Below, in pieces: positions 1 through 64,000 of a stretch of DNA of 64,000 bases. Position 1 is the stretch's first letter, and the number at the start of each line of letters is the position of its first letter. Below the pieces are notes generated by a model. That model searched no databases and was not told where the DNA came from. It saw nothing but the letters and a program-made list of their open reading frames with translations. Where the stretch lies: the NCBI GenBank assembly GCA_030427735.1, contig JAUIBP010000001.1, positions 124,001-188,000 on the forward strand, written 5' to 3'. Source of the stretch: Bacteroidia bacterium (GTDB lineage Bacteria > Bacteroidota > Bacteroidia > Flavobacteriales > Flavobacteriaceae). The position numbers and the translations under genes are program-made.

Positions 1-957
1 GAATCAAAATTTGGCGAAAACGTTGTAACATTAAAGCCGTCTAGCAATATATACGAAGATCTTGAAGCTTTGGACGTCGAGTATGTACTTATTGGCTTTC
101 CTGAAGATGTAGGGGTTTTCGCTAATTCGGAATCTGTTGGCACATCAAATACTTGGGAAACCACTGTAAATGAACTATTAAATTTTCAAAACAATCAATT
201 TACAACACCCGAAAAACTTTGTATTCTAGGTCATGTCGATTTTACTAAAGAGATCGAAAAGCTTCAAAAACTAGATCCGTCATCTGCAAAACACCTTGCT
301 AAAGCAAAAAAACTTGTTTCTAAAATAGATAGTACGGTGAGCCAATTGATATTTGAAATAACCAAAGCTGGTAAAAAACCTATCATTATTGGTGGCGGCC
401 ATAACAATGCCTACGGTAACATAAAAGGTTCTGCTCTAGCCTTAAATAAGGCCATAAATGCAATTAATTTAGATATGTACTCTGGTTTTAAACAAGATAA
501 AGGCAGGCATAGTGGTAACGGGTTTACTTACGCGTTTACCGAGGGTTTTTTGAAGGATTACTTCATTTTTGGCTTACAAGAAAACTACACATCGGATGTT
601 ATTTTTAAAACTTTAAAAAAGCTCAAACATATCGATTTCATCACCTACGAAAGTTTAGAAATTCGCCAAGACACTTCGTTTAAAAAAGAATTACAAAATG
701 CCCTATTAGCAACAGAACACCGCCCTTTTGGTATAGAATTGGCCTGCAATTCTATTGAAAATAATGGCTGCGAGCAAATATCGGCAAGCGGATTTAGCGT
801 TAAAAAAGCTAGACAATTCGTTCATTTTTTTGCACAGCAACCCCAAGCGCAATATTTACATATTTGCGATGCCAAACCTCTTAAAGGGCAACATCCTGAA
901 GTTGGTAAACTAATTGCAACACTAATTACAGATTTTATTCGGGCACATTCAAAATAA
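1..957 (+). CDS. Arginase/formimidoylglutamase-fold protein, 5' partial, metal ligands degenerate
   Basis: The frame is open from base 1, so the true start lies upstream of the window. The fold is recognisable from GGGHNNAYG (bases 391-417) and from GRHSGNGF, both typical of Bacteroidota formimidoylglutamase-like ureohydrolases, which use two Mn ions. The first His is kept (400-402). The DxHxD ligand motif has become D-M-Y-S-G (472-486), and the later DxD has become A-C-N (742-750). Most Mn ligands are therefore absent. What is seen is the fold with lost ligands; that it is a non-catalytic paralogue is inference. The histidine-degradation enzyme itself would need to be encoded elsewhere. Confidence 0.8.
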   Translation, partial: ESKFGENVVTLKPSSNIYEDLEALDVEYVLIGFPEDVGVFANSESVGTSNTWETTVNELLNFQNNQFTTPEKLCILGHVDFTKEIEKLQKLDPSSAKHLAKAKKLVSKIDSTVSQLIFEITKAGKKPIIIGGGHNNAYGNIKGSALALNKAINAINLDMYSGFKQDKGRHSGNGFTYAFTEGFLKDYFIFGLQENYTSDVIFKTLKKLKHIDFITYESLEIRQDTSFKKELQNALLATEHRPFGIELACNSIENNGCEQISASGFSVKKARQFVHFFAQQPQAQYLHICDAKPLKGQHPEVGKLIATLITDFIRAHSK

Positions 958-997
958 TTTTCGTATTTTAATCCTCTAATATTCAAAGTATTAATTT

Positions 998-1765
998 ATG
1001 ATTCATGTATTTGCTCTAGTCTGTTATATGGTTGCTCTCTTACCGTTACAACCGCACGTAACAAATAACACCACAGAATTAAAAATTGAAATATTAAATT
1101 CTAAAACCGAAATCATTCCCATTTCCCATGCGACTTTTGTTATGGAAATAAAAAAAACTGTCGTTTACATAGACCCTGTTGGCGATGCGTCGTTATTTTC
1201 TCATTTAAAATCTCCTAACCTTATTTTAATTACCGATATACACGGCGATCACCTTAGTGTAGAAACCTTACAAGCTGTTGTACAGCAACATACTACTATT
1301 ATAGCGCCGCAAGCAGTAATAGACCAATTACCAGACACACTTAAAAATCAAGCATTTGTGATGCATAACGGAGAAACAAAAACCTATAACCACTTAAAAA
1401 TTGAAGCTATACCTATGTATAATTTAAGACCAGAAGCTCTTAAATACCATAGTAAAGGCCGTGGCAATGGTTATGTTTTAAACAATCACGACGAGCGTAT
1501 TTACATTTCTGGAGATACTGAAGATATCCCTGAAATGCGAAACTTGAAAGATATAGATATTGCTTTCGTTTGCATGAATTTACCCTATACCATGCCTGTA
1601 GAACAAGCCGCCAGCGCTGTTTTAGACTTTAAACCCAAAGAAGTTATTCCTTACCATTACAGAGGTACTGATGGACTGAGTGATGTTGGTGCGTTTAAGG
1701 AATTGGTAAACAGTAAAAATCCAGACATTACAGTAACGCTACTTAACTGGTATTCAAAAAATTAA
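998..1765 (+). CDS. MBL-fold metal-dependent hydrolase, probably exported
   Basis: This 255-residue protein has a hydrophobic N-terminus resembling a signal peptide, then a metallo-beta-lactamase fold. Visible motifs are TDIHGDH (the HxHxDH zinc motif with Asp at the first position, common in this subgroup), SGDTED, and PYHYRGTDG near the C-terminus, consistent with the last metal-binding His. It resembles the UPF0173/UlaG-like lactonase branch. The substrate cannot be told from sequence. It starts 40 bp after the arginase-like gene on the same strand and may be cotranscribed with it. It is a distant relative of the UPF0173 protein at 8197-8874. Confidence 0.8.
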   Translation: MIHVFALVCYMVALLPLQPHVTNNTTELKIEILNSKTEIIPISHATFVMEIKKTVVYIDPVGDASLFSHLKSPNLILITDIHGDHLSVETLQAVVQQHTTIIAPQAVIDQLPDTLKNQAFVMHNGETKTYNHLKIEAIPMYNLRPEALKYHSKGRGNGYVLNNHDERIYISGDTEDIPEMRNLKDIDIAFVCMNLPYTMPVEQAASAVLDFKPKEVIPYHYRGTDGLSDVGAFKELVNSKNPDITVTLLNWYSKN

Positions 1766-1798
1766 CACATAAAACCCTATCTATTACAGAAAATGCGT

Positions 1799-1806
1799 TA
1801 TATTTG
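1799..1806 (+). promoter_or_regulatory. -7 box TATATTTG of the small membrane protein gene
   Basis: Exact match to the Bacteroidota -7 consensus TAnnTTTG, ending 29 bp before the ATG at 1836. It supports the reality of that short gene. No clear TTG -33 element was seen. Confidence 0.6.
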
Positions 1807-1835
1807 AGATGCTATTAACTCAAATTTAAGCTGTC

Positions 1836-2081
1836 ATGCCTGCTTTTTTACTTCATAGATTATCCTTGTCCGACATTTTAATACTCTTACAACAAAAAGA
1901 TATTGTTATTGTTTTATCTATTACAGTAACTGTATTTTTAATTTTATTGATATTAGGTATTAGAAAAACACATAAGTTGAATGAAGAAAACCAAAGGTTA
2001 GCAGACTTAAATCCGTTGGATAGCACCGAAGACGATAGCTATAAAGATTTTACTGAAGGCCACCTATACGGTAACGACTAA
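1836..2081 (+). CDS. Small single-pass membrane protein
   Basis: An 81-residue protein with one strongly hydrophobic segment (about residues 24-42, rich in I, V and L), then a basic RKTHK stretch and an acidic C-terminal tail. The charge pattern predicts a cytosolic tail. A perfect -7 box lies at 1799-1806 and a strong terminator follows at 2115-2145, so it is probably a single-gene transcript. I recognise no family. The bracketing signals are the main reason to accept it as real. Confidence 0.6.
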   Translation: MPAFLLHRLSLSDILILLQQKDIVIVLSITVTVFLILLILGIRKTHKLNEENQRLADLNPLDSTEDDSYKDFTEGHLYGND

Positions 2082-2114
2082 ATTAAATTTATTTAATACC
2101 CCTATTTAATACGC

Positions 2115-2145
2115 AAAAAGCCTGCATTTTATAGCAGGCTTTTTT
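2115..2145. terminator. Bidirectional intrinsic terminator
   Basis: Stem AGCCTGC / GCAGGCT (2119-2125 with 2134-2140) flanked by an A-run and a T-run, placed between the convergent small membrane protein gene and ettA. It can serve both strands. Confidence 0.85.
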
Positions 2146-2178
2146 CTTTGTAATATAATGAGCATAAGAAATGCAATG

Positions 2179-3870
2179 TTATCTCACCAGTTTTTTATAC
2201 TTAATACGTTTTGGCATAATATCGCCACCTAAACGTTTCTTTTTATTTTCTTCATAATCGCTAAAACTACCCTCGAAGAAATAAACTTGACTATCGCCTT
2301 CAAAAGCAAGAATGTGAGTACATATTCTGTCTAAAAACCATCTGTCGTGACTAATAACCACGGCACAACCTGCAAAATTCTCTAAACCTTCTTCTAAAGC
2401 TCTAAGTGTATTTACATCTAAATCGTTGGTAGGCTCATCTAAAAGTAAAACGTTACCCTCTTCCTTTAAGGTCATGGCAAGATGCAATCGGTTTCTTTCT
2501 CCTCCAGACAATAACTTTACTTTTTTATTCTGTTCGCTTCCACTGAAATTAAAACGACTTAAATAAGCTCTAGAATTTACCTGCTTACCTCCCATTAGCA
2601 CTAATTCTTGCTCATCGCTAAAATTTTGCCATATTGTTTTTTCAGGATCTATATTAGCATGGCTCTGGTCTACGTAAGCAATTTTTGCAGTTTCACCAAC
2701 TTCAAAGCTTCCTTTATCTGGAGTAGCCTCGCCCATAATCATTTTAAAAATGGTTGTTTTACCAGCGCCATTAGGACCAATCACACCAACAATTCCTGCC
2801 TGCGGCAAATTAAAGTTTAAATCTTCGTAAAGTAATTTATCATCAAAACCTTTACTTATGCCTTTGGCTTCTATAACATTAGTACCTAATCGTGGTCCGT
2901 TAGGAATATAGATTTCCAGTTTTTCGTCAAGCTGCTTTTGGTCTTGACTCATCAATTTATCGTAATTTTTCAAACGGGCTTTCTGCTTCGTTTGTCTACC
3001 TTTAGCGCCTTGTCTTACCCACTCCAACTCGCGTTCCAATGTTTTTTGGCGCTTAGATGCTGTTTTATTTTCTTGAGCCAAACGCTTAGATTTCTGGTCT
3101 AACCACGACGAGTAATTACCTTTCCACGGAATACCTTCGCCTCGGTCTAACTCTAAAATCCATCCCGCAACATTATCTAAGAAATACCTATCGTGCGTTA
3201 CCGCGATAACCGTACCTTTGTACTGGGCTAAATGCTGCTCTAGCCAATGTACCGATTCGGCATCTAAGTGGTTGGTTGGCTCGTCTAAAAGCAACACATC
3301 TGGTTCTTGTAGTAATAAACGGCAAAGTGCTACACGCCTGCGTTCTCCACCAGAAAGCACACTTATTTTTTTATCGCCATCTGGAGTTCTAAGCGCATCC
3401 ATAGCAATTTCTAACTTGGTATCTAGCTCCCACGCATTGGTCGCATCAATCTGGTCTTGCAGTTCGGCCTGTCTGGCCATTAACTTATCCATTTTATCTG
3501 GGTTAGAGTACACTTCCTCCAAACCAAACATATCGTTAATTTTATTGTATTCTTCAAGAATAGCTACGGTTTCGGCCGCACCTTCCTTAACAATTTCCAT
3601 AACGGTTTTATCTTCATCTAATTGCGGCTCTTGTTCCAGATATCCAACAGAATAATCTTGAAGAAAAGTAACATCGCCTTGATAATTTTTATCTACACCT
3701 GCAATAATTTTCAATAATGTAGATTTACCAGAACCATTAAGACCTAAAATACCAATCTTGGCACCATAGAAAAAACTTAAATAAATATTTTTTAAAACAG
3801 GCGTATTTGCACCTGGAAATGTCTTGGTTAAACCAGACATCGAAAAAATAACTTTCTTATCGTCGCTCAT
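2179..3870 (-). CDS. ettA: Energy-dependent translational throttle protein EttA (ABC-F ATPase)
   Basis: A soluble 563-residue protein with two ABC domains and no membrane segments. The first Walker A is GLNGSGKST (about residues 43-51), with LSGGERRR and VLLLDEPTNHLD. The second domain has GPNGAGKTT, LSGGERNR and VLLLDEPTNDLD. The linker between domains is highly charged, as in the tRNA-interaction motif of the ABC-F family. EttA binds the ribosomal E site and gates entry into elongation according to the ATP/ADP ratio. Length and motifs match the family. The upstream neighbour ends 2 bp before the start, so the two genes are probably cotranscribed. Confidence 0.95.
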   Translation of the reverse strand: MSDDKKVIFSMSGLTKTFPGANTPVLKNIYLSFFYGAKIGILGLNGSGKSTLLKIIAGVDKNYQGDVTFLQDYSVGYLEQEPQLDEDKTVMEIVKEGAAETVAILEEYNKINDMFGLEEVYSNPDKMDKLMARQAELQDQIDATNAWELDTKLEIAMDALRTPDGDKKISVLSGGERRRVALCRLLLQEPDVLLLDEPTNHLDAESVHWLEQHLAQYKGTVIAVTHDRYFLDNVAGWILELDRGEGIPWKGNYSSWLDQKSKRLAQENKTASKRQKTLERELEWVRQGAKGRQTKQKARLKNYDKLMSQDQKQLDEKLEIYIPNGPRLGTNVIEAKGISKGFDDKLLYEDLNFNLPQAGIVGVIGPNGAGKTTIFKMIMGEATPDKGSFEVGETAKIAYVDQSHANIDPEKTIWQNFSDEQELVLMGGKQVNSRAYLSRFNFSGSEQNKKVKLLSGGERNRLHLAMTLKEEGNVLLLDEPTNDLDVNTLRALEEGLENFAGCAVVISHDRWFLDRICTHILAFEGDSQVYFFEGSFSDYEENKKKRLGGDIMPKRIKYKKLVR

Positions 3871-3872
3871 AA

Positions 3873-4055
3873 TTACACTCTACCTTTTAAAGCATTAAAA
3901 ACCCAGGCTATTGCAAAAAAACCTATCCCTACAGATGCGAAACCCCAACCGGCTACATCGTTATATCTAAAGGCTCCCAAAGCAATTAAACCCAGACCAA
4001 CTACTATCATTATGGTTGTAGCCCATGCTAAAACCGTATTTTTATTCATTGCCAT
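3873..4055 (-). CDS. 60-residue membrane protein (CAL67264-type)
   Basis: A 60-residue protein with two hydrophobic helices (about residues 8-29 and 36-54) separated by a short polar loop. It resembles the small Flavobacteriia family named CAL67264-family membrane protein; that match is from memory. It lies 2 bp upstream of ettA on the same strand, so cotranscription is likely. No function is known to me. Confidence 0.75.
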   Translation of the reverse strand: MAMNKNTVLAWATTIMIVVGLGLIALGAFRYNDVAGWGFASVGIGFFAIAWVFNALKGRV

Positions 4056-4447
4056 TTTAAAATTGTTTCTTAGGGCGCACCGCTTTTACACTGAAGTTAC
4101 AAAGCGTCAGGCTATTCGTTATATCTTTTTAAATGTAACCATTTAAAAAGGATGCCACTCCTATCCCTTGCGCAAAATTCAAATACAAATATCGGATTTT
4201 TAACACTAAATCTAAAGCATATCTACGTATTATTTTAACATTTAAATTGAAATGCATTTTTAAGTATTTCAAGTATTTTCTGCAATTTCAATTTTTAAAC
4301 AGTACTCAATCTTTTAAAGTTTTATAATTTCTACAACTTTCCTTCGCATATTCTTATAATTATACAAACAAAATCTTAGTTTTTTGAACAGTAAACAATT
4401 AACGTTTTTTTTATTGTATATACATCAGTTAGCAACATAAGTCTAAC
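4056..4447. other. Divergent intergenic region, non-coding
   Basis: About 390 AT-rich bp between the divergent small-membrane-protein/ettA operon and the MFS gene. It holds a short perfect hairpin, TTTTTAAATG / CATTTAAAAA (4126-4149), and the MFS promoter at its right edge. No coding frame or RNA family was recognised. Confidence 0.6.
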
Positions 4448-4455
4448 TACTTTTG
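4448..4455 (+). promoter_or_regulatory. -7 box TACTTTTG of the MFS gene
   Basis: Exact TAnnTTTG match. It overlaps the in-frame TTG at 4453, so that codon cannot be the start. Transcription would begin near 4460, leaving a short leader to the ATG at 4480. Confidence 0.65.
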
Positions 4456-4479
4456 TGGCTTGCATTAATTAATAAATTT

Positions 4480-5661
4480 ATGAACAAAGCATTATTATCA
4501 TTAGCCATTGGTGGTTTCGGAATTGGTTTAACCGAGTTCGTAATTATGGGTATTTTACCAGATGTTGCTACGGCTTTTAATATTAGCATCCCAAAAGCTG
4601 GGCATTTTATCTCGGCTTATGCTTTAGGCGTGGTTATTGGTGCGCCACTACTTACCGGTTTAGGCAACAAATGGCCTGCTAACAAAGTACTTATGGCTTT
4701 AATGCTTTGGTTTACTGTTTTTAATACTTTATCGGCATTTGCAACGGGATATACTTCATTTTTAATACTTCGTTTTTTATCGGGTCTACCTCATGGAGCC
4801 TTTTTTGGTATTGGCGCCGTGGTTGCTGGTAAATTATCTAAACCTGGCAAAGCTGCACAAGGTATTGCCATTATGTTTAGTGGTTTAACTTTTGCTAACC
4901 TTTTGGGTGTTCCGCTAGGCACCTATGTTGGAAAACACTTTGCGTGGCACGTTTCTTTTTTAATGGTAGGTATTGTTGGCGTTATGGCTGTTTTAAGTGT
5001 GAAATTTTGGATGCCAGATTTTAAAGAATCATCTGCTACTAATTTCATTAAGGAATTTAAAATTTTTAAGCGTTTAGAACTTTGGCTTATTATTTTACTA
5101 ACAACCATTGGTACGGGAGGCTTTTTTGCTTGGTACAGCTACATAGCTCCTTTAATTACCGATGTTGCTGGGCATCCAGATACAATGGTTTCTTTCGCCA
5201 TGATTTTAGCCGGCTTAGGTATGGTTATTGGCAATTTTATAGGAGCCAAACTCGCCGAAAAATTCCTACCTATTAATGCCGTCATCATTACATTAATTTG
5301 TATGGTAATTTGCTTGTCGTTAAATACCATTTTGGCATCAGACAAAATTATGGTGCTAGTCATGACTTTTATAATTGGTACGGTTACATTTTGCTTATCT
5401 ACACCTATACAAATTGCTATTATAAATGCCGCAAAAGGGTCCGAAACTTTAGGGTCGTCCTTAAACCAAAGTGCTTTTAATATTGGAAATGCCTCAGGAG
5501 CTTACTTTGCTGGATTGCCGATTGCCATGGGGTATGGCTACACCGCAGCCGATTGGGTAGGCGCCGCTATGGCTGCTATGGGAGTATGTATTGCCTTTGG
5601 CATCATTTTATTAAGAAGAAAACGTAAAAAACAAAACACGTTGGAAAACTGTTACTCATAA
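4480..5661 (+). CDS. MFS transporter, DHA1 (AraJ/PbuE-like) family
   Basis: About 393 residues with roughly twelve hydrophobic segments and a short cytosolic basic C-terminus (RRKRKKQ). The N-terminal pattern GGFGIGLTEFVIMGILPDVA is typical of the DHA1 efflux branch that includes AraJ (sugar efflux) and PbuE (purine efflux). The substrate is unknown. The start at 4480 is preferred because the longer reading begins inside the -7 promoter box. It is monocistronic and divergent from the ettA pair. Confidence 0.85.
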   Translation: MNKALLSLAIGGFGIGLTEFVIMGILPDVATAFNISIPKAGHFISAYALGVVIGAPLLTGLGNKWPANKVLMALMLWFTVFNTLSAFATGYTSFLILRFLSGLPHGAFFGIGAVVAGKLSKPGKAAQGIAIMFSGLTFANLLGVPLGTYVGKHFAWHVSFLMVGIVGVMAVLSVKFWMPDFKESSATNFIKEFKIFKRLELWLIILLTTIGTGGFFAWYSYIAPLITDVAGHPDTMVSFAMILAGLGMVIGNFIGAKLAEKFLPINAVIITLICMVICLSLNTILASDKIMVLVMTFIIGTVTFCLSTPIQIAIINAAKGSETLGSSLNQSAFNIGNASGAYFAGLPIAMGYGYTAADWVGAAMAAMGVCIAFGIILLRRKRKKQNTLENCYS

Positions 5662-5731
5662 TATTATAACCTTATTGACTGAACCTTAAAATTACTGATT
5701 TTATTATAGTATATTACCAAAGTATAGTGAC

Positions 5732-5739
5732 TACTTTCG
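5732..5739 (+). promoter_or_regulatory. Near-consensus -7 box TACTTTCG of ygiD
   Basis: Matches TAnnTTTG with one mismatch, 20 bp upstream of the ygiD start. Confidence 0.4.
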
Positions 5740-5759
5740 TTTCATGAATTACTTTTTAA

Positions 5760-6590
5760 ATGAATTCTTTAAATCAATTACAGCATATTTCTGATTCCTT
5801 TGGCCAATCAGAGCGCATGCCCGCCTTATTTTTGGGGCATGGCTCGCCCATGAATGGCATAGAAGACAACGAATTTGTTCAGGGCTTTAAAGACCAACGT
5901 GAATTGTTAGATAAACCCAATGCTATAATCGTAATATCGGCCCATTGGGAAACTAAAGGTACTTTTGTAACCGCAATGGAACATCCTAAAACCATTCATG
6001 ATTTTGGCGGATTTCCTAAAGCACTTTACGATGTGCAATACCCCGCTCCAGGACATCCTGAATTGGCTAACGAAATCACAGAACTCATTCAACCTAAAGA
6101 TACCGTGCATTTAGACCATAAATGGGGTTTAGACCACGGCGCTTGGACCGTAGTTAAACATTTGTTTCCAGATGCCAACGTTCCTATTATTCAATTAAGT
6201 ATCGATTATACAAAACCAGCCGATTACCATTACGCTTTGGCAAAACAGCTTAAAGCGTTAAGACATAAAGGTGTTCTCATTATAGGCAGTGGTAACATAG
6301 TACATAATTTAAGACAAATTGCTTGGAACAAAATAAACGACTATTATGCATACGATTGGGCAATTGAAGCCGATTCTAAAATAAAATCTTGGATTTTGGA
6401 TGGCAACCACCAAGCTTTAATAGATTTTAAATCGCATGGTACGGCATTCGACTTGGCAATTCCTACACCAGAACATTATTTACCTTTATTATACACGCTA
6501 GGTCTACAGAACAAACAAGACGACATCTTACTATTTAACGACAAACCTTTGGCAGGATCGCTAACCATGACAAGTGTTAAATTAAGCTGA
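5760..6590 (+). CDS. ygiD: 4,5-DOPA-extradiol-dioxygenase-like protein YgiD
   Basis: A 276-residue cytosolic protein of the LigB-like extradiol dioxygenase class III family. The N-terminal GHGSPMNG carries a metal-binding His; SAHWET, PAPGHPELA and DHGAW are further family motifs holding likely metal or substrate-binding His residues. Family members use a non-haem metal (Zn in the E. coli structure) and open the ring of catechols such as DOPA in vitro; the natural substrate is not settled. It stands alone between the MFS gene and the RNA methyltransferase gene. Confidence 0.9.
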   Translation: MNSLNQLQHISDSFGQSERMPALFLGHGSPMNGIEDNEFVQGFKDQRELLDKPNAIIVISAHWETKGTFVTAMEHPKTIHDFGGFPKALYDVQYPAPGHPELANEITELIQPKDTVHLDHKWGLDHGAWTVVKHLFPDANVPIIQLSIDYTKPADYHYALAKQLKALRHKGVLIIGSGNIVHNLRQIAWNKINDYYAYDWAIEADSKIKSWILDGNHQALIDFKSHGTAFDLAIPTPEHYLPLLYTLGLQNKQDDILLFNDKPLAGSLTMTSVKLS

Positions 6591-6610
6591 TAACTCTTAA
6601 TGACTTTTCT

Positions 6611-6618
6611 TATTTTTG
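6611..6618 (+). promoter_or_regulatory. -7 box TATTTTTG before the TrmH-family gene
   Basis: Exact TAnnTTTG match. It ends only 6 bp before the ATG at 6625 and contains the in-frame TTG at 6616. If used, the transcript would be leaderless or nearly so. Confidence 0.5.
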
Positions 6619-6624
6619 CCTACT

Positions 6625-7083
6625 ATGAACGATAATTTTACCAACGAATATTTTGGCATAGGCATTCAAAACGGAAAAACACCAGAAAATTTAGGCGTTT
6701 TATGGCGCTCGGCTCAAAACTTAGGAGCCAGCTTTATTTTTACTATTGGCAACCGCTATGCCAAACAAGCATGCGACACCCACGATGCCGTAAAAGCAAT
6801 GCCCTATTTCCACTATGAAACATTCGACGAGTTTTTTAATAATATGCCCAAAGGTACCCGCTTAGTTGGCGTAGAACTTACCGATGAAGCTGTTGACTTA
6901 GAAACCTTCAACCATCCCAGACGTTGCGTATATTTATTAGGTGCCGAAGATCACGGGCTGTCTAAACAGGCCATAGAAAAAGCTCATTTTTTGGTTAAGT
7001 TTCAATCGCAATTCAGTTTAAATGTTTCGGTTGCTGGCAGTATCGTTATGTACGACAGAGGTTTGAATAAATCGAGATGTTAA
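6625..7083 (+). CDS. TrmH/SpoU-family RNA 2'-O-methyltransferase
   Basis: About 152 residues with a SPOUT (knotted SAM-binding) fold. NPENLG-type motif 1 appears as TPENLGVLWRSA, motif 2 as VYLLGAEDHGLS, and motif 3 as LNVSVAGSIVMYDR, which give the 2'-O-ribose methyltransferase assignment. It is short because it lacks an N-terminal extension, like TrmL-size enzymes. The RNA target is unknown. ATG 6625 is chosen over TTG 6616 because the TTG lies inside the promoter box. Confidence 0.88.
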   Translation: MNDNFTNEYFGIGIQNGKTPENLGVLWRSAQNLGASFIFTIGNRYAKQACDTHDAVKAMPYFHYETFDEFFNNMPKGTRLVGVELTDEAVDLETFNHPRRCVYLLGAEDHGLSKQAIEKAHFLVKFQSQFSLNVSVAGSIVMYDRGLNKSRC

Positions 7084-7257
7084 TTTTAAACTAACCACTA
7101 AATCGAGGCCGAATTTTAGGAATCTCATTTTAAAGACAAACGAGAATTATGTGGATTAGAACTCTCTAATGCTGCTCGAATGGCTTTAAAATTATTTCAG
7201 AAACACCAACTTCATTGGTCTCAGTCGTTAGTTGAAACTATGCACTTTTAGTGCAAG

Positions 7258-7411
7258 ACTTTCAGTTTCTATAAATATTTTTACGCCACGAATTCACGAA
7301 TATTTGACATAGTTTTTATAGAAATATTCGTGTATTTGTGGTTAAAACGAACACAAATAATCAGACTTTCAGTCTGTTTTCAAACCTATGGACTTCCAGT
7401 CTATAGTGGTT
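7258..7411. repeat. Three dispersed copies of GACTTYCAGT
   Basis: GACTTTCAGT occurs near 7258 and 7364, and GACTTCCAGT near 7392, each followed by a similar TTCTATA, CTGTTTT or CTATAGT tail. The copies flank the hairpin at 7286-7341. Confidence 0.5.
7286..7341. repeat. Imperfect inverted repeat, 20-bp arms
   Basis: Left arm 7286-7305 begins CCACGAATTCACGAATA; right arm 7322-7341 is its near reverse complement (three mismatches), with a 16-bp loop. CCACGAATTCACGAAT-type arms are common dispersed hairpins in Flavobacteriia genomes, so this is probably a small repetitive element. Confidence 0.65.
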
Positions 7412-7516
7412 TAGTTTTTTATTCCTGGTTTTGGTTACGGCAGAAATGCCAAATTATTTAAGGTATTTTAATTATATTACCACCAACTAATAAGCTAATT
7501 GTAAAATATTTCACTA

Positions 7517-8161
7517 ATGAATCAAGATGTCGACAATTATTTTATCGCAGGCTGCGGAAGATGTCCGCTTGGAGGTACTGCTGATTGCAAAGTACTTCCG
7601 TTTGAAACCGAATTGCGATATCTAAGACGTTTGTTATTGTCTTGCGGACTTACAGAAACCTGCAAATGGGGTGTGCCCTGTTACATGTATAACCAGTCTA
7701 ATGTCTTACTACTAACTGCGTTTAAAAACTACGGCGCTATCAATTTTTTTAAAGGCGCTTTGTTGGCCGATACGAAACAAATGTTAGAAAAGCCTGGACC
7801 AAATTCGCAAGCTGGTCGCTTTTTTAAGTTTACAAGCTTAAAGGATATTCAGCCTATTGAAGCCGATATTAAAGCTTATATTTTTGAAGCCATTGAGATT
7901 GAAAAAGCCGGTTTAAAAATTCCTTTTAAAACAAATCCAGAACCTATTCCAGAGGAATTAGAACGCACTTTTGAAGCCGACACTAATTTAAAAGCAGCCT
8001 TCGAAGCCCTTACGCCTGGCAGACAACGCGGTTATATTTTACATTTCTCGCAACCCAAGAAATCCGAAACACGTTATTCTAGAATAGAAAAATGTACACC
8101 CTTAATTTTAAATGGTGTTGGTTTAAACGACACGTATAAAGCAAAAAAAAAGTCCAACTAA
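7517..8161 (+). CDS. DUF1801 / YdeI-OmdA family protein
   Basis: A 214-residue soluble protein. An N-terminal CGRCPLGGTADCKV cysteine cluster (residues about 13-26) precedes a DUF1801 (YdhG-like) domain, WGVPCYMY through GALLAD, and a C-terminal OmdA/YdeI-type helical domain (PIPEEL, then LTPGRQRGYILHF). The biochemical role of the family is unclear. The cysteine cluster is a common feature of this subgroup. It is monocistronic and convergent with the UPF0173 gene. Confidence 0.8.
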   Translation: MNQDVDNYFIAGCGRCPLGGTADCKVLPFETELRYLRRLLLSCGLTETCKWGVPCYMYNQSNVLLLTAFKNYGAINFFKGALLADTKQMLEKPGPNSQAGRFFKFTSLKDIQPIEADIKAYIFEAIEIEKAGLKIPFKTNPEPIPEELERTFEADTNLKAAFEALTPGRQRGYILHFSQPKKSETRYSRIEKCTPLILNGVGLNDTYKAKKKSN

Positions 8162-8196
8162 ACCCGTTGAACCTTTTCAAATAAATACCTTTTATA

Positions 8197-8874
8197 TTAA
8201 AGCTCTATATACTCCCCTAATTCTAGGAGCATTAAATCTTTATTTTTATCGAAAAACTTACGTTTAGCCTCTTCATGGTCTATTTCTATATATCCAAAAG
8301 TATCAAAATGATATCCTAAAACTTTATCGCAAGCCACAAAATCGCTAGCTAAAATGGCATCGTCTATCCCCATAGTAAAGTTATCTCCTATAGGTAAAAT
8401 GGCCAAGTCTAATTGTAAATGCATCGGAATTAATTTCATATCGAAAGTTAAAGCCGTATCACCAGCAATGTAGATGTTTTTGCGTTCACCTTCAATTACA
8501 AAACCGCCTGGTTGCCCACCATAAGAACCATCGGAAAAACAGGAAGAATGAATGGCATTGACATATTTTACAGTTCCGAATTCAAAATCCCACGAACCAC
8601 CATGATTCATCGGGTGCCCCTCAATTCCCAACTTTTCGTAATACGACACAATCTCTGCATTCGAAACCACAACTGCATTAGTACGTTTTGCAATCGCCTC
8701 TACATCGGCCACGTGATCTTGATGCGCGTGGGTTACCAAAATATAATCGGCCTTTAAGGTGTTAATATCTATATGCGATGCTTTGGGGTTTGGGGAAATA
8801 AAAGGATCTACTAAAATAAACACGTCATTTACCTCTATGCCCAAACTGGCATGACCATAAAATGTAATTTTCAT
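8197..8874 (-). CDS. UPF0173 MBL-fold metal-dependent hydrolase
   Basis: 225 residues, the usual length of UPF0173. The zinc motif is VTHAHQDHVAD (HxHxDH), with further ligands in NHGGSW, the GDTALTFD motif and GYHFDTFGY. Family members are cytosolic MBL-fold hydrolases with no agreed substrate. There is no signal peptide. It is a single gene, convergent with the DUF1801 gene. Confidence 0.88.
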   Translation of the reverse strand: MKITFYGHASLGIEVNDVFILVDPFISPNPKASHIDINTLKADYILVTHAHQDHVADVEAIAKRTNAVVVSNAEIVSYYEKLGIEGHPMNHGGSWDFEFGTVKYVNAIHSSCFSDGSYGGQPGGFVIEGERKNIYIAGDTALTFDMKLIPMHLQLDLAILPIGDNFTMGIDDAILASDFVACDKVLGYHFDTFGYIEIDHEEAKRKFFDKNKDLMLLELGEYIEL

Positions 8875-8903
8875 AATTCAATAATTTGAAATTAAATTAC
8901 AAA

Positions 8904-8944
8904 AAAAACTCAGACATATTATAGAAATCTGCCTGAGTTTTTCA
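8904..8944 (-). terminator. Terminator of the menB-menA transcript
   Basis: Stem AAAACTCAG / CTGAGTTTT (about 8905-8913 with 8934-8942), followed on the minus strand by a run of eight T. It lies about 135 bp beyond the menA stop. Confidence 0.65.
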
Positions 8945-9079
8945 ATCCCCAAAAATGAAGCTAAATTTAAGCCTACTATTGATAATATATCAACTGATAT
9001 AAAGATAATACATAACAGACTGTATATCAATAAAATAAATTAAATTTGTAGAGATTTAACAATTTTATAAGGAATTCTA

Positions 9080-9982
9080 TTACAATATGTAGCCAATCCC
9101 TAAAAGTACCGAAAGGAAAAACGTACTTAAAGCCAGTTTTTTTAGTTCTGGATCTAAATCTTTAGGATTGTCGTTTTTATATACAGTAACAAGATGCTTT
9201 GTTAAAGGAACAAAAATGATTAGAAACAGTAAATTAAATGGCGAAGTATAATACAAAACAGCAAATAATGCGGTTAAAAACATAGCGCCTCCAACCAAAA
9301 CATAATGATATAATTTGGCCTTTGCAGCACCTAACTTAACCACTAGAGTATTTTTATTCGATTTGGTGTCTGATGCAATATCTCTCATATTATTAAGGTT
9401 TAACACCCCAGCACTTAATAAACCTATAGCGCAGGCAGGTAAAATAGTTACATGATCTACTTGCTTGGCAAAAAGCACGTAACACCCAATAACACTTACC
9501 AAACCAAAAAACAGAAAAACAAAAATATCACCCAAACCTCTATACCCGTAAGCAGAATGACCTACCGTATATTTTATGGCAGCTACTACACTGGCCAAAC
9601 CCAAAACAAAAAATAACAGCGATAATAAGAAGTTTTTAGAACCAAATGCCGAAAATATTAATAAAACAGCTAAAACTATAGTTATTAAAATATTTAGCTT
9701 AATGGCATTTAACATTTCTGATGCTGAAATCTCGCCACTTTGTATGGCTCGCATAGGTCCTATTCTATCGTCGTTATCGGTGCCTTTTGTACCATCGCCA
9801 TAATCGTTAGCAAGGTTAGATAATATTTGTAAACTTAAAGTTGTTAGGATAGCCAAAATAAAAATTAACGGATTAAAAAATCCGTTATAAGCAGCCAAGC
9901 AGCCCGCTACAATTATTCCAGACACCGATAAGGGTAAGGTTCTTAACCTCATGGCCGAAATCCAAGTCGAAAATTTTGTCAT
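9080..9982 (-). CDS. menA: 1,4-dihydroxy-2-naphthoate polyprenyltransferase MenA
   Basis: A 300-residue integral membrane UbiA-family prenyltransferase with about eight hydrophobic helices. The first Asp-rich motif is NLANDYGDGTKGTDNDDR and the second lies in NNMRDIASDTKSNKNT; these bind the Mg-diphosphate of the polyprenyl donor. It attaches the isoprenoid tail to DHNA in menaquinone synthesis. It starts 10 bp after the menB stop, so the two form one operon. Confidence 0.95.
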   Translation of the reverse strand: MTKFSTWISAMRLRTLPLSVSGIIVAGCLAAYNGFFNPLIFILAILTTLSLQILSNLANDYGDGTKGTDNDDRIGPMRAIQSGEISASEMLNAIKLNILITIVLAVLLIFSAFGSKNFLLSLLFFVLGLASVVAAIKYTVGHSAYGYRGLGDIFVFLFFGLVSVIGCYVLFAKQVDHVTILPACAIGLLSAGVLNLNNMRDIASDTKSNKNTLVVKLGAAKAKLYHYVLVGGAMFLTALFAVLYYTSPFNLLFLIIFVPLTKHLVTVYKNDNPKDLDPELKKLALSTFFLSVLLGIGYIL

Positions 9983-9992
9983 GTGCTACACC

Positions 9993-10832
9993 TTAAGGAA
10001 TCCATTTTTTTTCGAAATTCGGTTTACGCTTTTCTAAAAAGGCATTCCGTCCTTCTTTGGCCTCATCGGTCATGTATGCCAATCGCGTTACCTCTCCTGC
10101 AAACACTTGTTGCCCTACCATACCGTCGTCGGTAAGATTCATGGCAAACTTTAACATTTTGATAGACGTTGGGGACTTTGCTAAAATTTCCTGAGCCCAC
10201 TCGTAAGCAGTATCTTCCAACTCATCATGAGGGATAACAGCATTAACCATACCCATTTCGAAAGCTTCCTGAGCCGAATAATTACGCCCTAAGAAAAAGA
10301 TTTCACGCGCTTTTTTCTGTCCTACCATTTTAGCCAAATACGCCGATCCGTATCCCGCATCAAAGCTTGTAACATCGGCATCTGTTTGTTTAAAGATAGC
10401 ATGCTCTTTACTCGCTAAAGTTAAATCGCAGACCACATGCAACGAATGTCCGCCACCTACTGCCCAACCTGGCACTACGGCTATTACCGCTTTAGGCATA
10501 AACCTGATTAATCGTTGCACTTCTAATATATTTAAACGATGGTATCCATCTTCGCCTACATAACCTTGCTTTCCTCGGGCATTTTGGTCTCCACCACTAC
10601 AAAACGAATACACGCCGTCTTTGGTTGAAGGACCTTCTGCCGATAATAATACTACGCCTATATTAACATCTTCATTCGCATCGTAAAAGGCATCGTACAA
10701 TTCGCTTGTGGTTTTTGGTCTAAAAGCGTTACGTATGTTTGGTCGGTTAAATGCAATTCTGGCTACACCGTTGCACTTTTTATAGGTAATATCTTCGTAT
10801 TCTTTGGCTGTTACCCAATTGGCTTTTTCCAT
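9993..10832 (-). CDS. menB: 1,4-dihydroxy-2-naphthoyl-CoA synthase MenB
   Basis: A crotonase-fold enzyme of about 279 residues that closes the second ring of the naphthoquinone from o-succinylbenzoyl-CoA. Motifs are FRPKTTSEL, SGGDQNARG (oxyanion hole), AVGGGHSLH and DAGYGSAYLA, all characteristic of MenB rather than other enoyl-CoA hydratases. The ATG at 10832 is preferred over the TTG at 10850, which lies inside a perfect -7 box. First gene of menB-menA; divergent from the C1 peptidase gene. Confidence 0.95.
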   Translation of the reverse strand: MEKANWVTAKEYEDITYKKCNGVARIAFNRPNIRNAFRPKTTSELYDAFYDANEDVNIGVVLLSAEGPSTKDGVYSFCSGGDQNARGKQGYVGEDGYHRLNILEVQRLIRFMPKAVIAVVPGWAVGGGHSLHVVCDLTLASKEHAIFKQTDADVTSFDAGYGSAYLAKMVGQKKAREIFFLGRNYSAQEAFEMGMVNAVIPHDELEDTAYEWAQEILAKSPTSIKMLKFAMNLTDDGMVGQQVFAGEVTRLAYMTDEAKEGRNAFLEKRKPNFEKKWIP

Positions 10833-10847
10833 TTTTATTATTTTAGC

Positions 10848-10855
10848 CAAAAATA
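10848..10855 (-). promoter_or_regulatory. -7 box TATTTTTG of menB-menA
   Basis: Exact TAnnTTTG on the minus strand, 15 bp upstream of the menB ATG at 10832. It overlaps the in-frame TTG. Confidence 0.6.
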
Positions 10856-10885
10856 AATCATTTTAAACAAACCCTTAAAATAAGA

Positions 10886-12001
10886 ATGAAAAAATATCCC
10901 ATTTTCTTGTTGTTGTTTGCCTTTACAACAACCCTATTTTCGCAAGCTTACAAATTTGAAACTATAACCGATTTAAGTGCTACCGACGTATTAAGCCAAG
11001 GTAAAACAGGGACGTGTTGGAGCTTCTCGACCTCATCGTTTTTAGAAAGTGAAATTATTAGAATTTCGGGAAAACATATCGATTTATCAGAAATGTATAC
11101 CGTAAGACAGACTTACCCAATAAAATCTTGGAATTATGTTATGCGCCAAGGTAAAGCCCAATTTAGCGAAGGTGGTTTAGCCCACGATGTTATTAATAGC
11201 ATGTCGCAATTTGGCTTGGTACCCAACGATGTTTATACTGGTCTGCAAAAAAAACAAGATAAGCACGACCACTCCAATTTGGTTGAAGACTTAAAAACTG
11301 TATTAGACAATTATATTAAAGATCCTAAAGCCTACTCTGGGAATTGGAAAACCGATGTGTCTGACATCTTAGATAAAAATTTAGGCAAAAACATCACCTC
11401 GTTTAGTTATGAAGGTGTAAACTATACGCCACAATCGTTTTTAGAAATGACAGGTTTACAGGCAAAAGACTATGTAAGCATTACCTCGTTTACCCACCAC
11501 CCCTACAACTCTACTTTTATATTGGATATACCTGACAACTTTTCGAACGGTAGTTTTTACAATGTTGAATTAGACGAATTGGTAGACATAACCAACAACG
11601 CTTTAAAAAATGGTTTTACAGTAGAATTGGATTGCGATGTTAGCGAAAAAACCTTCTCGGCAAAACACGGTATCGCGGTAGTACCTAAAGATGAAAAAGA
11701 TTATCAATCTGCATTAACCAAGATTGAAAAAGAATTAAAAGTAACTCCAGAATACAGACAACAAGAATTCGAAAACTTCGACACTACAGACGATCACCTG
11801 ATGCATATTGTTGGAATAGTTGAAGACCAAAAAGGAAACACCTATTACAAAGTAAAAAACTCTTGGGGAAAAAATTCAGACCGCGTGTCTAACGACGGTT
11901 ATATTTATATGAGTGAAGCTTATTTTAAGTTAAAAACGATCTCTGTAATGGTACATAAAGATGCTTTACCTAAAAAGATAAAAAAAGATTTAGGACTGTA
12001 A
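10886..12001 (+). CDS. Secreted C1-family (bleomycin hydrolase/PepC-like) cysteine peptidase
   Basis: 371 residues with a signal peptide (to about FSQA, residue 20). The papain-type active site is visible: GKTGTCWSFSTSS with Cys44, DDHLMHIVG with His near 304, and KNSWG with Asn near 325. It belongs to the C1B aminopeptidase C/bleomycin hydrolase group but is shorter than the usual 440 or so residues. The signal peptide points to the periplasm or outside, unlike cytosolic PepC. It is divergent from menB and ends at a bidirectional terminator. Confidence 0.9.
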   Translation: MKKYPIFLLLFAFTTTLFSQAYKFETITDLSATDVLSQGKTGTCWSFSTSSFLESEIIRISGKHIDLSEMYTVRQTYPIKSWNYVMRQGKAQFSEGGLAHDVINSMSQFGLVPNDVYTGLQKKQDKHDHSNLVEDLKTVLDNYIKDPKAYSGNWKTDVSDILDKNLGKNITSFSYEGVNYTPQSFLEMTGLQAKDYVSITSFTHHPYNSTFILDIPDNFSNGSFYNVELDELVDITNNALKNGFTVELDCDVSEKTFSAKHGIAVVPKDEKDYQSALTKIEKELKVTPEYRQQEFENFDTTDDHLMHIVGIVEDQKGNTYYKVKNSWGKNSDRVSNDGYIYMSEAYFKLKTISVMVHKDALPKKIKKDLGL

Positions 12002-12027
12002 GCAACAACCAAAAGTGGTTAACTAAT

Positions 12028-12072
12028 AAAAAAGCTGATTTTTAAGAAGAGTACTTGAAAATCAGCTTTTTT
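12028..12072. terminator. Bidirectional intrinsic terminator
   Basis: Perfect stem of about 15 bp: AAAAAAGCTGATTTT (12028-12042) with AAAATCAGCTTTTTT (12058-12072), between the convergent peptidase and galactanase genes. Confidence 0.88.
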
Positions 12073-12091
12073 TATACCGCTTTATTTGCCA

Positions 12092-13180
12092 TTACTCCGC
12101 TTTAAAAACTTCTAAAACAGGCAAAGCTGTATTGTTAAAATCGAAAAGCGCCTGATTTTCCCATGGCGAACCATTGGTTGCTTCTGTCCCCTTCCAAGCA
12201 ATAAGTTCGGCACCCCAATAACAAAAACCAATTCCGCGTTCTAAATCTTGAGTAATTGTTTTTATACTCTTTAAAAAATCGAATTGTCCCTGTGGGCTTG
12301 CAGGATATCCAGTTATTAACTGATCCTCTTGTCCTACAATATTATTTGTCCAATCGTTCCAATCTAAAGTAAACGGATATGCGGTTTCTGCAATTACAAT
12401 GTCTTTATCGTATTTACTACTTAAGTTTGCCATTGTATTTTGTAATGCCGTTAAACTCTTTCCGTGCCAAATAGGATAAAACGACAACCCAATAATATCG
12501 TAATCTAAAGCATCAACCTGACCAAAAAACCAGTCGGCATGTTCTGTCCCTGCAAAATGAATCATGATTTTGGATGCTGGTGATGCTACTCTAACTTCAG
12601 AAATTGCTGTTTCCATAAGGGTTTTAAACTGCATGTAATTCGTATTGATATCGCCTTCTGGCAATAAAAAACCAGGATTAATTTCGTTACCAATTTGTAT
12701 GTATTCTGGCTGAATCTCCTTTGCTACCATTTGGGTATATTCACCTACTTCGGCATTAAGGCCATCGAAATTTAAGTTTTTCCAAGCTTCGGGAATTTCC
12801 TGATTTGCAGGATCGGCCCAAGTATCGGAATAATGTACCGACAACCAAATTTTAAAGCCTTGCGCTTTTAATTGCGAAGCAAACGCTTTTACTTCGTTAT
12901 ATCCCGAATGTTCGTTTAAAGGGTTTACCCAAAGGCGCAGCCTTACCGTATTAACGCCATAAGACTTAAGCTGTTCTAAAAAACCTTGCTCATTACCATC
13001 TGCATCTTGAAACACAGGATTGGTTGAGGCTATTTCTGGCCAACTTGAAATATCTACCGCCGAAATAAAGTCGGTTGTTTCTGGCGGATTTACAGGTGTT
13101 TCGTTAGAATCATCAGATGAGTTACACGAAAATAAAATTAACACCATAAACAACACTGCTGTACCGTATTTAAATGTCAT
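12092..13180 (-). CDS. GH53 endo-beta-1,4-galactanase, lipoprotein
   Basis: 362 residues with a lipobox (VLILFSC, Cys19) and a Ser/Asp/Pro-rich linker before a GH53 TIM barrel. GH53 enzymes cut beta-1,4-galactan side chains of pectin and arabinogalactan I. The acid/base is probably Glu166 in QIGNEINPG and the nucleophile Glu265 in VIAETAYP; NTVRLRLWV and VHYSDTWADP are family signatures. It is the last gene of a menD-cvfB-GNAT-GH53 run, 10 bp after the GNAT gene, with no SusC/SusD genes nearby. That is an unusual setting for a polysaccharide-degrading enzyme. Confidence 0.92.
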   Translation of the reverse strand: MTFKYGTAVLFMVLILFSCNSSDDSNETPVNPPETTDFISAVDISSWPEIASTNPVFQDADGNEQGFLEQLKSYGVNTVRLRLWVNPLNEHSGYNEVKAFASQLKAQGFKIWLSVHYSDTWADPANQEIPEAWKNLNFDGLNAEVGEYTQMVAKEIQPEYIQIGNEINPGFLLPEGDINTNYMQFKTLMETAISEVRVASPASKIMIHFAGTEHADWFFGQVDALDYDIIGLSFYPIWHGKSLTALQNTMANLSSKYDKDIVIAETAYPFTLDWNDWTNNIVGQEDQLITGYPASPQGQFDFLKSIKTITQDLERGIGFCYWGAELIAWKGTEATNGSPWENQALFDFNNTALPVLEVFKAE

Positions 13181-13189
13181 AATATATTT

Positions 13190-13693
13190 TTAGTTTAATG
13201 ATTTTTGATATAAATTATAAACCGATAAAGGCAATTGCTTTTCGCCAACTTTTACAAATCCCATGTCTTCGTAATACTTACACAATTTCGGGTTTTTAGA
13301 ATCGGCATCTAATCGTAAAAACATACAACGCGCTTGTTTTGCTTCTTCTGCTATAGCTTGTAGCACTTTTTTTCCAAAACCCTTACCGTTAAATGCTTCT
13401 TGTATAGCCAGAGAATGTACGTATTTGGCCTTTTGTTCTTGCACACCCCAATACAGCACATCTTCATTTAAAATCCTGACCATGCCTATTTTCTGGCCTT
13501 TGTTAGTATAAATGAAAACAAATTCGCCATTCTTTAAGCCGGCTTCAACCCATTGTATTTTTTCTTGGGGTGGATTTTTCCAATATTGCCAATGATCGAT
13601 ATTTTTCTCAGCAATTTTTTCGGCTGCTGCTTTAAACATATCCAACACAAGTTGTAAATCTGCATGTGTAATGGTTTTAAATAGCAATTCCAT
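13190..13693 (-). CDS. GNAT-family N-acetyltransferase
   Basis: About 167 residues with the GNAT fold: the acetyl-CoA-binding motif is seen in SLAIQEAFNGKGFGKKVLQA (Q/RxxGxG/A type), and the C-terminal YYEDMGF is the usual beta5-alpha4 region. The substrate is unknown. ATG 13693 is preferred; the longer frame begins with TTG at 13705. It is 17 bp downstream of cvfB and 10 bp upstream of the galactanase gene, and probably sits in the menD transcript. Confidence 0.8.
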   Translation of the reverse strand: MELLFKTITHADLQLVLDMFKAAAEKIAEKNIDHWQYWKNPPQEKIQWVEAGLKNGEFVFIYTNKGQKIGMVRILNEDVLYWGVQEQKAKYVHSLAIQEAFNGKGFGKKVLQAIAEEAKQARCMFLRLDADSKNPKLCKYYEDMGFVKVGEKQLPLSVYNLYQKSLN

Positions 13694-13710
13694 AATCCCA
13701 AACAAGTATA

Positions 13711-14541
13711 TTACAGCAAATAAATCCCGTCTTCTTTAATGTCTATTAAACGCTTTTTGTAAAGCGTACCTACGGCTTTTTTGAAGCTTTTTTTACTCAT
13801 TTGCAAAAGCTCGCGAATGGTTTCTGGATCGGACTTATCTGTAAGGTTTAAAAACCCGTTGTTATCTTGAAGCTCTACCATAATGGCATCGGCATTAGGC
13901 TCTATACTTCTGTAACCTACTTGCCCCAAAGTGATGTCTAACTTATTATCTGGACGTACTTTTTTTACAATCCCTTTTAGTTTATCGCCTACACTTAAAT
14001 CTTTATAGATATCGTCTTTAAAAATAAGTCCTGTGTGGATATTATTCACAATAACATTCATGCCAAAATCGGATGGATGAGACACTATAACATCTACCTC
14101 ATCAAACTGCTCTACAGTTAGCTCTTTATTACTCAAAAAACGATTGGTTTTACTAGATGCCACCAAACGATTACTTTTTTCGTCTTCGTAACAATGCACC
14201 AAATACCAACCGCCTTTTTGCATTTTAAAAGCCTGTTCTTTAAACGGGCAAAACAATTCCTTTACCAATCCCCAATCTAAAAAAGCTCCGTATTGATTGG
14301 CTTCATTACAACGCAATACTACAAAATCGCCCTTTTTTATATACGGTTTATCTGTAGTTGCAATAATGCGTTCTTCGTTATCTAAATACACAAAAACCTC
14401 AATCTCGTCTCCTATTTCAAAATATTCGGGCACATAACGGTTAGGAAGTAAAACTTCGTTATTATCATTATCGCCTAAAAATAAACCCGGATCGGTATCG
14501 CGTAAAATGGTTAGTGTATTGTATTCTCCTAAATGTATCAT
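13711..14541 (-). CDS. cvfB: CvfB-family S1-like RNA-binding protein
   Basis: 276 residues made of tandem S1-like OB domains followed by a C-terminal winged helix (SKKSFKKAVGTLYKKRLI), the CvfB/YitL architecture. The IHLGEYNTL start and YGAFLDWG are family features. CvfB affects virulence and gene expression in Staphylococcus by an RNA-linked mechanism; its role in Bacteroidota is not established. It overlaps the menD stop by 4 bp (ATGA), indicating translational coupling. Confidence 0.88.
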   Translation of the reverse strand: MIHLGEYNTLTILRDTDPGLFLGDNDNNEVLLPNRYVPEYFEIGDEIEVFVYLDNEERIIATTDKPYIKKGDFVVLRCNEANQYGAFLDWGLVKELFCPFKEQAFKMQKGGWYLVHCYEDEKSNRLVASSKTNRFLSNKELTVEQFDEVDVIVSHPSDFGMNVIVNNIHTGLIFKDDIYKDLSVGDKLKGIVKKVRPDNKLDITLGQVGYRSIEPNADAIMVELQDNNGFLNLTDKSDPETIRELLQMSKKSFKKAVGTLYKKRLIDIKEDGIYLL

Positions 14542-16265
14542 GTGGTAAAGATAATGCTATTATTGTTTTTATTCAAAAAATTCAACGCTTTAAAATACTC
14601 TAAAATTACGGTATCATTACTGGTTGATGGTGTGAAAATTTCTAAAATTTCTGGCTGACCTTCATTGCTATAAAAAGGCGTTAACGCTTGTTGTAATTCT
14701 TTTTCGTTTGAAGCTTTTCTATACTTAAAACCATACATTTCCGCCAATTGTTTGGCACTCAAATGATGTTTTGTTTCGAAAAAATAATCGAAATTTGGTG
14801 TGTTTTTATGCCCTGGTAATATTCTGAATATCCCTCCTCCTTCATTATTAATTATAATAATTCTGAAATTAGACGGAATATAATTATTCCACAAAGCATT
14901 ACTATCGTAAAAGAAACTCAAATCGCCCGTTATTAAAGTACTTATTTTTTCATGTACAGAAGCCGCACCAATAGCTGTAGATGTACTGCCGTCTATGCCA
15001 CTTGTGCCGCGATTACAAAATACCTGCACGGTGCTATCTATATTAAAAAGCTGATTGTACCTGATTGTAGAACTATTACTTAATTGTAAAATACTGTGTT
15101 GCGGTATGTGTTTTAAAACGGTATCAAACACTTTTAAATCGGAAAATGGTGCCTTGTTTAAAAATATCTGGTGCGCTTTTTCCCTAGATGCTTTTACTGC
15201 ATTCCAATAGTGTTTATATTCACTTTTAACAGGTGAAATATGAGAAGTAAATGCTTTAAAAAACTGATTTGGTGCAGACACAACATGCTTGTTTAAACAA
15301 AAAAATGTGTTATTAGCCTTATGTTTTCCCACATGCCAATGCTGTTTAGGCTGGTAGTTACGCAAGAATGCCTTAATGCGTTTAGAGACAATTAAACCTC
15401 CAAAAGTCAGCAAAATATCTGGCTGTAAAGCTTCAAACTCGGTTGCTGTTAACGGCGTTATGATTTTGTCGATATTTGGAAAAAAATCTTCATGATGCAA
15501 GTTAGAAGTGGTTTCGGTAAACACCAATACACTATCATCTTTCGCTAAAATTTCTAAATACCGTTGCTCTATGACGTTTGGTGAATTTACACCTACTAAA
15601 ATCAATTTTCGTTTAACTGCATTCCACTGCTCAGCACAATCTTTAATACTGTCGCTATCTAATTCGTCTGTTTCGGATTCTTGGGTATTAACTGGAGAAA
15701 CATTTAAAGTATCTGTTGTATGATACAAGGGTTCATCGAACGGAATGTTAATATGCACCGGGCCACATACCTTTTTAGCAATTTGTAATGCTTTAGTAAT
15801 CTCTGCTTCATTATATTCTTGTATTTCATTTTGAAGCTTTGGGCACGTTACATTGTCTAACTTTAAATTCGCGGAATAAAAAATGTGATTTTTAAATACA
15901 TCGGGTTGATTAATGGTTTGCCCATCCCCAATACCAACTTTATGAGCTGGTCGATCTGCCGATAATACCACTAAAGGAATATTGCTATAATACGCCTCTG
16001 CCAATGCCGGATAATAATTTAACAAGGCACTTCCCGAAGTACAAACCACGGCTACAGGTTCTTGTAATTGCTGTGCGATACCTAATGCAAAAAAAGCAGC
16101 ACAACGTTCGTCTACAATACTATACGATTTAAAAAACGAATCGTGGGTAAACCCAATGGTTAAAGGCGCATTACGACTACCTGGGGAAATAACAATGTGT
16201 TTTATGTTTTTAGCTTTACAGAGCTGCACTACAGTTTGTGCGAGGGGAATCGCTGAATATATCAT
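14538..16265 (-). CDS. menD: SEPHCHC synthase MenD
   Basis: About 575 residues, the normal MenD length, with the ThDP-enzyme layout: an N-terminal PYR domain (ISPGSRNAPLT, VDERCAAFFALG, TSGSA), a middle domain, and a C-terminal PP domain (NRGTSGIDGSTSTAIG, then GDLSFFYDSNALWN and NNEGGGIF) that binds ThDP-Mg. It joins 2-oxoglutarate to isochorismate, the first committed step to menaquinone. The ATG at 16265 is preferred; the longer frame begins at the TTG of a perfect -7 box (16293-16300). Confidence 0.95.
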   Translation of the reverse strand: MIYSAIPLAQTVVQLCKAKNIKHIVISPGSRNAPLTIGFTHDSFFKSYSIVDERCAAFFALGIAQQLQEPVAVVCTSGSALLNYYPALAEAYYSNIPLVVLSADRPAHKVGIGDGQTINQPDVFKNHIFYSANLKLDNVTCPKLQNEIQEYNEAEITKALQIAKKVCGPVHINIPFDEPLYHTTDTLNVSPVNTQESETDELDSDSIKDCAEQWNAVKRKLILVGVNSPNVIEQRYLEILAKDDSVLVFTETTSNLHHEDFFPNIDKIITPLTATEFEALQPDILLTFGGLIVSKRIKAFLRNYQPKQHWHVGKHKANNTFFCLNKHVVSAPNQFFKAFTSHISPVKSEYKHYWNAVKASREKAHQIFLNKAPFSDLKVFDTVLKHIPQHSILQLSNSSTIRYNQLFNIDSTVQVFCNRGTSGIDGSTSTAIGAASVHEKISTLITGDLSFFYDSNALWNNYIPSNFRIIIINNEGGGIFRILPGHKNTPNFDYFFETKHHLSAKQLAEMYGFKYRKASNEKELQQALTPFYSNEGQPEILEIFTPSTSNDTVILEYFKALNFLNKNNNSIIFTT

Positions 16266-16292
16266 GTAAAAAATACTTCTAGAAATGAACTG

Positions 16293-16300
16293 CAAAATTA
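16293..16300 (-). promoter_or_regulatory. -7 box TAATTTTG of menD
   Basis: Exact TAnnTTTG on the minus strand, 27 bp upstream of the menD ATG. It contains the TTG that would otherwise be read as a start. Confidence 0.65.
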
Positions 16301-16384
16301 CACATTCCTAAATTGAAATTTGCACCAAAAGCTGTTTTAGTTCTATTTCTTACTCTTTTTACTAATTACTTCATGGAGCTCATA

Positions 16385-18139
16385 CTATTTCTTAAAAACT
16401 GTATTCCCTTCTTTTATGGTCTCCAGCACAGTAATATCCTTAATACTCATTGGATCAATTTTAAGGGGATTCTTATCAAGAATAACAAAATCTGCTAATT
16501 TTCCTGCCTCTAAAGTACCTTTGGAATCTTCTTCAAAATATTGATATGCTCCCCATTTAGTTAAACTACAAAGCCCAATGTATGGACTCACTCTTTCATC
16601 TGGTCCAATAATATCTCCAGACCTGCTTACTCTATTAACTGTAGTATGTAAAATCATAATACTACTAGGTAAGGCTACAGGAGCATCGTGGTGTTCGGTG
16701 AAAATCATGCCTTTTTTCAAGGCTGTTGCTGTTGGAGAGATTTTGTAAGCCCGTTCCTTTCCTAAAGTTTCATCGCGATGCCAATCGCCCCAATAATAAG
16801 TATGCATACTAAAAAAAGAGGGAGACATGCCTAATTCTTTCATTTTATCCAATTGATCAAAACGTACGGTTTGGGAATGTATCATTACAGGTCGTCTGTC
16901 ATTCTTCCCATAAGTTTCGGTGGCTTTTGTAACGGCTTCAATCAATTGGTCTCCTGAAGCATCGCCATTACAATGGGTTAAAATCTGCCAGTTATGAGCG
17001 TATGCCGAATCTACAAATTTAAGAACTTCGGCATTCTCTTTTATCGCAGGATAGCCTCTATAGTCCTTTGGTTTTCCCTGAGGCGGCACTTTATAAGGTT
17101 TGGTTAACCATGCTGTTTTTCCTTGAGGAGAACCATCTAAAGACAATTTTACACCTGCTATTCTATAATGATTGGTATATTGATCGCTATCGCCATGAAC
17201 CAACATATAATCCATTTGTGACTGAATATCTGGATATGCAGCAACATCTACAGGTAATTCGTTTCTACTCGCCAAAACTTTCCAGGTTTCGCAATTATCG
17301 GAAGTTGCTCTTCCTTCCTGAACTGTAGTATATCCAAATTTAATATAGGCTTCAATACCTGCCTTTGCGATAAGTTCATTAGCTTTGGTGTCTAAGGTCG
17401 ACATAAATTTAATAAGCGGAATAAAACTAGCCATTTCCTCTAAAACACCATTCGGCACATCTGTACCGTCTTCTCTTCGTATAGCCCCTCCTGCAGGATC
17501 TTTTACACCAGCAGTATAACCCGCTACTTCCAGTCCTTTGTGATTGGTAGATGCTAAATGACCTGATTGATGGATAATATATACAGGTAACTCTGTAGAT
17601 ACTTTGTCTAAGTCGTCTGCTGTTGGGTGTCTCTTTTCTTTTAGTTGCGAATCATCATAACCAAACCCTATTATAACACCATATTTTGAAATGGCTTCTG
17701 TATTTTTCTCTTTCCATTCGTTCAGCAACCTAATAATGTCATCAATACTTTTACCTTCGCCATCTGGGTCTGGTAATAAATTTGCAGACACAGCCTGAAA
17801 ACCAGCATTCCAGGCATGACCGTGACCATCGATAAATCCAGGCAAAAGCGTATGACCTTCTAAATCTATCATTTTATGACCTGATCCGGCCACTGTCATC
17901 GCCTCATCTCTTTTCCCAGTAAAGGCTATTCTTCCATCTTTCACAACAACAGCTTCAACATATTCAGGCGAGTCGCCTTCCATAGTAATAATGTCTCCAT
18001 TATAATAGACAGCAGCATTGGAAGCAGCTACGTTTTCTGTAGTTTCATGATTTTCGGTTGTGGACTCTTTTGTAGTTTCTTTACAAGATGTTATAAATGC
18101 TAAAACTATCAGTATTAAAAATGGTAACTTAGATTTCAT
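16385..18139 (-). CDS. Amidohydrolase (YtcJ/DUF-type TIM-barrel), lipoprotein
   Basis: 584 residues with a lipobox (LAFITSC). The amidohydrolase-3 fold is shown by LPGFIDGHGHAWNAG (metal-binding HxH), QILTHCNGDASGDQ, MIHSQTVR, EHHDAPVALPSS and the terminal KLADFVILDKNP. YtcJ-like enzymes are metal-dependent hydrolases of uncertain substrate; exported lipoprotein forms are common in marine Bacteroidota. It stands between menD and menF on the same strand but with 212 bp to menF and 119 bp to menD, so separate transcription is likely. Confidence 0.9.
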   Translation of the reverse strand: MKSKLPFLILIVLAFITSCKETTKESTTENHETTENVAASNAAVYYNGDIITMEGDSPEYVEAVVVKDGRIAFTGKRDEAMTVAGSGHKMIDLEGHTLLPGFIDGHGHAWNAGFQAVSANLLPDPDGEGKSIDDIIRLLNEWKEKNTEAISKYGVIIGFGYDDSQLKEKRHPTADDLDKVSTELPVYIIHQSGHLASTNHKGLEVAGYTAGVKDPAGGAIRREDGTDVPNGVLEEMASFIPLIKFMSTLDTKANELIAKAGIEAYIKFGYTTVQEGRATSDNCETWKVLASRNELPVDVAAYPDIQSQMDYMLVHGDSDQYTNHYRIAGVKLSLDGSPQGKTAWLTKPYKVPPQGKPKDYRGYPAIKENAEVLKFVDSAYAHNWQILTHCNGDASGDQLIEAVTKATETYGKNDRRPVMIHSQTVRFDQLDKMKELGMSPSFFSMHTYYWGDWHRDETLGKERAYKISPTATALKKGMIFTEHHDAPVALPSSIMILHTTVNRVSRSGDIIGPDERVSPYIGLCSLTKWGAYQYFEEDSKGTLEAGKLADFVILDKNPLKIDPMSIKDITVLETIKEGNTVFKK

Positions 18140-18351
18140 TGGTTCTTATTTATTGATTAATTGCACGTCTCAAAAAACACTTATAAACAATTAAAAATAA
18201 GACATTTAAAAGTATTTAACAAAATTTATAAAACAATAAAAGATTCACTTTAACTCAGCCTAAAACCTAATAAATAAAAAACAATTTCTATGAAATTAAT
18301 GATTGCTACAAAACTTAAAATCTCTATAAAAGTTTTCCGATAGTATTTTTC

Positions 18352-19482
18352 TTAAAACAACACGGTTTTCATGGTTTGTGTTTTATGTTCGGTTTCTAAA
18401 TATTCGGCTTCTGGATTAGAGTCTTTGGTAATCCCGCCGCCCACATACAAACTTACAGTGCTATTTTTAACCTGCATACAACGTAAATTAACAAACAAAT
18501 GTGTAGCCGATTTTACGGTCGCATAGGCATTGTTCTCTACATTTCGCCTATTGGTATTTCTGGTTTGTCGTTGCTTAAAATTTAACTCACCAAGAAACCC
18601 CGTATAAAACGACCTGTTATACCCTTCGTTCTGAAGAATAAATTGTTTTGCATTTGCTTTAGGCAAACCACATACCGCAGGAGTGGGATGCAATGCCTTC
18701 ACTATATTTAACAGATTGGTTTCTGGTTGTAAGATTGCAGAAATTTGAGTTTGCAAGTGTAAAAGCGAACCTGCTTTAACTGTATTAACTTTAGAAACCG
18801 ATACCGTGTTAACCACTGGTTTTAATTGCGATTGAATAAAATCGATAACGTATTGTTGCTCCTTAATTTCTTTCTCTCCCCAATCAACTTCCAAAGTGCC
18901 TTTATAAACTTGTGTCCCCGCCAAGGCCATAGTGGTTAATCGGTTGCCTTCGATTTGGAGCAAAGTTTCTGGAGTAGCCCCTAACCAAAGTCCGACTTGC
19001 GGATGATACCAGCAATACACAAAGGCACGCCTATAGTTTACCAATAGTTTTTTTAAAACCGTTACTATATTAAAATCCTTAACCGTTATTAACTCTTCGC
19101 GCGACAATACAACTTTCTCAAACGCATGAGACTTTATAGCCTGTATTGCAGAAGTAACAAGTGCAGTATATGCTGATTTAACTTCCTCCTGATTTTCCGT
19201 TGTGATGGTTTTGGAATCTGTAAAATCAGCTTCTAGAATTTCAAAATCGACTTCAATTTGGAGTTTTTCTGAAACCTCCAAAGGTATTAATACAGCATTT
19301 GAAACATCATCAAAAGGTGCAAAAACAAAGCCTGATTCTGTAAATGTTTCAGTAAAATTTAATTGATTATTGTTTTGAAATAATCCTGTAACATTATTAG
19401 AATTTGGTTTACTGTACGCAACAAAAGGTAATTGATTAGCGAATTGCGATTTTATTTTATCAAAAAAAAGACGCTCTTGCAT
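18352..19482 (-). CDS. menF: Isochorismate synthase MenF
   Basis: 376 residues of the chorismate-binding ADC synthase/MenF family. The C-terminal catalytic half is recognisable: FEKVVLSREE, GATPETLL, LAGTQ, HPTPAVCGLPK and GYNRSFYTGFLG, with Mg-binding Glu in the YVGGGI region. It converts chorismate to isochorismate for MenD. The ATG directly abuts the stop of the upstream thioesterase gene, so the two are cotranscribed. Confidence 0.92.
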   Translation of the reverse strand: MQERLFFDKIKSQFANQLPFVAYSKPNSNNVTGLFQNNNQLNFTETFTESGFVFAPFDDVSNAVLIPLEVSEKLQIEVDFEILEADFTDSKTITTENQEEVKSAYTALVTSAIQAIKSHAFEKVVLSREELITVKDFNIVTVLKKLLVNYRRAFVYCWYHPQVGLWLGATPETLLQIEGNRLTTMALAGTQVYKGTLEVDWGEKEIKEQQYVIDFIQSQLKPVVNTVSVSKVNTVKAGSLLHLQTQISAILQPETNLLNIVKALHPTPAVCGLPKANAKQFILQNEGYNRSFYTGFLGELNFKQRQTRNTNRRNVENNAYATVKSATHLFVNLRCMQVKNSTVSLYVGGGITKDSNPEAEYLETEHKTQTMKTVLF

Positions 19483-19908
19483 TTACTTATTTTTAGGTAA
19501 TGCAATGGTGGATAATTTGCATATCGAAATTAAGTTATCGGCCTCATCGGTTACCTTAATATCCAACAATTGTGTTGTTCGTCCTTTATGTAAAAATGTA
19601 GCTTTAGCGAACACATACCCCGAACGAATACTTTTTAAATGATTGGCTGTAATTTCTATCCCCCGAACAAAAAACTCTTCGGTATCTATAAAAATATGAC
19701 TTGCGAAGCTTCCCACACTTTCTGCCAAAGCTGCCGTTGCACCGCCATGCAAAACGCCATCGGGCTGATGTACTTTAGGCGTTACAGGCATACGTGCTAC
19801 CAGAAAATCATCGCCAAAATCTACAATTTCTATTTGCAAAGTCTCCATGAGTGTATTTTTACAGGCTGCATTGGCTTGTTTAAGCACAAGGTCTTTAGAT
19901 AATTTCAT
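19483..19908 (-). CDS. Hot-dog-fold thioesterase, candidate DHNA-CoA thioesterase
   Basis: 141 residues of the PaaI/YdiI-type hot-dog family. The active-site region is PDGVLHGGATAALAESVGS, with HGG and the helix carrying the acidic residue. Members hydrolyse acyl-CoA thioesters, and DHNA-CoA is the menaquinone intermediate that needs such an enzyme between MenB and MenA. It abuts menF with no gap, which is why I infer a MenI role. Motifs alone cannot separate MenI from other PaaI-like enzymes. Confidence 0.85.
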   Translation of the reverse strand: MKLSKDLVLKQANAACKNTLMETLQIEIVDFGDDFLVARMPVTPKVHQPDGVLHGGATAALAESVGSFASHIFIDTEEFFVRGIEITANHLKSIRSGYVFAKATFLHKGRTTQLLDIKVTDEADNLISICKLSTIALPKNK

Positions 19909-19932
19909 GTAAAAAGTATATTTTTAGTCTTG

Positions 19933-19940
19933 CAAAAGTA
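19933..19940 (-). promoter_or_regulatory. -7 box TACTTTTG of the thioesterase-menF operon
   Basis: Exact TAnnTTTG on the minus strand, 24 bp upstream of the thioesterase ATG. Confidence 0.65.
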
Positions 19941-19972
19941 CAAAACACGATGCAGATAATTTTATTTAGGCT

Positions 19973-20554
19973 ATGAACATTCAACATTTAGAAAACGAAC
20001 GCGTACGACTTTCATTATTAGATTTAAGCAACTACGCTCATATACAACACATTGCTTCCCAAAAAGATTTAGTGCAGTATTCACCTTCAAATATTGCAAC
20101 ACTAGAAGCCTTTAAAGATTATGTACAAACAGCCGTAGATGGCTATTACCATAAAACCTGTATTCCTTTTATTATTTTCGATAAGAAAAATGCTGCTTAT
20201 GCAGGAAGCACCAGATTTATGAACATAGACTACAACAACAAGGTAATCGAGATCGGGTCGACTTGGATTGGTTACGAATTTCAAGGCACAGGACTAAACA
20301 AACACATGAAATTTTTAATGCTAAACCATGCTTTCGAAATTATGCAATTTGAAAAAGTAGCCTTTAAAATAGACGAACGCAATTGGCGCTCCAGAAAAGC
20401 GGTTGAACAATTAGGTGCTAACTTAGAAGGTATTTTACGAAAAAACGTGTATCTATTAGATGGTTTTAAACGCAACACCTGCTGTTATGGTATTCTAAAA
20501 GAAGAATGGGATGTTTTAAAAGACACAGTATTTAAGGCGTATAGTACTAAATAA
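19973..20554 (+). CDS. GNAT acetyltransferase, RimJ/RimL type
   Basis: 193 residues. The N-terminal LENERVRLSLLDLSNY and the GSTWIGYEFQGTGLNKHMKFLML acetyl-CoA loop are typical of the RimL-like branch, as are KIDERNWRSRKAVEQLGA and EGILRKN. These enzymes acetylate N-termini or small amines; the target here is unknown. It is divergent from the thioesterase-menF operon and convergent with the nitronate monooxygenase gene, 2 bp separating the stops. Confidence 0.85.
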   Translation: MNIQHLENERVRLSLLDLSNYAHIQHIASQKDLVQYSPSNIATLEAFKDYVQTAVDGYYHKTCIPFIIFDKKNAAYAGSTRFMNIDYNNKVIEIGSTWIGYEFQGTGLNKHMKFLMLNHAFEIMQFEKVAFKIDERNWRSRKAVEQLGANLEGILRKNVYLLDGFKRNTCCYGILKEEWDVLKDTVFKAYSTK

Positions 20555-20556
20555 TT

Positions 20557-21504
20557 TTAGTTAAGAAACCGTGCGACAATAGCTTTTACCGGCAGAATAC
20601 TTGTTGTATGTTCTATACTAGGCCCTGCCACCCAAACCGTTTTATAAGTCGCTTGCTTTGCTGCCTTTTCGGTAGCCCGCATACCGATAGAAAAACGAAC
20701 CATTTTCACCCATTTTTTTAGTTTTCTATGCTTGTTTAAAACCCTTTCGTACCATGGTTGTGCTGTTCCAATTTGCTGCACATACGGTGTATTAATTACC
20801 GTACAAGGTGTGCCCGAGATACGCTCGGTCATAACAATATCTTTCGCCCCGTAATCTACACAGGCTTGTTTGTATTCGGCCGTAACATTTGCTTCTTCCG
20901 AAGCAATAAATGGACTGCCAATAGAAACGCCTTCGGCACCTAATGTTAACATCTGTTCGAAATCGGATTTTGTACCTACTCCACCTGCAGAAATTACAGG
21001 AATATTACAGTTTAGGGTCAATTCTTGTATTAAAGCTTTAGGAGACAGACTACCACGATGCCCTCCTGCCAGATCGTTTACAGCTATTAAAGCATCGGCA
21101 CCTAAACCTTCAACTTTCTTCGCATAATTTAAATCGGTAACATCGCAAAATACTTTTATGCCAACCTTGTGTGCTTGTTTTATAGTTTCGGCTGGACTTC
21201 CCAAAGAGGTAATTATAAAATCGCACCCTTCTTGGCACAACAACTCTAACTGTGCTTTAAATTTTGGGTTAGATTTATTAACTATTAAATTAAACCCAAA
21301 TGCTCCGCCACTAACTTTTTCCCGTTTCAATACCTCTATAGCGGCTTTTAACTCTGGTAAAGTCCTATAATTTAACGCAGGAATACAACCCGCTATACCA
21401 CTTTTCATCGCCTCTGTTACCATAGCAACATTAGACACTAAAAACATTGGCGCCATAATAATAGGGTGCGAAATACTTAAAAGCTCGGTTAATTTGGTTT
21501 GCAT
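20557..21504 (-). CDS. NAD(P)H-dependent flavin oxidoreductase / nitronate monooxygenase
   Basis: 315 residues with an FMN-binding TIM barrel: PIIMAPMFLVSN at the N-terminus, NDLAGGHRGS with the catalytic His, and ISAGGVGTKSDFEQMLTLGAEGVSIGSPF for FMN phosphate binding. Nitronate monooxygenases oxidise alkyl nitronates such as propionate-3-nitronate; related members act as enoyl reductases (FabK), so the exact substrate is uncertain. It is a single gene with its own promoter box. Confidence 0.88.
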   Translation of the reverse strand: MQTKLTELLSISHPIIMAPMFLVSNVAMVTEAMKSGIAGCIPALNYRTLPELKAAIEVLKREKVSGGAFGFNLIVNKSNPKFKAQLELLCQEGCDFIITSLGSPAETIKQAHKVGIKVFCDVTDLNYAKKVEGLGADALIAVNDLAGGHRGSLSPKALIQELTLNCNIPVISAGGVGTKSDFEQMLTLGAEGVSIGSPFIASEEANVTAEYKQACVDYGAKDIVMTERISGTPCTVINTPYVQQIGTAQPWYERVLNKHRKLKKWVKMVRFSIGMRATEKAAKQATYKTVWVAGPSIEHTTSILPVKAIVARFLN

Positions 21505-21524
21505 AATATGAGTTTGATGTCTAA

Positions 21525-21532
21525 CAAATATA
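21525..21532 (-). promoter_or_regulatory. -7 box TATATTTG of the nitronate monooxygenase gene
   Basis: Exact TAnnTTTG on the minus strand, 20 bp before the start codon. Confidence 0.6.
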
Positions 21533-21715
21533 AGTCAATTTTATTATGCATGCATAATTTTAAAACGATTTAACGTCATAAAAAAATGTCTTTCAAACAG
21601 GCTTCAACATTACAAACGAATGCTATAACGCTACTTTTTTTCGTTTTAAAACTATTTTTTAATATTGATTTTCAGTAAATTACATTAAAATAAATAATTC
21701 AACCTAAAATATTAT

Positions 21716-22090
21716 ATGATGTCAAAATTAAAATTATTAAGTATTGTACTATTATCCGTTTGTACAGGGATTTTTAGCTGTAGTGATGATGATCCTGATA
21801 ACGTAATTGATTGTTTATTTGAAGGTGCATACTTTAAAATAAACCATACAGCAGACTCAAACAATGTAAAAACCATTACATTCACAGTAACCTACGATGG
21901 CGAAGAAACTTTGGATAATAACATTAAATGGGATTTTGGAGATGGTTCTGCCGAACAAACCATTTCTGGTACTACAGCAACGCACACTTACACCAACTCT
22001 GGCGACTACACAGTAAAAATTAAGCCTACTGTAAGAAATGGAGATGCCTATTGTACTGTTGAAAAAGAATTGAATATTACAGTTAATTAA
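21716..22090 (+). CDS. Small PKD-domain lipoprotein
   Basis: 124 residues. The lipobox is TGIFSC, followed by an acidic SDDDPD linker of the kind linked to surface export of lipoproteins in this phylum. A single PKD domain follows, shown by IKWDFGDGSAEQTISG, then ATHTYTNSGDYTVKIKPTV. PKD domains mediate protein or polysaccharide contacts at the cell surface. There is no catalytic domain, so it is probably a binding or accessory protein. Confidence 0.8.
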   Translation: MMSKLKLLSIVLLSVCTGIFSCSDDDPDNVIDCLFEGAYFKINHTADSNNVKTITFTVTYDGEETLDNNIKWDFGDGSAEQTISGTTATHTYTNSGDYTVKIKPTVRNGDAYCTVEKELNITVN

Positions 22091-22132
22091 CCATTGTATG
22101 TAACAAGCAATTACATTTTTAATACACGAGTT

Positions 22133-22948
22133 ATGACACCCGAAGAAAATTATATTGCCATTAATAAAGCTTCTTGGAATGCAAAAACAAAAACACATCT
22201 TAACTCTAAATTTTATGATGTTGAAGGATTTCTAAAAGGCAAAAACTCGTTAAATGATATCGAACTCCAACTCCTTGAATCCGTTAAGGGGAAAAAAATA
22301 CTGCATTTACAATGCCATTTCGGACAAGATTCGCTATCACTACAACGTATGGGAGCTCAAGTTACAGGAGTAGACCTATCCGACGAAGCTATAAAAACGG
22401 CGAAACGTTTAAACGAAACACTGCAGCTTAATGCCCAATTTGTGTGCTGCGATATTTACGAACTTCCTAATTATTTAAACGACACGTTCGACATCGTGTT
22501 TACAAGTTACGGCACTATAGGGTGGTTGCCCGATTTAAACCGATGGGCAAAACTAATTAACCGCTACCTTAAACCTAATGGCCAGTTTGTTTTTGTAGAA
22601 TTTCATCCTGTTGTATGGATGTTTGATGATGATTTTAAAACTATAGCTTATCGCTATTTTAAATCGGATGCTATAATAGAAACTGAATCGGGAACTTATG
22701 CCGATAAAACAGCAAACATAAGCACCAAGACCATTACTTGGAACCATGCTCTAAGCGAAGTCATTACTGCACTAATGTCTCAAGATTTAAAACTCATAAC
22801 ATTTCAAGAATACGACTATTCGCCCTACGATTGTTTTGAAGAAACCATAGAAGCTATGCCTGGAAAATTCAGAATAAAACATCTAAGCAATACAATTCCC
22901 ATGGTTTATGCCATTAGTGCTAAAAAATGTAATCATAATCTCTATTAA
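22133..22948 (+). CDS. Class I SAM-dependent methyltransferase
   Basis: About 271 residues. The SAM-binding motif I is KILHLQCHFGQDSLSLQRMGAQ, followed by VTGVDLSDEAI and a motif-4 region FDIVFTSYGTIGWL. The length and the N-terminal YIAINKASWNAKT resemble a common Bacteroidota methyltransferase subgroup with no assigned substrate. ATG 22133 is preferred; the longer frame begins with a TTG at 22094 only 3 bp after the PKD gene stop. Confidence 0.85.
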   Translation: MTPEENYIAINKASWNAKTKTHLNSKFYDVEGFLKGKNSLNDIELQLLESVKGKKILHLQCHFGQDSLSLQRMGAQVTGVDLSDEAIKTAKRLNETLQLNAQFVCCDIYELPNYLNDTFDIVFTSYGTIGWLPDLNRWAKLINRYLKPNGQFVFVEFHPVVWMFDDDFKTIAYRYFKSDAIIETESGTYADKTANISTKTITWNHALSEVITALMSQDLKLITFQEYDYSPYDCFEETIEAMPGKFRIKHLSNTIPMVYAISAKKCNHNLY

Positions 22949-22965
22949 CCATTAAAACTTCTTTT

Positions 22966-23478
22966 ATGAAAACAATTAAACTACCACTCTTAATAATAAT
23001 GATTTGCTACTGTATATTCAGTTGCAAAGACGAAGAAAAAAAACCAGAAACTACAACTAAAACCACTAACCCTATCACCGAAACATATCCAGAAGCCCAA
23101 CATGAAATAAAACAGGTATTAGATAGTTTATTTACAAGCATCAAAAATAAGGATGTAGACCAATTACTTTCATTTCATCTTTACAACGATAAATTCACAG
23201 AATTCAGAGGAGGATTACCTAGAACAAATGCTAAAGAAAACGAAGCTTATGAACGACAATTAATAGAAAGTATTTCTGCTTTCGAATACAAATTAAATGA
23301 CCTGAAAATAAATGTATTTGAAGATGTCGCAATTGTAACTTGTAATGCCAATTTAATTCCAACAATTAACGACAAGGCTGTACCTTTATGGAGACAAATT
23401 ACACTTGTATTTGTAAAGTACCATAATACATGGAAAATAACACACGAACATCTATCTCCCTTACAGCAAGTTGATTAA
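22966..23478 (+). CDS. Lipoprotein with SnoaL/DUF4440-like (NTF2-fold) domain
   Basis: 170 residues with a lipobox (CYCIFSC) and a Thr/Lys-rich linker. The region from IKQVLDSLFTSIKNKDVDQLLSF to the C-terminal ITLVFVKYHNTWKITHEH has the pattern of SnoaL/calcium-dependent kinase II association-type NTF2-fold domains. Many such lipoproteins have no known role. It starts 17 bp after the methyltransferase stop on the same strand. Confidence 0.75.
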   Translation: MKTIKLPLLIIMICYCIFSCKDEEKKPETTTKTTNPITETYPEAQHEIKQVLDSLFTSIKNKDVDQLLSFHLYNDKFTEFRGGLPRTNAKENEAYERQLIESISAFEYKLNDLKINVFEDVAIVTCNANLIPTINDKAVPLWRQITLVFVKYHNTWKITHEHLSPLQQVD

Positions 23479-23560
23479 AAAAATAACTTTAACAAAATAA
23501 TACTGTCTTAAAAAAAGTTTTAATACCTTAGAGATGAATTAATTAATCAATAATAAAATC

Positions 23561-24100
23561 ATGAAACAACTTAAAACCTTAATTACATTTTTGCTCCTCG
23601 CTCAATTTTCTGTTTCGCTTTCTGCACAATCCGAAAAAGACAAAAAAATTATAAAAGATGCCGATGATGCTGTAGCGACTTTATTGGAGGTGAACCCGAG
23701 TTTAAGAGAGTATTTCGATAAATCTGCTGGTTGTGTTATTTTTCCAAATGTAGGAAAAGGCGGATTTATAGTTGGAGGCGCTTCAGGCAACGGTGTACTT
23801 TACGAATATGGCAAGAAAAAAGGCATGGCCAGCGTAAAAGAATTAAATGTTGGTTTAACAGCCGGAGGTCAAGCACTTATAGAAGTTATCTTTTTTGAAA
23901 GTAAAGAAGAAGTCGATAAATTTAAAGAAGGTAAATTCACTTTTGATGCTGGCGTATCGGCAACTGCCATAAAATCTGGAGAAAGTTTAGATGCCAAATA
24001 CAAAGATGGCGTTGCTGTTTTTACCCATACTAAAGGTGGTTTAATGGCTGAAGCTTCTGTTGGCGGACAAAAATTCAACTATAAGCCTTTTAAAGATTAA
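23561..24100 (+). CDS. Secreted SYLF (Ysc84-like) lipid-binding domain protein
   Basis: 179 residues with a signal peptide (to SLSAQ, about residue 25). The SYLF domain is shown by SAGCVIFPNVGKGGFIVGGASGNGVLY (given here only as its recognisable span, residues about 56-82), then NVGLTAGGQALIEVIFF and the terminal MAEASVGGQKFNYKP. In eukaryotes SYLF binds phosphoinositides; bacterial versions are envelope proteins of unknown role. It ends at a strong bidirectional terminator. Confidence 0.88.
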   Translation: MKQLKTLITFLLLAQFSVSLSAQSEKDKKIIKDADDAVATLLEVNPSLREYFDKSAGCVIFPNVGKGGFIVGGASGNGVLYEYGKKKGMASVKELNVGLTAGGQALIEVIFFESKEEVDKFKEGKFTFDAGVSATAIKSGESLDAKYKDGVAVFTHTKGGLMAEASVGGQKFNYKPFKD

Positions 24101-24123
24101 AAATTATAAAACTATAGAATAGT

Positions 24124-24151
24124 AAAAAGACCAGAAGTTTCTGGTCTTTTT
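24124..24151. terminator. Bidirectional intrinsic terminator
   Basis: AAAAAGACCAGAA pairs with TTCTGGTCTTTTT across a tiny loop, with T-runs on both strands, between the convergent SYLF and LLM genes. Confidence 0.88.
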
Positions 24152-24153
24152 TT

Positions 24154-25161
24154 TTATTTAAACAATTCGCTAAGCAATGTGTAAGAATGTTTTCGCGCTT
24201 CTAGATCGTAAATATGAGACACTACAATTAACTCCTGAACCCGTGTTTGCAACACAAAATCTTCTAATTGCTTGGCTACAGTTGTTTTACTGCCTATAAA
24301 AGTATACTGAAGCATACTTAAAATCATCTCTTTTTGCGGCAGATTCCAGATACCTTCCATCGTAGGTATTGGCGGTTGTAAAGGGCGTCTGGTATTGGTT
24401 ATTATTCCCATAGCCAATTGATATAAACTCGTTGCCAATTTATGGGCTTCTTCGTCTGTATCGGCTAAAATTACATTTACACAAGCAAAAGCATAAGGCG
24501 ATTGTAAAACCGCCGATGGCTGAAATTCGTTATTATAAATATGAAGTGCATTAAACAATTGTGCTGGTGCAAAATGACTTGCAAAAGCATATGGCCAGCC
24601 TTTTTGCGCTGCCAGTTTGGCACTAAAAGTACTAGACCCCAATAAATACATAGGAATGTCCAAACCTTCGCCCGGAATGGCCCGAACCGCCTCGGAAAAA
24701 TTATCTTCGGAAAAATACTGCTGTAATTCTATTAAATGATTAGGAAAATCCTGAACACTTTCCTGCTTATCGCGACGCAAAGCCAAGGTTGTACGCTGGT
24801 CTGTTCCAGGAGCCCTGCCAATACCTAAATCTATGCGATTTGGATATAAGGTTTCTAACGTACCAAATTGCTCGGCAACGACTAAGGGCGCATGATTTGG
24901 AAGCATAATACCACCAGAACCCACACGTATTTTGGATGTATTTTCGGCAATATATCCCAGTAGTACCACTGTAGCCGAACTCACCAAACTATCCATATTA
25001 TGATGCTCCGAAATCCAAAATCTATAAAACCCTAACCGCTCGGCATGTTGCGCTAAACTTAAGGCATTATGCATGGCTTGCTGCTGGGATTTACCTTGTA
25101 ATACAGGTACTAAATCTAATACCGAATATTTAATATGTTGTAAAGTAGAAGGTGTACTCAT
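24154..25161 (-). CDS. LLM-class (luciferase-like) flavin-dependent oxidoreductase
   Basis: 335 residues of the bacterial luciferase-like monooxygenase superfamily, MsnO8/YwcH-like. Recognisable parts are YSVLDLVPVLQG at the N-terminus, WISEHHNMDSLVSSATVVLLG, GSGGIMLPNHAPLVVAEQFG and RIDLGIGRAPGTD. These enzymes use reduced FMN to oxidise unknown small substrates. It is a single gene, convergent with the SYLF gene and 52 bp after the trehalase stop. Confidence 0.88.
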   Translation of the reverse strand: MSTPSTLQHIKYSVLDLVPVLQGKSQQQAMHNALSLAQHAERLGFYRFWISEHHNMDSLVSSATVVLLGYIAENTSKIRVGSGGIMLPNHAPLVVAEQFGTLETLYPNRIDLGIGRAPGTDQRTTLALRRDKQESVQDFPNHLIELQQYFSEDNFSEAVRAIPGEGLDIPMYLLGSSTFSAKLAAQKGWPYAFASHFAPAQLFNALHIYNNEFQPSAVLQSPYAFACVNVILADTDEEAHKLATSLYQLAMGIITNTRRPLQPPIPTMEGIWNLPQKEMILSMLQYTFIGSKTTVAKQLEDFVLQTRVQELIVVSHIYDLEARKHSYTLLSELFK

Positions 25162-25213
25162 ATATAATCTTTTAATTTGAGTACTAATGAAAAAACCATG
25201 CCTAAAGCGCTTT

Positions 25214-26797
25214 TCAAGGCCTTTGTTTTAGCTTTTCTTTAAAAGCCAAATACACACCATTGCTCCAACCAAAACCATCTTGCAGGGCATATTCTCCACC
25301 ACCAGCCAGAAGACTGAGGTCTTCGACATTATATTTTTCGACAAACTTGCCCGTATTTTCATAAACTTTCTCGTTTAAAGCAGTCCAGCGTTGCATGATT
25401 GTAGTGGCCAAGTCATAATGTCCGTAACGTTCCAGCCCAATAACAGTCATCCATTGTAATGGCGCCCAACCGTTAGGCGCATCCCATTGTTCGCCAGTTT
25501 CATTATTTGTAGTAACAACACCTCCCGGTTTCAAAAAATGAGTTTCGATGTATTTTGCTACAGATGCAGCCTGCTCGTCTGTCGCCATATTAAAATATAA
25601 CGGGTAAACCATAGCTAGCGACAAGCGATTTGTTTGCTTTTGGGTTTTAAAATTATAATCTTCAAAAACTCCTAAAGTTTGATTGTACTGTTTAGTATTC
25701 AAAAATGTAATCCGATTTGCCTGACTGGTTTTTAATGCTGTAACAAACTCAGGATCTTCATTTTTGAAACTACGTATTAAAACAGTTTCCATACCATACA
25801 TTAACGCTTGTAGGTCTACCGGAATTATATTTAAGGTTTCAGTTGTTCCTAACCGCTTACCATCTGCAAGCCAACGCGAACTAAAATCCCAACCAGATTC
25901 GGCAGCAGCCCTTAAATTTTTATAGACTAACGAATCTGCCGAAAAATCTTGAGCCAATTTAACATCTTCTTTATAGGCCTCTTGTCTGGGTTTATTAAAG
26001 GCGTCGTAATACCTGTTCATGGCACCAAACTTGGTATTAACAACATGTTTATTTATTGCTTTATTTGAGTTATGAGCCATCCAAAATTCGTATTCTTTAC
26101 GCAGTTCTACTTTATAATTTTCATAAATAGAATCGCCTTTGTACTGCCCCAGTAAATCGATCATTTGAGCAAAAAATGGCGGTTGCGATCGCGATAAATA
26201 ATACGTTCTGTTACCATTAGGAATATGGCCATAAGTCGCTATTAAATAAGCAAAATTATCGAGCATATCTGCAACCACATCAAATTCTTTACTTGCAACT
26301 AAACCCAACATGGTAAAATACGAGTCCCAATAATATATTTCACGAAATCGCCCACCTGGCACAATATACGGGTTAGGCAGTTCTATAAGGGTATTGTTAA
26401 TATTATTAGGCTTACCTTGATGCTTCAATACCGGCCACAAACGTTTTATATGTGTAGTCGCCGAATTAGAAGTATCTGAAACGAATACGGTTTCATGGGA
26501 ATTCGGCAAATCGAAATACGTTTTTACGAAAGTTTTTAGATTAAAATCGGAATTGTTTTTTTGAGATTGATAGAGCTTTGAAATCTCTGCATAAGATATT
26601 TTAGGCCGACAATCTACAAAGGTTTTGCTATCTAAAAATACATTAGAGGTTTGCACCGCTTCAAACAAATCGCCCAGAAATATATCGGGAGTATTGTACA
26701 ACTCTGTTGAAGAACTTGAATGTTCTGGTTTTTCTTTTGTTTCCTGATGACAGTCTAACAAAAGCATGCAACATAACAGCATAAATATTTTGTACAT
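25214..26797 (-). CDS. treA: GH37 alpha,alpha-trehalase, lipoprotein
   Basis: 527 residues with a lipobox (MLLLDC, Cys16), so probably anchored in the periplasm or at the surface. Both trehalase signatures are present: PGGRFREIYYWDSY (147-160) and QWDAPNGWAP (437-446). The enzyme hydrolyses trehalose to two glucose. Length matches periplasmic TreA. No trehalose transporter or regulator is adjacent. It is followed by the LLM oxidoreductase on the same strand. Confidence 0.94.
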   Translation of the reverse strand: MYKIFMLLCCMLLLDCHQETKEKPEHSSSSTELYNTPDIFLGDLFEAVQTSNVFLDSKTFVDCRPKISYAEISKLYQSQKNNSDFNLKTFVKTYFDLPNSHETVFVSDTSNSATTHIKRLWPVLKHQGKPNNINNTLIELPNPYIVPGGRFREIYYWDSYFTMLGLVASKEFDVVADMLDNFAYLIATYGHIPNGNRTYYLSRSQPPFFAQMIDLLGQYKGDSIYENYKVELRKEYEFWMAHNSNKAINKHVVNTKFGAMNRYYDAFNKPRQEAYKEDVKLAQDFSADSLVYKNLRAAAESGWDFSSRWLADGKRLGTTETLNIIPVDLQALMYGMETVLIRSFKNEDPEFVTALKTSQANRITFLNTKQYNQTLGVFEDYNFKTQKQTNRLSLAMVYPLYFNMATDEQAASVAKYIETHFLKPGGVVTTNNETGEQWDAPNGWAPLQWMTVIGLERYGHYDLATTIMQRWTALNEKVYENTGKFVEKYNVEDLSLLAGGGEYALQDGFGWSNGVYLAFKEKLKQRP

Positions 26798-26893
26798 GGT
26801 TTAGGGTTTTCCTAAAAGATAACATTTTTTAAGCAAACCCTTACTTTGAGCAAGTTAATTTCTTCCAACTGAAGAAATTACACCTAAAACCCT

Positions 26894-28306
26894 CTAAATA
26901 GATAAACCCAAACTGTTATATAACTTAGCAATAGCCTCTAAGCGCTTGGTAATTAAATTGTTTTCTTTAATCTGGGCATCTATAAGTTTTTGCTCGCGCG
27001 AATTGACTAAAAACAAGGAGCTTTCTCCCAACTCGAATTTTCGCTCTTCGGCTTTAACCATCGTTTCGTAATCGCTTACAATATTTTTAATCAACTCGTT
27101 TTGGGTCTCTAAAGACGAAATTTCTGCTTGAATGGCTTCTGCCTTATTTTTAATCTTTAACACGGCATTCATTCTATCTAATTTAGCATCCTGCAATTTT
27201 AATTTAGTTAATCGTAAATCGCCACGTTCTTTTCTTAAAAACAACGGCATACTAAAATTAACATAAGCCTTATAATTAGCTGTATTGAACGAATCTAACC
27301 GATCGGCATCTTGAGTAAGGAAATTATACTGCAAATCTAATTTCGGCAATAGCTTATTGGTTTTTAAAAATTTATCAACTCCCAACTCCCCTATTTTAGC
27401 ATCTAGGCTCATTACTTTTGGGTGAGTATCTAAAAAATCGGTATTGTTTTCTAAATCTTCAATTAACAAAGATGTTTGAAGGGTTTCTACAGAAGGTAGC
27501 ATAGGTAGGATGCCGTCTTGTACTTCCATAGGAATATCGTTAATCCACAAATAATTACTAAGTTCTAAGCTGGCTTTTCTCACCATTAAATTGGCAGCTT
27601 CTAAACCTAGCTGCCTATTTTGGAATGTAATTTTAGCTTCGGTAAAATCAATCTCTGCCTTATCGCCAGTTTCAACACTACGGCCAATAGCATCTTGCCG
27701 TTCTTTGGCATTAATTAAAAACGATTCGTAAATCTGTTGTTCTGTAACTGCTTGTAGCCAATTAAAGTATGCTTTACTGGCCTGAAAGAGTAAATCGTTA
27801 ATTTGTAAATGTCGCTCTGCCTCGGTTTGGCTTCTAAAAAATTTCGCCTTTTTTAAAGTAGCCATACGCTCGTCTATCAGCAAACCTTGCGCTAAAGAAA
27901 ACGACACTCCGGCACTATACAAACCGTCTTCGGGCACGGTTAAACTAGGGTCCAGATAGTAGCCTGTATTATTTTCGTAATTGGCTTTAAACTCTATACC
28001 ATACCAAGTTGGGACTTTAAAAACCGTATTAAATACATCGTAATACTCGGTGCCTTTAAATTTTTTGCGATTATAATCTACTTCTATTTTAGGATCGAAT
28101 CCGCCACGTGCTTTCAGCAAATTAGCTTCACCACTACTTAAAGTAATATCGGCCTGTTTCATTATAGGGTGATACTTTTTTACATACCCTAAAAACTCTT
28201 CGAACGATAATACATTAGACGGATTTACAACCTCATGCTGAGCAAACAACACATTGCCCAAACAAAATAAAGCATAGCATAAAACAATAGTTCTTAAATT
28301 GTTCAT
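26894..28306 (-). CDS. TolC-family outer membrane efflux protein
   Basis: 470 residues with a signal peptide (to LFAQ, about residue 23) and long heptad-rich helices expected of the TolC periplasmic tunnel, including the internal repeats around DARLDRMNAVL-type segments. It forms the outer membrane channel of a tripartite exporter. Its ATG overlaps the stop of the HlyD-like gene in a TAATG pattern, so translation is coupled. Last gene of the tetR-ABC-HlyD-TolC operon. Confidence 0.9.
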   Translation of the reverse strand: MNNLRTIVLCYALFCLGNVLFAQHEVVNPSNVLSFEEFLGYVKKYHPIMKQADITLSSGEANLLKARGGFDPKIEVDYNRKKFKGTEYYDVFNTVFKVPTWYGIEFKANYENNTGYYLDPSLTVPEDGLYSAGVSFSLAQGLLIDERMATLKKAKFFRSQTEAERHLQINDLLFQASKAYFNWLQAVTEQQIYESFLINAKERQDAIGRSVETGDKAEIDFTEAKITFQNRQLGLEAANLMVRKASLELSNYLWINDIPMEVQDGILPMLPSVETLQTSLLIEDLENNTDFLDTHPKVMSLDAKIGELGVDKFLKTNKLLPKLDLQYNFLTQDADRLDSFNTANYKAYVNFSMPLFLRKERGDLRLTKLKLQDAKLDRMNAVLKIKNKAEAIQAEISSLETQNELIKNIVSDYETMVKAEERKFELGESSLFLVNSREQKLIDAQIKENNLITKRLEAIAKLYNSLGLSI

Positions 28307-29658
28307 TACTTTTTATCTTTTGTTTTATCGGTTTGTTCTGGCTGGTAGTAATTTGGTGGGAATCCGTTTAGTCTTCTCCATATCTCAAACCATATAGGCA
28401 CATCTTCTAACAACGAGAAGGTATAAGCACCAGAGCCCACACTTAAACGTTCCGGCCAGGCATTCGAATCGTTATTAGGGGCAACCAGCACTCTATATTT
28501 TCCGTTTGCACTAATAAACGACTCTATTGCCACAATATGCCCTGCATACGTACCATACGACGTATTGGGCCACCCACTAAAGAAAATCGCAGGCCAACCA
28601 TCGAACTGAATACGCACTTCGTCGTCTATATGTAACAACGGTAAATCTATTGGGGTAATGTATGTTTCTACTGCCAACTGGTAATTAGCTGGCATAATAC
28701 CTACAATTTGTTCGCCTTCTTTAAAGGTTTCTCCAATTCCGCCTTTTAATGCTTTAGTGATGTATCCGTTTTGTGGGGCACGAATGTAAGATAAGTTATT
28801 ACGGATTTCGTAATTGGTAGATTGATTTTCTAACTTCGATACTTGTGCCTGCGCATCGTACTGATTGGATTCTGCTGTAAATTTATCACTCTGCGATTTT
28901 GCTATTTTATCGGCATATTCGGCCGAAATACGACTAATTTCAATCCGTGCATTAATAACATCATTTTTAGACGTTAATAATTTATTTTCGAGAGCAATTA
29001 ATTTAGCTTGTGCTTCCTGTAATTTCACTCGTTTTTCCTCGACATCGGTCATGGCTTTTAAACCTTCGCTTTGCAAGGTTTGGGTTCGATTGTATTGGCG
29101 TTCTACAATATCGTAATTGTTTTTTAAAGCAACCAAATCCATACTATCACTAACCACTTTAAATTTAGATTGCTCTAATTTATTTTTGGCTTGGGTTAAT
29201 TTTAACTGCCGCTCGTTTTGCAACGCTACAATTTGCCCTTCTAAAGCTTTCACTTTTTCTTGGTACGATACTACGGCCCTACTTTTGGCTTCTTTCTGCA
29301 CATTGGTTCGCGCTACCAAATTAGGATCTTGATATTCGTTTTTTATTTCCGAAATATGCAATATAGTATCGCCTTTGTGCACATAATCGCCTTCCATAAC
29401 ATACCATTTCTCTATACGTCCTGGTATAGGCGATTGTATTGTTTGTGGTCGTTGATCTGGTGTTAAGGTCGTCACATAACCCCTACCGCTTACGTTCTGC
29501 GTCCAGGGTAAAAACAATACTATTAAAATGATAATCGAAAATATAATGAGCAAGCGATTAAACATTTTGCTGTTTTTAGGAGAAAATGCTTTTTGATAAG
29601 ATTTAAACGCTTGTAACGATATTTTTTTATTAAGCTGATTCTGAGAAATGTTTAACAT
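28306..29658 (-). CDS. HlyD-family periplasmic adaptor (membrane fusion protein)
   Basis: 450 residues with one N-terminal membrane anchor (about residues 35-55, LLIIFSIIILIVLFLPW), a split biotinyl-lipoyl domain (QSPIPGRIEKWYVMEGDYVHKGD, then SYIRAPQNGYI), a long coiled-coil hairpin between them (about residues 110-290) and a C-terminal beta-barrel. It bridges the inner membrane ABC protein and the TolC channel. Both ends overlap neighbours by TAATG junctions. Confidence 0.9.
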   Translation of the reverse strand: MLNISQNQLNKKISLQAFKSYQKAFSPKNSKMFNRLLIIFSIIILIVLFLPWTQNVSGRGYVTTLTPDQRPQTIQSPIPGRIEKWYVMEGDYVHKGDTILHISEIKNEYQDPNLVARTNVQKEAKSRAVVSYQEKVKALEGQIVALQNERQLKLTQAKNKLEQSKFKVVSDSMDLVALKNNYDIVERQYNRTQTLQSEGLKAMTDVEEKRVKLQEAQAKLIALENKLLTSKNDVINARIEISRISAEYADKIAKSQSDKFTAESNQYDAQAQVSKLENQSTNYEIRNNLSYIRAPQNGYITKALKGGIGETFKEGEQIVGIMPANYQLAVETYITPIDLPLLHIDDEVRIQFDGWPAIFFSGWPNTSYGTYAGHIVAIESFISANGKYRVLVAPNNDSNAWPERLSVGSGAYTFSLLEDVPIWFEIWRRLNGFPPNYYQPEQTDKTKDKK

Positions 29659-31313
29659 TATAAAGCCGCTTTATTAATGATTTTTCCGTTTGAAATTTCT
29701 ATAATTTTATTACAATGCGCCCTCCAATTTTCGTTCTGGCTAGACACTACCAAAGCCCAAGGGCGTTCTTTAGCTGTTAAATACTTAATTAAACGCTCGG
29801 CTTCTTCATTTTCTAAATACTCTAACGGATCTTTTAATAACAATAATTTAGGTTGATGCACTATAGCTCTAGCCAACAAAATGCGTTTAGATACTGTAAA
29901 CGGGATTTGTTGCCCCTCTGGATATAAAATTGTGTTTAATCCTTTAGGCTGCGTTTTTACAAAAGCCAACAAACCTAAATTTTCTAAAACTTCATTTAAA
30001 TATCCTATAGATATATCTTTTCTACCAAAGGTTATATTTTCTAAGATTGTCCCTTCAAAAGGTAATTGAGAAGGTAAAACCTGCCCAACATTAGCACGAT
30101 ACTTATTAGGCCAAATTCCTAACATAGACACGTCGTTTACATAAAACGCTCCGTAGGTAGGCACTACCAATCCAGACAATATTTTTAACAAGGTTGTTTT
30201 GCCTGATCCCGATTTTCCATCTAAAAGAATACGACTGTCCTGCTGAATTTTAAAATTTAATTCTCTTAATATTTTAATACCTTCTGGATTTCTATACGTT
30301 ATATTTTCTAATTCAATTTTTAAATCTCTATCTAATTGAAATGGATCTTCTCCAGATTGCGATTCTAATTCCTTATCGACAATCTGACCTATTTTTTCTA
30401 GAGATGTTAACACATCGTACACCGATTCTAAACCGCGAATAAGCTTCTCTACCGAAGTAATTACCAATAAAATAATAATTTCCGCCGCTACAAATTGCCC
30501 AATATTCATTTGTTGGTTAAGCACCAAAAGACCTCCTATAATTAACAACCCTGCGGTAACCAAAATTTTAAAACCTACAAGCTGTAAGAACTGAAGAATT
30601 AATATTCTGAAGTGATTTTCTCTTGCATCTAAATACGCTGCTGTTAAATCGTCGTTTTTATCCATGGCCAAAGAGGTGTTTCCAGACAATTTAAAACTTG
30701 TTAACGACCGAGATACTTCTTGAATCCAATGCGCTACCCGATATTTATTTTTAGACTCTAACAAACTGGTATCTAAACCTCTTCTTGCTGTAAATCGAAA
30801 CACAAAATAAATAAGCAATACCAATAATAATCCATATAAAATAAAAAAGGTATGATAAAACGATAACAGAATAAGACCAAAAACAATTTGAAGCGCTGCC
30901 GCTGGAAAATCTATTAAAATCTTAGATAACCCTTTTTGAATTATTAATACATCGAAAAAGCGATTGGCTAATTCTGGAGGGTAATAATTATAAAGCTCTT
31001 TCATTTGTATTTTCGGAAAGCGATATGCAAACTCGAAAGAAGCCCTGGTAAATATTTTTTGTTGCACCGACTCTAAAATTCGCATTTGCATAACCTGTAA
31101 AACACCTTGAAACGCGACGCCTAAGGTTACCAAAACAACAAGTATAATCCACGATGTAGAGACTTGTGCGCCTTGTAACAAGTTAATAATGGCCTGAATA
31201 CCTAAGGGTAAAGTTAAAGCCACAAGACCAGCAAAAATGGCATAATAGAATATCTGTCGAATATCTTTTTTGTCTAACTTAAGTAAGTTTATAAAACGGC
31301 TCCATGGCGTCAT
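29658..31313 (-). CDS. ABC exporter half-transporter with degenerate ATPase motifs
   Basis: 551 residues: an N-terminal six-helix type-I exporter membrane domain (about 1-310) and a C-terminal ABC ATPase domain. Walker A is intact (DGKSGSGKTT). The rest departs from canon: the LSGGQ signature position reads PFTVSK (about 471-476), the Walker B Asp-Glu pair reads Lys494-Asp495 (LLLLKDP), and the H-loop His is replaced (VVSSQNEN, about 522-529). If it acts as a homodimer it would be expected to hydrolyse ATP poorly. It sits in a tetR-ABC-HlyD-TolC operon resembling type I secretion or bacteriocin export, but no peptidase domain or substrate gene is visible. Confidence 0.88.
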   Translation of the reverse strand: MTPWSRFINLLKLDKKDIRQIFYYAIFAGLVALTLPLGIQAIINLLQGAQVSTSWIILVVLVTLGVAFQGVLQVMQMRILESVQQKIFTRASFEFAYRFPKIQMKELYNYYPPELANRFFDVLIIQKGLSKILIDFPAAALQIVFGLILLSFYHTFFILYGLLLVLLIYFVFRFTARRGLDTSLLESKNKYRVAHWIQEVSRSLTSFKLSGNTSLAMDKNDDLTAAYLDARENHFRILILQFLQLVGFKILVTAGLLIIGGLLVLNQQMNIGQFVAAEIIILLVITSVEKLIRGLESVYDVLTSLEKIGQIVDKELESQSGEDPFQLDRDLKIELENITYRNPEGIKILRELNFKIQQDSRILLDGKSGSGKTTLLKILSGLVVPTYGAFYVNDVSMLGIWPNKYRANVGQVLPSQLPFEGTILENITFGRKDISIGYLNEVLENLGLLAFVKTQPKGLNTILYPEGQQIPFTVSKRILLARAIVHQPKLLLLKDPLEYLENEEAERLIKYLTAKERPWALVVSSQNENWRAHCNKIIEISNGKIINKAAL

Positions 31314-31379
31314 ATTATTTTTCTTTTTAATTTTTTATTTTCTTAATGTTACAGTTTATCACTTAACATATTTCTTAAT

Positions 31380-32051
31380 TTATTCTACTACCGTTTTGTT
31401 AACCAGTTGCAAATAAAACGTAACCATATCGTCTTTATCGTTAATGGTATTGGTTAGCCCTGGTAAATGTTCTGAAAAATATTGCTGTTGCAACGAGCTT
31501 TCTATTACGGTAGAGGCCAACATGGTAGGAAATTCAAATTTTGGATTAACGGCGGCTACCAAATCGCTAACACGCTGTACAACCCGCTTATACACCTCGT
31601 GAAACCCTTTTTTGTTCTCGAGATCTACATCCTTAGTATAAAAAGACTTAATAGACTCCGAAACGATGACCTTGTGTAGCACAACCTCATCGATATAACT
31701 AAAATCCTGATCGGTTTCTACAGGTTTTGTTAGTACTGTAATGGCTTTAGATAATTTGTCTTTTGGTGAGGTAATGTTACCAGTTGCAAATACCAATTTA
31801 TACTCTACCCAACTCCAGTACCAATTTACCAAATACAATAAAAAATAGTGTTTGTTTTCGAAATACCTGTAAATAGAACTCTCGTTAGACCCGATAGCTG
31901 TTCCTAACTTTTTAAAGGTAAAAGTTTCGAAACCACAGGCATCTATCAATGCAATTCCTTCACTTACCATGCGTTTACCCAAACTGGTAGAGTTAGGATT
32001 TTTTATAAAAAGATCTGGATTAATTACAATATGTATTGGCAAATTTTCCAT
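31380..32051 (-). CDS. TetR/AcrR-family regulator of the export operon
   Basis: 223 residues. The N-terminal HTH reads FETFTFKKLGTAIGSNESSIYRYFENKHYFLLYLVN in outline (residues about 41-76), a typical TetR DNA-binding domain; the C-terminal ligand domain is unassigned. It is the first gene of the tetR-ABC-HlyD-TolC operon, 66 bp before the ABC gene. A TAATAGT / ACTATTA palindrome overlaps its promoter (32065-32081), which suggests autorepression. Confidence 0.88.
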   Translation of the reverse strand: MENLPIHIVINPDLFIKNPNSTSLGKRMVSEGIALIDACGFETFTFKKLGTAIGSNESSIYRYFENKHYFLLYLVNWYWSWVEYKLVFATGNITSPKDKLSKAITVLTKPVETDQDFSYIDEVVLHKVIVSESIKSFYTKDVDLENKKGFHEVYKRVVQRVSDLVAAVNPKFEFPTMLASTVIESSLQQQYFSEHLPGLTNTINDKDDMVTFYLQLVNKTVVE

Positions 32052-32058
32052 AGCCCAG

Positions 32059-32066
32059 CAAATATA
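32059..32066 (-). promoter_or_regulatory. -7 box TATATTTG of the tetR operon
   Basis: Exact TAnnTTTG on the minus strand, 7 bp before the tetR start; it touches the palindrome 32065-32081. Confidence 0.55.
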
Positions 32067-32081
32067 ATAGTAATACTATTA
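32065..32081. promoter_or_regulatory. Palindrome TAATAGT-AAT-ACTATTA, probable TetR operator
   Basis: Perfect 7-bp arms around a 3-bp centre, directly upstream of and overlapping the -7 box. The size and position are those of a TetR-type operator. A further partial copy (TAATAGTTT) follows at about 32087. Confidence 0.55.
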
Positions 32082-32130
32082 AAATGTAATAGTTTAACTT
32101 TTTTTTGAGGAAAATTTCACACTAACTCCA

Positions 32131-32718
32131 TCACGCTTTGGAGAATGCAACATCCATTCCCTTTCCAAAATGGTTAAGCGCATTCATGGCCTGCTTCATT
32201 GTTATTGGCAAGTATTCAATATCTCCTTTTTTAAAATAACGCACTTCCCCAGCATCCATTTTAGGTGCATCGGGCACATAAACAGCAATGACTTCCGGAT
32301 GACTTTTATCTGTAATAAAAGCGATTAAATAAAAGGTTTCTTCTTTTAGTAAAATAGGTTCCCAAAAATTTTGCTTTTTATACACATCTTCTTCTACCAA
32401 CCTATATTTCATCATTTGAAACGATGGCAAAAAGTAAAACAAACGTTCTTCAAAAGTATTGCTCCAGTGTTTTAAAAACCAGTTCAATAAAAAATAACCG
32501 CACAAAACACCAATGAGTACCAACATTAAAAGTCCTACCACCAAAACTGCCGCTGGCCCAAATACCGATTTTAAATCTAAAGCCTCTGTTACTTTATGGG
32601 TTATTGGCGTAAGTAAGTGCAACGCCTTCCCCGATAACATGATAACCAAAAGCAAAGGCACAACTATAAACAAGGTGCCCGATAAAAAATATTTAAAAAC
32701 AGAATTGGCTTTTTTCAT
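32131..32718 (-). CDS. DUF502-family membrane protein
   Basis: 195 residues with two N-terminal membrane helices (about 8-28 and 53-77) followed by a soluble C-terminal domain. The NxFxxG-type start (VFKYFLSGTLFIVVPLLLVI) and the region EPILLKEETFYLIAFITDK match DUF502. Function is unknown. It lies 79 bp upstream of tetR on the same strand, beyond the tetR promoter, so it is probably a separate transcript. Confidence 0.82.
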   Translation of the reverse strand: MKKANSVFKYFLSGTLFIVVPLLLVIMLSGKALHLLTPITHKVTEALDLKSVFGPAAVLVVGLLMLVLIGVLCGYFLLNWFLKHWSNTFEERLFYFLPSFQMMKYRLVEEDVYKKQNFWEPILLKEETFYLIAFITDKSHPEVIAVYVPDAPKMDAGEVRYFKKGDIEYLPITMKQAMNALNHFGKGMDVAFSKA

Positions 32719-32880
32719 ATATCGTGTTAAGTTCTATTAATAGTTTAAATTTAAATAAAATGAAGCGAAATAAACACACGCACTGCAATCTATTATATAA
32801 AACCGTTAATTTACTGCAACCTCGTGTTATTTTCTTAAATTTATAAGGATTTTACGCTCTATTTTTAAACAAATAGCACT

Positions 32881-33417
32881 ATGAAAACGAAACAGCTAAT
32901 AACCTTTTGCCTTATACTAATTTCTGGGATAATGTTTTCGCAAACTAAAGCAGAAAAGAAAGCCGCAAAAAAAGAACGCGAAATGCAAGAGTTTAACATC
33001 CTGAAATCGTTAATAGATTCCAAAATCTACACTTTTGAAGCGACATGGGCCTTAACACAAGGTGGCGGCAGAATTAACTTAATGACCAACCCCAATTTTA
33101 TGACCATTAATAATGATGACGCAAAAGCAGAACTGCCTTACTTTGGTGTTGTACAAATAATGACCAATTACGGGGGCAGTGGAGGAATAACATTTGAAGA
33201 CCCGTTAACAGATTACAAAGTAACGTACAACGAGAAAAAAAGAAACATCTTGGTAACATTTAAAGCCAATAATAAAACCGAAAGTTTCGATGTTACTTTA
33301 CGTGCTTCTGGCACCGAAAATGCAAGTGTAAATATAAATAGCACCAACAGAAACAGTATTACCTATCAAGGAAATTTAAAACTGATAGATAATAACACGC
33401 AACAAAACACCAATTAA
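32881..33417 (+). CDS. Secreted DUF4251 protein
   Basis: 178 residues with a signal peptide (to IMFSQ, about residue 21), a short charged segment (EKKAAKKERE) and then a DUF4251 domain, recognisable from YTFEATWALTQGGGRINL, LPYFGVVQI and SGGITFEDPLTDY. DUF4251 proteins are common envelope proteins of unknown function in Bacteroidota. It is convergent with the LysR gene, one base separating the two stops. Confidence 0.85.
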   Translation: MKTKQLITFCLILISGIMFSQTKAEKKAAKKEREMQEFNILKSLIDSKIYTFEATWALTQGGGRINLMTNPNFMTINNDDAKAELPYFGVVQIMTNYGGSGGITFEDPLTDYKVTYNEKKRNILVTFKANNKTESFDVTLRASGTENASVNINSTNRNSITYQGNLKLIDNNTQQNTN

Positions 33418-33418
33418 A

Positions 33419-34348
33419 TTAAGCGGTAAGCTCAACCCGTTTTGCATCGTCATATTCGTTACACAACATATCTTGAATAGTTTCTATTTCCTTATCTAAG
33501 ATAGATTGTTTGCGCTTGCCAAAATACAAAGTACTTTCTACAGGATGATATCCGTCCCAAATTTTACGCACCTGATTATGCGCTAAAGCGTCTTTACAAA
33601 TAAAATCTGGTAATACAGCCAAACCGGCTCCAATAGACAAACACCTAATAATAGAGAATTTATTAGGGACAATATAATTGGGCAGAAAATCTGGAAGCTC
33701 GTTAAAATTTTGTTCCCAAAACAACTTTAGTAACCGTAAATCGGAAGCTGTATTATACCACAATTGGTCTTTCAACCACTGCTTTAAATCGGTTTTATCC
33801 GACTTATCTAAGGCTTCAAATTCCGATAATTTTGTATCTCTACCTGCCACCAAAATCAATTTTTCTACTGTAAAAGGTTCAAAAACCAATTGTTTATTGT
33901 TACTAACATTAGATGTTAAAATAAGATCTATCGCTCCTTTTTCTAAAGCATCGGTAAGCGTTTCGTTGGTATCGAATTGCATAATTAAATTAAAATCCAA
34001 TTTCGGTAAATATTTTTCTAATGCCTGCTGAAACGTTTCAACGCACATCCCTACATTTAAAGTTGCCCGCTGTGCACCAGGTTTCTTTTTAAACCGCAGT
34101 TCTATATCCTCTAAACCTTTTAACGAACTATTAATTTGCTGATATAATAATTTACCGCGTTCTGTAGGTATCATTTTTCGCGCCGTACGCTCAAATAATG
34201 GAAAACCGGTATATCCCTCTAAAGCATTTAAATGCAACCCTACTCCAGGTTGCGAGACATACAACTGCTTAGCAGCACCACTCATAGTACCTGTTTCGTA
34301 AATAGCTTTAAACGTTCTAAACCACTCTAAATTCGCTTGCATATCCAT
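33419..34348 (-). CDS. LysR-family transcriptional regulator
   Basis: 309 residues. The N-terminal winged HTH is seen in FKAIYETGTMSGAAKQLYVSQPGVGLHLNALE (residues about 12-43), followed by a periplasmic-binding-like effector domain. It is divergent from the mdaB-like quinone reductase gene. A near-perfect 20-bp palindrome (34363-34382) with a LysR-type T-N11-A layout covers its own promoter box, which points to autoregulation and control of mdaB. Confidence 0.9.
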   Translation of the reverse strand: MDMQANLEWFRTFKAIYETGTMSGAAKQLYVSQPGVGLHLNALEGYTGFPLFERTARKMIPTERGKLLYQQINSSLKGLEDIELRFKKKPGAQRATLNVGMCVETFQQALEKYLPKLDFNLIMQFDTNETLTDALEKGAIDLILTSNVSNNKQLVFEPFTVEKLILVAGRDTKLSEFEALDKSDKTDLKQWLKDQLWYNTASDLRLLKLFWEQNFNELPDFLPNYIVPNKFSIIRCLSIGAGLAVLPDFICKDALAHNQVRKIWDGYHPVESTLYFGKRKQSILDKEIETIQDMLCNEYDDAKRVELTA

Positions 34349-34362
34349 AATTTAAATTATAC

Positions 34363-34382
34363 ATAATGCAAATTTACATTAT
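34363..34382. promoter_or_regulatory. LysR operator-like palindrome over its own -7 box
   Basis: ATAATG-CAAATTT-ACATTAT, 20 bp, differs from a perfect palindrome at one symmetric pair. It contains CAAATTTA (34369-34376), the reverse complement of TAAATTTG, the -7 box of the lysR gene. Binding here would block lysR transcription. Confidence 0.6.
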
Positions 34383-34405
34383 TTTTATTATTATAAAAAC
34401 CCTCG

Positions 34406-34413
34406 TAATTTTG
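34406..34413 (+). promoter_or_regulatory. -7 box TAATTTTG of mdaB
   Basis: Exact TAnnTTTG, 26 bp upstream of the mdaB ATG and 24 bp from the LysR palindrome. Confidence 0.65.
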
Positions 34414-34439
34414 CCTCGTAATCTTAAAGAAAACACACC

Positions 34440-35048
34440 ATGAAAAAGATATTTGTAATAAACGGAGGAAAAATTTTTGCCCATAGCGGAGGACTCTTCA
34501 ATAAATCGTTATTAGATTTAGATAAAACGTATTTTACTGAAGCCAATGGCTTCGAATTAAAATTTACCGATATCAATTCACCTTACAATCTCCACGAAGA
34601 AATAGATAAATACCTATGGGCCGATGTGATTATTTATCATTTCCCAATCTGGTGGATGAGCATGCCTTATGCCTTAAAAGAATATATAGATAAAGTATTT
34701 ACCGCTGGGCATCGCAAGGGCTTGTATTATAGCGACGGAAGAAAAGCCGAAAATCCAAACATAAACTACGGCACAGGTGGCCTGTTGCAAGGCAAACACT
34801 ATATGGCAACCACGTCTTGGAATGCACCAGAAACAGCCTTTACCCTACCCGGAGAGTTTTTTAAGGAAACACCTGTAGACGAAGGTATATTATTTGGATT
34901 TCATAGAATGAACGAGTTTTTAGCCTTAAAGGCATTACCAAGTCTTCATTTTCACGACGTTGAAAAAAACAACACACCTGATGCACTTAACATACACAAA
35001 ACAAATTATTTGAATCATTTGCAACGTATATTCCCCATAAAAGAGTAA
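34440..35048 (+). CDS. mdaB: NAD(P)H quinone oxidoreductase MdaB
   Basis: 202 residues of the flavodoxin-like NAD(P)H quinone reductase family. FPIWWMSMPYALKEYIDKVFT (given as its span, residues about 71-91) is the FAD/quinone-site signature and YGTGGLLQGKHYMATTSWNAP is typical of MdaB. It reduces quinones by two electrons and so avoids semiquinone radicals. It is divergent from a LysR gene and 37 bp upstream of a royal-jelly-family lipoprotein gene on the same strand. Confidence 0.92.
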   Translation: MKKIFVINGGKIFAHSGGLFNKSLLDLDKTYFTEANGFELKFTDINSPYNLHEEIDKYLWADVIIYHFPIWWMSMPYALKEYIDKVFTAGHRKGLYYSDGRKAENPNINYGTGGLLQGKHYMATTSWNAPETAFTLPGEFFKETPVDEGILFGFHRMNEFLALKALPSLHFHDVEKNNTPDALNIHKTNYLNHLQRIFPIKE

Positions 35049-35085
35049 CTTTCTAAAACACATGTTCTTTAATTCCTTTTCAATT

Positions 35086-36156
35086 ATGAAACGCTTTTTA
35101 CCTTACTTTTTTCTATTTATGCTTATTAGCTTTGTTAGCTGTAAACATTCTAACAACTCTAACGCAGAAACACAGCAAGACAACGACAGTATAAAAGCCA
35201 TAACAGTCGCGCAATTTAAAGGACAACAAGTTACTGGGGTTTCAGTAAGTTCTTCTGGGAGAATATTTGCAAATTTTCCACGATGGAGACCACATGTTAA
35301 ACACGCTGTTGTAGAAGTTTCTGAAAATGGAACTGCTATACCTTACCCCAATGCCCAATGGAACAGTTGGAATACACAACAAGAAGTTCAAGATTCTGTT
35401 TTTGTTGCTGTGCAATCGGTAATTGCACATCGCAACAAGCTTTATGTTTTAGACACCAGAAATCCGTTATGGCAAGGAGTTATTGATGCTCCTAGAATTT
35501 ATGTTTTCAATTTATCAGACAATAGCTTGGATCGTATTTTAAAACTAGATACATCAAGTTACAAAGCAAATTCCTACACAAACGATTTAAGAATAGACGA
35601 CACCAACAATGCTATTTTTATTACAGACTCTAATGAAGGTGCCATTATCGTTTACGATTTAAATAGCAATACAAGTAAAAGGGTGCTCGACCAGCACCCT
35701 TCGGTATTAGCCGAAACCGGTCAACTTAATTTTAAAAATAAAACTTGGAAAAACACAGTTCATTCCGACGGCATTGCATTAAACATAAGCAATAACAGAC
35801 TCTACTACCACAGTTTAACAGGGTACACATTATACTCTGCACCCACAAGCGTTTTAGTAAATGGTTCTGAAACTGCAATAGCAAATGCCGTTAAAAAAGA
35901 AGCCATTACTGGAGCTCCCGACGGCATGATTTTTGACGAAAATCAAAATTTATATCTCGCCGATTTAAAACAACAAAAAATAGATGTTTTATCGCCAGAG
36001 GGCAAATTAAGCACCTTTTTTAAAAGTGATGCCGTAAAATGGGCAGATACGTTTAGCATCTATAATGGCTATCTATTTTACACCAATTCTAGAATTGATG
36101 AAGTTGAAGGCGATATTAGCAATATGATTTTTACTATTAATAAAATCAAACTCTAA
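35086..36156 (+). CDS. Major royal jelly/Yellow-family lipoprotein (L-dopachrome tautomerase-related)
   Basis: About 356 residues. From the ATG at 35086 the lipobox is LISFVSC, so this start gives a proper lipoprotein; the ATG at 35062 adds eight residues in front. The beta-propeller of the Major Royal Jelly Protein family is seen in VSSSGRIFANFPRW, LYVLDTRNPLWQGV, NAIFITDSNEGAIIVYDL and TGAPDGMIFDENQNLYLAD. Eukaryotic Yellow proteins convert dopachrome; the bacterial role is unknown. It is paired with mdaB, so a quinone-related role is possible but unproven. Confidence 0.85.
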   Translation: MKRFLPYFFLFMLISFVSCKHSNNSNAETQQDNDSIKAITVAQFKGQQVTGVSVSSSGRIFANFPRWRPHVKHAVVEVSENGTAIPYPNAQWNSWNTQQEVQDSVFVAVQSVIAHRNKLYVLDTRNPLWQGVIDAPRIYVFNLSDNSLDRILKLDTSSYKANSYTNDLRIDDTNNAIFITDSNEGAIIVYDLNSNTSKRVLDQHPSVLAETGQLNFKNKTWKNTVHSDGIALNISNNRLYYHSLTGYTLYSAPTSVLVNGSETAIANAVKKEAITGAPDGMIFDENQNLYLADLKQQKIDVLSPEGKLSTFFKSDAVKWADTFSIYNGYLFYTNSRIDEVEGDISNMIFTINKIKL

Positions 36157-36238
36157 AACTGCTTTGCCACATCCTCGGTTATTCCTTTTCTAACGGCATT
36201 TGTATTAAATTACATTAAGGTGTTAAACACACATACAA

Positions 36239-37294
36239 TTAATTGAGCGACTGCATATCAATCACAAAACGGTATTTTACATCACCTTTTTCCAATCGTT
36301 CAAAGGCTTCATTTACCTGTTGCATTGAAATGATTTCAGATTCTGCTACAATGTTATGTTTGTAACAGAAATCTAGCATTTCTTGGGTTTCTTTTATACC
36401 TCCAATGTTGGAACCTGCGAAACTTCTTCTACCCATTACCACGTTAAAGGCTCCTACTTCCAAAGGTTCTGGAGGCAAACCAACCAATACCAAAGTGCCT
36501 TCAATTTTTAGAATACCTAAATAAGTGTTTACATCGTGTTTAGCAGAAACGGTATCAATAATAAAATCCTGAGTTCCCATATAGGCTTTCATTTGCTCAG
36601 GGTCTTTACTTAAAACAGCGTTGTCTGCACCTAGTCTTTTAGCGTCTTCTACCTTTTCTGGTGAAGTTGTGAATACAGTTACTTCAGCGCCCATGGCTTT
36701 GGCTATTTTAATAGCTAAATGCCCTAAACCTCCTATTCCTAAAACACCTACTTTTTTACCCGGACCTGCATTCCAATAACGTAATGGTGAATACACTGTA
36801 ATACCAGCACACAATAAAGGCGCTGCTGAAGCTAAATCTTCAAAAGCTGGCATGTGCAATACATATTTGTCTTCGCAAACATAGGTTTTTGAGAATCCGC
36901 CATAGGTCATTTTTCCTTCTAAATATTTATCTGGAGAATTGAAAGAAAACTTTGGGAAGGAATCGCAATATTGCTCCTGCCCTTCGTCGCAATGCTGACA
37001 GGTTTGACAAGAATCGACAATACAACCAACGGCAGCCAATTCTCCTACTTTAAAATCGGAAACGTCACTACCTATTTTTGTAATACGACCTACAATTTCG
37101 TGACCAGGAACTATTGGATAAGCCGTCATACCAAAATCGTTATGAATTTGGTGTAAATCGGAATGGTAAATACCACAATACAATACTTCAAATTCTACAT
37201 CGTGAGGCTGTAGCTCACGACGTTCAATGTTCATTTCCTTTAGAGGCGTATCGGCTGCCTCTGTTCCGTATGCTTTTACTGTTGTTGTGTTCAT
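36239..37294 (-). CDS. Zinc-dependent NAD(P) alcohol dehydrogenase (YahK/CAD-like)
   Basis: 351 residues of the medium-chain dehydrogenase family. Catalytic zinc ligands are in YCGIYHSDLH and GHEIVG; the structural zinc site is CQTCQHCDEGQEQYC. The Rossmann motif is GVLGIGGLGHLAI. It resembles broad-specificity aldehyde reductases such as YahK. It starts 4 bp after the cupin/CMD stop, so it belongs to the operon controlled by operator A. Confidence 0.92.
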   Translation of the reverse strand: MNTTTVKAYGTEAADTPLKEMNIERRELQPHDVEFEVLYCGIYHSDLHQIHNDFGMTAYPIVPGHEIVGRITKIGSDVSDFKVGELAAVGCIVDSCQTCQHCDEGQEQYCDSFPKFSFNSPDKYLEGKMTYGGFSKTYVCEDKYVLHMPAFEDLASAAPLLCAGITVYSPLRYWNAGPGKKVGVLGIGGLGHLAIKIAKAMGAEVTVFTTSPEKVEDAKRLGADNAVLSKDPEQMKAYMGTQDFIIDTVSAKHDVNTYLGILKIEGTLVLVGLPPEPLEVGAFNVVMGRRSFAGSNIGGIKETQEMLDFCYKHNIVAESEIISMQQVNEAFERLEKGDVKYRFVIDMQSLN

Positions 37295-37298
37295 ATTA

Positions 37299-38549
37299 TT
37301 AATTTTTAAGTGTTATTTCGTTTATTGCATTTAAGGCATTCAATGTTCTTGGATAACCTATGTAAGGCAATAATTGTGTAGTAACATCAATAAGTTTTTG
37401 ACGATCGTTACCAACATTTAAGTTTCCTTGAATATGACCTCTTACTTGTGATTCTGTTCCACCCATACTTACTAAAATGGAATAGGTAATTAATTCGCGC
37501 ATCTGCATATCCAATCCTGTACGTGTGTAATAATCGCCAAAACAGTTTCCTGCTAAATATTCTTGGATATGTTTTAAATCATCAGGTGCATTTTTTCGTA
37601 TCTCCTCTATGCGATCTCCAAAAGTAGCCTTCATCAACTCCAACCCTTTTGCTTTTCGATTATTAGGCATTGTAGTTGCTTGTCCTTCTAAAGGTAAGGA
37701 AATATGATGCTGTTTGAAAATTTCATTGGTAGCATAAATGAAGTCAACTACCTTAGCAACACCAACATAAGCAACAGATTGATACAACACTTCCTTAATT
37801 TCAATAGGCGTTACACCAACATTTAAAGCTGCATTGACAAACATTTTGTATTCGGATAGCGCTTGAGAACCTACGTTAGAAGCCAAAATGCTTAAGGTTC
37901 TTGTTTTGTCGTCTAAATTGCTATGGCTATAGACCTCATCAAAAGCCCAATTATCAAAAATTTCTATGAGCTCTGGATCTGTTTCTCTTGCACTAGATTC
38001 ATAATTTGGCCAAAATTTTTCGTGATTAGCAATAGCTTTTGGCGTTAGATAATTTTCAACTTCTGCTACTTTTACCTCATAGGTATTGTACGCTTCATCG
38101 GTTACTTTGTTTCCCCAAATGGTTCTTTCTCCTTTATTTATCTCTGGAATCATAGCAATATGAGACATGGACTGGTAATGCGATGCGCCGTGCCAATGGT
38201 TGACTTTCTTGCCAATTTTCACAATATCGCCTTCTTGAATTTTCTGAATAGGTTTACCTTCTTCCTGATAATATCCTATTCCGCTTATAATCATCAGAAT
38301 TTGCCCATTATCATGCGAATGCCAATAGGTTCTTGCTTTAGGTTCAAAAGCAACTGTTCCCATTATGGTATTGTAGCCATCATCTTCTCCTAAATTCATA
38401 TTAACCCAAACTGTTCCTGTAAAATGCTCCGAAGGTGCTTGCTCTCCTTTTTCTTTGAATGAGGACATATTGTTTGATTTTTGTTCTTGTGCCTTTACTT
38501 GATATGTTAGTAAAAAAGCAAAGGCAATTATTAATTTGATTAGCTTCAT
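37299..38549 (-). CDS. Exported cupin plus double carboxymuconolactone-decarboxylase-domain protein
   Basis: About 416 residues from the internal ATG at 38549: a signal peptide (LIIAFAFLLTYQVKAQ), a cupin domain (YWHSHDNGQILMIISGIGYYQ and NHWHGAS, metal-binding His; about residues 40-140), then two CMD-like (AhpD-fold) domains. The AhpD CxxC redox motif is absent, so a peroxidase role is unlikely. The same frame continues upstream to 38705, adding 52 codons of a truncated SDR-type gene (see 38550-38705). The signal peptide behind the second ATG shows that 38549 was the original start. It is followed 4 bp later by the alcohol dehydrogenase gene. Confidence 0.85.
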   Translation of the reverse strand: MKLIKLIIAFAFLLTYQVKAQEQKSNNMSSFKEKGEQAPSEHFTGTVWVNMNLGEDDGYNTIMGTVAFEPKARTYWHSHDNGQILMIISGIGYYQEEGKPIQKIQEGDIVKIGKKVNHWHGASHYQSMSHIAMIPEINKGERTIWGNKVTDEAYNTYEVKVAEVENYLTPKAIANHEKFWPNYESSARETDPELIEIFDNWAFDEVYSHSNLDDKTRTLSILASNVGSQALSEYKMFVNAALNVGVTPIEIKEVLYQSVAYVGVAKVVDFIYATNEIFKQHHISLPLEGQATTMPNNRKAKGLELMKATFGDRIEEIRKNAPDDLKHIQEYLAGNCFGDYYTRTGLDMQMRELITYSILVSMGGTESQVRGHIQGNLNVGNDRQKLIDVTTQLLPYIGYPRTLNALNAINEITLKN

Positions 38550-38705
38550 AATTTCACCTTGTACCAGATGAACATTTTTAGAATTTGAAAGGCGATTTAT
38601 GTTTCGAGCAAAAAGAGTTAACACGGCCTCTTCCTGTTTTTTCAACTCTTCAGTCACAACCGAAGCCAAACTTCCGCTTGCACCTATTACCAATACCTTT
38701 TTCAT
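38550..38705 (-). pseudogene. 5' remnant of an NAD(P)-binding SDR-type gene, fused in frame to the cupin/CMD gene
   Basis: 52 codons, ATG at 38705, encode MKKVLVIGASGSLASVV and then LTLFARNINRLSN, the first beta-alpha-beta unit of an atypical SDR/NmrA-like NAD(P)-binding protein. The Rossmann motif GASGSLA is complete, but the rest of the some 200-residue protein is missing. The frame runs on without a stop into the ATG of the cupin/CMD gene. A deletion that kept the reading frame and left the regulated promoter in place explains it best. Confidence 0.75.
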
Positions 38706-38731
38706 TTTGTAGTATCTTTTTATTTACACTA

Positions 38732-38739
38732 CAAATTTC
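38732..38739 (-). promoter_or_regulatory. -7 box GAAATTTG, operon A
   Basis: One mismatch from TAnnTTTG, 26 bp upstream of the ATG at 38705 and exactly 23 bp from the edge of operator A. Confidence 0.6.
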
Positions 38740-38762
38740 CTGATACTTTAAGAATTGATTGT

Positions 38763-38797
38763 TATACAGATTACGGTTTTAGTTACCAATTATACAG
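38763..38797 (-). promoter_or_regulatory. AraC-type tandem operator, copy A
   Basis: 35 bp. Read on the plus strand, half 1 is TATACAGATTACGG and half 2 TTACCAATTATACAG. It shares 21 invariant positions with copies B, C and D. The edge nearest the gene is 23 bp from the -7 box 38732-38739. It controls the SDR-remnant/cupin-CMD/alcohol dehydrogenase operon. Confidence 0.75.
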
Positions 38798-38895
38798 ATG
38801 CATTAATCAATGACGCATTACAAATGTGGAATTACGAATTTACTTCCTTAAATCTCGCTGATTTTTGCAGAATATTAATATTATGACAAATGGAC

Positions 38896-38943
38896 TAAAA
38901 AAAATACTTGCATTTTCATTGTAATTATTGAAAATGCAAGTAT
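38896..38943 (-). terminator. Terminator of the NTF2-like lipoprotein gene
   Basis: Perfect 15-bp stem ATACTTGCATTTTCA (38904-38918) with its complement (38929-38943); on the minus strand it is followed by eight T. Confidence 0.85.
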
Positions 38944-38966
38944 CAAATTAAATGAAGCTTTCAGAA

Positions 38967-39836
38967 TTAGAATTTCCCATTCTCATTCTTCCAATTTTCT
39001 TTTGGTGCAATGGTTTCGATTACGTCCCAATGTTCAGCAATCTTTCCATTCTCAACTCTGAAAAGGTCATAAAATGAAGTATGCTTGTCTGCAAACGAAC
39101 CTTCACTCACAGTCAAAACAAAATTTCCTTCTCCCAAGATTTTATGAATTTTGTAGTATTTCATTGTAATACCTTGTGATGCCATATATTCCAACGCTTT
39201 TCCAAGCCCTGAAAGTCCGTCAGCAATTTGTGGATTGTGCTGAATGTAATTGTCGCCATCAAAATAACCTGCTAATTTTTCCATTTTGCCGTTTACCAAA
39301 ATATCATTCACAAAGCTTTCAACCAACGCTTTGTTGTTGTCGGTTTTGTCCAAATCTGTAATTTCAGTTGCTCCGTCAACCATTGAGTGCCCACTCGGAT
39401 TTGGGTTTTCTGGTTTTTCTTGCAGATTGTCCCAATGCTCTACAATTTTACCGTCTTCAAAACGGAAAATGTCGAAGCCTATTTTTGGGCCGAAAAAATT
39501 GTAATCGGTTTGGGTAAAAACCAAATCTCCATCTTGAAATGCTCTTACTGTATTCACTTTCGCAGAGTTTGGTGGAAGTTGCTGCAACAAAGCTCCAAAT
39601 CCTGATAATCCGTCTGCTACTCCAAGGTTATGTTGAATGTACTTGTTTGGATTAATGTATCCAACTGGTTCTTGGGCTCCTGTTTCTATGCTTTTTAAAA
39701 GCGCAATTACTTTTTCTTTGTTTGAAGTTTCCATTTTTTCTTCTTTTTTAGTTTCTAAATCTTGTTTTTGTTGTCCTTTACAAGCAGTTAAGCACATTGC
39801 TAAAACTATTATTATGCTTGATAGTATCTGTTTCAT
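38967..39836 (-). CDS. Lipoprotein with two SnoaL-like (NTF2-fold) domains
   Basis: About 289 residues from the ATG at 39836; lipobox VLAMCLTAC. Two tandem SnoaL-like domains are visible through matching segments: NKYIQHNLGVADGLSGFGALL in the first, NYIQHNPQIADGLSGLGKAL in the second, each followed by a DxFRFEDGKI/DLFRVENGKI-EHWD strand. SnoaL-like folds bind or isomerise small molecules; the substrate is unknown. It is next to, and reads the same way as, an AraC regulator gene, and ends at a strong terminator. Confidence 0.82.
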   Translation of the reverse strand: MKQILSSIIIVLAMCLTACKGQQKQDLETKKEEKMETSNKEKVIALLKSIETGAQEPVGYINPNKYIQHNLGVADGLSGFGALLQQLPPNSAKVNTVRAFQDGDLVFTQTDYNFFGPKIGFDIFRFEDGKIVEHWDNLQEKPENPNPSGHSMVDGATEITDLDKTDNNKALVESFVNDILVNGKMEKLAGYFDGDNYIQHNPQIADGLSGLGKALEYMASQGITMKYYKIHKILGEGNFVLTVSEGSFADKHTSFYDLFRVENGKIAEHWDVIETIAPKENWKNENGKF

Positions 39837-39925
39837 ATACTTGATTTTTATTTGATACTGCAAAGTTGGGGCAATAAAGAAGAAATGTGGAGATACTAAT
39901 ACGCCTTTAAATGATACTTTTGAGC

Positions 39926-40786
39926 CTAAATGTATTTTTCGCTAAAGGAATTTGGTGTTTCGCCTGTGTGTTTCTTAAAGTATTTGATAAAGTTAGTTGG
40001 TTCTTCAAAACCTAATGAGTACGATACTTCTTTAACGCTATCGTTGGTATGAGCCAATAATCGTTTACACTCTAGCAAAACTCTGTCGTCTATGATATTT
40101 TTAGGTGATTTCCCAAATATCTTTGAAGTCATTTGATTTAACCGTTTTGTGGAAATATTCATTTTGTTGGCATAGAAACCTACATTTTTATTTTGGATAA
40201 AATTATTTTCCAAAAGGTCTTTAAAAATCAAGGCAAATTCTAAATTTGTGTCTTTTTCAAATTCAACAAAACCCTGTTTCTTTCTTTCCCTTTCAGAATG
40301 TAACAAGAGATTTCGCAAATCATTTCTAATAATGTCTGCTTGATATTCATCTTTCAAAATTTTTGATTCTTCTTCAAGCCGATTGAATATAGTTTCAATA
40401 ACTGAACCTAAAATATAGATTTGAGCAACCGAATTCAAATCATTAAAAAGTATGGTGCTTTTTAAAATTTGTGTGTCTAATTTTGTTTTGCAAAAAAAAT
40501 TGTCAGTAAATAGTATGGCTTTCCCTTTAAATTTTGTTTTATTATCAAAAAGTTGAACGCTGTTTTTATTGATGAATAATAAAGAGTTTTGATTGACCTT
40601 TATGGGTTTAAAGTCCACAATATGAGTTGGACAACCTTCTTGAAACCAAAATATTTGATAAAATTCCGCTCTGTGAGGTTTTTTTAGTTCTTCAGAAAAC
40701 TCGCTAAAAAGAAAATCAAAGTCTATAATTTCAAACTCTAGCGGAAGTCCTTCTTTGAAGTCATATTTTTGAATTTTTTCTTTCAC
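39926..40786 (-). CDS. AraC-family transcriptional regulator
   Basis: 286 residues. The N-terminal half is a cupin-like sensor domain (RAEFYQIFWFQEG), and the C-terminal half carries two HTHs: VGFYANKMNISTKRLNQMTSKIFGKSP and the AraC signature VKEVSYSLGFEEPTNFIKYFKKHTGETP (residues about 250-277). It lies upstream of, and codirectional with, the two-domain SnoaL lipoprotein gene, which is its likely target. It is a different subgroup from the three AraC genes at 49-56 kb. Confidence 0.88.
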   Translation of the reverse strand: MKEKIQKYDFKEGLPLEFEIIDFDFLFSEFSEELKKPHRAEFYQIFWFQEGCPTHIVDFKPIKVNQNSLLFINKNSVQLFDNKTKFKGKAILFTDNFFCKTKLDTQILKSTILFNDLNSVAQIYILGSVIETIFNRLEEESKILKDEYQADIIRNDLRNLLLHSERERKKQGFVEFEKDTNLEFALIFKDLLENNFIQNKNVGFYANKMNISTKRLNQMTSKIFGKSPKNIIDDRVLLECKRLLAHTNDSVKEVSYSLGFEEPTNFIKYFKKHTGETPNSFSEKYI

Positions 40787-40875
40787 CCCAATTTAGTTTG
40801 TGGTTCCTAATGTTTTAACTGAATAACATTCAATTTCCTGATGATAAATATACGATTTGAATTTTAAGTTTTTCG

Positions 40876-40939
40876 CAGAACTCACAGAGACTATGACAGA
40901 TGTTTATTTGCATATTTTCTTTGTTTACCGTGAGTTCTG
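40876..40939. repeat. Perfect 10-bp inverted repeat with 44-bp loop
   Basis: CAGAACTCAC (40876-40885) and GTGAGTTCTG (40930-40939), just beyond the stop of the aldo/keto reductase gene ending at 40950. The loop is too long for a normal intrinsic terminator; it may be a dispersed element. Confidence 0.5.
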
Positions 40940-40949
40940 TAGGGAGCTT

Positions 40950-42089
40950 TTATTTCTTAGGAGCTTCAACTTTAGAGAATTGCAATACAAATTCTGGCAA
41001 TCTCAATCCTTTAATCTCGATAGCATCAATTTGACTGTTTAAACTATTTAATTCTTCAGTAGTAAACTTTATGTTATCTGCTCCTATGTTTTGCTCCATA
41101 TGCGCCATTTGTGTAGTACCAGGAATTGGAACGATAAACGGTTTTTGAGCCTGTAACCATGCCAATGAAATTTGAGCAGGTGACGCATTTTTTTCTTTTG
41201 CCCAAGATTTTATAACCTCAACCAATTTTAAGTTTTGCGGTAAATTTTCAGGCGCATAACGAGAGGTGTTGGCGCGAATATCCATAGGTGCAAAACGTGT
41301 TTGTTCATCAATACTTCCTGTAAGCAATTGGCAAGCTAAAGGCCACCAAGGCACAAAGCCGATTCTTAATTCTTCACATAAAGGAATAATATCATTTTCT
41401 GGTTCCCTCCAAATCATAGAATATTCATTTTGAATGGCTGTAAGCGGAAGTTCGGCGTGCGCTCGTCTTACAGTTTGAAGTCCAGGTTCTGACAATCCCC
41501 AATGAAGTACTTTGCCTTCATCCATTAATTGTTTCACTGCTCCTGCAACATCTTCAATTGGTACCTCAGGATCAACACGGTGTTGATAAAGCAAATCTAT
41601 TCGGTCTGTACGCAATCTTTTAAGCATTCCTTCCACAGCTTTTTTTATATGTTCGGGCTTACTATTGAGTCCTGGTAAACGCTGTCCAGTTTCTAAATCG
41701 ATATTCCAACCAAATTTTGAAGTAATGACCACATCGTTTCTAAAAGATTGAATGGCTTCTCCTAAAATTCTTTCATTCTCGTGAGGACCATAAGCTTCAG
41801 CAGTATCAAAGAAGGTTACACCCTTGTCATAAGATGCTTGAAGAATTTTAATCATATCTGGTCGATATGGCACAGTTGAAGTATATTTACGGTGCATATT
41901 CTGAACACCCATACCAATCGCAGAAACTTCTAATGACCCTAATGTTCTTTTACCAGAAAGTACAGCCGATTTAATTCCTTCTTTGTTTTTTGATTCTTCA
42001 TTTGCACAGGACGCCAATAAAGTTGATGGTACAAATGCAGAAGCAACGGTTGCCAATCCTGCTGTTTTTAAAAGATTTCTTCTATTCAT
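40950..42089 (-). CDS. Tat-exported aldo/keto reductase, possible lipoprotein
   Basis: 379 residues. The N-terminus has a twin-arginine signal (NRRNLLKTAGLAT) ending in a lipobox-like TLLASC. The AKR catalytic tetrad is visible: Asp and Tyr in FFDTAEAYGP, Lys in VITSKFGW, His in [11 protein letters not shown] Tat signal suggests folding with NADP(H) in the cytoplasm before export. It is the second gene of the operator B operon, 43 bp after AKR 42133-42981, and a clear paralogue of AKR 48464-49441. Confidence 0.9.
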   Translation of the reverse strand: MNRRNLLKTAGLATVASAFVPSTLLASCANEESKNKEGIKSAVLSGKRTLGSLEVSAIGMGVQNMHRKYTSTVPYRPDMIKILQASYDKGVTFFDTAEAYGPHENERILGEAIQSFRNDVVITSKFGWNIDLETGQRLPGLNSKPEHIKKAVEGMLKRLRTDRIDLLYQHRVDPEVPIEDVAGAVKQLMDEGKVLHWGLSEPGLQTVRRAHAELPLTAIQNEYSMIWREPENDIIPLCEELRIGFVPWWPLACQLLTGSIDEQTRFAPMDIRANTSRYAPENLPQNLKLVEVIKSWAKEKNASPAQISLAWLQAQKPFIVPIPGTTQMAHMEQNIGADNIKFTTEELNSLNSQIDAIEIKGLRLPEFVLQFSKVEAPKK

Positions 42090-42132
42090 TGGATGATGAT
42101 TTTAAACTGTTAGAAATTACTTGTACGATTAA

Positions 42133-42981
42133 TTAATAACCTGCCCAAGCACGGAATTGCTTAACCATATTTGGATCTCTATGATCAAAAAAACTACTGG
42201 TATTGGTATCTAATTTTGAAATGACTTGCATATCAGCATCTGACAATTCGAAATCGAACACCTTAAAGTTTTCTTCAATTCTTGATGGTGTTACAGATTT
42301 TGGGATGACTACGATATTGCGCTGAATCATCCAACGTAAAGTTACTTGAGCAACCGATTTATTGTATTTTTTACCAATTTCGACCAAGGTTTCATTTTGA
42401 AAGAAATCACCACGGCCTTCAGCAAATGGCCCCCAAGATTCGTGTTGCACACCAAACTCCTTCATCACCTCTTGGTCTTCATCTCTTTGATAAAATGGAT
42501 GTGTTTCAATTTGATTTAAAGCCGGTTTCACCTTGTTGAAACTGATTAAATCTACCAAACGGTCTGGAAAGAAGTTGCTCACTCCAATGGCTTTAATTTT
42601 CCCTTCGCTGTACAAATCTTCCAAGGTACGCCAAGAACCATAGACATCGTTAAAAGGTTGATGTAAAAGATATAAATCTACATAGTCTAATTGCAGCTTT
42701 TCCAAAGATTGAGCAAACGCTTTTTTGGCGGCTTCATAGCCATAATCCGAAATCCAAAGTTTGGTTGTGATAAACAACTCTTCTCTTGGAATGCCACTTT
42801 CTTTAATGGCGTCACCTACCGCTTTTTCGTTACCGTAGGCCTGTGCAGTATCGATGCTGCGGTAGCCTACCTTTAATGCGGTTAGTACACTTTGCTTACA
42901 TTCGTCGTAATCATTTACTTGATAAACGCCATATCCTAAAATGGGCATTTCAATCCCATTGTTTAATGTTACTGTTGTCAT
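42133..42981 (-). CDS. Aldo/keto reductase (2,5-diketogluconate reductase-like)
   Basis: 282 residues, cytosolic. Tetrad residues are in [12 protein letters not shown] (Asp, Tyr), FITTKLW (Lys) and LYLLHQP (His); the C-terminal [19 protein letters not shown] is the NADPH-binding segment. It belongs to the AKR5-like group that reduces small aldehydes and ketones such as methylglyoxal or diketogluconate. First gene of an operon with operator B 57 bp upstream of its start. Confidence 0.92.
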
Positions 42982-43006
42982 CTCCTTATTTTTAATTTTA
43001 ATACTA

Positions 43007-43014
43007 CAAATTTA
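43007..43014 (-). promoter_or_regulatory. -7 box TAAATTTG, operon B
   Basis: Exact TAnnTTTG on the minus strand, 25 bp upstream of the AKR start. It is exactly 23 bp from operator B, with no -33 TTG visible between them. Confidence 0.7.
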
Positions 43015-43037
43015 AATACTGATAGCCAACCTATTGT

Positions 43038-43072
43038 TATACCAATTACGGTGCTTATAACCATAATTACTG
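43038..43072 (-). promoter_or_regulatory. AraC-type tandem operator, copy B
   Basis: 35 bp. Read on the plus strand, half 1 is TATACCAATTACGG and half 2 TAACCATAATTACTG. The two half-sites are 21 bp apart. It is located as copy A is, 23 bp from its -7 box. Confidence 0.75.
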
Positions 43073-43169
43073 AAAATATTTTAAGAGTATCCGTTTAACA
43101 TAAAATAATAGAAAATGGCTTGTTTCACGAAATTAGATTAAGGATATATAATGAAATAAAAATGTATTT

Positions 43170-43769
43170 TCAACTACTAAAATCTTCCAACATCCGCCGA
43201 TAACTGTCCATAGTATCAACATCCTCCAAACTGCTTTTACACAAAACAGTTTTCACCTTATTTTCATGTTTTTTAATGATTTGCTTCGCTCCTATATCGC
43301 CTTGTAAACGCCTTAATGCCTCAAAGTAATAAGCATCGAAAATTACTGGGGCACTGCGTAAACCAGTTTCAGATTCCGACATGATAATTTGCTGTTTTCC
43401 AGGTTCAAAATTAGCTATCAATGCTTCAAAATGTGCTACGGCAATTAGCGGCTGATCGACCAAAGCGATAAGAACCCCATCGGGTTTACTGTCTAAATTA
43501 CAGATCTCCTTGACGCCACAAGCGATGGATGTTCCCATACCTTCTCGCCAATTGGCATTTTCAACAATCTGCACATCTAAATTGGTTATACTTTTTGAAA
43601 TGATTTCGGCTTTGGCGCCCAAAACAACAGTGAGCGACAGATGAGCCTTTTGTAAGACTTCAATTTGATGTTCGATAAGGGTTTTCCCTTGCCATGCTAA
43701 CAATTGTTTAGGCTGCCCCATCCGTTTGGATTCGCCTGCCGCGATAAGAAGTACTTGCAACTTAATCAT
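43170..43769 (-). CDS. mocA: MocA/MobA-like nucleotidyltransferase for molybdenum cofactor
   Basis: About 199 residues. The nucleotidyltransferase signature is LLIAAGESKRMGQPKQLL, and VALVDQPLI carries the metal-binding Asp. Family members join CMP or GMP to molybdopterin; in xanthine dehydrogenase-type operons this is normally the cytidylyltransferase that makes the MCD cofactor. The ATG at 43769 overlaps the xdhC stop by 8 bp, so translation is coupled. Last gene of the molybdenum hydroxylase operon. Confidence 0.88.
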   Translation of the reverse strand: MIKLQVLLIAAGESKRMGQPKQLLAWQGKTLIEHQIEVLQKAHLSLTVVLGAKAEIISKSITNLDVQIVENANWREGMGTSIACGVKEICNLDSKPDGVLIALVDQPLIAVAHFEALIANFEPGKQQIIMSESETGLRSAPVIFDAYYFEALRRLQGDIGAKQIIKKHENKVKTVLCKSSLEDVDTMDSYRRMLEDFSS

Positions 43770-44781
43770 GAATAGCACCTAATTTTTCGCGTAAAGGCTG
43801 CACCGCAACGTTTCGGGTAACGCTTAATATTTCAGCAATAATCGACAAGGCTATTTCTGCAGGAGTTTCAGCTCCTAAATGCAAGCCTGCCGGACCGTGA
43901 ATGGATTCTAAAAACTGAAAAGAAAAATCGGGCACATGGTTCATCACTTCTGAAAAAAGGCGTTCGCGACGTTTCGATGAACCCAGCACTCCCAAATAAG
44001 CAGGTTTCGTTTTATGAAGCGCCATAAGGTATTGCACATCCTTATTCAAACTGTGGGACATTAAAACAGCGGCTGAATGTTCGCCTATTCCAGATGTATC
44101 AATATCTTGAATTAGAGGCGTTGTTAAACTTTTAGCACCTTTGAAATAGTCTATTGATTTTTCCTCGTCGGGAGCAGCAATTATATGTACTTCCCAGCCA
44201 ATATTGCTAGCCAATTCGCATAACTGAACCGCATCGTGTTCGGCTCCAAAAATATACAACTGAAATATGGGTTGAAAGCTTTGCGTAAAAATCTCTAATA
44301 GATTTAATGCTGAAGAAAGTTCAAACTTCGGATTTAAAGTATAGCGTTTGCCTGCCATTTCTAAAACCGTTCCAAAAGCCTTACTTTCTGAAAATTCCGA
44401 TTTAAAAAAAGACCGTGTTTGAAAGTGTATTCGTTTCTCAAAACAAGTCTGAGCCACTTGCAACAACCCGTCTGTCACCACCATTGGTTCTATCAAAATA
44501 TACAAAACCCCTTCGCAGCCCAAACGGAAACGGCCATCGTAAGTTATTACTTTTGGTGTTTCTGTCTTAAACACCGATGCCGCTTGCAGCACAATTTCCT
44601 TTTCCACACAACCGCCACTAACGGCACCAAAAACCTCACCCGTTTCGGCAATAAGCATGCGTACGCCCGGTCGCCTATACGACGAACCTTCTAAGGCAAC
44701 CACCGTAGCCACTACCGATGTTATTCCCTGCACACGCCAAACATGCGCGACCTGTAGTAAGGTTTTAAATTCGTGAGTCAT
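43762..44781 (-). CDS. XdhC/CoxI-family Mo-cofactor maturation protein
   Basis: 339 residues. The N-terminal XdhC_CoxI domain has ALEGSSYRRPGVRMLI and GAVSGGCVEKEI; the C-terminal Rossmann part has YIFGAEHDAVQLCELASNIGW. XdhC binds the molybdenum cofactor and helps sulfurate and insert it into the partner hydroxylase. It follows the large subunit gene by 23 bp and overlaps the mocA-like gene, which fits that role. Confidence 0.92.
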   Translation of the reverse strand: MTHEFKTLLQVAHVWRVQGITSVVATVVALEGSSYRRPGVRMLIAETGEVFGAVSGGCVEKEIVLQAASVFKTETPKVITYDGRFRLGCEGVLYILIEPMVVTDGLLQVAQTCFEKRIHFQTRSFFKSEFSESKAFGTVLEMAGKRYTLNPKFELSSALNLLEIFTQSFQPIFQLYIFGAEHDAVQLCELASNIGWEVHIIAAPDEEKSIDYFKGAKSLTTPLIQDIDTSGIGEHSAAVLMSHSLNKDVQYLMALHKTKPAYLGVLGSSKRRERLFSEVMNHVPDFSFQFLESIHGPAGLHLGAETPAEIALSIIAEILSVTRNVAVQPLREKLGAIHD

Positions 44782-44804
44782 TTACATTAAAATTGGGACT
44801 AATA

Positions 44805-47069
44805 CTAGACAGATGTTTCTTTTTTAAGATACCTTTCTTCAATATCCACCATAAAAGGTTGATGGTAATAGCGTTTGCCAGTCGCTTTATACAACGCATT
44901 CGCCAAAGCGCCAATGGCAGGTGCAAAAGGCGGCTCTCCCAAACCTGTTGGGTGCACATCGCTTTCTACAAAATGGGTTTCTACATCCCATGGTGCGTCA
45001 TTATTTCGGATTAACTGGTAATCGTTGTAATTGCGTTGTTGCGGCACACCATCTTTAATGCTGAGCATGCTGTATAGCGCATGACCAATACCATCTACAC
45101 TCCCGCCTTCTACCATATTGGAAGCCGCTATCGGGTTCACCACAATGCCGCAATCAGTGGCACAATACACCTTTTCTATGATTGGCTTGTCGTTTTCCAT
45201 TCTTAAATCAACCACATTTGCTACATAACTATTGTGGCAATAATAAGCTGCCACACCGCGTTCTAAGCCTGGTTTTGCGGTTCCCCAGTTGGCCTTTTCT
45301 TTAATCAATTTTAAAACACCAGCATAGCGTTTGGCATCGTAATCGTTTCGCTCTCCAACCGGATTTTTAATAGCTTTGTCAAACAATTCCAATCTGAAAT
45401 CAATAGGATCTTTACCGGCCAATTCGGCAACCTCATCTAAAAAAGCTTGCTCTACCGCTCCCATAAAATTAGATCTTGGTGCTCGAAACGCGGCAGTTGT
45501 GATATTACTTTCAATCGTCCACGATTCGGCTAAATAATTTGAGACGGCTCCAGCTGGAAACCGATTGGCATACAACGGACTTTCGGGAATTCCGCCAGCT
45601 TTTACATGAAACGCGATCAAATTATTGTCCGCATCGAGTCCGGCGCGATAATAGGCGTGGTACATGGGACGATAGGCACCGAAAGTCATATCGTCCTCTC
45701 GGGTATAAAATAATTTGACCGGCTTTTTTATTTTTTGTGAAATAACTGCCGCTTCAACCAAATAATGTCCGAATAATTTGCGACCAAAACCTCCACCAAT
45801 ACGCGTCATTTGAATATCGATTTGTTCCAAAGACATGCCCAAACGTTGCGCTACAGATTGCTCCATATATTCTGGGGTTTGAATGGGGCCAATCAATTCG
45901 GCTTTATCGGCGGTTACATTAGCATAAAAATTTAGTGGTTCCAATGGACTGTGTGCCAAATAAGGAGCCGTGTACGTACGCTCTATGACTTTAGCTGCCT
46001 GAGAAAAGGCTTTATCGGGATCGCCATCTTTGCGCACCTGTTTGGGATTTGCTTGACTCGTTTGAATCATCGCTGCGTATTGTTTTTCCGTGTTTTCTAT
46101 CCCCGATGGTACAGTTTGATCGTTTGGCTTTCCACCACCAAAACCTTTCACTTTAATGGTGTACGGTTCAAAAGGCTCCCATTCGGCTTTAATAGTTTTC
46201 TTAGCTTTCATAATACGCCAAGTAGAATCACCCGTAATTACAATTAACTCCGGAAACGCATTGATATCAAAATAATTACGCTCAAAATCTTCCGGATAGG
46301 TTGTGATAGGAAAAACATCCGATATCCCTTCCATAGCCAGGGCTTCGGAAGCGTCGAACGATTTCAACTTCACCCCAAAAGCAGGCGGATGTACGATAGA
46401 CGCAAACACCATATTTTCACTATACACATCTAATCCAAATACAGCTTTTCCGGTAACTATATCGGGGCCATCTACATTATATTGCGAATGTCTAATGATT
46501 TTAAAATCCTTTATATTTTTGACTTCAACTTCTTTTGGAATTTGAAGTTTTGAAGCCGCTTCGGCCATCTCACCAAAGCCAGCTGACTTGCCACTCGCTT
46601 GATGCGAAATTACACTTTCATTCACCGTGATACTTGATGCTGAAACACCCCAAGCGGTTGCTGCAGCTTCAACAAGCATGTGTCTAGCGGTGGCTCCTGC
46701 CATTCTTAAGGCATCCCAACTCTGATTGATGGATTGACTACCACCGGCAATTTGCCTTGTAAAAATTCCTGTGTTGAGTGGCGCCTGAACCACTTTAACG
46801 TGTTTCCAGTTTACATCCAATTCTTCTGCTACAATCATTGGCATGGACGTTTTTACGTTCTGACCAATTTCGGGATTGGGTGACGCAATCGTAACCATAC
46901 CATTACTATCAATTTTTATAAAACCATTTAAATCGTAAGCTGCTTCTAACTTTGGGTTCTCTTTTGCTAGAGCCGAAAACCAACTGAATTGCAGCATCAA
47001 TCCCGCGCCGCCTGCTGCAGATAACTTAAGAAATGAACGTCTATTGAGGTGGGTTTTTACTTTCGTCAT
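44805..47069 (-). CDS. Molybdopterin-binding large subunit of a Tat-exported aldehyde/isoquinoline oxidoreductase-type enzyme
   Basis: 754 residues with a twin-arginine signal (NRRSFLKLSAAGGAG) and the xanthine oxidase-family Mo-binding fold in the shape of isoquinoline 1-oxidoreductase beta subunit (IorB). Motifs include MTRIGGGFGRKLFGHYL, TTAAFRAPRSNFMGAVEQAF and the C-terminal LGEPPFAPAIGALANAL with the catalytic Glu region. IorB-type enzymes hydroxylate N-heterocycles or oxidise aldehydes; the substrate here is unknown. The Tat signal indicates a periplasmic site. Neighbours supply the 2Fe-2S subunit, a diheme cytochrome and the cofactor maturation proteins; no FAD subunit is encoded. Confidence 0.93.
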   Translation of the reverse strand: MTKVKTHLNRRSFLKLSAAGGAGLMLQFSWFSALAKENPKLEAAYDLNGFIKIDSNGMVTIASPNPEIGQNVKTSMPMIVAEELDVNWKHVKVVQAPLNTGIFTRQIAGGSQSINQSWDALRMAGATARHMLVEAAATAWGVSASSITVNESVISHQASGKSAGFGEMAEAASKLQIPKEVEVKNIKDFKIIRHSQYNVDGPDIVTGKAVFGLDVYSENMVFASIVHPPAFGVKLKSFDASEALAMEGISDVFPITTYPEDFERNYFDINAFPELIVITGDSTWRIMKAKKTIKAEWEPFEPYTIKVKGFGGGKPNDQTVPSGIENTEKQYAAMIQTSQANPKQVRKDGDPDKAFSQAAKVIERTYTAPYLAHSPLEPLNFYANVTADKAELIGPIQTPEYMEQSVAQRLGMSLEQIDIQMTRIGGGFGRKLFGHYLVEAAVISQKIKKPVKLFYTREDDMTFGAYRPMYHAYYRAGLDADNNLIAFHVKAGGIPESPLYANRFPAGAVSNYLAESWTIESNITTAAFRAPRSNFMGAVEQAFLDEVAELAGKDPIDFRLELFDKAIKNPVGERNDYDAKRYAGVLKLIKEKANWGTAKPGLERGVAAYYCHNSYVANVVDLRMENDKPIIEKVYCATDCGIVVNPIAASNMVEGGSVDGIGHALYSMLSIKDGVPQQRNYNDYQLIRNNDAPWDVETHFVESDVHPTGLGEPPFAPAIGALANALYKATGKRYYHQPFMVDIEERYLKKETSV

Positions 47070-47071
47070 GA

Positions 47072-47530
47072 TTACAGGTCTTTTGCTGCCGATTTAATGG
47101 CGCGATTAATTCTGGTATAAGTAGCGCAACGGCAAATATTACCGTTCATAGCGCGTCTGATTTCGTCGTCGGTTGGATTTGGATTTTGATCCAACAACGA
47201 AGAAGCTGTCATGATTTGTCCTGCCTGGCAGTAGCCACATTGCGGAACATCGTGCTCCAGCCATGCCTTTTGCACTGGGTGATCGCCATTTTCGGACAGG
47301 CCTTCTATGGTTACAATTTTTTTATCGCCCACAGCACTTATGGGATAAGCGCAAGACCTTACCGCATCGCCGTCTAAATGGATGGTACAAACGCCACAAT
47401 GCGCAATGCCACAACCATATTTGGTACCCAGTAAGTGCAGATTATCGCGTAACACCCACAGAATTGGGGTATCCGAATCGACATCCACTTGTTTCGATTC
47501 GCCATTCACATTGATTGTATATCGTGCCAT
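47072..47530 (-). CDS. 2Fe-2S small subunit of the molybdenum hydroxylase (IorA-like)
   Basis: About 152 residues. An N-terminal plant-type ferredoxin domain binds one cluster (KYGCGIAHCGVC), and a C-terminal helical domain binds the second (QCGYCQAGQIM and NICRCATYTRI). It passes electrons from the Mo site outward. The ATG at 47530 is preferred; TTG 47539 is the longer alternative. It has no signal peptide of its own, so it would be carried out with the Tat-tagged large subunit. It sits 2 bp upstream of that gene. Confidence 0.95.
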   Translation of the reverse strand: MARYTINVNGESKQVDVDSDTPILWVLRDNLHLLGTKYGCGIAHCGVCTIHLDGDAVRSCAYPISAVGDKKIVTIEGLSENGDHPVQKAWLEHDVPQCGYCQAGQIMTASSLLDQNPNPTDDEIRRAMNGNICRCATYTRINRAIKSAAKDL

Positions 47531-47571
47531 CGTTTTCAATTTTTTTTTGATTAATCAGACTTGATTTTGGT

Positions 47572-48210
47572 TTATTTTGATGGTGCAAAAGCGCCATTAT
47601 CAATCCACGCATACCAAGCTTCTTTAAATTCTTCGTAAGTTAAAGACGGTAATGTTCGGTCTCCGCCCATCTGCCAGCCGCTTTTCACCAAAGTATCTTC
47701 GGCATGCAGTCTAAGGTCTGCCATATTTTTATGCCCGTTTAAGTCGGGATTTACCAATTGTAAAGCCAAAGCTCGTGGCGAACGCCCTTGAAACACCATT
47801 TTCATATCGGCAGGTGGTAAATGCCACATCGGATTTCCTGGTGGTGTTGCATCGCCAGGAACGCCTTTAGAACCGTGACAATTGGTACATTTCATAGTTA
47901 AAAGACCTTTGCCATCTGGCCCACGTTGCGGCAACATATTGTGAACATGACTGTCGTCGCCCTGCAATGGAATATCGCCTTGCGGATGGCAATTCATGCA
48001 TCTAGGATGCATCAAAACCGAATATACTTTTTCGAAAGCTGAAAGAGACGCTATACTATCTTTCATTTTTGCTTCGGGGATAGAAACATAGTCTGAACTT
48101 GTTGGCTTTTTCGACTTACAGGCCGTTGTAAAAATGCCCATTATAAGACACAATACAAGGAAGCCGAAACTGTATTTCAATCCATTGGTTGAATAGCTAT
48201 TCTTTAACAT
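47572..48210 (-). CDS. Diheme cytochrome c-type lipoprotein
   Basis: 212 residues with a lipobox (GIFTTAC). Two CxxCH haem motifs are present: CMNCHPQGD and CTNCHGSKG, the second followed by a GNPMWHLPP stretch. The pattern resembles the 'isoquinoline 1-oxidoreductase subunit' cytochromes found with IorAB in Bacteroidota. It would accept electrons from the 2Fe-2S subunit in the periplasm. First gene of the operon: cytochrome, IorA-like, IorB-like, XdhC, MocA-like. Confidence 0.9.
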   Translation of the reverse strand: MLKNSYSTNGLKYSFGFLVLCLIMGIFTTACKSKKPTSSDYVSIPEAKMKDSIASLSAFEKVYSVLMHPRCMNCHPQGDIPLQGDDSHVHNMLPQRGPDGKGLLTMKCTNCHGSKGVPGDATPPGNPMWHLPPADMKMVFQGRSPRALALQLVNPDLNGHKNMADLRLHAEDTLVKSGWQMGGDRTLPSLTYEEFKEAWYAWIDNGAFAPSK

Positions 48211-48463
48211 TTGGTTCGGTTTTTAAAGGTATAAATTACGTAAATAATTCCGCTTTCTGAACAAGCTCTTACTATTTATACCATTTCTCAATTAAAATAA
48301 CCGTAATAAAACGCCCTTTTTTCCTTTCTATTTCAGAATAAAAAGAAACCGTAGCTACGGCTATGCTTTATTTTTCTTCTTCCTATAAAGAAAAAAATCA
48401 TCTTTTTATTTTACAGTAATTTCAATCAAGAAGTGGTATTAGACTTTTTCTAACATAAAAAAA
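48211..48463. other. Intergenic region with palindrome CCGTAGCTACGG
   Basis: 253 bp between the cytochrome gene start and the end of the next aldo/keto reductase gene. It holds a perfect 12-bp palindrome (48349-48360) in an AT-rich context and one stray CCGTAAT half-site near 48300. No coding frame was found. Confidence 0.45.
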
Positions 48464-49477
<1,014 letters not shown>

Positions 49478-49494
49478 TTAATGCCTTACTTTTT

Positions 49495-49529
49495 TATACA
49501 GATTACGGTTGTTCTAACCAATATTACGG
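49495..49529 (-). promoter_or_regulatory. AraC-type tandem operator, copy C
   Basis: 35 bp. Read on the plus strand, half 1 is TATACAGATTACGG and half 2 TAACCAATATTACGG. This copy has two exact ATTACGG half-sites 21 bp apart. It is 23 bp from the aldo/keto reductase -7 box. Confidence 0.8.
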
Positions 49530-49578
49530 TTTTGGTCACTTGTAACTGTTTCAATCTTTCAAAATTCGCTTGTTTCTG

Positions 49579-49613
49579 TATACCAATTACAGATATGCTT
49601 ACCATTATTACGG
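49579..49613. promoter_or_regulatory. AraC-type tandem operator, copy D
   Basis: 35 bp. Half 1 is TATACCAATTACAG and half 2 TTACCATTATTACGG. It begins 84 bp from copy C (eight helical turns) in the same orientation, and lies 39 bp from the -7 box of the araC gene. It could be an auxiliary or looping site, or serve araC autoregulation. Confidence 0.75.
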
Positions 49614-49652
49614 ATTTGCAAACCACGAAAGCTACGATGCTAGATTATTGTC

Positions 49653-49660
49653 TAAATTTG
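49653..49660 (+). promoter_or_regulatory. -7 box TAAATTTG of araC (49679)
   Basis: Exact TAnnTTTG, 18 bp before the ATG at 49679. It shows that the longer reading frame upstream is not coding. Confidence 0.65.
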
Positions 49661-49678
49661 TATACAAATCAGGACGTT

Positions 49679-50569
49679 ATGGACATTATTCATTTTAACA
49701 CGGTTAACGATTACAACAGTTACAACAACAACGAAACCTTGAATCCGCTGGTTAGTATTGTGGATTTATCTAAAGCCGCACCGCGTAAAAAATACCGCAT
49801 GCATTTTAATCTGTATTGTGTGATTTTAAAACAAACCAAGTGTGGCGATATTAGATACGGTAATAATTATTACGATTACCAAGAAGGCACTTTGGTCTTT
49901 TTTGCACCCGGACAAGTGGTAGAAATTGATAGCGATGTGTATTATCAACCACATGGCACGGTTTTGGTTTTTCACCCCGATTTAATTAAAAACACCTCTT
50001 TGGGAAAACTGATAAACGACTATGGTTTTTTCTCTTACAACACCAATGAAGCCTTACATCTTTCGGAAAAAGAGCGCCACATTATAGCAGATTGCTTTTC
50101 GAAACTTGAATACGAACTCGAACAGTCTATAGACAAACACAGCAAGACTTTAATTGCTTCCAACATTGAATTATTACTGAATTACTGCACCCGCTTTTAC
50201 GACCGCCAATTTATTACGCGTGAAAACAGCAACAGAGGTACTTTAGAAAAATTCGAACAGCTTTTAAAACAGTATTTCTCATCCGACCAACCGCAACAAA
50301 CAGGTCTGCCATCAGTAGCTTTTTGTGCTGACAAACTGCACTTATCGGCTAATTATTTTGGCGATTTAATTAAGAAAGAAACTGGAATTTCGGCTCAAGA
50401 ATACATACAAACCAAATTGATAGACGTGGCCAAAACCCGCGTTTTCGATATAGACAAATCCATTAGCCAAGTGGCCTACGAACTAGGTTTTAAATATCCG
50501 CAGCATTTTAATAGATTGTTTAAGAAAAAGACTGGTATGACGCCAAATGAGTATCGGCAGATGAATTGA
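49679..50569 (+). CDS. AraC-family regulator, probable regulator of operators A-D
   Basis: About 296 residues: an N-terminal cupin-like sensor (GTLVFFAPGQVVEI) and a C-terminal double HTH (LPSVAFCADKLHLSANYFG; then ISQVAYELGFKYPQHFNRLF with KKKTGMTPNEYR). The ATG at 49679 is preferred: the extra 66 codons upstream contain operators C and D and the -7 box, so they are not coding. It is divergent from an aldo/keto reductase gene and paralogous to the AraC at 50871-51791. Its own last 63 bp recur as a relic at 56097-56159. Its role as regulator of A-D is inferred from position. Confidence 0.88.
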   Translation: MDIIHFNTVNDYNSYNNNETLNPLVSIVDLSKAAPRKKYRMHFNLYCVILKQTKCGDIRYGNNYYDYQEGTLVFFAPGQVVEIDSDVYYQPHGTVLVFHPDLIKNTSLGKLINDYGFFSYNTNEALHLSEKERHIIADCFSKLEYELEQSIDKHSKTLIASNIELLLNYCTRFYDRQFITRENSNRGTLEKFEQLLKQYFSSDQPQQTGLPSVAFCADKLHLSANYFGDLIKKETGISAQEYIQTKLIDVAKTRVFDIDKSISQVAYELGFKYPQHFNRLFKKKTGMTPNEYRQMN

Positions 50570-50591
50570 TGGGTGTTTGGATACTTCAGTA

Positions 50592-50618
50592 GGCAGTTGG
50601 CAGTCCACAGTTGGCAGT
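50592..50618. repeat. GGCAGTTGGCAGT repeat
   Basis: GGCAGTTGGCAGT, a 5-bp spacer, then GTTGGCAGT. Short tandem arrays of this unit are common in related genomes. Confidence 0.6.
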
Positions 50619-50640
50619 ATTTAACTACATGTAAAAAAAC

Positions 50641-50713
50641 TCTTTGTTCCGTGAACTTCACGCTGCATGACAAGTTCGTGTGTCATGCAGAAGGAAGAAT
50701 GACTGAAGCATCT
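50641..50713. repeat. 73-bp direct repeat, copy 1
   Basis: Begins TCTTTGTTCCGTGAACT and ends GACTGAAGCATCT. It includes an internal inverted segment, GCATGACA and TGTCATGC, that can form a hairpin. Confidence 0.75.
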
Positions 50714-50761
50714 TTATAAATAAAACTCTTAATAAATAACAGCATCATTCCAGAAAAAGAT

Positions 50762-50834
50762 TCTTCGTTCCGTGAACTGCGCTCTGAATGACAAGTTCGG
50801 TTGTCATGCAGAAGGAAGAATGACTGAAGCATCT
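50762..50834. repeat. 73-bp direct repeat, copy 2
   Basis: Begins TCTTCGTTCCGTGAACT and ends GACTGAAGCATCT. It is the same length as copy 1, starts 121 bp after it, and differs at a handful of positions. Confidence 0.75.
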
Positions 50835-50870
50835 CTATCAAAGAAGCCCTTACTGTATGAAGTTTACGAT

Positions 50871-51791
50871 TTAATTAAAACTTGCCCTAAATTCTAAAGG
50901 AGACAAATTGGTTTTAGTCTTAAATAATTTATTGAAGGATTGCACGTGTTCAAAACCTAAGTCGTAAGCTATTTCACTCACTGTTAGTTTTGTGGTAGAT
51001 AACTTTTCTTTCGCTTTTTCAATGAGTTTTTGATGTATGTGCTGTCGCGTATTCAATCCTGTAAGGGATTTTAGTAGTCCGCTTAAATAGTTAGGCGACA
51101 CATTTAAGGAATCCGCAACAAGCTGAACTGTTGGCAAACCTTTTTCGGGTAAATCTTCACTCCCAAAATAAGCGTTGAGTAAGGCTTCTAGCTGGGTTAA
51201 AATTTGGTGATTATTTTTCTTTCTGGTTATAAATTGACGATTGTAAAAGCGCTCTGAATAGTTGAGCAGCAATTCGATTTGCGATACAATGATATTCTGA
51301 CTGTAGGCATCGATATTGTTATCAATCTCGCTATTGATATTTTGAAACACCGAATCTATAATTTTCTGTTCCTTGTCCGATAAAAAGAGGGCTTCATTAT
51401 TGGCATAATCAAAAAACTCATAGTTTTTAATGGATTTCGTTAAGGAAGTGTTCCAAATAAAATCTTTGTGAAAAAATAATAACCAACCAGAGCGATTACT
51501 GTTAACCGCTTCATTTTCAACAACAATATTCAATACTTGATTTGGGGCTAGAAAAGACATTAAACCTTCATCAAAATCATACTCCAGCTGACCGTAATTT
51601 AGTTTCGCATCCATATTTTTTTTCATGGCTATGGAATAGAAATTATGTAACCAATTTACGTTATTATCTTCTGGCAAATCGCGTATTAAAGCATAATCTA
51701 CCAAACTAATAAGCGGATGTTTGGGTTTGTCTAAACACCTTACTTTATGATATTCTGAAATCGTCTGTATTCTTCGGATTTGATTGCTCAT
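50871..51791 (-). CDS. AraC-family transcriptional regulator (paralogue of 49679-50569)
   Basis: About 306 residues from the ATG at 51791 (GTG 51830 is the longer alternative). Similarity to the 49679 AraC runs along the whole length: shared blocks include HPLISLVDY/NPLVSIVDL, NNEALFLSDKE/TNEALHLSEKE, RFYNRQFITR/RFYDRQFITR and the HTH VSEIAYDLGFEHVQSFNKLF. It lies 60 bp downstream of an SDR gene on the same strand, with a hairpin in the gap, and is its likely regulator. Confidence 0.88.
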   Translation of the reverse strand: MSNQIRRIQTISEYHKVRCLDKPKHPLISLVDYALIRDLPEDNNVNWLHNFYSIAMKKNMDAKLNYGQLEYDFDEGLMSFLAPNQVLNIVVENEAVNSNRSGWLLFFHKDFIWNTSLTKSIKNYEFFDYANNEALFLSDKEQKIIDSVFQNINSEIDNNIDAYSQNIIVSQIELLLNYSERFYNRQFITRKKNNHQILTQLEALLNAYFGSEDLPEKGLPTVQLVADSLNVSPNYLSGLLKSLTGLNTRQHIHQKLIEKAKEKLSTTKLTVSEIAYDLGFEHVQSFNKLFKTKTNLSPLEFRASFN

Positions 51792-51805
51792 AATTAAAAA
51801 TTTAT

Positions 51806-51838
51806 AACTGTGAATGAAAAGCACTCTCACTCACAGTT
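51806..51838 (-). terminator. Hairpin between the SDR and araC genes
   Basis: AACTGTGAATG (51806-51816) pairs with CACTCACAGTT (51828-51838), 10 of 11 bp, followed on the minus strand by an AT-rich stretch. It could be a weak terminator or attenuator. Confidence 0.45.
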
Positions 51839-51851
51839 GCAATTTACAGTT

Positions 51852-52610
51852 TTATAAAATCATTCCGCCGGAAATTTCAATCCGTTGGCCATTAATCCAT
51901 TTGGCATCTGCTGTACACAAAAAGGCGACTACACTTCCAATATCGTCAGGAAGCCCTACACGCCCCAGAACTGTTTCCGAAGCCAGATGCGCATTCATTT
52001 CTTTGTTATCTCTCACGGCTCCACCCATAACATCCGTTTCAATCGGCCCCGGAGCAACCACATTAACTCTGATTTGTCTAGATCCTAATTCTTTAGCCTG
52101 ATATTTTGTCAAGGTTTCCACAGCACCTTTCATGGCCGCATAGGTTCCGAATCCTGGTTTGGAAAAACGCGCTAAACCAGTAGACACGTTTACTATTCCG
52201 CCGCCGTCATTCATGTTTTCAAGCAATTGTTGCGTTAAGAAAAAAGGCCCTTTAAAGTGTACATTTAGTAAGTCATCAAACAAATTCTCATTTACATCTT
52301 TAAGCGGACTATAATGAATGAAACCACCATTATTGATAAGGTAATCTATTTTGTCCGTTCCAAAATTTGCGTTTAAAGCCTTTTTCAGCGACCCCACAAA
52401 CGTATCAAAACTTGCTATATTGGTAACGTCCAATTGTAAAGCAATGGCTTTTTGTCCGTTGTTTTCTATTTCGGTGATTACTTGCTTGACTGCGTTTTCG
52501 TTGGTGTGATAAGTAATCACCACATCGAGCCCTTTTTTTGCAAGGCTGATAGCCATATCGCTACCAAGACCTCTACTACCTCCTGTTACTAATGCTATTT
52601 TCTTTGACAT
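51852..52610 (-). CDS. SDR-family oxidoreductase
   Basis: About 252 residues. The cofactor motif is TGGSRGLG (TGxxxGxG), with NNGG in the fourth strand and YAAMK as the YxxxK catalytic pair; IRVNVVAPGPIETDVMGG is the usual classical SDR C-terminal segment. It resembles 3-oxoacyl-ACP reductase/glucose dehydrogenase-like enzymes; the substrate is unknown. The ATG at 52610 is preferred: the longer frame from 52655 covers the likely -7 box GATCTTTG. Confidence 0.9.
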   Translation of the reverse strand: MSKKIALVTGGSRGLGSDMAISLAKKGLDVVITYHTNENAVKQVITEIENNGQKAIALQLDVTNIASFDTFVGSLKKALNANFGTDKIDYLINNGGFIHYSPLKDVNENLFDDLLNVHFKGPFFLTQQLLENMNDGGGIVNVSTGLARFSKPGFGTYAAMKGAVETLTKYQAKELGSRQIRVNVVAPGPIETDVMGGAVRDNKEMNAHLASETVLGRVGLPDDIGSVVAFLCTADAKWINGQRIEISGGMIL

Positions 52611-52635
52611 ATATATTGATTTATAATTAATATCA

Positions 52636-52643
52636 CAAAGATC
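52636..52643 (-). promoter_or_regulatory. -7 box GATCTTTG of the SDR gene, with a weak operator-like site 23 bp upstream
   Basis: One mismatch from TAnnTTTG, of the same GAnnTTTG form as the boxes of operons A and C. At the fixed 23-bp distance (52667-52701) the sequence ACTACGA ... TTTTAGCC resembles half of the operator, but only 8 of its 21 invariant positions match. Confidence 0.45.
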
Positions 52644-52772
52644 TTTAGATAACAAGAGGTAGGTTTATCCAAAACTACGATAGTTTTAGCCGAAACGTGG
52701 TCTTTATTGCTGAGTGCAACTTGTAATGAATTTTAAACACTTATTTTTCAGCAGTAGAATACTTAATAAAAC

Positions 52773-52809
52773 AAAAAAGCAGATTGAATTTTCACTCAAT
52801 CCGCTTTTT
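52773..52809 (-). terminator. Terminator of the acetyltransferase-cupin-hydrolase operon
   Basis: AAAAAAGCAGATTGA pairs with TCAATCCGCTTTTT (one mismatch), with a T-run on the minus strand, 75 bp past the hydrolase stop. Confidence 0.75.
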
Positions 52810-52883
52810 GTTGGCCTATCAGCCTTTATTTATGATTAACTCCTGAAACCGAAAGACTGCTGATTTTAGGGAGCTGAATTTTA

Positions 52884-53939
52884 TTATTTCAAATTCTCAT
52901 TAAAAAAACTTTCTAATTTATCAAATGGAATTTTATCCATTTGGTCGTATAAATCGGTATGCACTGCGTTGGGAACTATCAACAATTCTTTAGGTTCGGC
53001 AGCAGCTTCAAAAGCCGTTTCGCTAAAATATCTAGAATGCGCTTTTTCTCCTGCAATAATCAAAACTGGTCGTGGGGAAATTTCTTTTATATATTGTAAA
53101 ATCGGGGCATTCATATTTGTAACAGGATTTGTTAAAGACCACGATCCATTTGAATTTAATGAACGTGAGTGAAACCCTCTTGGCGTTGTATAATAAGCAG
53201 CGTATTCTTTTACAAATTGCGGTACGTTTTCAGGAAGATTTTTCAGTCCTGTAGGACCGTATGCAGGTTTACCATTTTCAGCATCTTTCCATCGTTGTTC
53301 ACCAATTTGTATATATTCTTTGTTGCGCTCTTCTGCTGTTTTTGAATCGTAGTAACCATTTGCCGTGCTTCTAGAAATATCGTACATCGTAGAAGTTGCT
53401 ACTGCTTTTATACGTTTGTCTGGAGCAGCAGCATTTAGTGCATATCCGCCAAAGCCGCAAATCCCTAAAATTCCAATTTTATTTCTATCAATATTTTCTT
53501 GTAACCCTAAAAAATCGACCGCAGCACTAAAATCTTCTGTGTTAATGTCTGGTGAAGAAATGTTTCGGGGTTCGCCACTGCTTTCACCTGTATAAGAAGG
53601 GTCAAATGCTAAAGTTGCAAAACCTCTTGCCGCCATTTGATTGGCATACAATCCAGAAGACTGTTCTTTCACAGCGCCATAAGGACCGCTAATTGCAATT
53701 GCAGGTAAATTATTTCTGCCATTTTTAGGAAGGTATAAATCGCCTGAAAGCGTAATGCCAAATCTATTTTTGAAGGTTACTTTTTGTCTTGTTACGTTGT
53801 CGTTTAAATTAAACGTATAGTGTTCTTCTGTTTTTGCCATGGTATTTGTTTCTGCTATTGTTGGATTTTCTTTTGTTTTATCTTGACACGCCCCCAAAAT
53901 CATAATGGCGCCTATCAGCATTATTATTCTAATTTTCAT
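52884..53939 (-). CDS. DLH-like alpha/beta hydrolase lipoprotein
   Basis: About 351 residues from the ATG at 53939; lipobox AIMILGAC. The alpha/beta-hydrolase fold is shown by ISGPYGAVKEQSS, FATLAFDPSYTGESSGEPR and the nucleophile elbow ILGICGFGG, where Cys stands at the nucleophile position as in dienelactone hydrolases; the His is probably in NAVHTDLYD. Substrate unknown. Its start overlaps the cupin stop by 11 bp, so it is the third gene of a coupled operon. Confidence 0.88.
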   Translation of the reverse strand: MKIRIIMLIGAIMILGACQDKTKENPTIAETNTMAKTEEHYTFNLNDNVTRQKVTFKNRFGITLSGDLYLPKNGRNNLPAIAISGPYGAVKEQSSGLYANQMAARGFATLAFDPSYTGESSGEPRNISSPDINTEDFSAAVDFLGLQENIDRNKIGILGICGFGGYALNAAAPDKRIKAVATSTMYDISRSTANGYYDSKTAEERNKEYIQIGEQRWKDAENGKPAYGPTGLKNLPENVPQFVKEYAAYYTTPRGFHSRSLNSNGSWSLTNPVTNMNAPILQYIKEISPRPVLIIAGEKAHSRYFSETAFEAAAEPKELLIVPNAVHTDLYDQMDKIPFDKLESFFNENLK

Positions 53940-54456
53940 TCTTATCTTTTTCATTAAAATCTTTATTATACACATTCTCTCTTACGGGTTCTTGCCAATC
54001 AACAATTCCTTTTTCTGTATTCGGAACGATGTACAGCTGCTGCAAACCTACTTTAGGACTAGCACCGTGCCAGTGTCGCACATTGGGTGGACATTGTATA
54101 ACATCGCCTTTTTTTATGGTTTCAATAGCTTGTCCCTCAATTTGATGATAGCCAACGCCATCGGTAATAATTAGTATTTGACCTGAAGGATGCGAATGCC
54201 AATTGCTTCTTGCTCCAGGTTCAAAATAGACATTGCCAACAGCTGTAGTAAAAATGGAATCAACAGTTACCAATCCAATATTGTATGCGTTTCCTGTAAA
54301 ATATGCTGCCGAACCTTTTTCTCCTTGAGGAAAAATAGCATCTAATTCGTTATGGTTAATTTCTATATTTTCTGATTTTTTTTCGGAGTCCGAATTGCAA
54401 GCTATTAGTAATAGACTTCCCATAAAAAACACCATTGTTTTAATATAGCTGTACAT
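53929..54456 (-). CDS. Cupin-domain lipoprotein
   Basis: About 175 residues with a lipobox (GSLLLIAC). A single cupin domain carries the metal-binding pattern NWHSHPSGQILIITDGVGYHQ (motif 1, given as span residues about 80-100) and VRHWHGASP (motif 2). It closely resembles the cupin part of the cupin/CMD protein at 37299-38549, including the WHGAS segment. ATG 54456 is preferred over TTG 54489. It is the middle gene of the acetyltransferase-cupin-hydrolase operon. Confidence 0.87.
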   Translation of the reverse strand: MYSYIKTMVFFMGSLLLIACNSDSEKKSENIEINHNELDAIFPQGEKGSAAYFTGNAYNIGLVTVDSIFTTAVGNVYFEPGARSNWHSHPSGQILIITDGVGYHQIEGQAIETIKKGDVIQCPPNVRHWHGASPKVGLQQLYIVPNTEKGIVDWQEPVRENVYNKDFNEKDKNEN

Positions 54457-54481
54457 ATATTTTAGTTTTGGTTTAATGGTT

Positions 54482-55048
54482 CTATTCAAGTGTTTTAATA
54501 ATTTTTGCAGGAATGCCTCCTACAATGGTATTATCAGGAACATCTTTTGTTACGACAGAGCCTGCCGCTACAACAGCATTTTCTCCTATGGTAACACCTT
54601 GTAAAATAGTTGCGTTTGCTCCAATCCAAGCATTTTTTTTAATATGAATGGGTTTAGGAATAAGCGCATGTCTTTCCTTTGGATTTAAAGGATGGCCTTC
54701 TGAAAGCAGACTTACATTAGGAGCGATTAATACATTGTCGTCAATAGTAACGCCTCCTAAATCTAATATGGTACAATTGAAATTAATGAACACATTTCTA
54801 CCTATTTTAGTATGCTTGCCGTAATTGATGTAAATTGGCGTAAAAACAGTTACACTTTCGTCAATTTTCGAAGCCGTAATTCCACTTAATAAATCTCTAA
54901 TTTCTGTTGGATTGGAAGATTGGTTTATTTGCAGTAACAAGGCTTTGGTTGCAAATGACGCTTCCCGCATTTTGTAGGCTTCTGGATCGTTTGGCGATAT
55001 GATTTCACCTTGCTTAAGACGATTAAAAATCTCTGGTTTATTCATCAT
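54482..55048 (-). CDS. Maa/LacA-type sugar O-acetyltransferase
   Basis: 188 residues. The N-terminal Mac domain ([18 protein letters not shown]) is followed by a left-handed beta-helix of hexapeptide repeats ([14 protein letters not shown] through [19 protein letters not shown]). The catalytic His is in [11 protein letters not shown]. It acetylates a sugar hydroxyl using acetyl-CoA. First gene of a three-gene operon and divergent from an AraC gene; its -7 box TAATTTTG is at 55066-55073. Confidence 0.92.
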
Positions 55049-55065
55049 ACTAATTTATTACAATG

Positions 55066-55073
55066 CAAAATTA
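55066..55073 (-). promoter_or_regulatory. -7 box TAATTTTG of the acetyltransferase operon, with operator-like site 55097-55131
   Basis: Exact TAnnTTTG, 17 bp from the start codon. At the fixed 23-bp distance upstream, bases 55097-55131 match 12 of the 21 invariant positions of operators A-D, including A-T-CG and TTAT in half 1. It may be a diverged operator for the neighbouring AraC. Confidence 0.5.
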
Positions 55074-55150
55074 CGATAGACATTTATTACATTTGTTACA
55101 AATACTTCGTTTATAATGTCAAATATCACACAAGCTAATAATAGTTGTTT

Positions 55151-55984
55151 ATGAATACTTCAGAAGCACATTTTCCTCGTATCATGCTACTAGAATTGAT
55201 GAGCCTTAACGATTTTCCAATTGATTTTCAGAAACACTATCACACGCATTTGCTTTGCCATAGTGGGCATCTTTCTTTTTTGTTTAACGGAACTAAAATG
55301 AATTGTAAAAAAGGTGAGTTTTTATTTTGGTTTGCAGATAGTAACTTATCGCATTTGAAATTTTCGAAGGATTTTAAATCTTCTGTTTTACTTGTAGAAA
55401 AACAATTTTTAGATGAGAATGTCCCCGACCAAAATTTAAGTATAGATGCAATCTTACACTCGCGACAATATCCTGTAAAGCAATTAAATGAAAAAAGTGA
55501 CTACGACAGGATTTTAACTAACTTTCTGTTATTACACAGCAAATATCAAGATAAAGAACATCGCTTTTATGATGAAGCTTTAAAATTACAAATGCGACTT
55601 TTTATTCTTGAAATGTGGCACACTTTTACAAAAGAATACGAACGTAGAAAGCGTAGCTTACAGTCTGGAACGCTTTATGAGCAGTTTATGCATTTGGTGC
55701 AATTGCATTGTTTAAAAGAACGTGAAGTTCAATTTTATGCCAATCAACTTCACATAAGCGCCAAGTATCTAAATTTTGTTTGCAAGAAAAATTCAGACAT
55801 TACCGCTTCCCAATGGATTCAACGTTATGCAAAAGAACGTATTATTTTGTTGTTGGAAAACAAGCGTTTGAACATTGCGGAAATCGCTGATGAAATGGAC
55901 TTTTCCAGTCGCTCATTTTTTACGAGATATGTGAAAAAGATTCTGGGTGTCACGCCAAGCGCTTATAGAAATCGGCTTGATTAA
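55151..55984 (+). CDS. AraC-family transcriptional regulator
   Basis: About 277 residues from the ATG at 55151. The sensor half begins QKHYHTHLLCHSGHLSFLF (cupin-like). The double HTH is EVQFYANQLHISAKYLNFVC and IAEIADEMDFSSRSFFTRYVKKILGVTPSAYR. It is divergent from the acetyltransferase-cupin-hydrolase operon, its probable target. It is less similar to the 49679 and 51791 AraC proteins than they are to each other. Confidence 0.88.
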   Translation: MNTSEAHFPRIMLLELMSLNDFPIDFQKHYHTHLLCHSGHLSFLFNGTKMNCKKGEFLFWFADSNLSHLKFSKDFKSSVLLVEKQFLDENVPDQNLSIDAILHSRQYPVKQLNEKSDYDRILTNFLLLHSKYQDKEHRFYDEALKLQMRLFILEMWHTFTKEYERRKRSLQSGTLYEQFMHLVQLHCLKEREVQFYANQLHISAKYLNFVCKKNSDITASQWIQRYAKERIILLLENKRLNIAEIADEMDFSSRSFFTRYVKKILGVTPSAYRNRLD

Positions 55985-56096
55985 AAGCACATGCAGGTAA
56001 TAATATTCTTTGGTCTTAAACGTCCAGTTTTAGTTTGCGTACAACCTAATAAACAATAGAAATAGTGCCTTAGTGGAAGTTCCCCCCTTAACACTC

Positions 56097-56159
56097 TAAT
56101 AGATTGTTTAAGAAAAAGACTGGTATGATACCAAATGAGTATCAGCAGTTGAATTGATG
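56097..56159 (+). pseudogene. Relic of an araC gene 3' end (63 bp, copy of 50509-50571)
   Basis: 63 bp match bases 50509-50571, the last codons, stop and following 3 bp of the AraC gene 49679-50569, with about four mismatches. The frame still reads FKKKTGMIPNEYQQLN and a stop. Nothing upstream is preserved. It lies in the same orientation as the source. Confidence 0.85.
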
Positions 56160-56229
56160 CTATTATTTCTTCAACTATATATTAAAGCCCACGAGGTCTT
56201 AGAGCAATTCAACTCTAGATTATTAAAGT

Positions 56230-56265
56230 AAAACCCAAAAAAATTAAATTATTTTTTTGGGTTTT
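56230..56265 (-). terminator. Terminator of the rhamnose operon
   Basis: Perfect 14-bp stem, AAAACCCAAAAAAA (56230-56243) with TTTTTTTGGGTTTT (56252-56265), loop TTAAATTA. It lies 28 bp past the permease stop. Confidence 0.85.
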
Positions 56266-56292
56266 ACTATTAACTTTTAGACAAGCGGTAAA

Positions 56293-57714
56293 TTAGTTCA
56301 CAATATATTTTTTCTGATAGACCTTACTGAATATTAAAAACAAAACGCCACATAATAACCACGCAGGTAAGGTTAAAAATGATAAAAACACATCAAACTG
56401 CACCGAAATAAAGTAAAATACGCCTGCACTTAAAATCCATGCATAGAACACGGCTTTATTAAATTTTACGCCCGTTTTTTCGGCAAAAAAGTTTTGTATA
56501 CCAAATTGTTTTCCAAAGAAATATTCAAAAGCAATAACAGCACCAATAGGAGCTAAAATAAAACCATACAGCGCCACAAAATCTAATAATTTCATTGCGA
56601 AAGCAGGGAACAAACCAGCAAGAGTAGCTACCATTCCAGCGAGTATGGTAACCCAAAAAGTAGACACTTTAGGTATAATGGCCTGAAAAGCCAATCCTGC
56701 CCTGTAAATTGTTGGATTAGCAGTGGTCCAACCTGCAAGTACAACAGCTATAATACCAAATACCCCAATAGCGTTATAGGCCAATGGCCCCGGTGCTACA
56801 GAAGGTGCTTCTCCTGCTTGCAACATCGCTTGCGCTTCTGGCGATTTAATATATACTGCATACAGTAATGCAGCAGCGATCCACGCCATATAATGACCTA
56901 CATACATTCCAGCTGCCGTGGTCCACGCAGCTCTTGGCTTTTTAGCAAAACGGAATACAGTTAAGTCAGACATCCCCACATGCATAGCAGCATTGGCAAA
57001 CCAAGACCAAATAACCACATGCCAAAAAGTATATTTTATTTGTCCAGGAAAAGGCTCTGAACCCTCTCCCCAAATATTCCAAAAATCAGAAAAACTATTC
57101 ACCCCTAATTGTGTTAGCGCTACTATACCACAGGCTAAAAAGGCTAGAACAATTACGGGCGACATCCAGTTTGCCGCTTTGGTAACGGTATCGTATCCTT
57201 TTGCAGCAATTAAAGAAATAACAGCTCCTATAACAAGAACAATAACTATCCATGTAAAACCATTGGGCATGGTATCTGTAAGCTTGGGCATTTCCATATT
57301 AAACGGAATACCAACTGCCGTAGCCGATACGGTAATCATTGAGCCTGCTAAAAAGCAAAATAGTACACCATTGGCTAAATTATAAATGGTGACTAAGTTT
57401 TTTCCGCAAATTTTTTCCAGATGATAATATAACGTCAATCGATATTTAACAGCTATTTCCGCAGTTAAAAATCGCCAACTAAGTACAGCAAGAAAATTTC
57501 CTAAAAGTAACCCTACAAGAAGATCGAAAGCACTAACGCCCGTGGTTAAAAACAAAGGGCCTATAACAAATTCTGTACCAGCAGCGTGTTCGCCGGCGTA
57601 CATTCCTAAAAAACTTTTCCAGCTTTTAAGTTTCGATTGCGGTACGGGTTCTCTTTCGAATTCGCCACCAGCGATGTCTTCAATAACATCATTTTCAATA
57701 CTGTATTGTGTCAT
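56293..57714 (-). CDS. NCS1/purine-cytosine permease-family transporter in the rhamnose operon
   Basis: 473 residues with about twelve hydrophobic helices. The N-terminal SWKSFLGMYAGEHAAGTEFVIGPLFLTTG and the region GWTTANPTIYRAGLAF resemble the nucleobase:cation symporter-1 (cytosine permease) family. It is the last gene of the L-rhamnose catabolic operon, a place where a sugar permease (RhaT and others) is expected. No other transporter gene is in the operon, so I infer that it imports L-rhamnose or a downstream metabolite such as lactate. Sequence alone cannot show this. Confidence 0.85.
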   Translation of the reverse strand: MTQYSIENDVIEDIAGGEFEREPVPQSKLKSWKSFLGMYAGEHAAGTEFVIGPLFLTTGVSAFDLLVGLLLGNFLAVLSWRFLTAEIAVKYRLTLYYHLEKICGKNLVTIYNLANGVLFCFLAGSMITVSATAVGIPFNMEMPKLTDTMPNGFTWIVIVLVIGAVISLIAAKGYDTVTKAANWMSPVIVLAFLACGIVALTQLGVNSFSDFWNIWGEGSEPFPGQIKYTFWHVVIWSWFANAAMHVGMSDLTVFRFAKKPRAAWTTAAGMYVGHYMAWIAAALLYAVYIKSPEAQAMLQAGEAPSVAPGPLAYNAIGVFGIIAVVLAGWTTANPTIYRAGLAFQAIIPKVSTFWVTILAGMVATLAGLFPAFAMKLLDFVALYGFILAPIGAVIAFEYFFGKQFGIQNFFAEKTGVKFNKAVFYAWILSAGVFYFISVQFDVFLSFLTLPAWLLCGVLFLIFSKVYQKKYIVN

Positions 57715-57755
57715 GTTTTAGTTAGTTTGTAGTTAATTGGGATGTTTAAAATGAA

Positions 57756-58907
57756 TTAATAGGTTATTAAATGTTGCGGAAGGTCGGTTACACGCTCACA
57801 ACATAATTGTTCCATAACTTGTTGAAGTTGCACTTTTAACAGAGACATGGTATGATTTCCGCCTTGTTTTCCTAAGGCTGCTGCTCCATACATAAAAGTG
57901 CGCCCCATAAAGGTGAATTTTGCACCACTGGCCATGGCACGGGCAATATCTGGCCCCGAACGCAGACCACTATCCACCATCACTTCTATTTGATCGCCAT
58001 ACGTATCTGCTATAGATTTTAAAGGCTTTATAGTCGATTCTCCAGCATCTAATTGTCGGCCACCATGATTAGACACAATCACCCCGTCTAATCCCAATTT
58101 AATTGCTTGCTCGGTATCTTCTAACGACGCCACACCTTTAAGCACTAATTTTCCTTTCCACATATCGCGAATAGGTTTAATCTTTTCGGCATTTAATCGT
58201 CCGGAAAAGGTAGCGTCCATAAATTTCCCTAGTTGTTTTAAATCTAAACCTTTTGGCATATACGGTTTAAGGTTTGCAAAATTAGGCTGACCATGTTTTA
58301 AGGTTTGAATGGCCCAATTAGGTTTTCCTAAAATTTGAAGTATGTTTTGCACACTCATATTAGGTGGCATGGCTAAACCGTTACGAATGTCGCGAGGCCT
58401 AAAACCAAAAGTAGGCACATCGCACAAAATAACCAGAACAGGGCATTGTGCACTTGCAGCACGATTAATAATATCGTCTCTCAATCTGTTTTCTGTAGGA
58501 TGGTATAACTGAAACCAAGCGTTACCTTCGGTAAGCTCGCTAATGCGCTCGATACTGCTTGTAGTAACCGTACTTAAAATAAACGGCAGATTGTGTTTAA
58601 AAGCTGCTTTCGCTAAAATTTCTGGGGAATTTGGCCACATTAGTCCTTGAAGTCCAACAGGAGCTACCCCTACAGGAGCATCGTACTCTTTCCCGAATAA
58701 GGTGGTTTTAATGCTAGAACCTTCGTAATCTTTTATATAATTTACTTTTAGTTGCACATCGCGTAACTCGGATGTGTTTCGGTGTAAATTAACATCTTCA
58801 TTACAACCGCCATCTAGATATTCGAAGGCAAACCTCGGGATGTTTTTTTGAGCTTTATTGCGTAAATCGTCTATAGACGGATATTTCGTGTTAAAAGATA
58901 ATGCCAT
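57756..58907 (-). CDS. lldD: FMN-dependent L-lactate dehydrogenase (alpha-hydroxy-acid oxidizing protein)
   Basis: 383 residues, the LldD/glycolate oxidase family length. FMN-binding TIM-barrel motifs: PVGVAPVGLQGLMWP, VLKGVAS (Lys), and SNHGGRQLDAGESTI with the catalytic His-Gly-Gly-Arg; DSGLRSGPDIARAMASGA binds FMN phosphate. It oxidises L-lactate to pyruvate. In this operon L-lactate is the product of the RhaEW dehydrogenase domain, so it closes the rhamnose pathway. It is 41 bp before the permease gene and 9 bp after the kinase gene. Confidence 0.92.
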   Translation of the reverse strand: MALSFNTKYPSIDDLRNKAQKNIPRFAFEYLDGGCNEDVNLHRNTSELRDVQLKVNYIKDYEGSSIKTTLFGKEYDAPVGVAPVGLQGLMWPNSPEILAKAAFKHNLPFILSTVTTSSIERISELTEGNAWFQLYHPTENRLRDDIINRAASAQCPVLVILCDVPTFGFRPRDIRNGLAMPPNMSVQNILQILGKPNWAIQTLKHGQPNFANLKPYMPKGLDLKQLGKFMDATFSGRLNAEKIKPIRDMWKGKLVLKGVASLEDTEQAIKLGLDGVIVSNHGGRQLDAGESTIKPLKSIADTYGDQIEVMVDSGLRSGPDIARAMASGAKFTFMGRTFMYGAAALGKQGGNHTMSLLKVQLQQVMEQLCCERVTDLPQHLITY

Positions 58908-58916
58908 AATTTAATT

Positions 58917-60296
58917 TTAGGTTACAATAAACGGAACGTGTTTTTGTAAGGCATAATTATGTCTTAAAAATTTTGAATTTAGTTTTACATCGGAAATTGA
59001 AATCGCTGCCCCTAAAGCCGACCCTAACGAGGATGTTGTAGTGCGTAATTTCATATCTCTTAAATAGTGCGATAGTAAATTTATAAATACATCGTTAGCA
59101 GTAAAACCACCATCTATATACAATTTATTTGCTTTTGTATCGCCCATTGCAATTTTAATACTTTTAACTTGCAATTGTACAATTTCCAGCATTAAATGAT
59201 GATATGCCGTTTCGAAACATTTGTAAGGTAATTCGTTAAAATCAACCTCCTCTGTGTGCAGGGCATCTGCCGAATCTAAATTGAAAAAGGGTTTAAAGTT
59301 TTCTGTTATCTTCGCGTACATATTATAATCGAATGTTACCGTTTTATGGTAATCGTCGAACACCCGGTAATGACGCGCTAATTTTTGTACATTTTGTCTG
59401 TAAAAATTTCCTAAGAAAATACGAGACGATTTTACGGCCTTACCATTAATTCGCATATAATTAATACATCCTGATGCGATATCGGATTGCGTTAAAACGC
59501 CATCGGAAAACGGGTTTAAAGAGATACTCCATGTACCTGTAGACACCAAAATAAAAGGCTTTTTACTACTACGCACATAAGGCAATAAGGCCGAAGAACT
59601 ATCGTGAATCCCAACACCAATTTTAATACGTTTTCCGTTATAATTCATATTAATACTGGTTTCGGTAGATACTATTGGAGGGAGTATTTTATGTAATTCT
59701 TCTTTGTATACCCACTCGTGATAGTCTTTGGTTTTATAACTCCAAAGTGCTGTATGGCACCCTATACTGGTGTATTCGCTTAACGGAATACCAGTAAAAA
59801 TGTAACTTAAATATTGAGGAAAGTGTAAGCTGTATTTAATCTTTTTAAAAACGTCTGGTTTATAATGCTTCAACCAGTACAATTGCATACCAGAATTTAA
59901 CATGCCAGAATTATTAGATCCTGTTTCTTGCGACAATTCAAGCTCTGGACCGTATTTATCGTAAAATGAATCGATACAAGCTTGATCCATTGGTTTTGTA
60001 TAATTATAAAGCGGCGTTAACACTTTACCATTTTCATCTATATGCACCATACTGGCTCCATAAGTTGAAAAATTGATGGCTTTAATTTTATACTCTTGGG
60101 CTTCAAGAATTTTATGAAACAAATCTTTTAACCAGGCTTGAAGCGCAGGAAGGTTTTCGGTTGGATAACCATCTTCGTCCTGAATTTCTTCAAATCGGGT
60201 ATATTCGCGATAAACTTCTTTAAAATCTTTATCGAAAAGAAAGAATTTTTTATTGGTTTTTCCTATGTCAAATACAGCAGTTACTACTTTTTTCAT
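58917..60296 (-). CDS. rhaB: Rhamnulokinase (FGGY-family carbohydrate kinase)
   Basis: 459 residues of the FGGY kinase family. The N-terminal ATP-binding phosphate loop is VFDIGKTNKKFFLFD, the sugar-binding Asp is in IGVGIHDSSSALL, and the adenosine segment is LYIDGGFTANDVF. The first loop with Lys-Thr-Asn-Lys resembles rhamnulokinase and related L-sugar kinases. It phosphorylates L-rhamnulose at O1. Substrate is inferred from the adjacent rhaI and rhaEW; fuculokinase is the alternative. Confidence 0.88.
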   Translation of the reverse strand: MKKVVTAVFDIGKTNKKFFLFDKDFKEVYREYTRFEEIQDEDGYPTENLPALQAWLKDLFHKILEAQEYKIKAINFSTYGASMVHIDENGKVLTPLYNYTKPMDQACIDSFYDKYGPELELSQETGSNNSGMLNSGMQLYWLKHYKPDVFKKIKYSLHFPQYLSYIFTGIPLSEYTSIGCHTALWSYKTKDYHEWVYKEELHKILPPIVSTETSINMNYNGKRIKIGVGIHDSSSALLPYVRSSKKPFILVSTGTWSISLNPFSDGVLTQSDIASGCINYMRINGKAVKSSRIFLGNFYRQNVQKLARHYRVFDDYHKTVTFDYNMYAKITENFKPFFNLDSADALHTEEVDFNELPYKCFETAYHHLMLEIVQLQVKSIKIAMGDTKANKLYIDGGFTANDVFINLLSHYLRDMKLRTTTSSLGSALGAAISISDVKLNSKFLRHNYALQKHVPFIVT

Positions 60297-60312
60297 TAAT
60301 TAGTTTATTCTT

Positions 60313-61593
60313 TTATAATCCTGTAGCGATGGTGTGTTTTCCGCGCTCTTCTATTAAGGTTTCTCTAATATTTAAACCTCGGTAAGCTGCCAACGGATTC
60401 AAAGCACCGCCAGCTTGTAAACGTGCTTGAGCCAATAACGGACGAACATCGGTACGGTAAGCGTTTTGTAAAATTTCCTGACAAGCCACGACATCGTGTG
60501 CTAATTGGGCTTGTTTTAATTGTGCCTGATCTACAAGCAATGCTTTGGCATAAGCTTCTTGAATGGCTTCTAACGACTGTATTAAATCTTCTAAGGGATC
60601 TTTTATATTATGGCTGGCATCGATCATCCACGATAATTCTGGATTCTGCGGATTGTTTTGCATACCGTATACCAATTCGTTAAAAATTAAGAACAAAGCA
60701 TAAGGTTTTACACTGCCCACGGTAATGTCGTCATCGCCATATTTACTATCATTAAAATGAAAACCTCCTAATTTCCCTTTATACATCAGGGTAGATACTA
60801 TTTGCTCTATATTGGTATTAGGCAAATGATGCCCTAAATCTACCAAAGTAAAGGCTTTATCGCCGCAGGCATTAGCCAACATAAACGAGGTGCCCCAATC
60901 CTGAATTACCGTACTGTAAAAATTAGGTTCGTAAGGTTTGTATTCTATAAATAATTTCCAGTCGTCTGGCAATGTGTTATAAATAGCTTTTAAACTGTTT
61001 TCGGTATGGTTTAAAGCGGTTTGAAAATTGTGTTGCCCCGGAAAATTAGAACCGTCGGCTAACCAAACGGTTAAACTTTTAGAACCTAACTGCTCGCCTA
61101 TTTTAATAACGTCTTGGTTATGTGCAATAGCTTGCGCTCTTACCGCTTCGTCGGAATTGCATAACGAACCATATTTATAAGTTTCTTTGGCGTTAGGCTG
61201 ATCTTGAAAGGTGTTGGAATTTACAGCATCGAACTTTAAATTTAAAGCCGAAGCTTGTTCCTTAATAGCATTGTAATCTTCTGGAACATCCCACGGAATA
61301 TGAAGCGATATGGCACCAGCGGTTTGGGTTAATGCGTGAATAAGCCCTACATCGCTTAATTTTTGTTCTAGGTTTGAAGGTTCTCCGTAAAACGAAAAAC
61401 GTCCAAAGCGTGTTCCTCCGGCTCCCAATGCCCAACTCGGTATGGCTACTTGAAATTTAGCCAATTGGTTAACAACAGTATTGGTATTAATATTTTGTTT
61501 TTCTAGCGTGTTGGCCAAGAAATCGAATTGATTTTGATGCGCCTCGCTAGATTTTTTATTAAAATCGGATATATGTGATTGTGATAATTTCAT
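60313..61593 (-). CDS. rhaI: L-rhamnose isomerase, RhaI type
   Basis: 426 residues. It matches the Pseudomonas stutzeri-type L-rhamnose/sugar isomerase, a TIM barrel with two metal ions: PSWALGAGGTRFGRFSF, LFIEYKPYEPNFYS (Glu), LVDLGHHLPNTNIEQI, and GGFHFNDSKYGDDD carry the metal ligands. It turns L-rhamnose into L-rhamnulose. This is the alternative to RhaA and is usual with the bifunctional RhaEW. It follows rhaEW after 137 bp that contain a hairpin and AAACTAAC repeats. Confidence 0.93.
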   Translation of the reverse strand: MKLSQSHISDFNKKSSEAHQNQFDFLANTLEKQNINTNTVVNQLAKFQVAIPSWALGAGGTRFGRFSFYGEPSNLEQKLSDVGLIHALTQTAGAISLHIPWDVPEDYNAIKEQASALNLKFDAVNSNTFQDQPNAKETYKYGSLCNSDEAVRAQAIAHNQDVIKIGEQLGSKSLTVWLADGSNFPGQHNFQTALNHTENSLKAIYNTLPDDWKLFIEYKPYEPNFYSTVIQDWGTSFMLANACGDKAFTLVDLGHHLPNTNIEQIVSTLMYKGKLGGFHFNDSKYGDDDITVGSVKPYALFLIFNELVYGMQNNPQNPELSWMIDASHNIKDPLEDLIQSLEAIQEAYAKALLVDQAQLKQAQLAHDVVACQEILQNAYRTDVRPLLAQARLQAGGALNPLAAYRGLNIRETLIEERGKHTIATGL

Positions 61594-61611
61594 GTCTTGT
61601 AATTTTTAAAT

Positions 61612-61651
61612 AAAACCTTTCACTGGTGTATTTCAACCCATGAAAGGTTTT
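61612..61651 (-). terminator. Intercistronic hairpin between rhaEW and rhaI
   Basis: AAAACCTTTCA (61612-61622) pairs with TGAAAGGTTTT (61641-61651), loop 18 nt. On the minus strand it is followed by TTTTATTTAAAA, a poor T-tract. It lies 18 bp before the rhaI start, so it may be a partial terminator or an mRNA processing/stability element. Confidence 0.55.
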
Positions 61652-61652
61652 T

Positions 61653-61715
61653 TAACAAACTAACAAACTAAAAAACAAACTAATTAGTAAACTAACAATA
61701 AACTAATTAATAAGT
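61653..61715. repeat. Degenerate AAACTAAC tandem repeat
   Basis: Five to six imperfect units of AAACTAAC/AAACTAAT in the rhaEW-rhaI gap. No known function. Confidence 0.45.
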
Positions 61716-61730
61716 ATTGTATTGCATTGG

Positions 61731-63836
61731 TTATCTAACAAATGCATTTGCCATTCCGCCATCTACATTAATAATGTTTCCGGTCGATTTATCTAATATC
61801 GCCACTAACGAAAATACGCCGTTAGCAATATCGTTTGGATATATTATTTCGTTTAACAGGTTACGTTTCGCGTAATGTGCAGGTAACTCTTCTACGGTAA
61901 TACCGTAAGCTTTAGCGCGACCTTCGGCCCAAGCGCCTTCCCAAATTTTACTTCCAACAATAACCCCGTCTGGATTTACTACATTTACTCTAATTTTATC
62001 TTTTGCCAATTCTGCAGCTAATAAACGAGACATGTGCTGTTGGGCAGCTTTTGCTGTACCGTAACCAACATTATTAGGTCCAGAAACCAATCCGTTTTTA
62101 CTGGCAATACTAATAAAATTGCCACCTAAATTTTGTTTACGCATAATCTCTACACCTGCTTTTGCCAACTCAAACTGACCTTTTACTAGCACATCTTGTA
62201 ACAGATCCCAATCTTTTTGTGTGGTTTCCTCTATAGGTTTCGAAATGGCTAAACCAGCACTGTGCACAATAATATCTACACCGCCAAATTCTAAACAAGC
62301 CGTTTTATAAGCGTTAACAATAGAATCGTAATTGGTAACATCGCAAACCGCATAAGTAGACACATCGCGCTTGTAAGTAGCGTGTGCTTCTTTTAAACTG
62401 TTCTCGTTTATATCTGTTAGTACCACATTGGCACCTTCGGCAGCTAATTTATCGGCAATCGCTTTACCTATACCGCCACCAGCACCTGTAACCAAAGCCA
62501 CTTTTCGAGATAACGGTTGCTCTTTAGGCATACGTTGTAATTTGGCTTCTTCTAATAACCAATACTCGATATCGAAAGCTTCTTGTCTTGGTAGCGATGT
62601 GTATTCAGTAATTGCTTCTGCACCGCGCATAACGTTAATCGCGTTAATGTAGAACTCACTAGCTACACGTGTGGTTTGTTTGTTTTTGGCAAAACTGAAC
62701 ATACCAACCCCTGGATAAATAATAATTACCGGGTTCGGGTCGCGCATAGCTGGACTGTTGTCTCTTTTACAAGTATTGTAGTAATCGGCGTATTCTTGTC
62801 TGTACTGCTCGAAAGCTGGTTCTAGTTTTTTTAGAACAACACTAGCATCGCTTAAATCTTCATTGGCATCTAAAGTTAATACCAAAGGCTGAATTTTAGT
62901 ACGTAAGAAGTGGTCTGGACAAGACGTTCCCATTGGCGCCAAACGCTCTAGGTCGTTACTGTTTATGTATTCCATAACCACATCGCTGTCTGCAAAATGA
63001 CCAATCATGCGGTTTTCCGAAGAACAAAGTCCGCGTAATAACGGCATTAATTGCGCTGCTTTTTCTAAACGTTCTTCTTTTGGTAAACTTTCTACTTTTT
63101 GTCCGCCAAAAATCTCGCCTTTTTCCTTTATTTTTTGTTCAATATATTCTGAAGCTTTTTCAATAACTTCCAAACTGTTTATATAGCACTCGTAAGAGGT
63201 GTCTCCCCAAGTAAATAAACCGTGGCTTCCTAAAACAATACCGCGAATGCCTGGATTTTCGGCTAAACATTTCTCTAATTGTAAACCTAAATCGAAACCA
63301 GGGCGTTGCCATGGCACCCAGCCCATAGTATCGCCCCAAATTTCTTTAGTTACTTTTTCGCTGTCTTTTGCAGCTGCAACCGCTATAAGGGCATCGGGAT
63401 GAAGGTGATCTATATGTTTAAAAGGTAATAATCCGTGTAAAGGTGTATCTATGGAAGGCGCTTTGCTATCTAGGTCGTAAATACAATGATTAAATAATCC
63501 AACCATACGGTCTTCATCGGCTAAACCACCGTAAACGTTTTTTAAATCGCGCAAACGATTTGTGTATAAACCAGCAATGCCAGCTCTAGTTAATGTTCCT
63601 ATATCTCCTCCAGAGCCTTTTACCCACATAACTTCTACATTATCGCCAGTTAAGGGGTCTTTTTCTATTGTTTTACAACTTGTATTGCCACCACCGTAGT
63701 TGGTAATTCTTAAGTCTGCACCTAAAATATTTGAGCGATAAAGAAATAATGCCACTTGGTCGTCGGCCAATTCTTCCGCTTTTTTATTATCCCAAAGGTA
63801 ATCTACGTGCTTAAATTGTTTAACAAGATTATCCAT
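61731..63836 (-). CDS. rhaEW: Bifunctional rhamnulose-1-phosphate aldolase / lactaldehyde dehydrogenase
   Basis: 701 residues, the size of the bifunctional RhaD-ADH (RhaEW) family. The N-terminal class II aldolase domain (about 1-430) has DTPLHGLLPFKHIDHLHPDA with metal-binding His residues and GSHGLFTWG. The C-terminal SDR domain (about 445-701) has TGAGGGIGKAIA and YGTAKAA as cofactor and catalytic motifs. It splits L-rhamnulose-1-phosphate to dihydroxyacetone phosphate and L-lactaldehyde and oxidises the latter to L-lactate. First gene of the operon; the regulator is not in the window. Confidence 0.94.
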   Translation of the reverse strand: MDNLVKQFKHVDYLWDNKKAEELADDQVALFLYRSNILGADLRITNYGGGNTSCKTIEKDPLTGDNVEVMWVKGSGGDIGTLTRAGIAGLYTNRLRDLKNVYGGLADEDRMVGLFNHCIYDLDSKAPSIDTPLHGLLPFKHIDHLHPDALIAVAAAKDSEKVTKEIWGDTMGWVPWQRPGFDLGLQLEKCLAENPGIRGIVLGSHGLFTWGDTSYECYINSLEVIEKASEYIEQKIKEKGEIFGGQKVESLPKEERLEKAAQLMPLLRGLCSSENRMIGHFADSDVVMEYINSNDLERLAPMGTSCPDHFLRTKIQPLVLTLDANEDLSDASVVLKKLEPAFEQYRQEYADYYNTCKRDNSPAMRDPNPVIIIYPGVGMFSFAKNKQTTRVASEFYINAINVMRGAEAITEYTSLPRQEAFDIEYWLLEEAKLQRMPKEQPLSRKVALVTGAGGGIGKAIADKLAAEGANVVLTDINENSLKEAHATYKRDVSTYAVCDVTNYDSIVNAYKTACLEFGGVDIIVHSAGLAISKPIEETTQKDWDLLQDVLVKGQFELAKAGVEIMRKQNLGGNFISIASKNGLVSGPNNVGYGTAKAAQQHMSRLLAAELAKDKIRVNVVNPDGVIVGSKIWEGAWAEGRAKAYGITVEELPAHYAKRNLLNEIIYPNDIANGVFSLVAILDKSTGNIINVDGGMANAFVR

Positions 63837-64000
63837 ATTTTTATTTTAAAAATTAATTTGTGTTTGTAAAACTAAAGCAATAAAGATTTTAATCTGTCCT
63901 GCACTATACCGTTTTCGATAAAAAAAATAATTATTACTTATATAATAATTACGAAACGATAATTGTTATTAAATTGCACAATTATTAAAATTGCTATAAA
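63837..64000. other. Upstream region of the rhamnose operon
   Basis: 164 bp, AT-rich. A near-consensus -7 box TAGTTTTA (63867-63874, minus strand) lies about 30 bp before rhaEW. A perfect inverted repeat is at 63928-63951. CGTTTTCG (63911-63918) and CGAAACG (63952-63958) flank it in opposite orientation. The operon regulator, expected beyond the window edge, may bind here. Confidence 0.5.
63928..63951. promoter_or_regulatory. Palindrome TAATTATTA-CTTATA-TAATAATTA upstream of rhaEW
   Basis: Perfect 9-bp arms with a 6-bp spacer, about 55 bp upstream of the probable -7 box. A candidate operator, although AT-rich palindromes also arise by chance. Confidence 0.45.

Follow-up and report, generated by a model that had tools for sequence, protein, structure and literature searches.

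Several described systems come close to the locus studied here. Atypical SDR proteins of the NAD_binding_10 family (PF13460) have an N-terminal GASGxLA motif and a first beta-alpha-beta unit, and both are found at the start of a reading frame in the window, i.e., the whole stretch of 64,000 nucleotides that was analysed. Proteins that join a cupin, close to NCBIfam NF049940, to carboxymuconolactone decarboxylase (CMD) domains (PF02627) share with the remainder of the same frame both domains, the WHSH and HWHG motifs and two CMD stretches. Gene fusions that arise by deletion between operon neighbours display an in-frame junction, loss of the intervening DNA and a retained promoter, as does the locus in the window. 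However the SDR remnant represents only about 50 of the 184 PF13460 profile positions, the remaining fold being gone. Unlike the cupin and CMD proteins described, the fusion carries an SDR-derived extension, and its cupin scores lie just under the NF049940 and Cupin_2 cut-offs. In contrast to the usual deletion fusions within one operon, an N-terminal enzyme fragment is left in front of a signal peptide. A literature search for the AKR/ADH/cupin-CMD cluster or for promoter capture found nothing relevant.

We regard it as probable, though well short of certain, that the frame is a deletion fusion inside an AraC-regulated catabolic cluster, with regulation kept rather than newly captured and with the first ATG (ATG1) as the most likely start of translation.

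The fused reading frame and its parts

37299..38705, minus strand: whole fused reading frame, 468 codons with no internal stop
38550..38705, minus strand: SDR remnant (codons 1-52), beta1-alphaA-beta2-beta3 of a PF13460 atypical SDR, assigned by Pfam, a local SDR profile, the Neptunitalea SDR and a structure model
38490..38549, minus strand: signal-peptide-like segment, codons 53-72, ending at VKA/QE, assigned by hydropathy and orthologues
38085..38453, minus strand: cupin domain, (R)-mandelonitrile-lyase-like, codons 85-207, assigned by NF049940 and Cupin_2
37314..38048, minus strand: double CMD region, codons 220-464, two PF02627 stretches
36239..37294, minus strand: ADH, the next gene of the run after a 4 nt gap, 80% identical to Neptunitalea L034:7038-8189

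The first-pass annotation had reported a single fused frame, and the frame is indeed open throughout its 468 aa on the minus strand. Along it, about 52 codons of SDR type are followed by the signal-peptide-like segment, the cupin and then the CMD domains. It lies inside a large contig of a draft assembly of 20 contigs that is 99.94% complete.

Residues 8-54 match NAD_binding_10 profile positions 1-50 of 184 with 21.6 bits, under the cut-off of 27.2; a whole NAD(P)H-binding domain is lacking in the remnant, whereas intact relatives cover profile positions 1 to 181-184. Against a local profile made from nine longer relatives, residues 1-58 score 47 bits, and over its first 50 residues the fusion shares 64% identity with the Neptunitalea SDR. 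The nucleotide-binding motif GASGSLA is present at residues 8-14 of the fusion, and 9/9 positions that are invariant among the relatives are kept. The earlier description of this segment as a complete first Rossmann unit is a fair one: the model places a strand at residues 2-7, a helix at 11-22 and further strands at 27-33 and 45-49. In the structure model of the fusion the fragment has a pLDDT of about 60, the residues that follow it as far as 217 have lower values, and no packing is predicted with confidence.

Because the SDR-like alignment can be drawn to residue 58, the junction can be placed only to within a few codons and not to the base. The ATG of codon 53 could have come from either parent gene, the SDR or the cupin/CMD gene.

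The hydrophobic stretch that follows Met53 has a Kyte-Doolittle mean of 2.03 (residues 52-68) and leads into VKA/QE, a good signal-peptidase I motif. Orthologues at loci L034, L035, L038 and L039 likewise begin with signal-peptide-like segments. By this motif the signal peptide would be cleaved after residue 72, with Q73 as the predicted mature start. The cupin scores just under the cut-offs of NF049940 (135.6 bits against 140) and Cupin_2 (26.3 bits against 27.2), and the intact Neptunitalea orthologue is also slightly below both. The CMD region matches PF02627 with 95.5 bits, above the cut-off of 23, and its relatives show 50-70% identity. A second, cupin-only protein with a lipoprotein-like start is encoded at 53929-54489; it shares 38% identity with the cupin of the fusion and has no copy of operator A, the AraC-type element described below.

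Gene order in relatives and the proposed deletion

The closest relative found is Neptunitalea sp. Y10 (L034), whose cupin/CMD protein is 63% identical to its counterpart in the fusion. There, one tight run holds AKR1, an intact SDR (190 aa), an exported ADH, cupin/CMD, AKR2 and ADH, with the AraC gene divergent. The SDR gene (L034:3284-3856) is located two genes upstream of cupin/CMD. The gene families and the operator beside the AraC gene are the same as in the window, and the ADH and cupin/CMD identities are those given above. However Neptunitalea has a separate, intact SDR, the exported ADH and a single operator that heads the run, whereas in the window further oxidoreductase genes separate AKR1 from the remaining members and the operator occurs in several copies. 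A molybdenum hydroxylase-like set, named from the translations (large and small subunits, XdhC-like, MocA-like and a CxxCH protein), lies at 43170-48210 between AKR1 and AKR2 of the window and is not in the Neptunitalea run.

SDR orthologues are found within CMD clusters at eight loci from Bacteroidota, Verrucomicrobiota, Acidobacteria and Myxococcota (the copy in L042 is interrupted by masked bases), and given the distance between these loci the association is therefore old. The SDR adjoins the 5′ side of the cupin in L041 and of the CMD in L045. In L034, L035 and L038 the gene immediately preceding cupin/CMD is an exported-type ADH; in L037 such an ADH lies a short distance ahead of cupin/CMD.

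The genome's own assembly was searched for the parts that are lacking at the fused gene. The search with SDR residues 54-190 found nothing beyond an intact paralogue on contig 20, and that with the exported ADH found only an ADH paralogue of 43% identity. The contig 20 paralogue (2638-3243, L082) is 42% identical to the Neptunitalea SDR and could stand in for the truncated SDR. Since the genome lacks both the exported ADH and the remainder of the SDR, a single deletion of about 1.56 kb would account for the two losses; from a Neptunitalea-like ancestor the calculated size is about 1564 bp. An ancestor of the L041 kind, with the SDR directly before the cupin, would instead require a deletion of roughly 0.5 kb.

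We propose that the ancestor had the SDR, the exported ADH and cupin/CMD in one run of the Neptunitalea kind. A single deletion, from about SDR codon 51 to about the start of cupin/CMD, would have eliminated the exported ADH altogether along with the larger part of the SDR, and would have joined the remaining SDR codons in frame to cupin/CMD. The cupin/CMD gene, probably already co-regulated with the SDR, would thereby have become promoter-proximal. A gene cluster can in this way drop two members in one step with the downstream gene still expressed.

Against this proposal, the ancestral order comes from another genus, the nearest relative being only 63% identical. In addition, the SDR remnant in the window is directly behind its own operator copy, whereas the Neptunitalea SDR is internal, behind AKR1. 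This difference in SDR position relative to the operator indicates more than one step of rearrangement in the region.

The fusion was not detected again in a search of several hundred genomes drawn from the family, the order and the phylum, nor in GTDB contigs or plasmids. Five congeners lack both the SDR and cupin/CMD, and only AraC1 paralogues of about 40% identity were found in congeners. The full-length cupin/CMD protein is encoded in 2 of several hundred Flavobacteriaceae genomes searched, the second of which (G916) is probably Neptunitalea itself. In these searches the distribution of the cluster appears patchy.

Translation starts and the SDR-derived codons

Two further ATG codons were compared with ATG1 as possible starts, with 41 genes of the window as the reference for scoring start contexts.

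38547..38549, minus strand: ATG of codon 53 (ATG53), the apparent original cupin/CMD start, weak context
38466..38468, minus strand: ATG of codon 80 (ATG80), in frame and shortly after the signal peptide, strong context, near the start of the L036 and L040 orthologues, which lack a signal peptide

ATG1 has a context at the 93rd percentile and an opening energy of 6.9 kcal/mol. ATG53 has a context at the 20th percentile, and its opening energy of 9.2 kcal/mol is above the 90th percentile of the genes (8.0). ATG80 reaches the 93rd percentile with 4.4 kcal/mol. Initiation in Flavobacterium is tuned by upstream adenines and mRNA structure (PMC6847099), and ribosomes of Bacteroidia fail to recognise Shine-Dalgarno sequences (PMC9976891). 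Thus, with context and structure better at ATG1 than at ATG53 and with no Shine-Dalgarno recognition, initiation at ATG1 is expected. The sequence AAGGTGA before ATG53 was considered as a ribosome-binding site and was dropped on the Flavobacterium literature (PMC9976891, PMC6847099).

To look for decay of the SDR-derived codons, the fragment was compared with intact orthologues. On 50 codons dS is saturated in most pairs, so that only dN is usable. The dN to the outgroup locus L037 is 0.406 for the fragment versus 0.437 for the intact Neptunitalea SDR; to the outgroup locus L087 the values are 0.613 versus 0.593. By this measure the fragment has diverged no faster than intact orthologues, and no decay is seen. 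This lack of decay fits a recent deletion or a translated, constrained segment alike, and with dS saturated, selection on the 52 codons and a recent deletion are indistinguishable.

The first-pass annotation held that a Rossmann fragment followed by a buried signal peptide makes no sense as a protein. This is not supported: ATG1 is the better start, ATG53 is a poor one and the 52 codons show no decay. Translation most likely begins at ATG1, and our best guess for export is an extended signal that is cleaved. Such a product would have a Sec signal with a 52-aa N-terminal extension, cleavage would occur after residue 72, and the mature exported enzyme would be unchanged. Part of the product may come from ATG53 (exported) or ATG80 (cytosolic). 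The locus is a clean natural test of whether Bacteroidota export a protein with 52 residues before its signal peptide, or restart translation within a translated frame without Shine-Dalgarno help.

Operator A, probably retained regulation and the alternatives

38757..38797, minus strand: operator A copy before the fused gene, AraC-type paired half-sites
43032..43072, minus strand: operator A copy before AKR2 (42133-42981), found by matrix
49489..49529, minus strand: operator A copy before AKR1 (48464-49462), found by matrix
49573..49613, minus strand: second operator A copy between AKR1 and the AraC gene, found by matrix
38732..38739, minus strand: -7-like promoter element GAAATTTG, one mismatch to the consensus TAHHTTTG, leader of about 25 nt
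49679..50569, plus strand: AraC1, AraC-family regulator; the orthologue L034:1217-2110 is 58% identical and aligns from 49679

The -7 consensus is taken from PMC6847099. Operator A, named in the earlier annotation, is a genuine repeated element: a 41-bp AraC-type sequence in which two half-sites repeat at a spacing of about 21 bp, present in four copies in the window. In a leave-one-out test, where a matrix from three copies is used to find the fourth, the copies score 29-39 versus 13.8 or less elsewhere in the window; the copy before the fused gene scores 29.0 versus 11.1 for the best non-site. The same element is found beside AraC1 orthologues in four loci, at L034:2182 (29.7), L037:360 (28.0), L039:3814 and 7461 (31.8 and 40.6) and L043:3299 and 3390 (41.4 and 36.0). 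Eight shuffles of L034 score 11.0 or less. No site above 10 was found in L035, which has no AraC1 orthologue nearby, or in L038 and L040. This co-occurrence points to AraC1 as the likely reader of operator A. It should be noted that the listed AraC1 reading frame (49481-50569) begins within the operator region; the gene itself probably starts at the ATG at 49679, which lies downstream of the two operator copies.

In Neptunitalea the single operator heads a run that holds both the SDR and cupin/CMD, and in Bacteroides luti (L039) an operator heads AKR1, which is followed by cupin/CMD. Because these orthologues stand behind the same type of operator, the cupin/CMD gene was probably already in the AraC1 regulon before the deletion. 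The earlier proposal was that a deletion had placed the exported gene behind operator A, as a regulatory capture of the SDR promoter. The joining of the genes by deletion and the position of the joined gene behind operator A are supported; the capture is not. Capture supposes a gene outside operator control before the deletion, and this gene, as argued from its relatives, probably was not. What the locus shows is plain to see but unexceptional, a fusion by deletion within a co-regulated cluster.

We consider it unlikely that cupin/CMD owes its place under operator A solely to the deletion and uses ATG53 as its start, with the SDR codons as a useless leader. The fused gene does stand behind an operator copy, and the junction is at, or a few codons from, ATG53. 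However, apart from the operators already present before the orthologues, local context and structure both make ATG53 a poor start, little help is to be expected from its AAGGTGA, and a functionless leader should decay; the 52 codons show no decay, which would be expected of such a leader only after a recent deletion.

It is also doubtful that selection maintains the 52 codons as a translated segment, with the Rossmann part as a very long n-region of the Sec signal or as a leader that boosts translation. Improbable, too, is a selected new protein in which the Rossmann fragment serves a purpose, for example as a tail that faces the cytoplasm on a signal anchor left uncleaved, or again as a translation-boosting leader. 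The undecayed fragment, with its GASGSLA motif and all nine invariant positions, would agree with such a protein, but a recent deletion explains the absence of decay equally well, the fusion is seen in one genome only and the structure model has no confident packing. A partial nucleotide-binding fold should moreover bind its cofactor poorly. An assembly or sequencing error that joined two genes apart in the real genome is very improbable: the genome is a draft in 20 contigs and no second genome has the junction, but the junction lies inside a large contig in a clean frame, and no missing part of the SDR or ADH turns up elsewhere in the nearly complete assembly.

Beside the deletion fusion with retained regulation, the locus yields a well-supported candidate AraC operator for a widespread, uncharacterised AKR/ADH/cupin-CMD cluster. 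Conserved across Bacteroidota beside AraC1 orthologues, operator A marks out a putative regulon made up of AKR, ADH and cupin/CMD genes.
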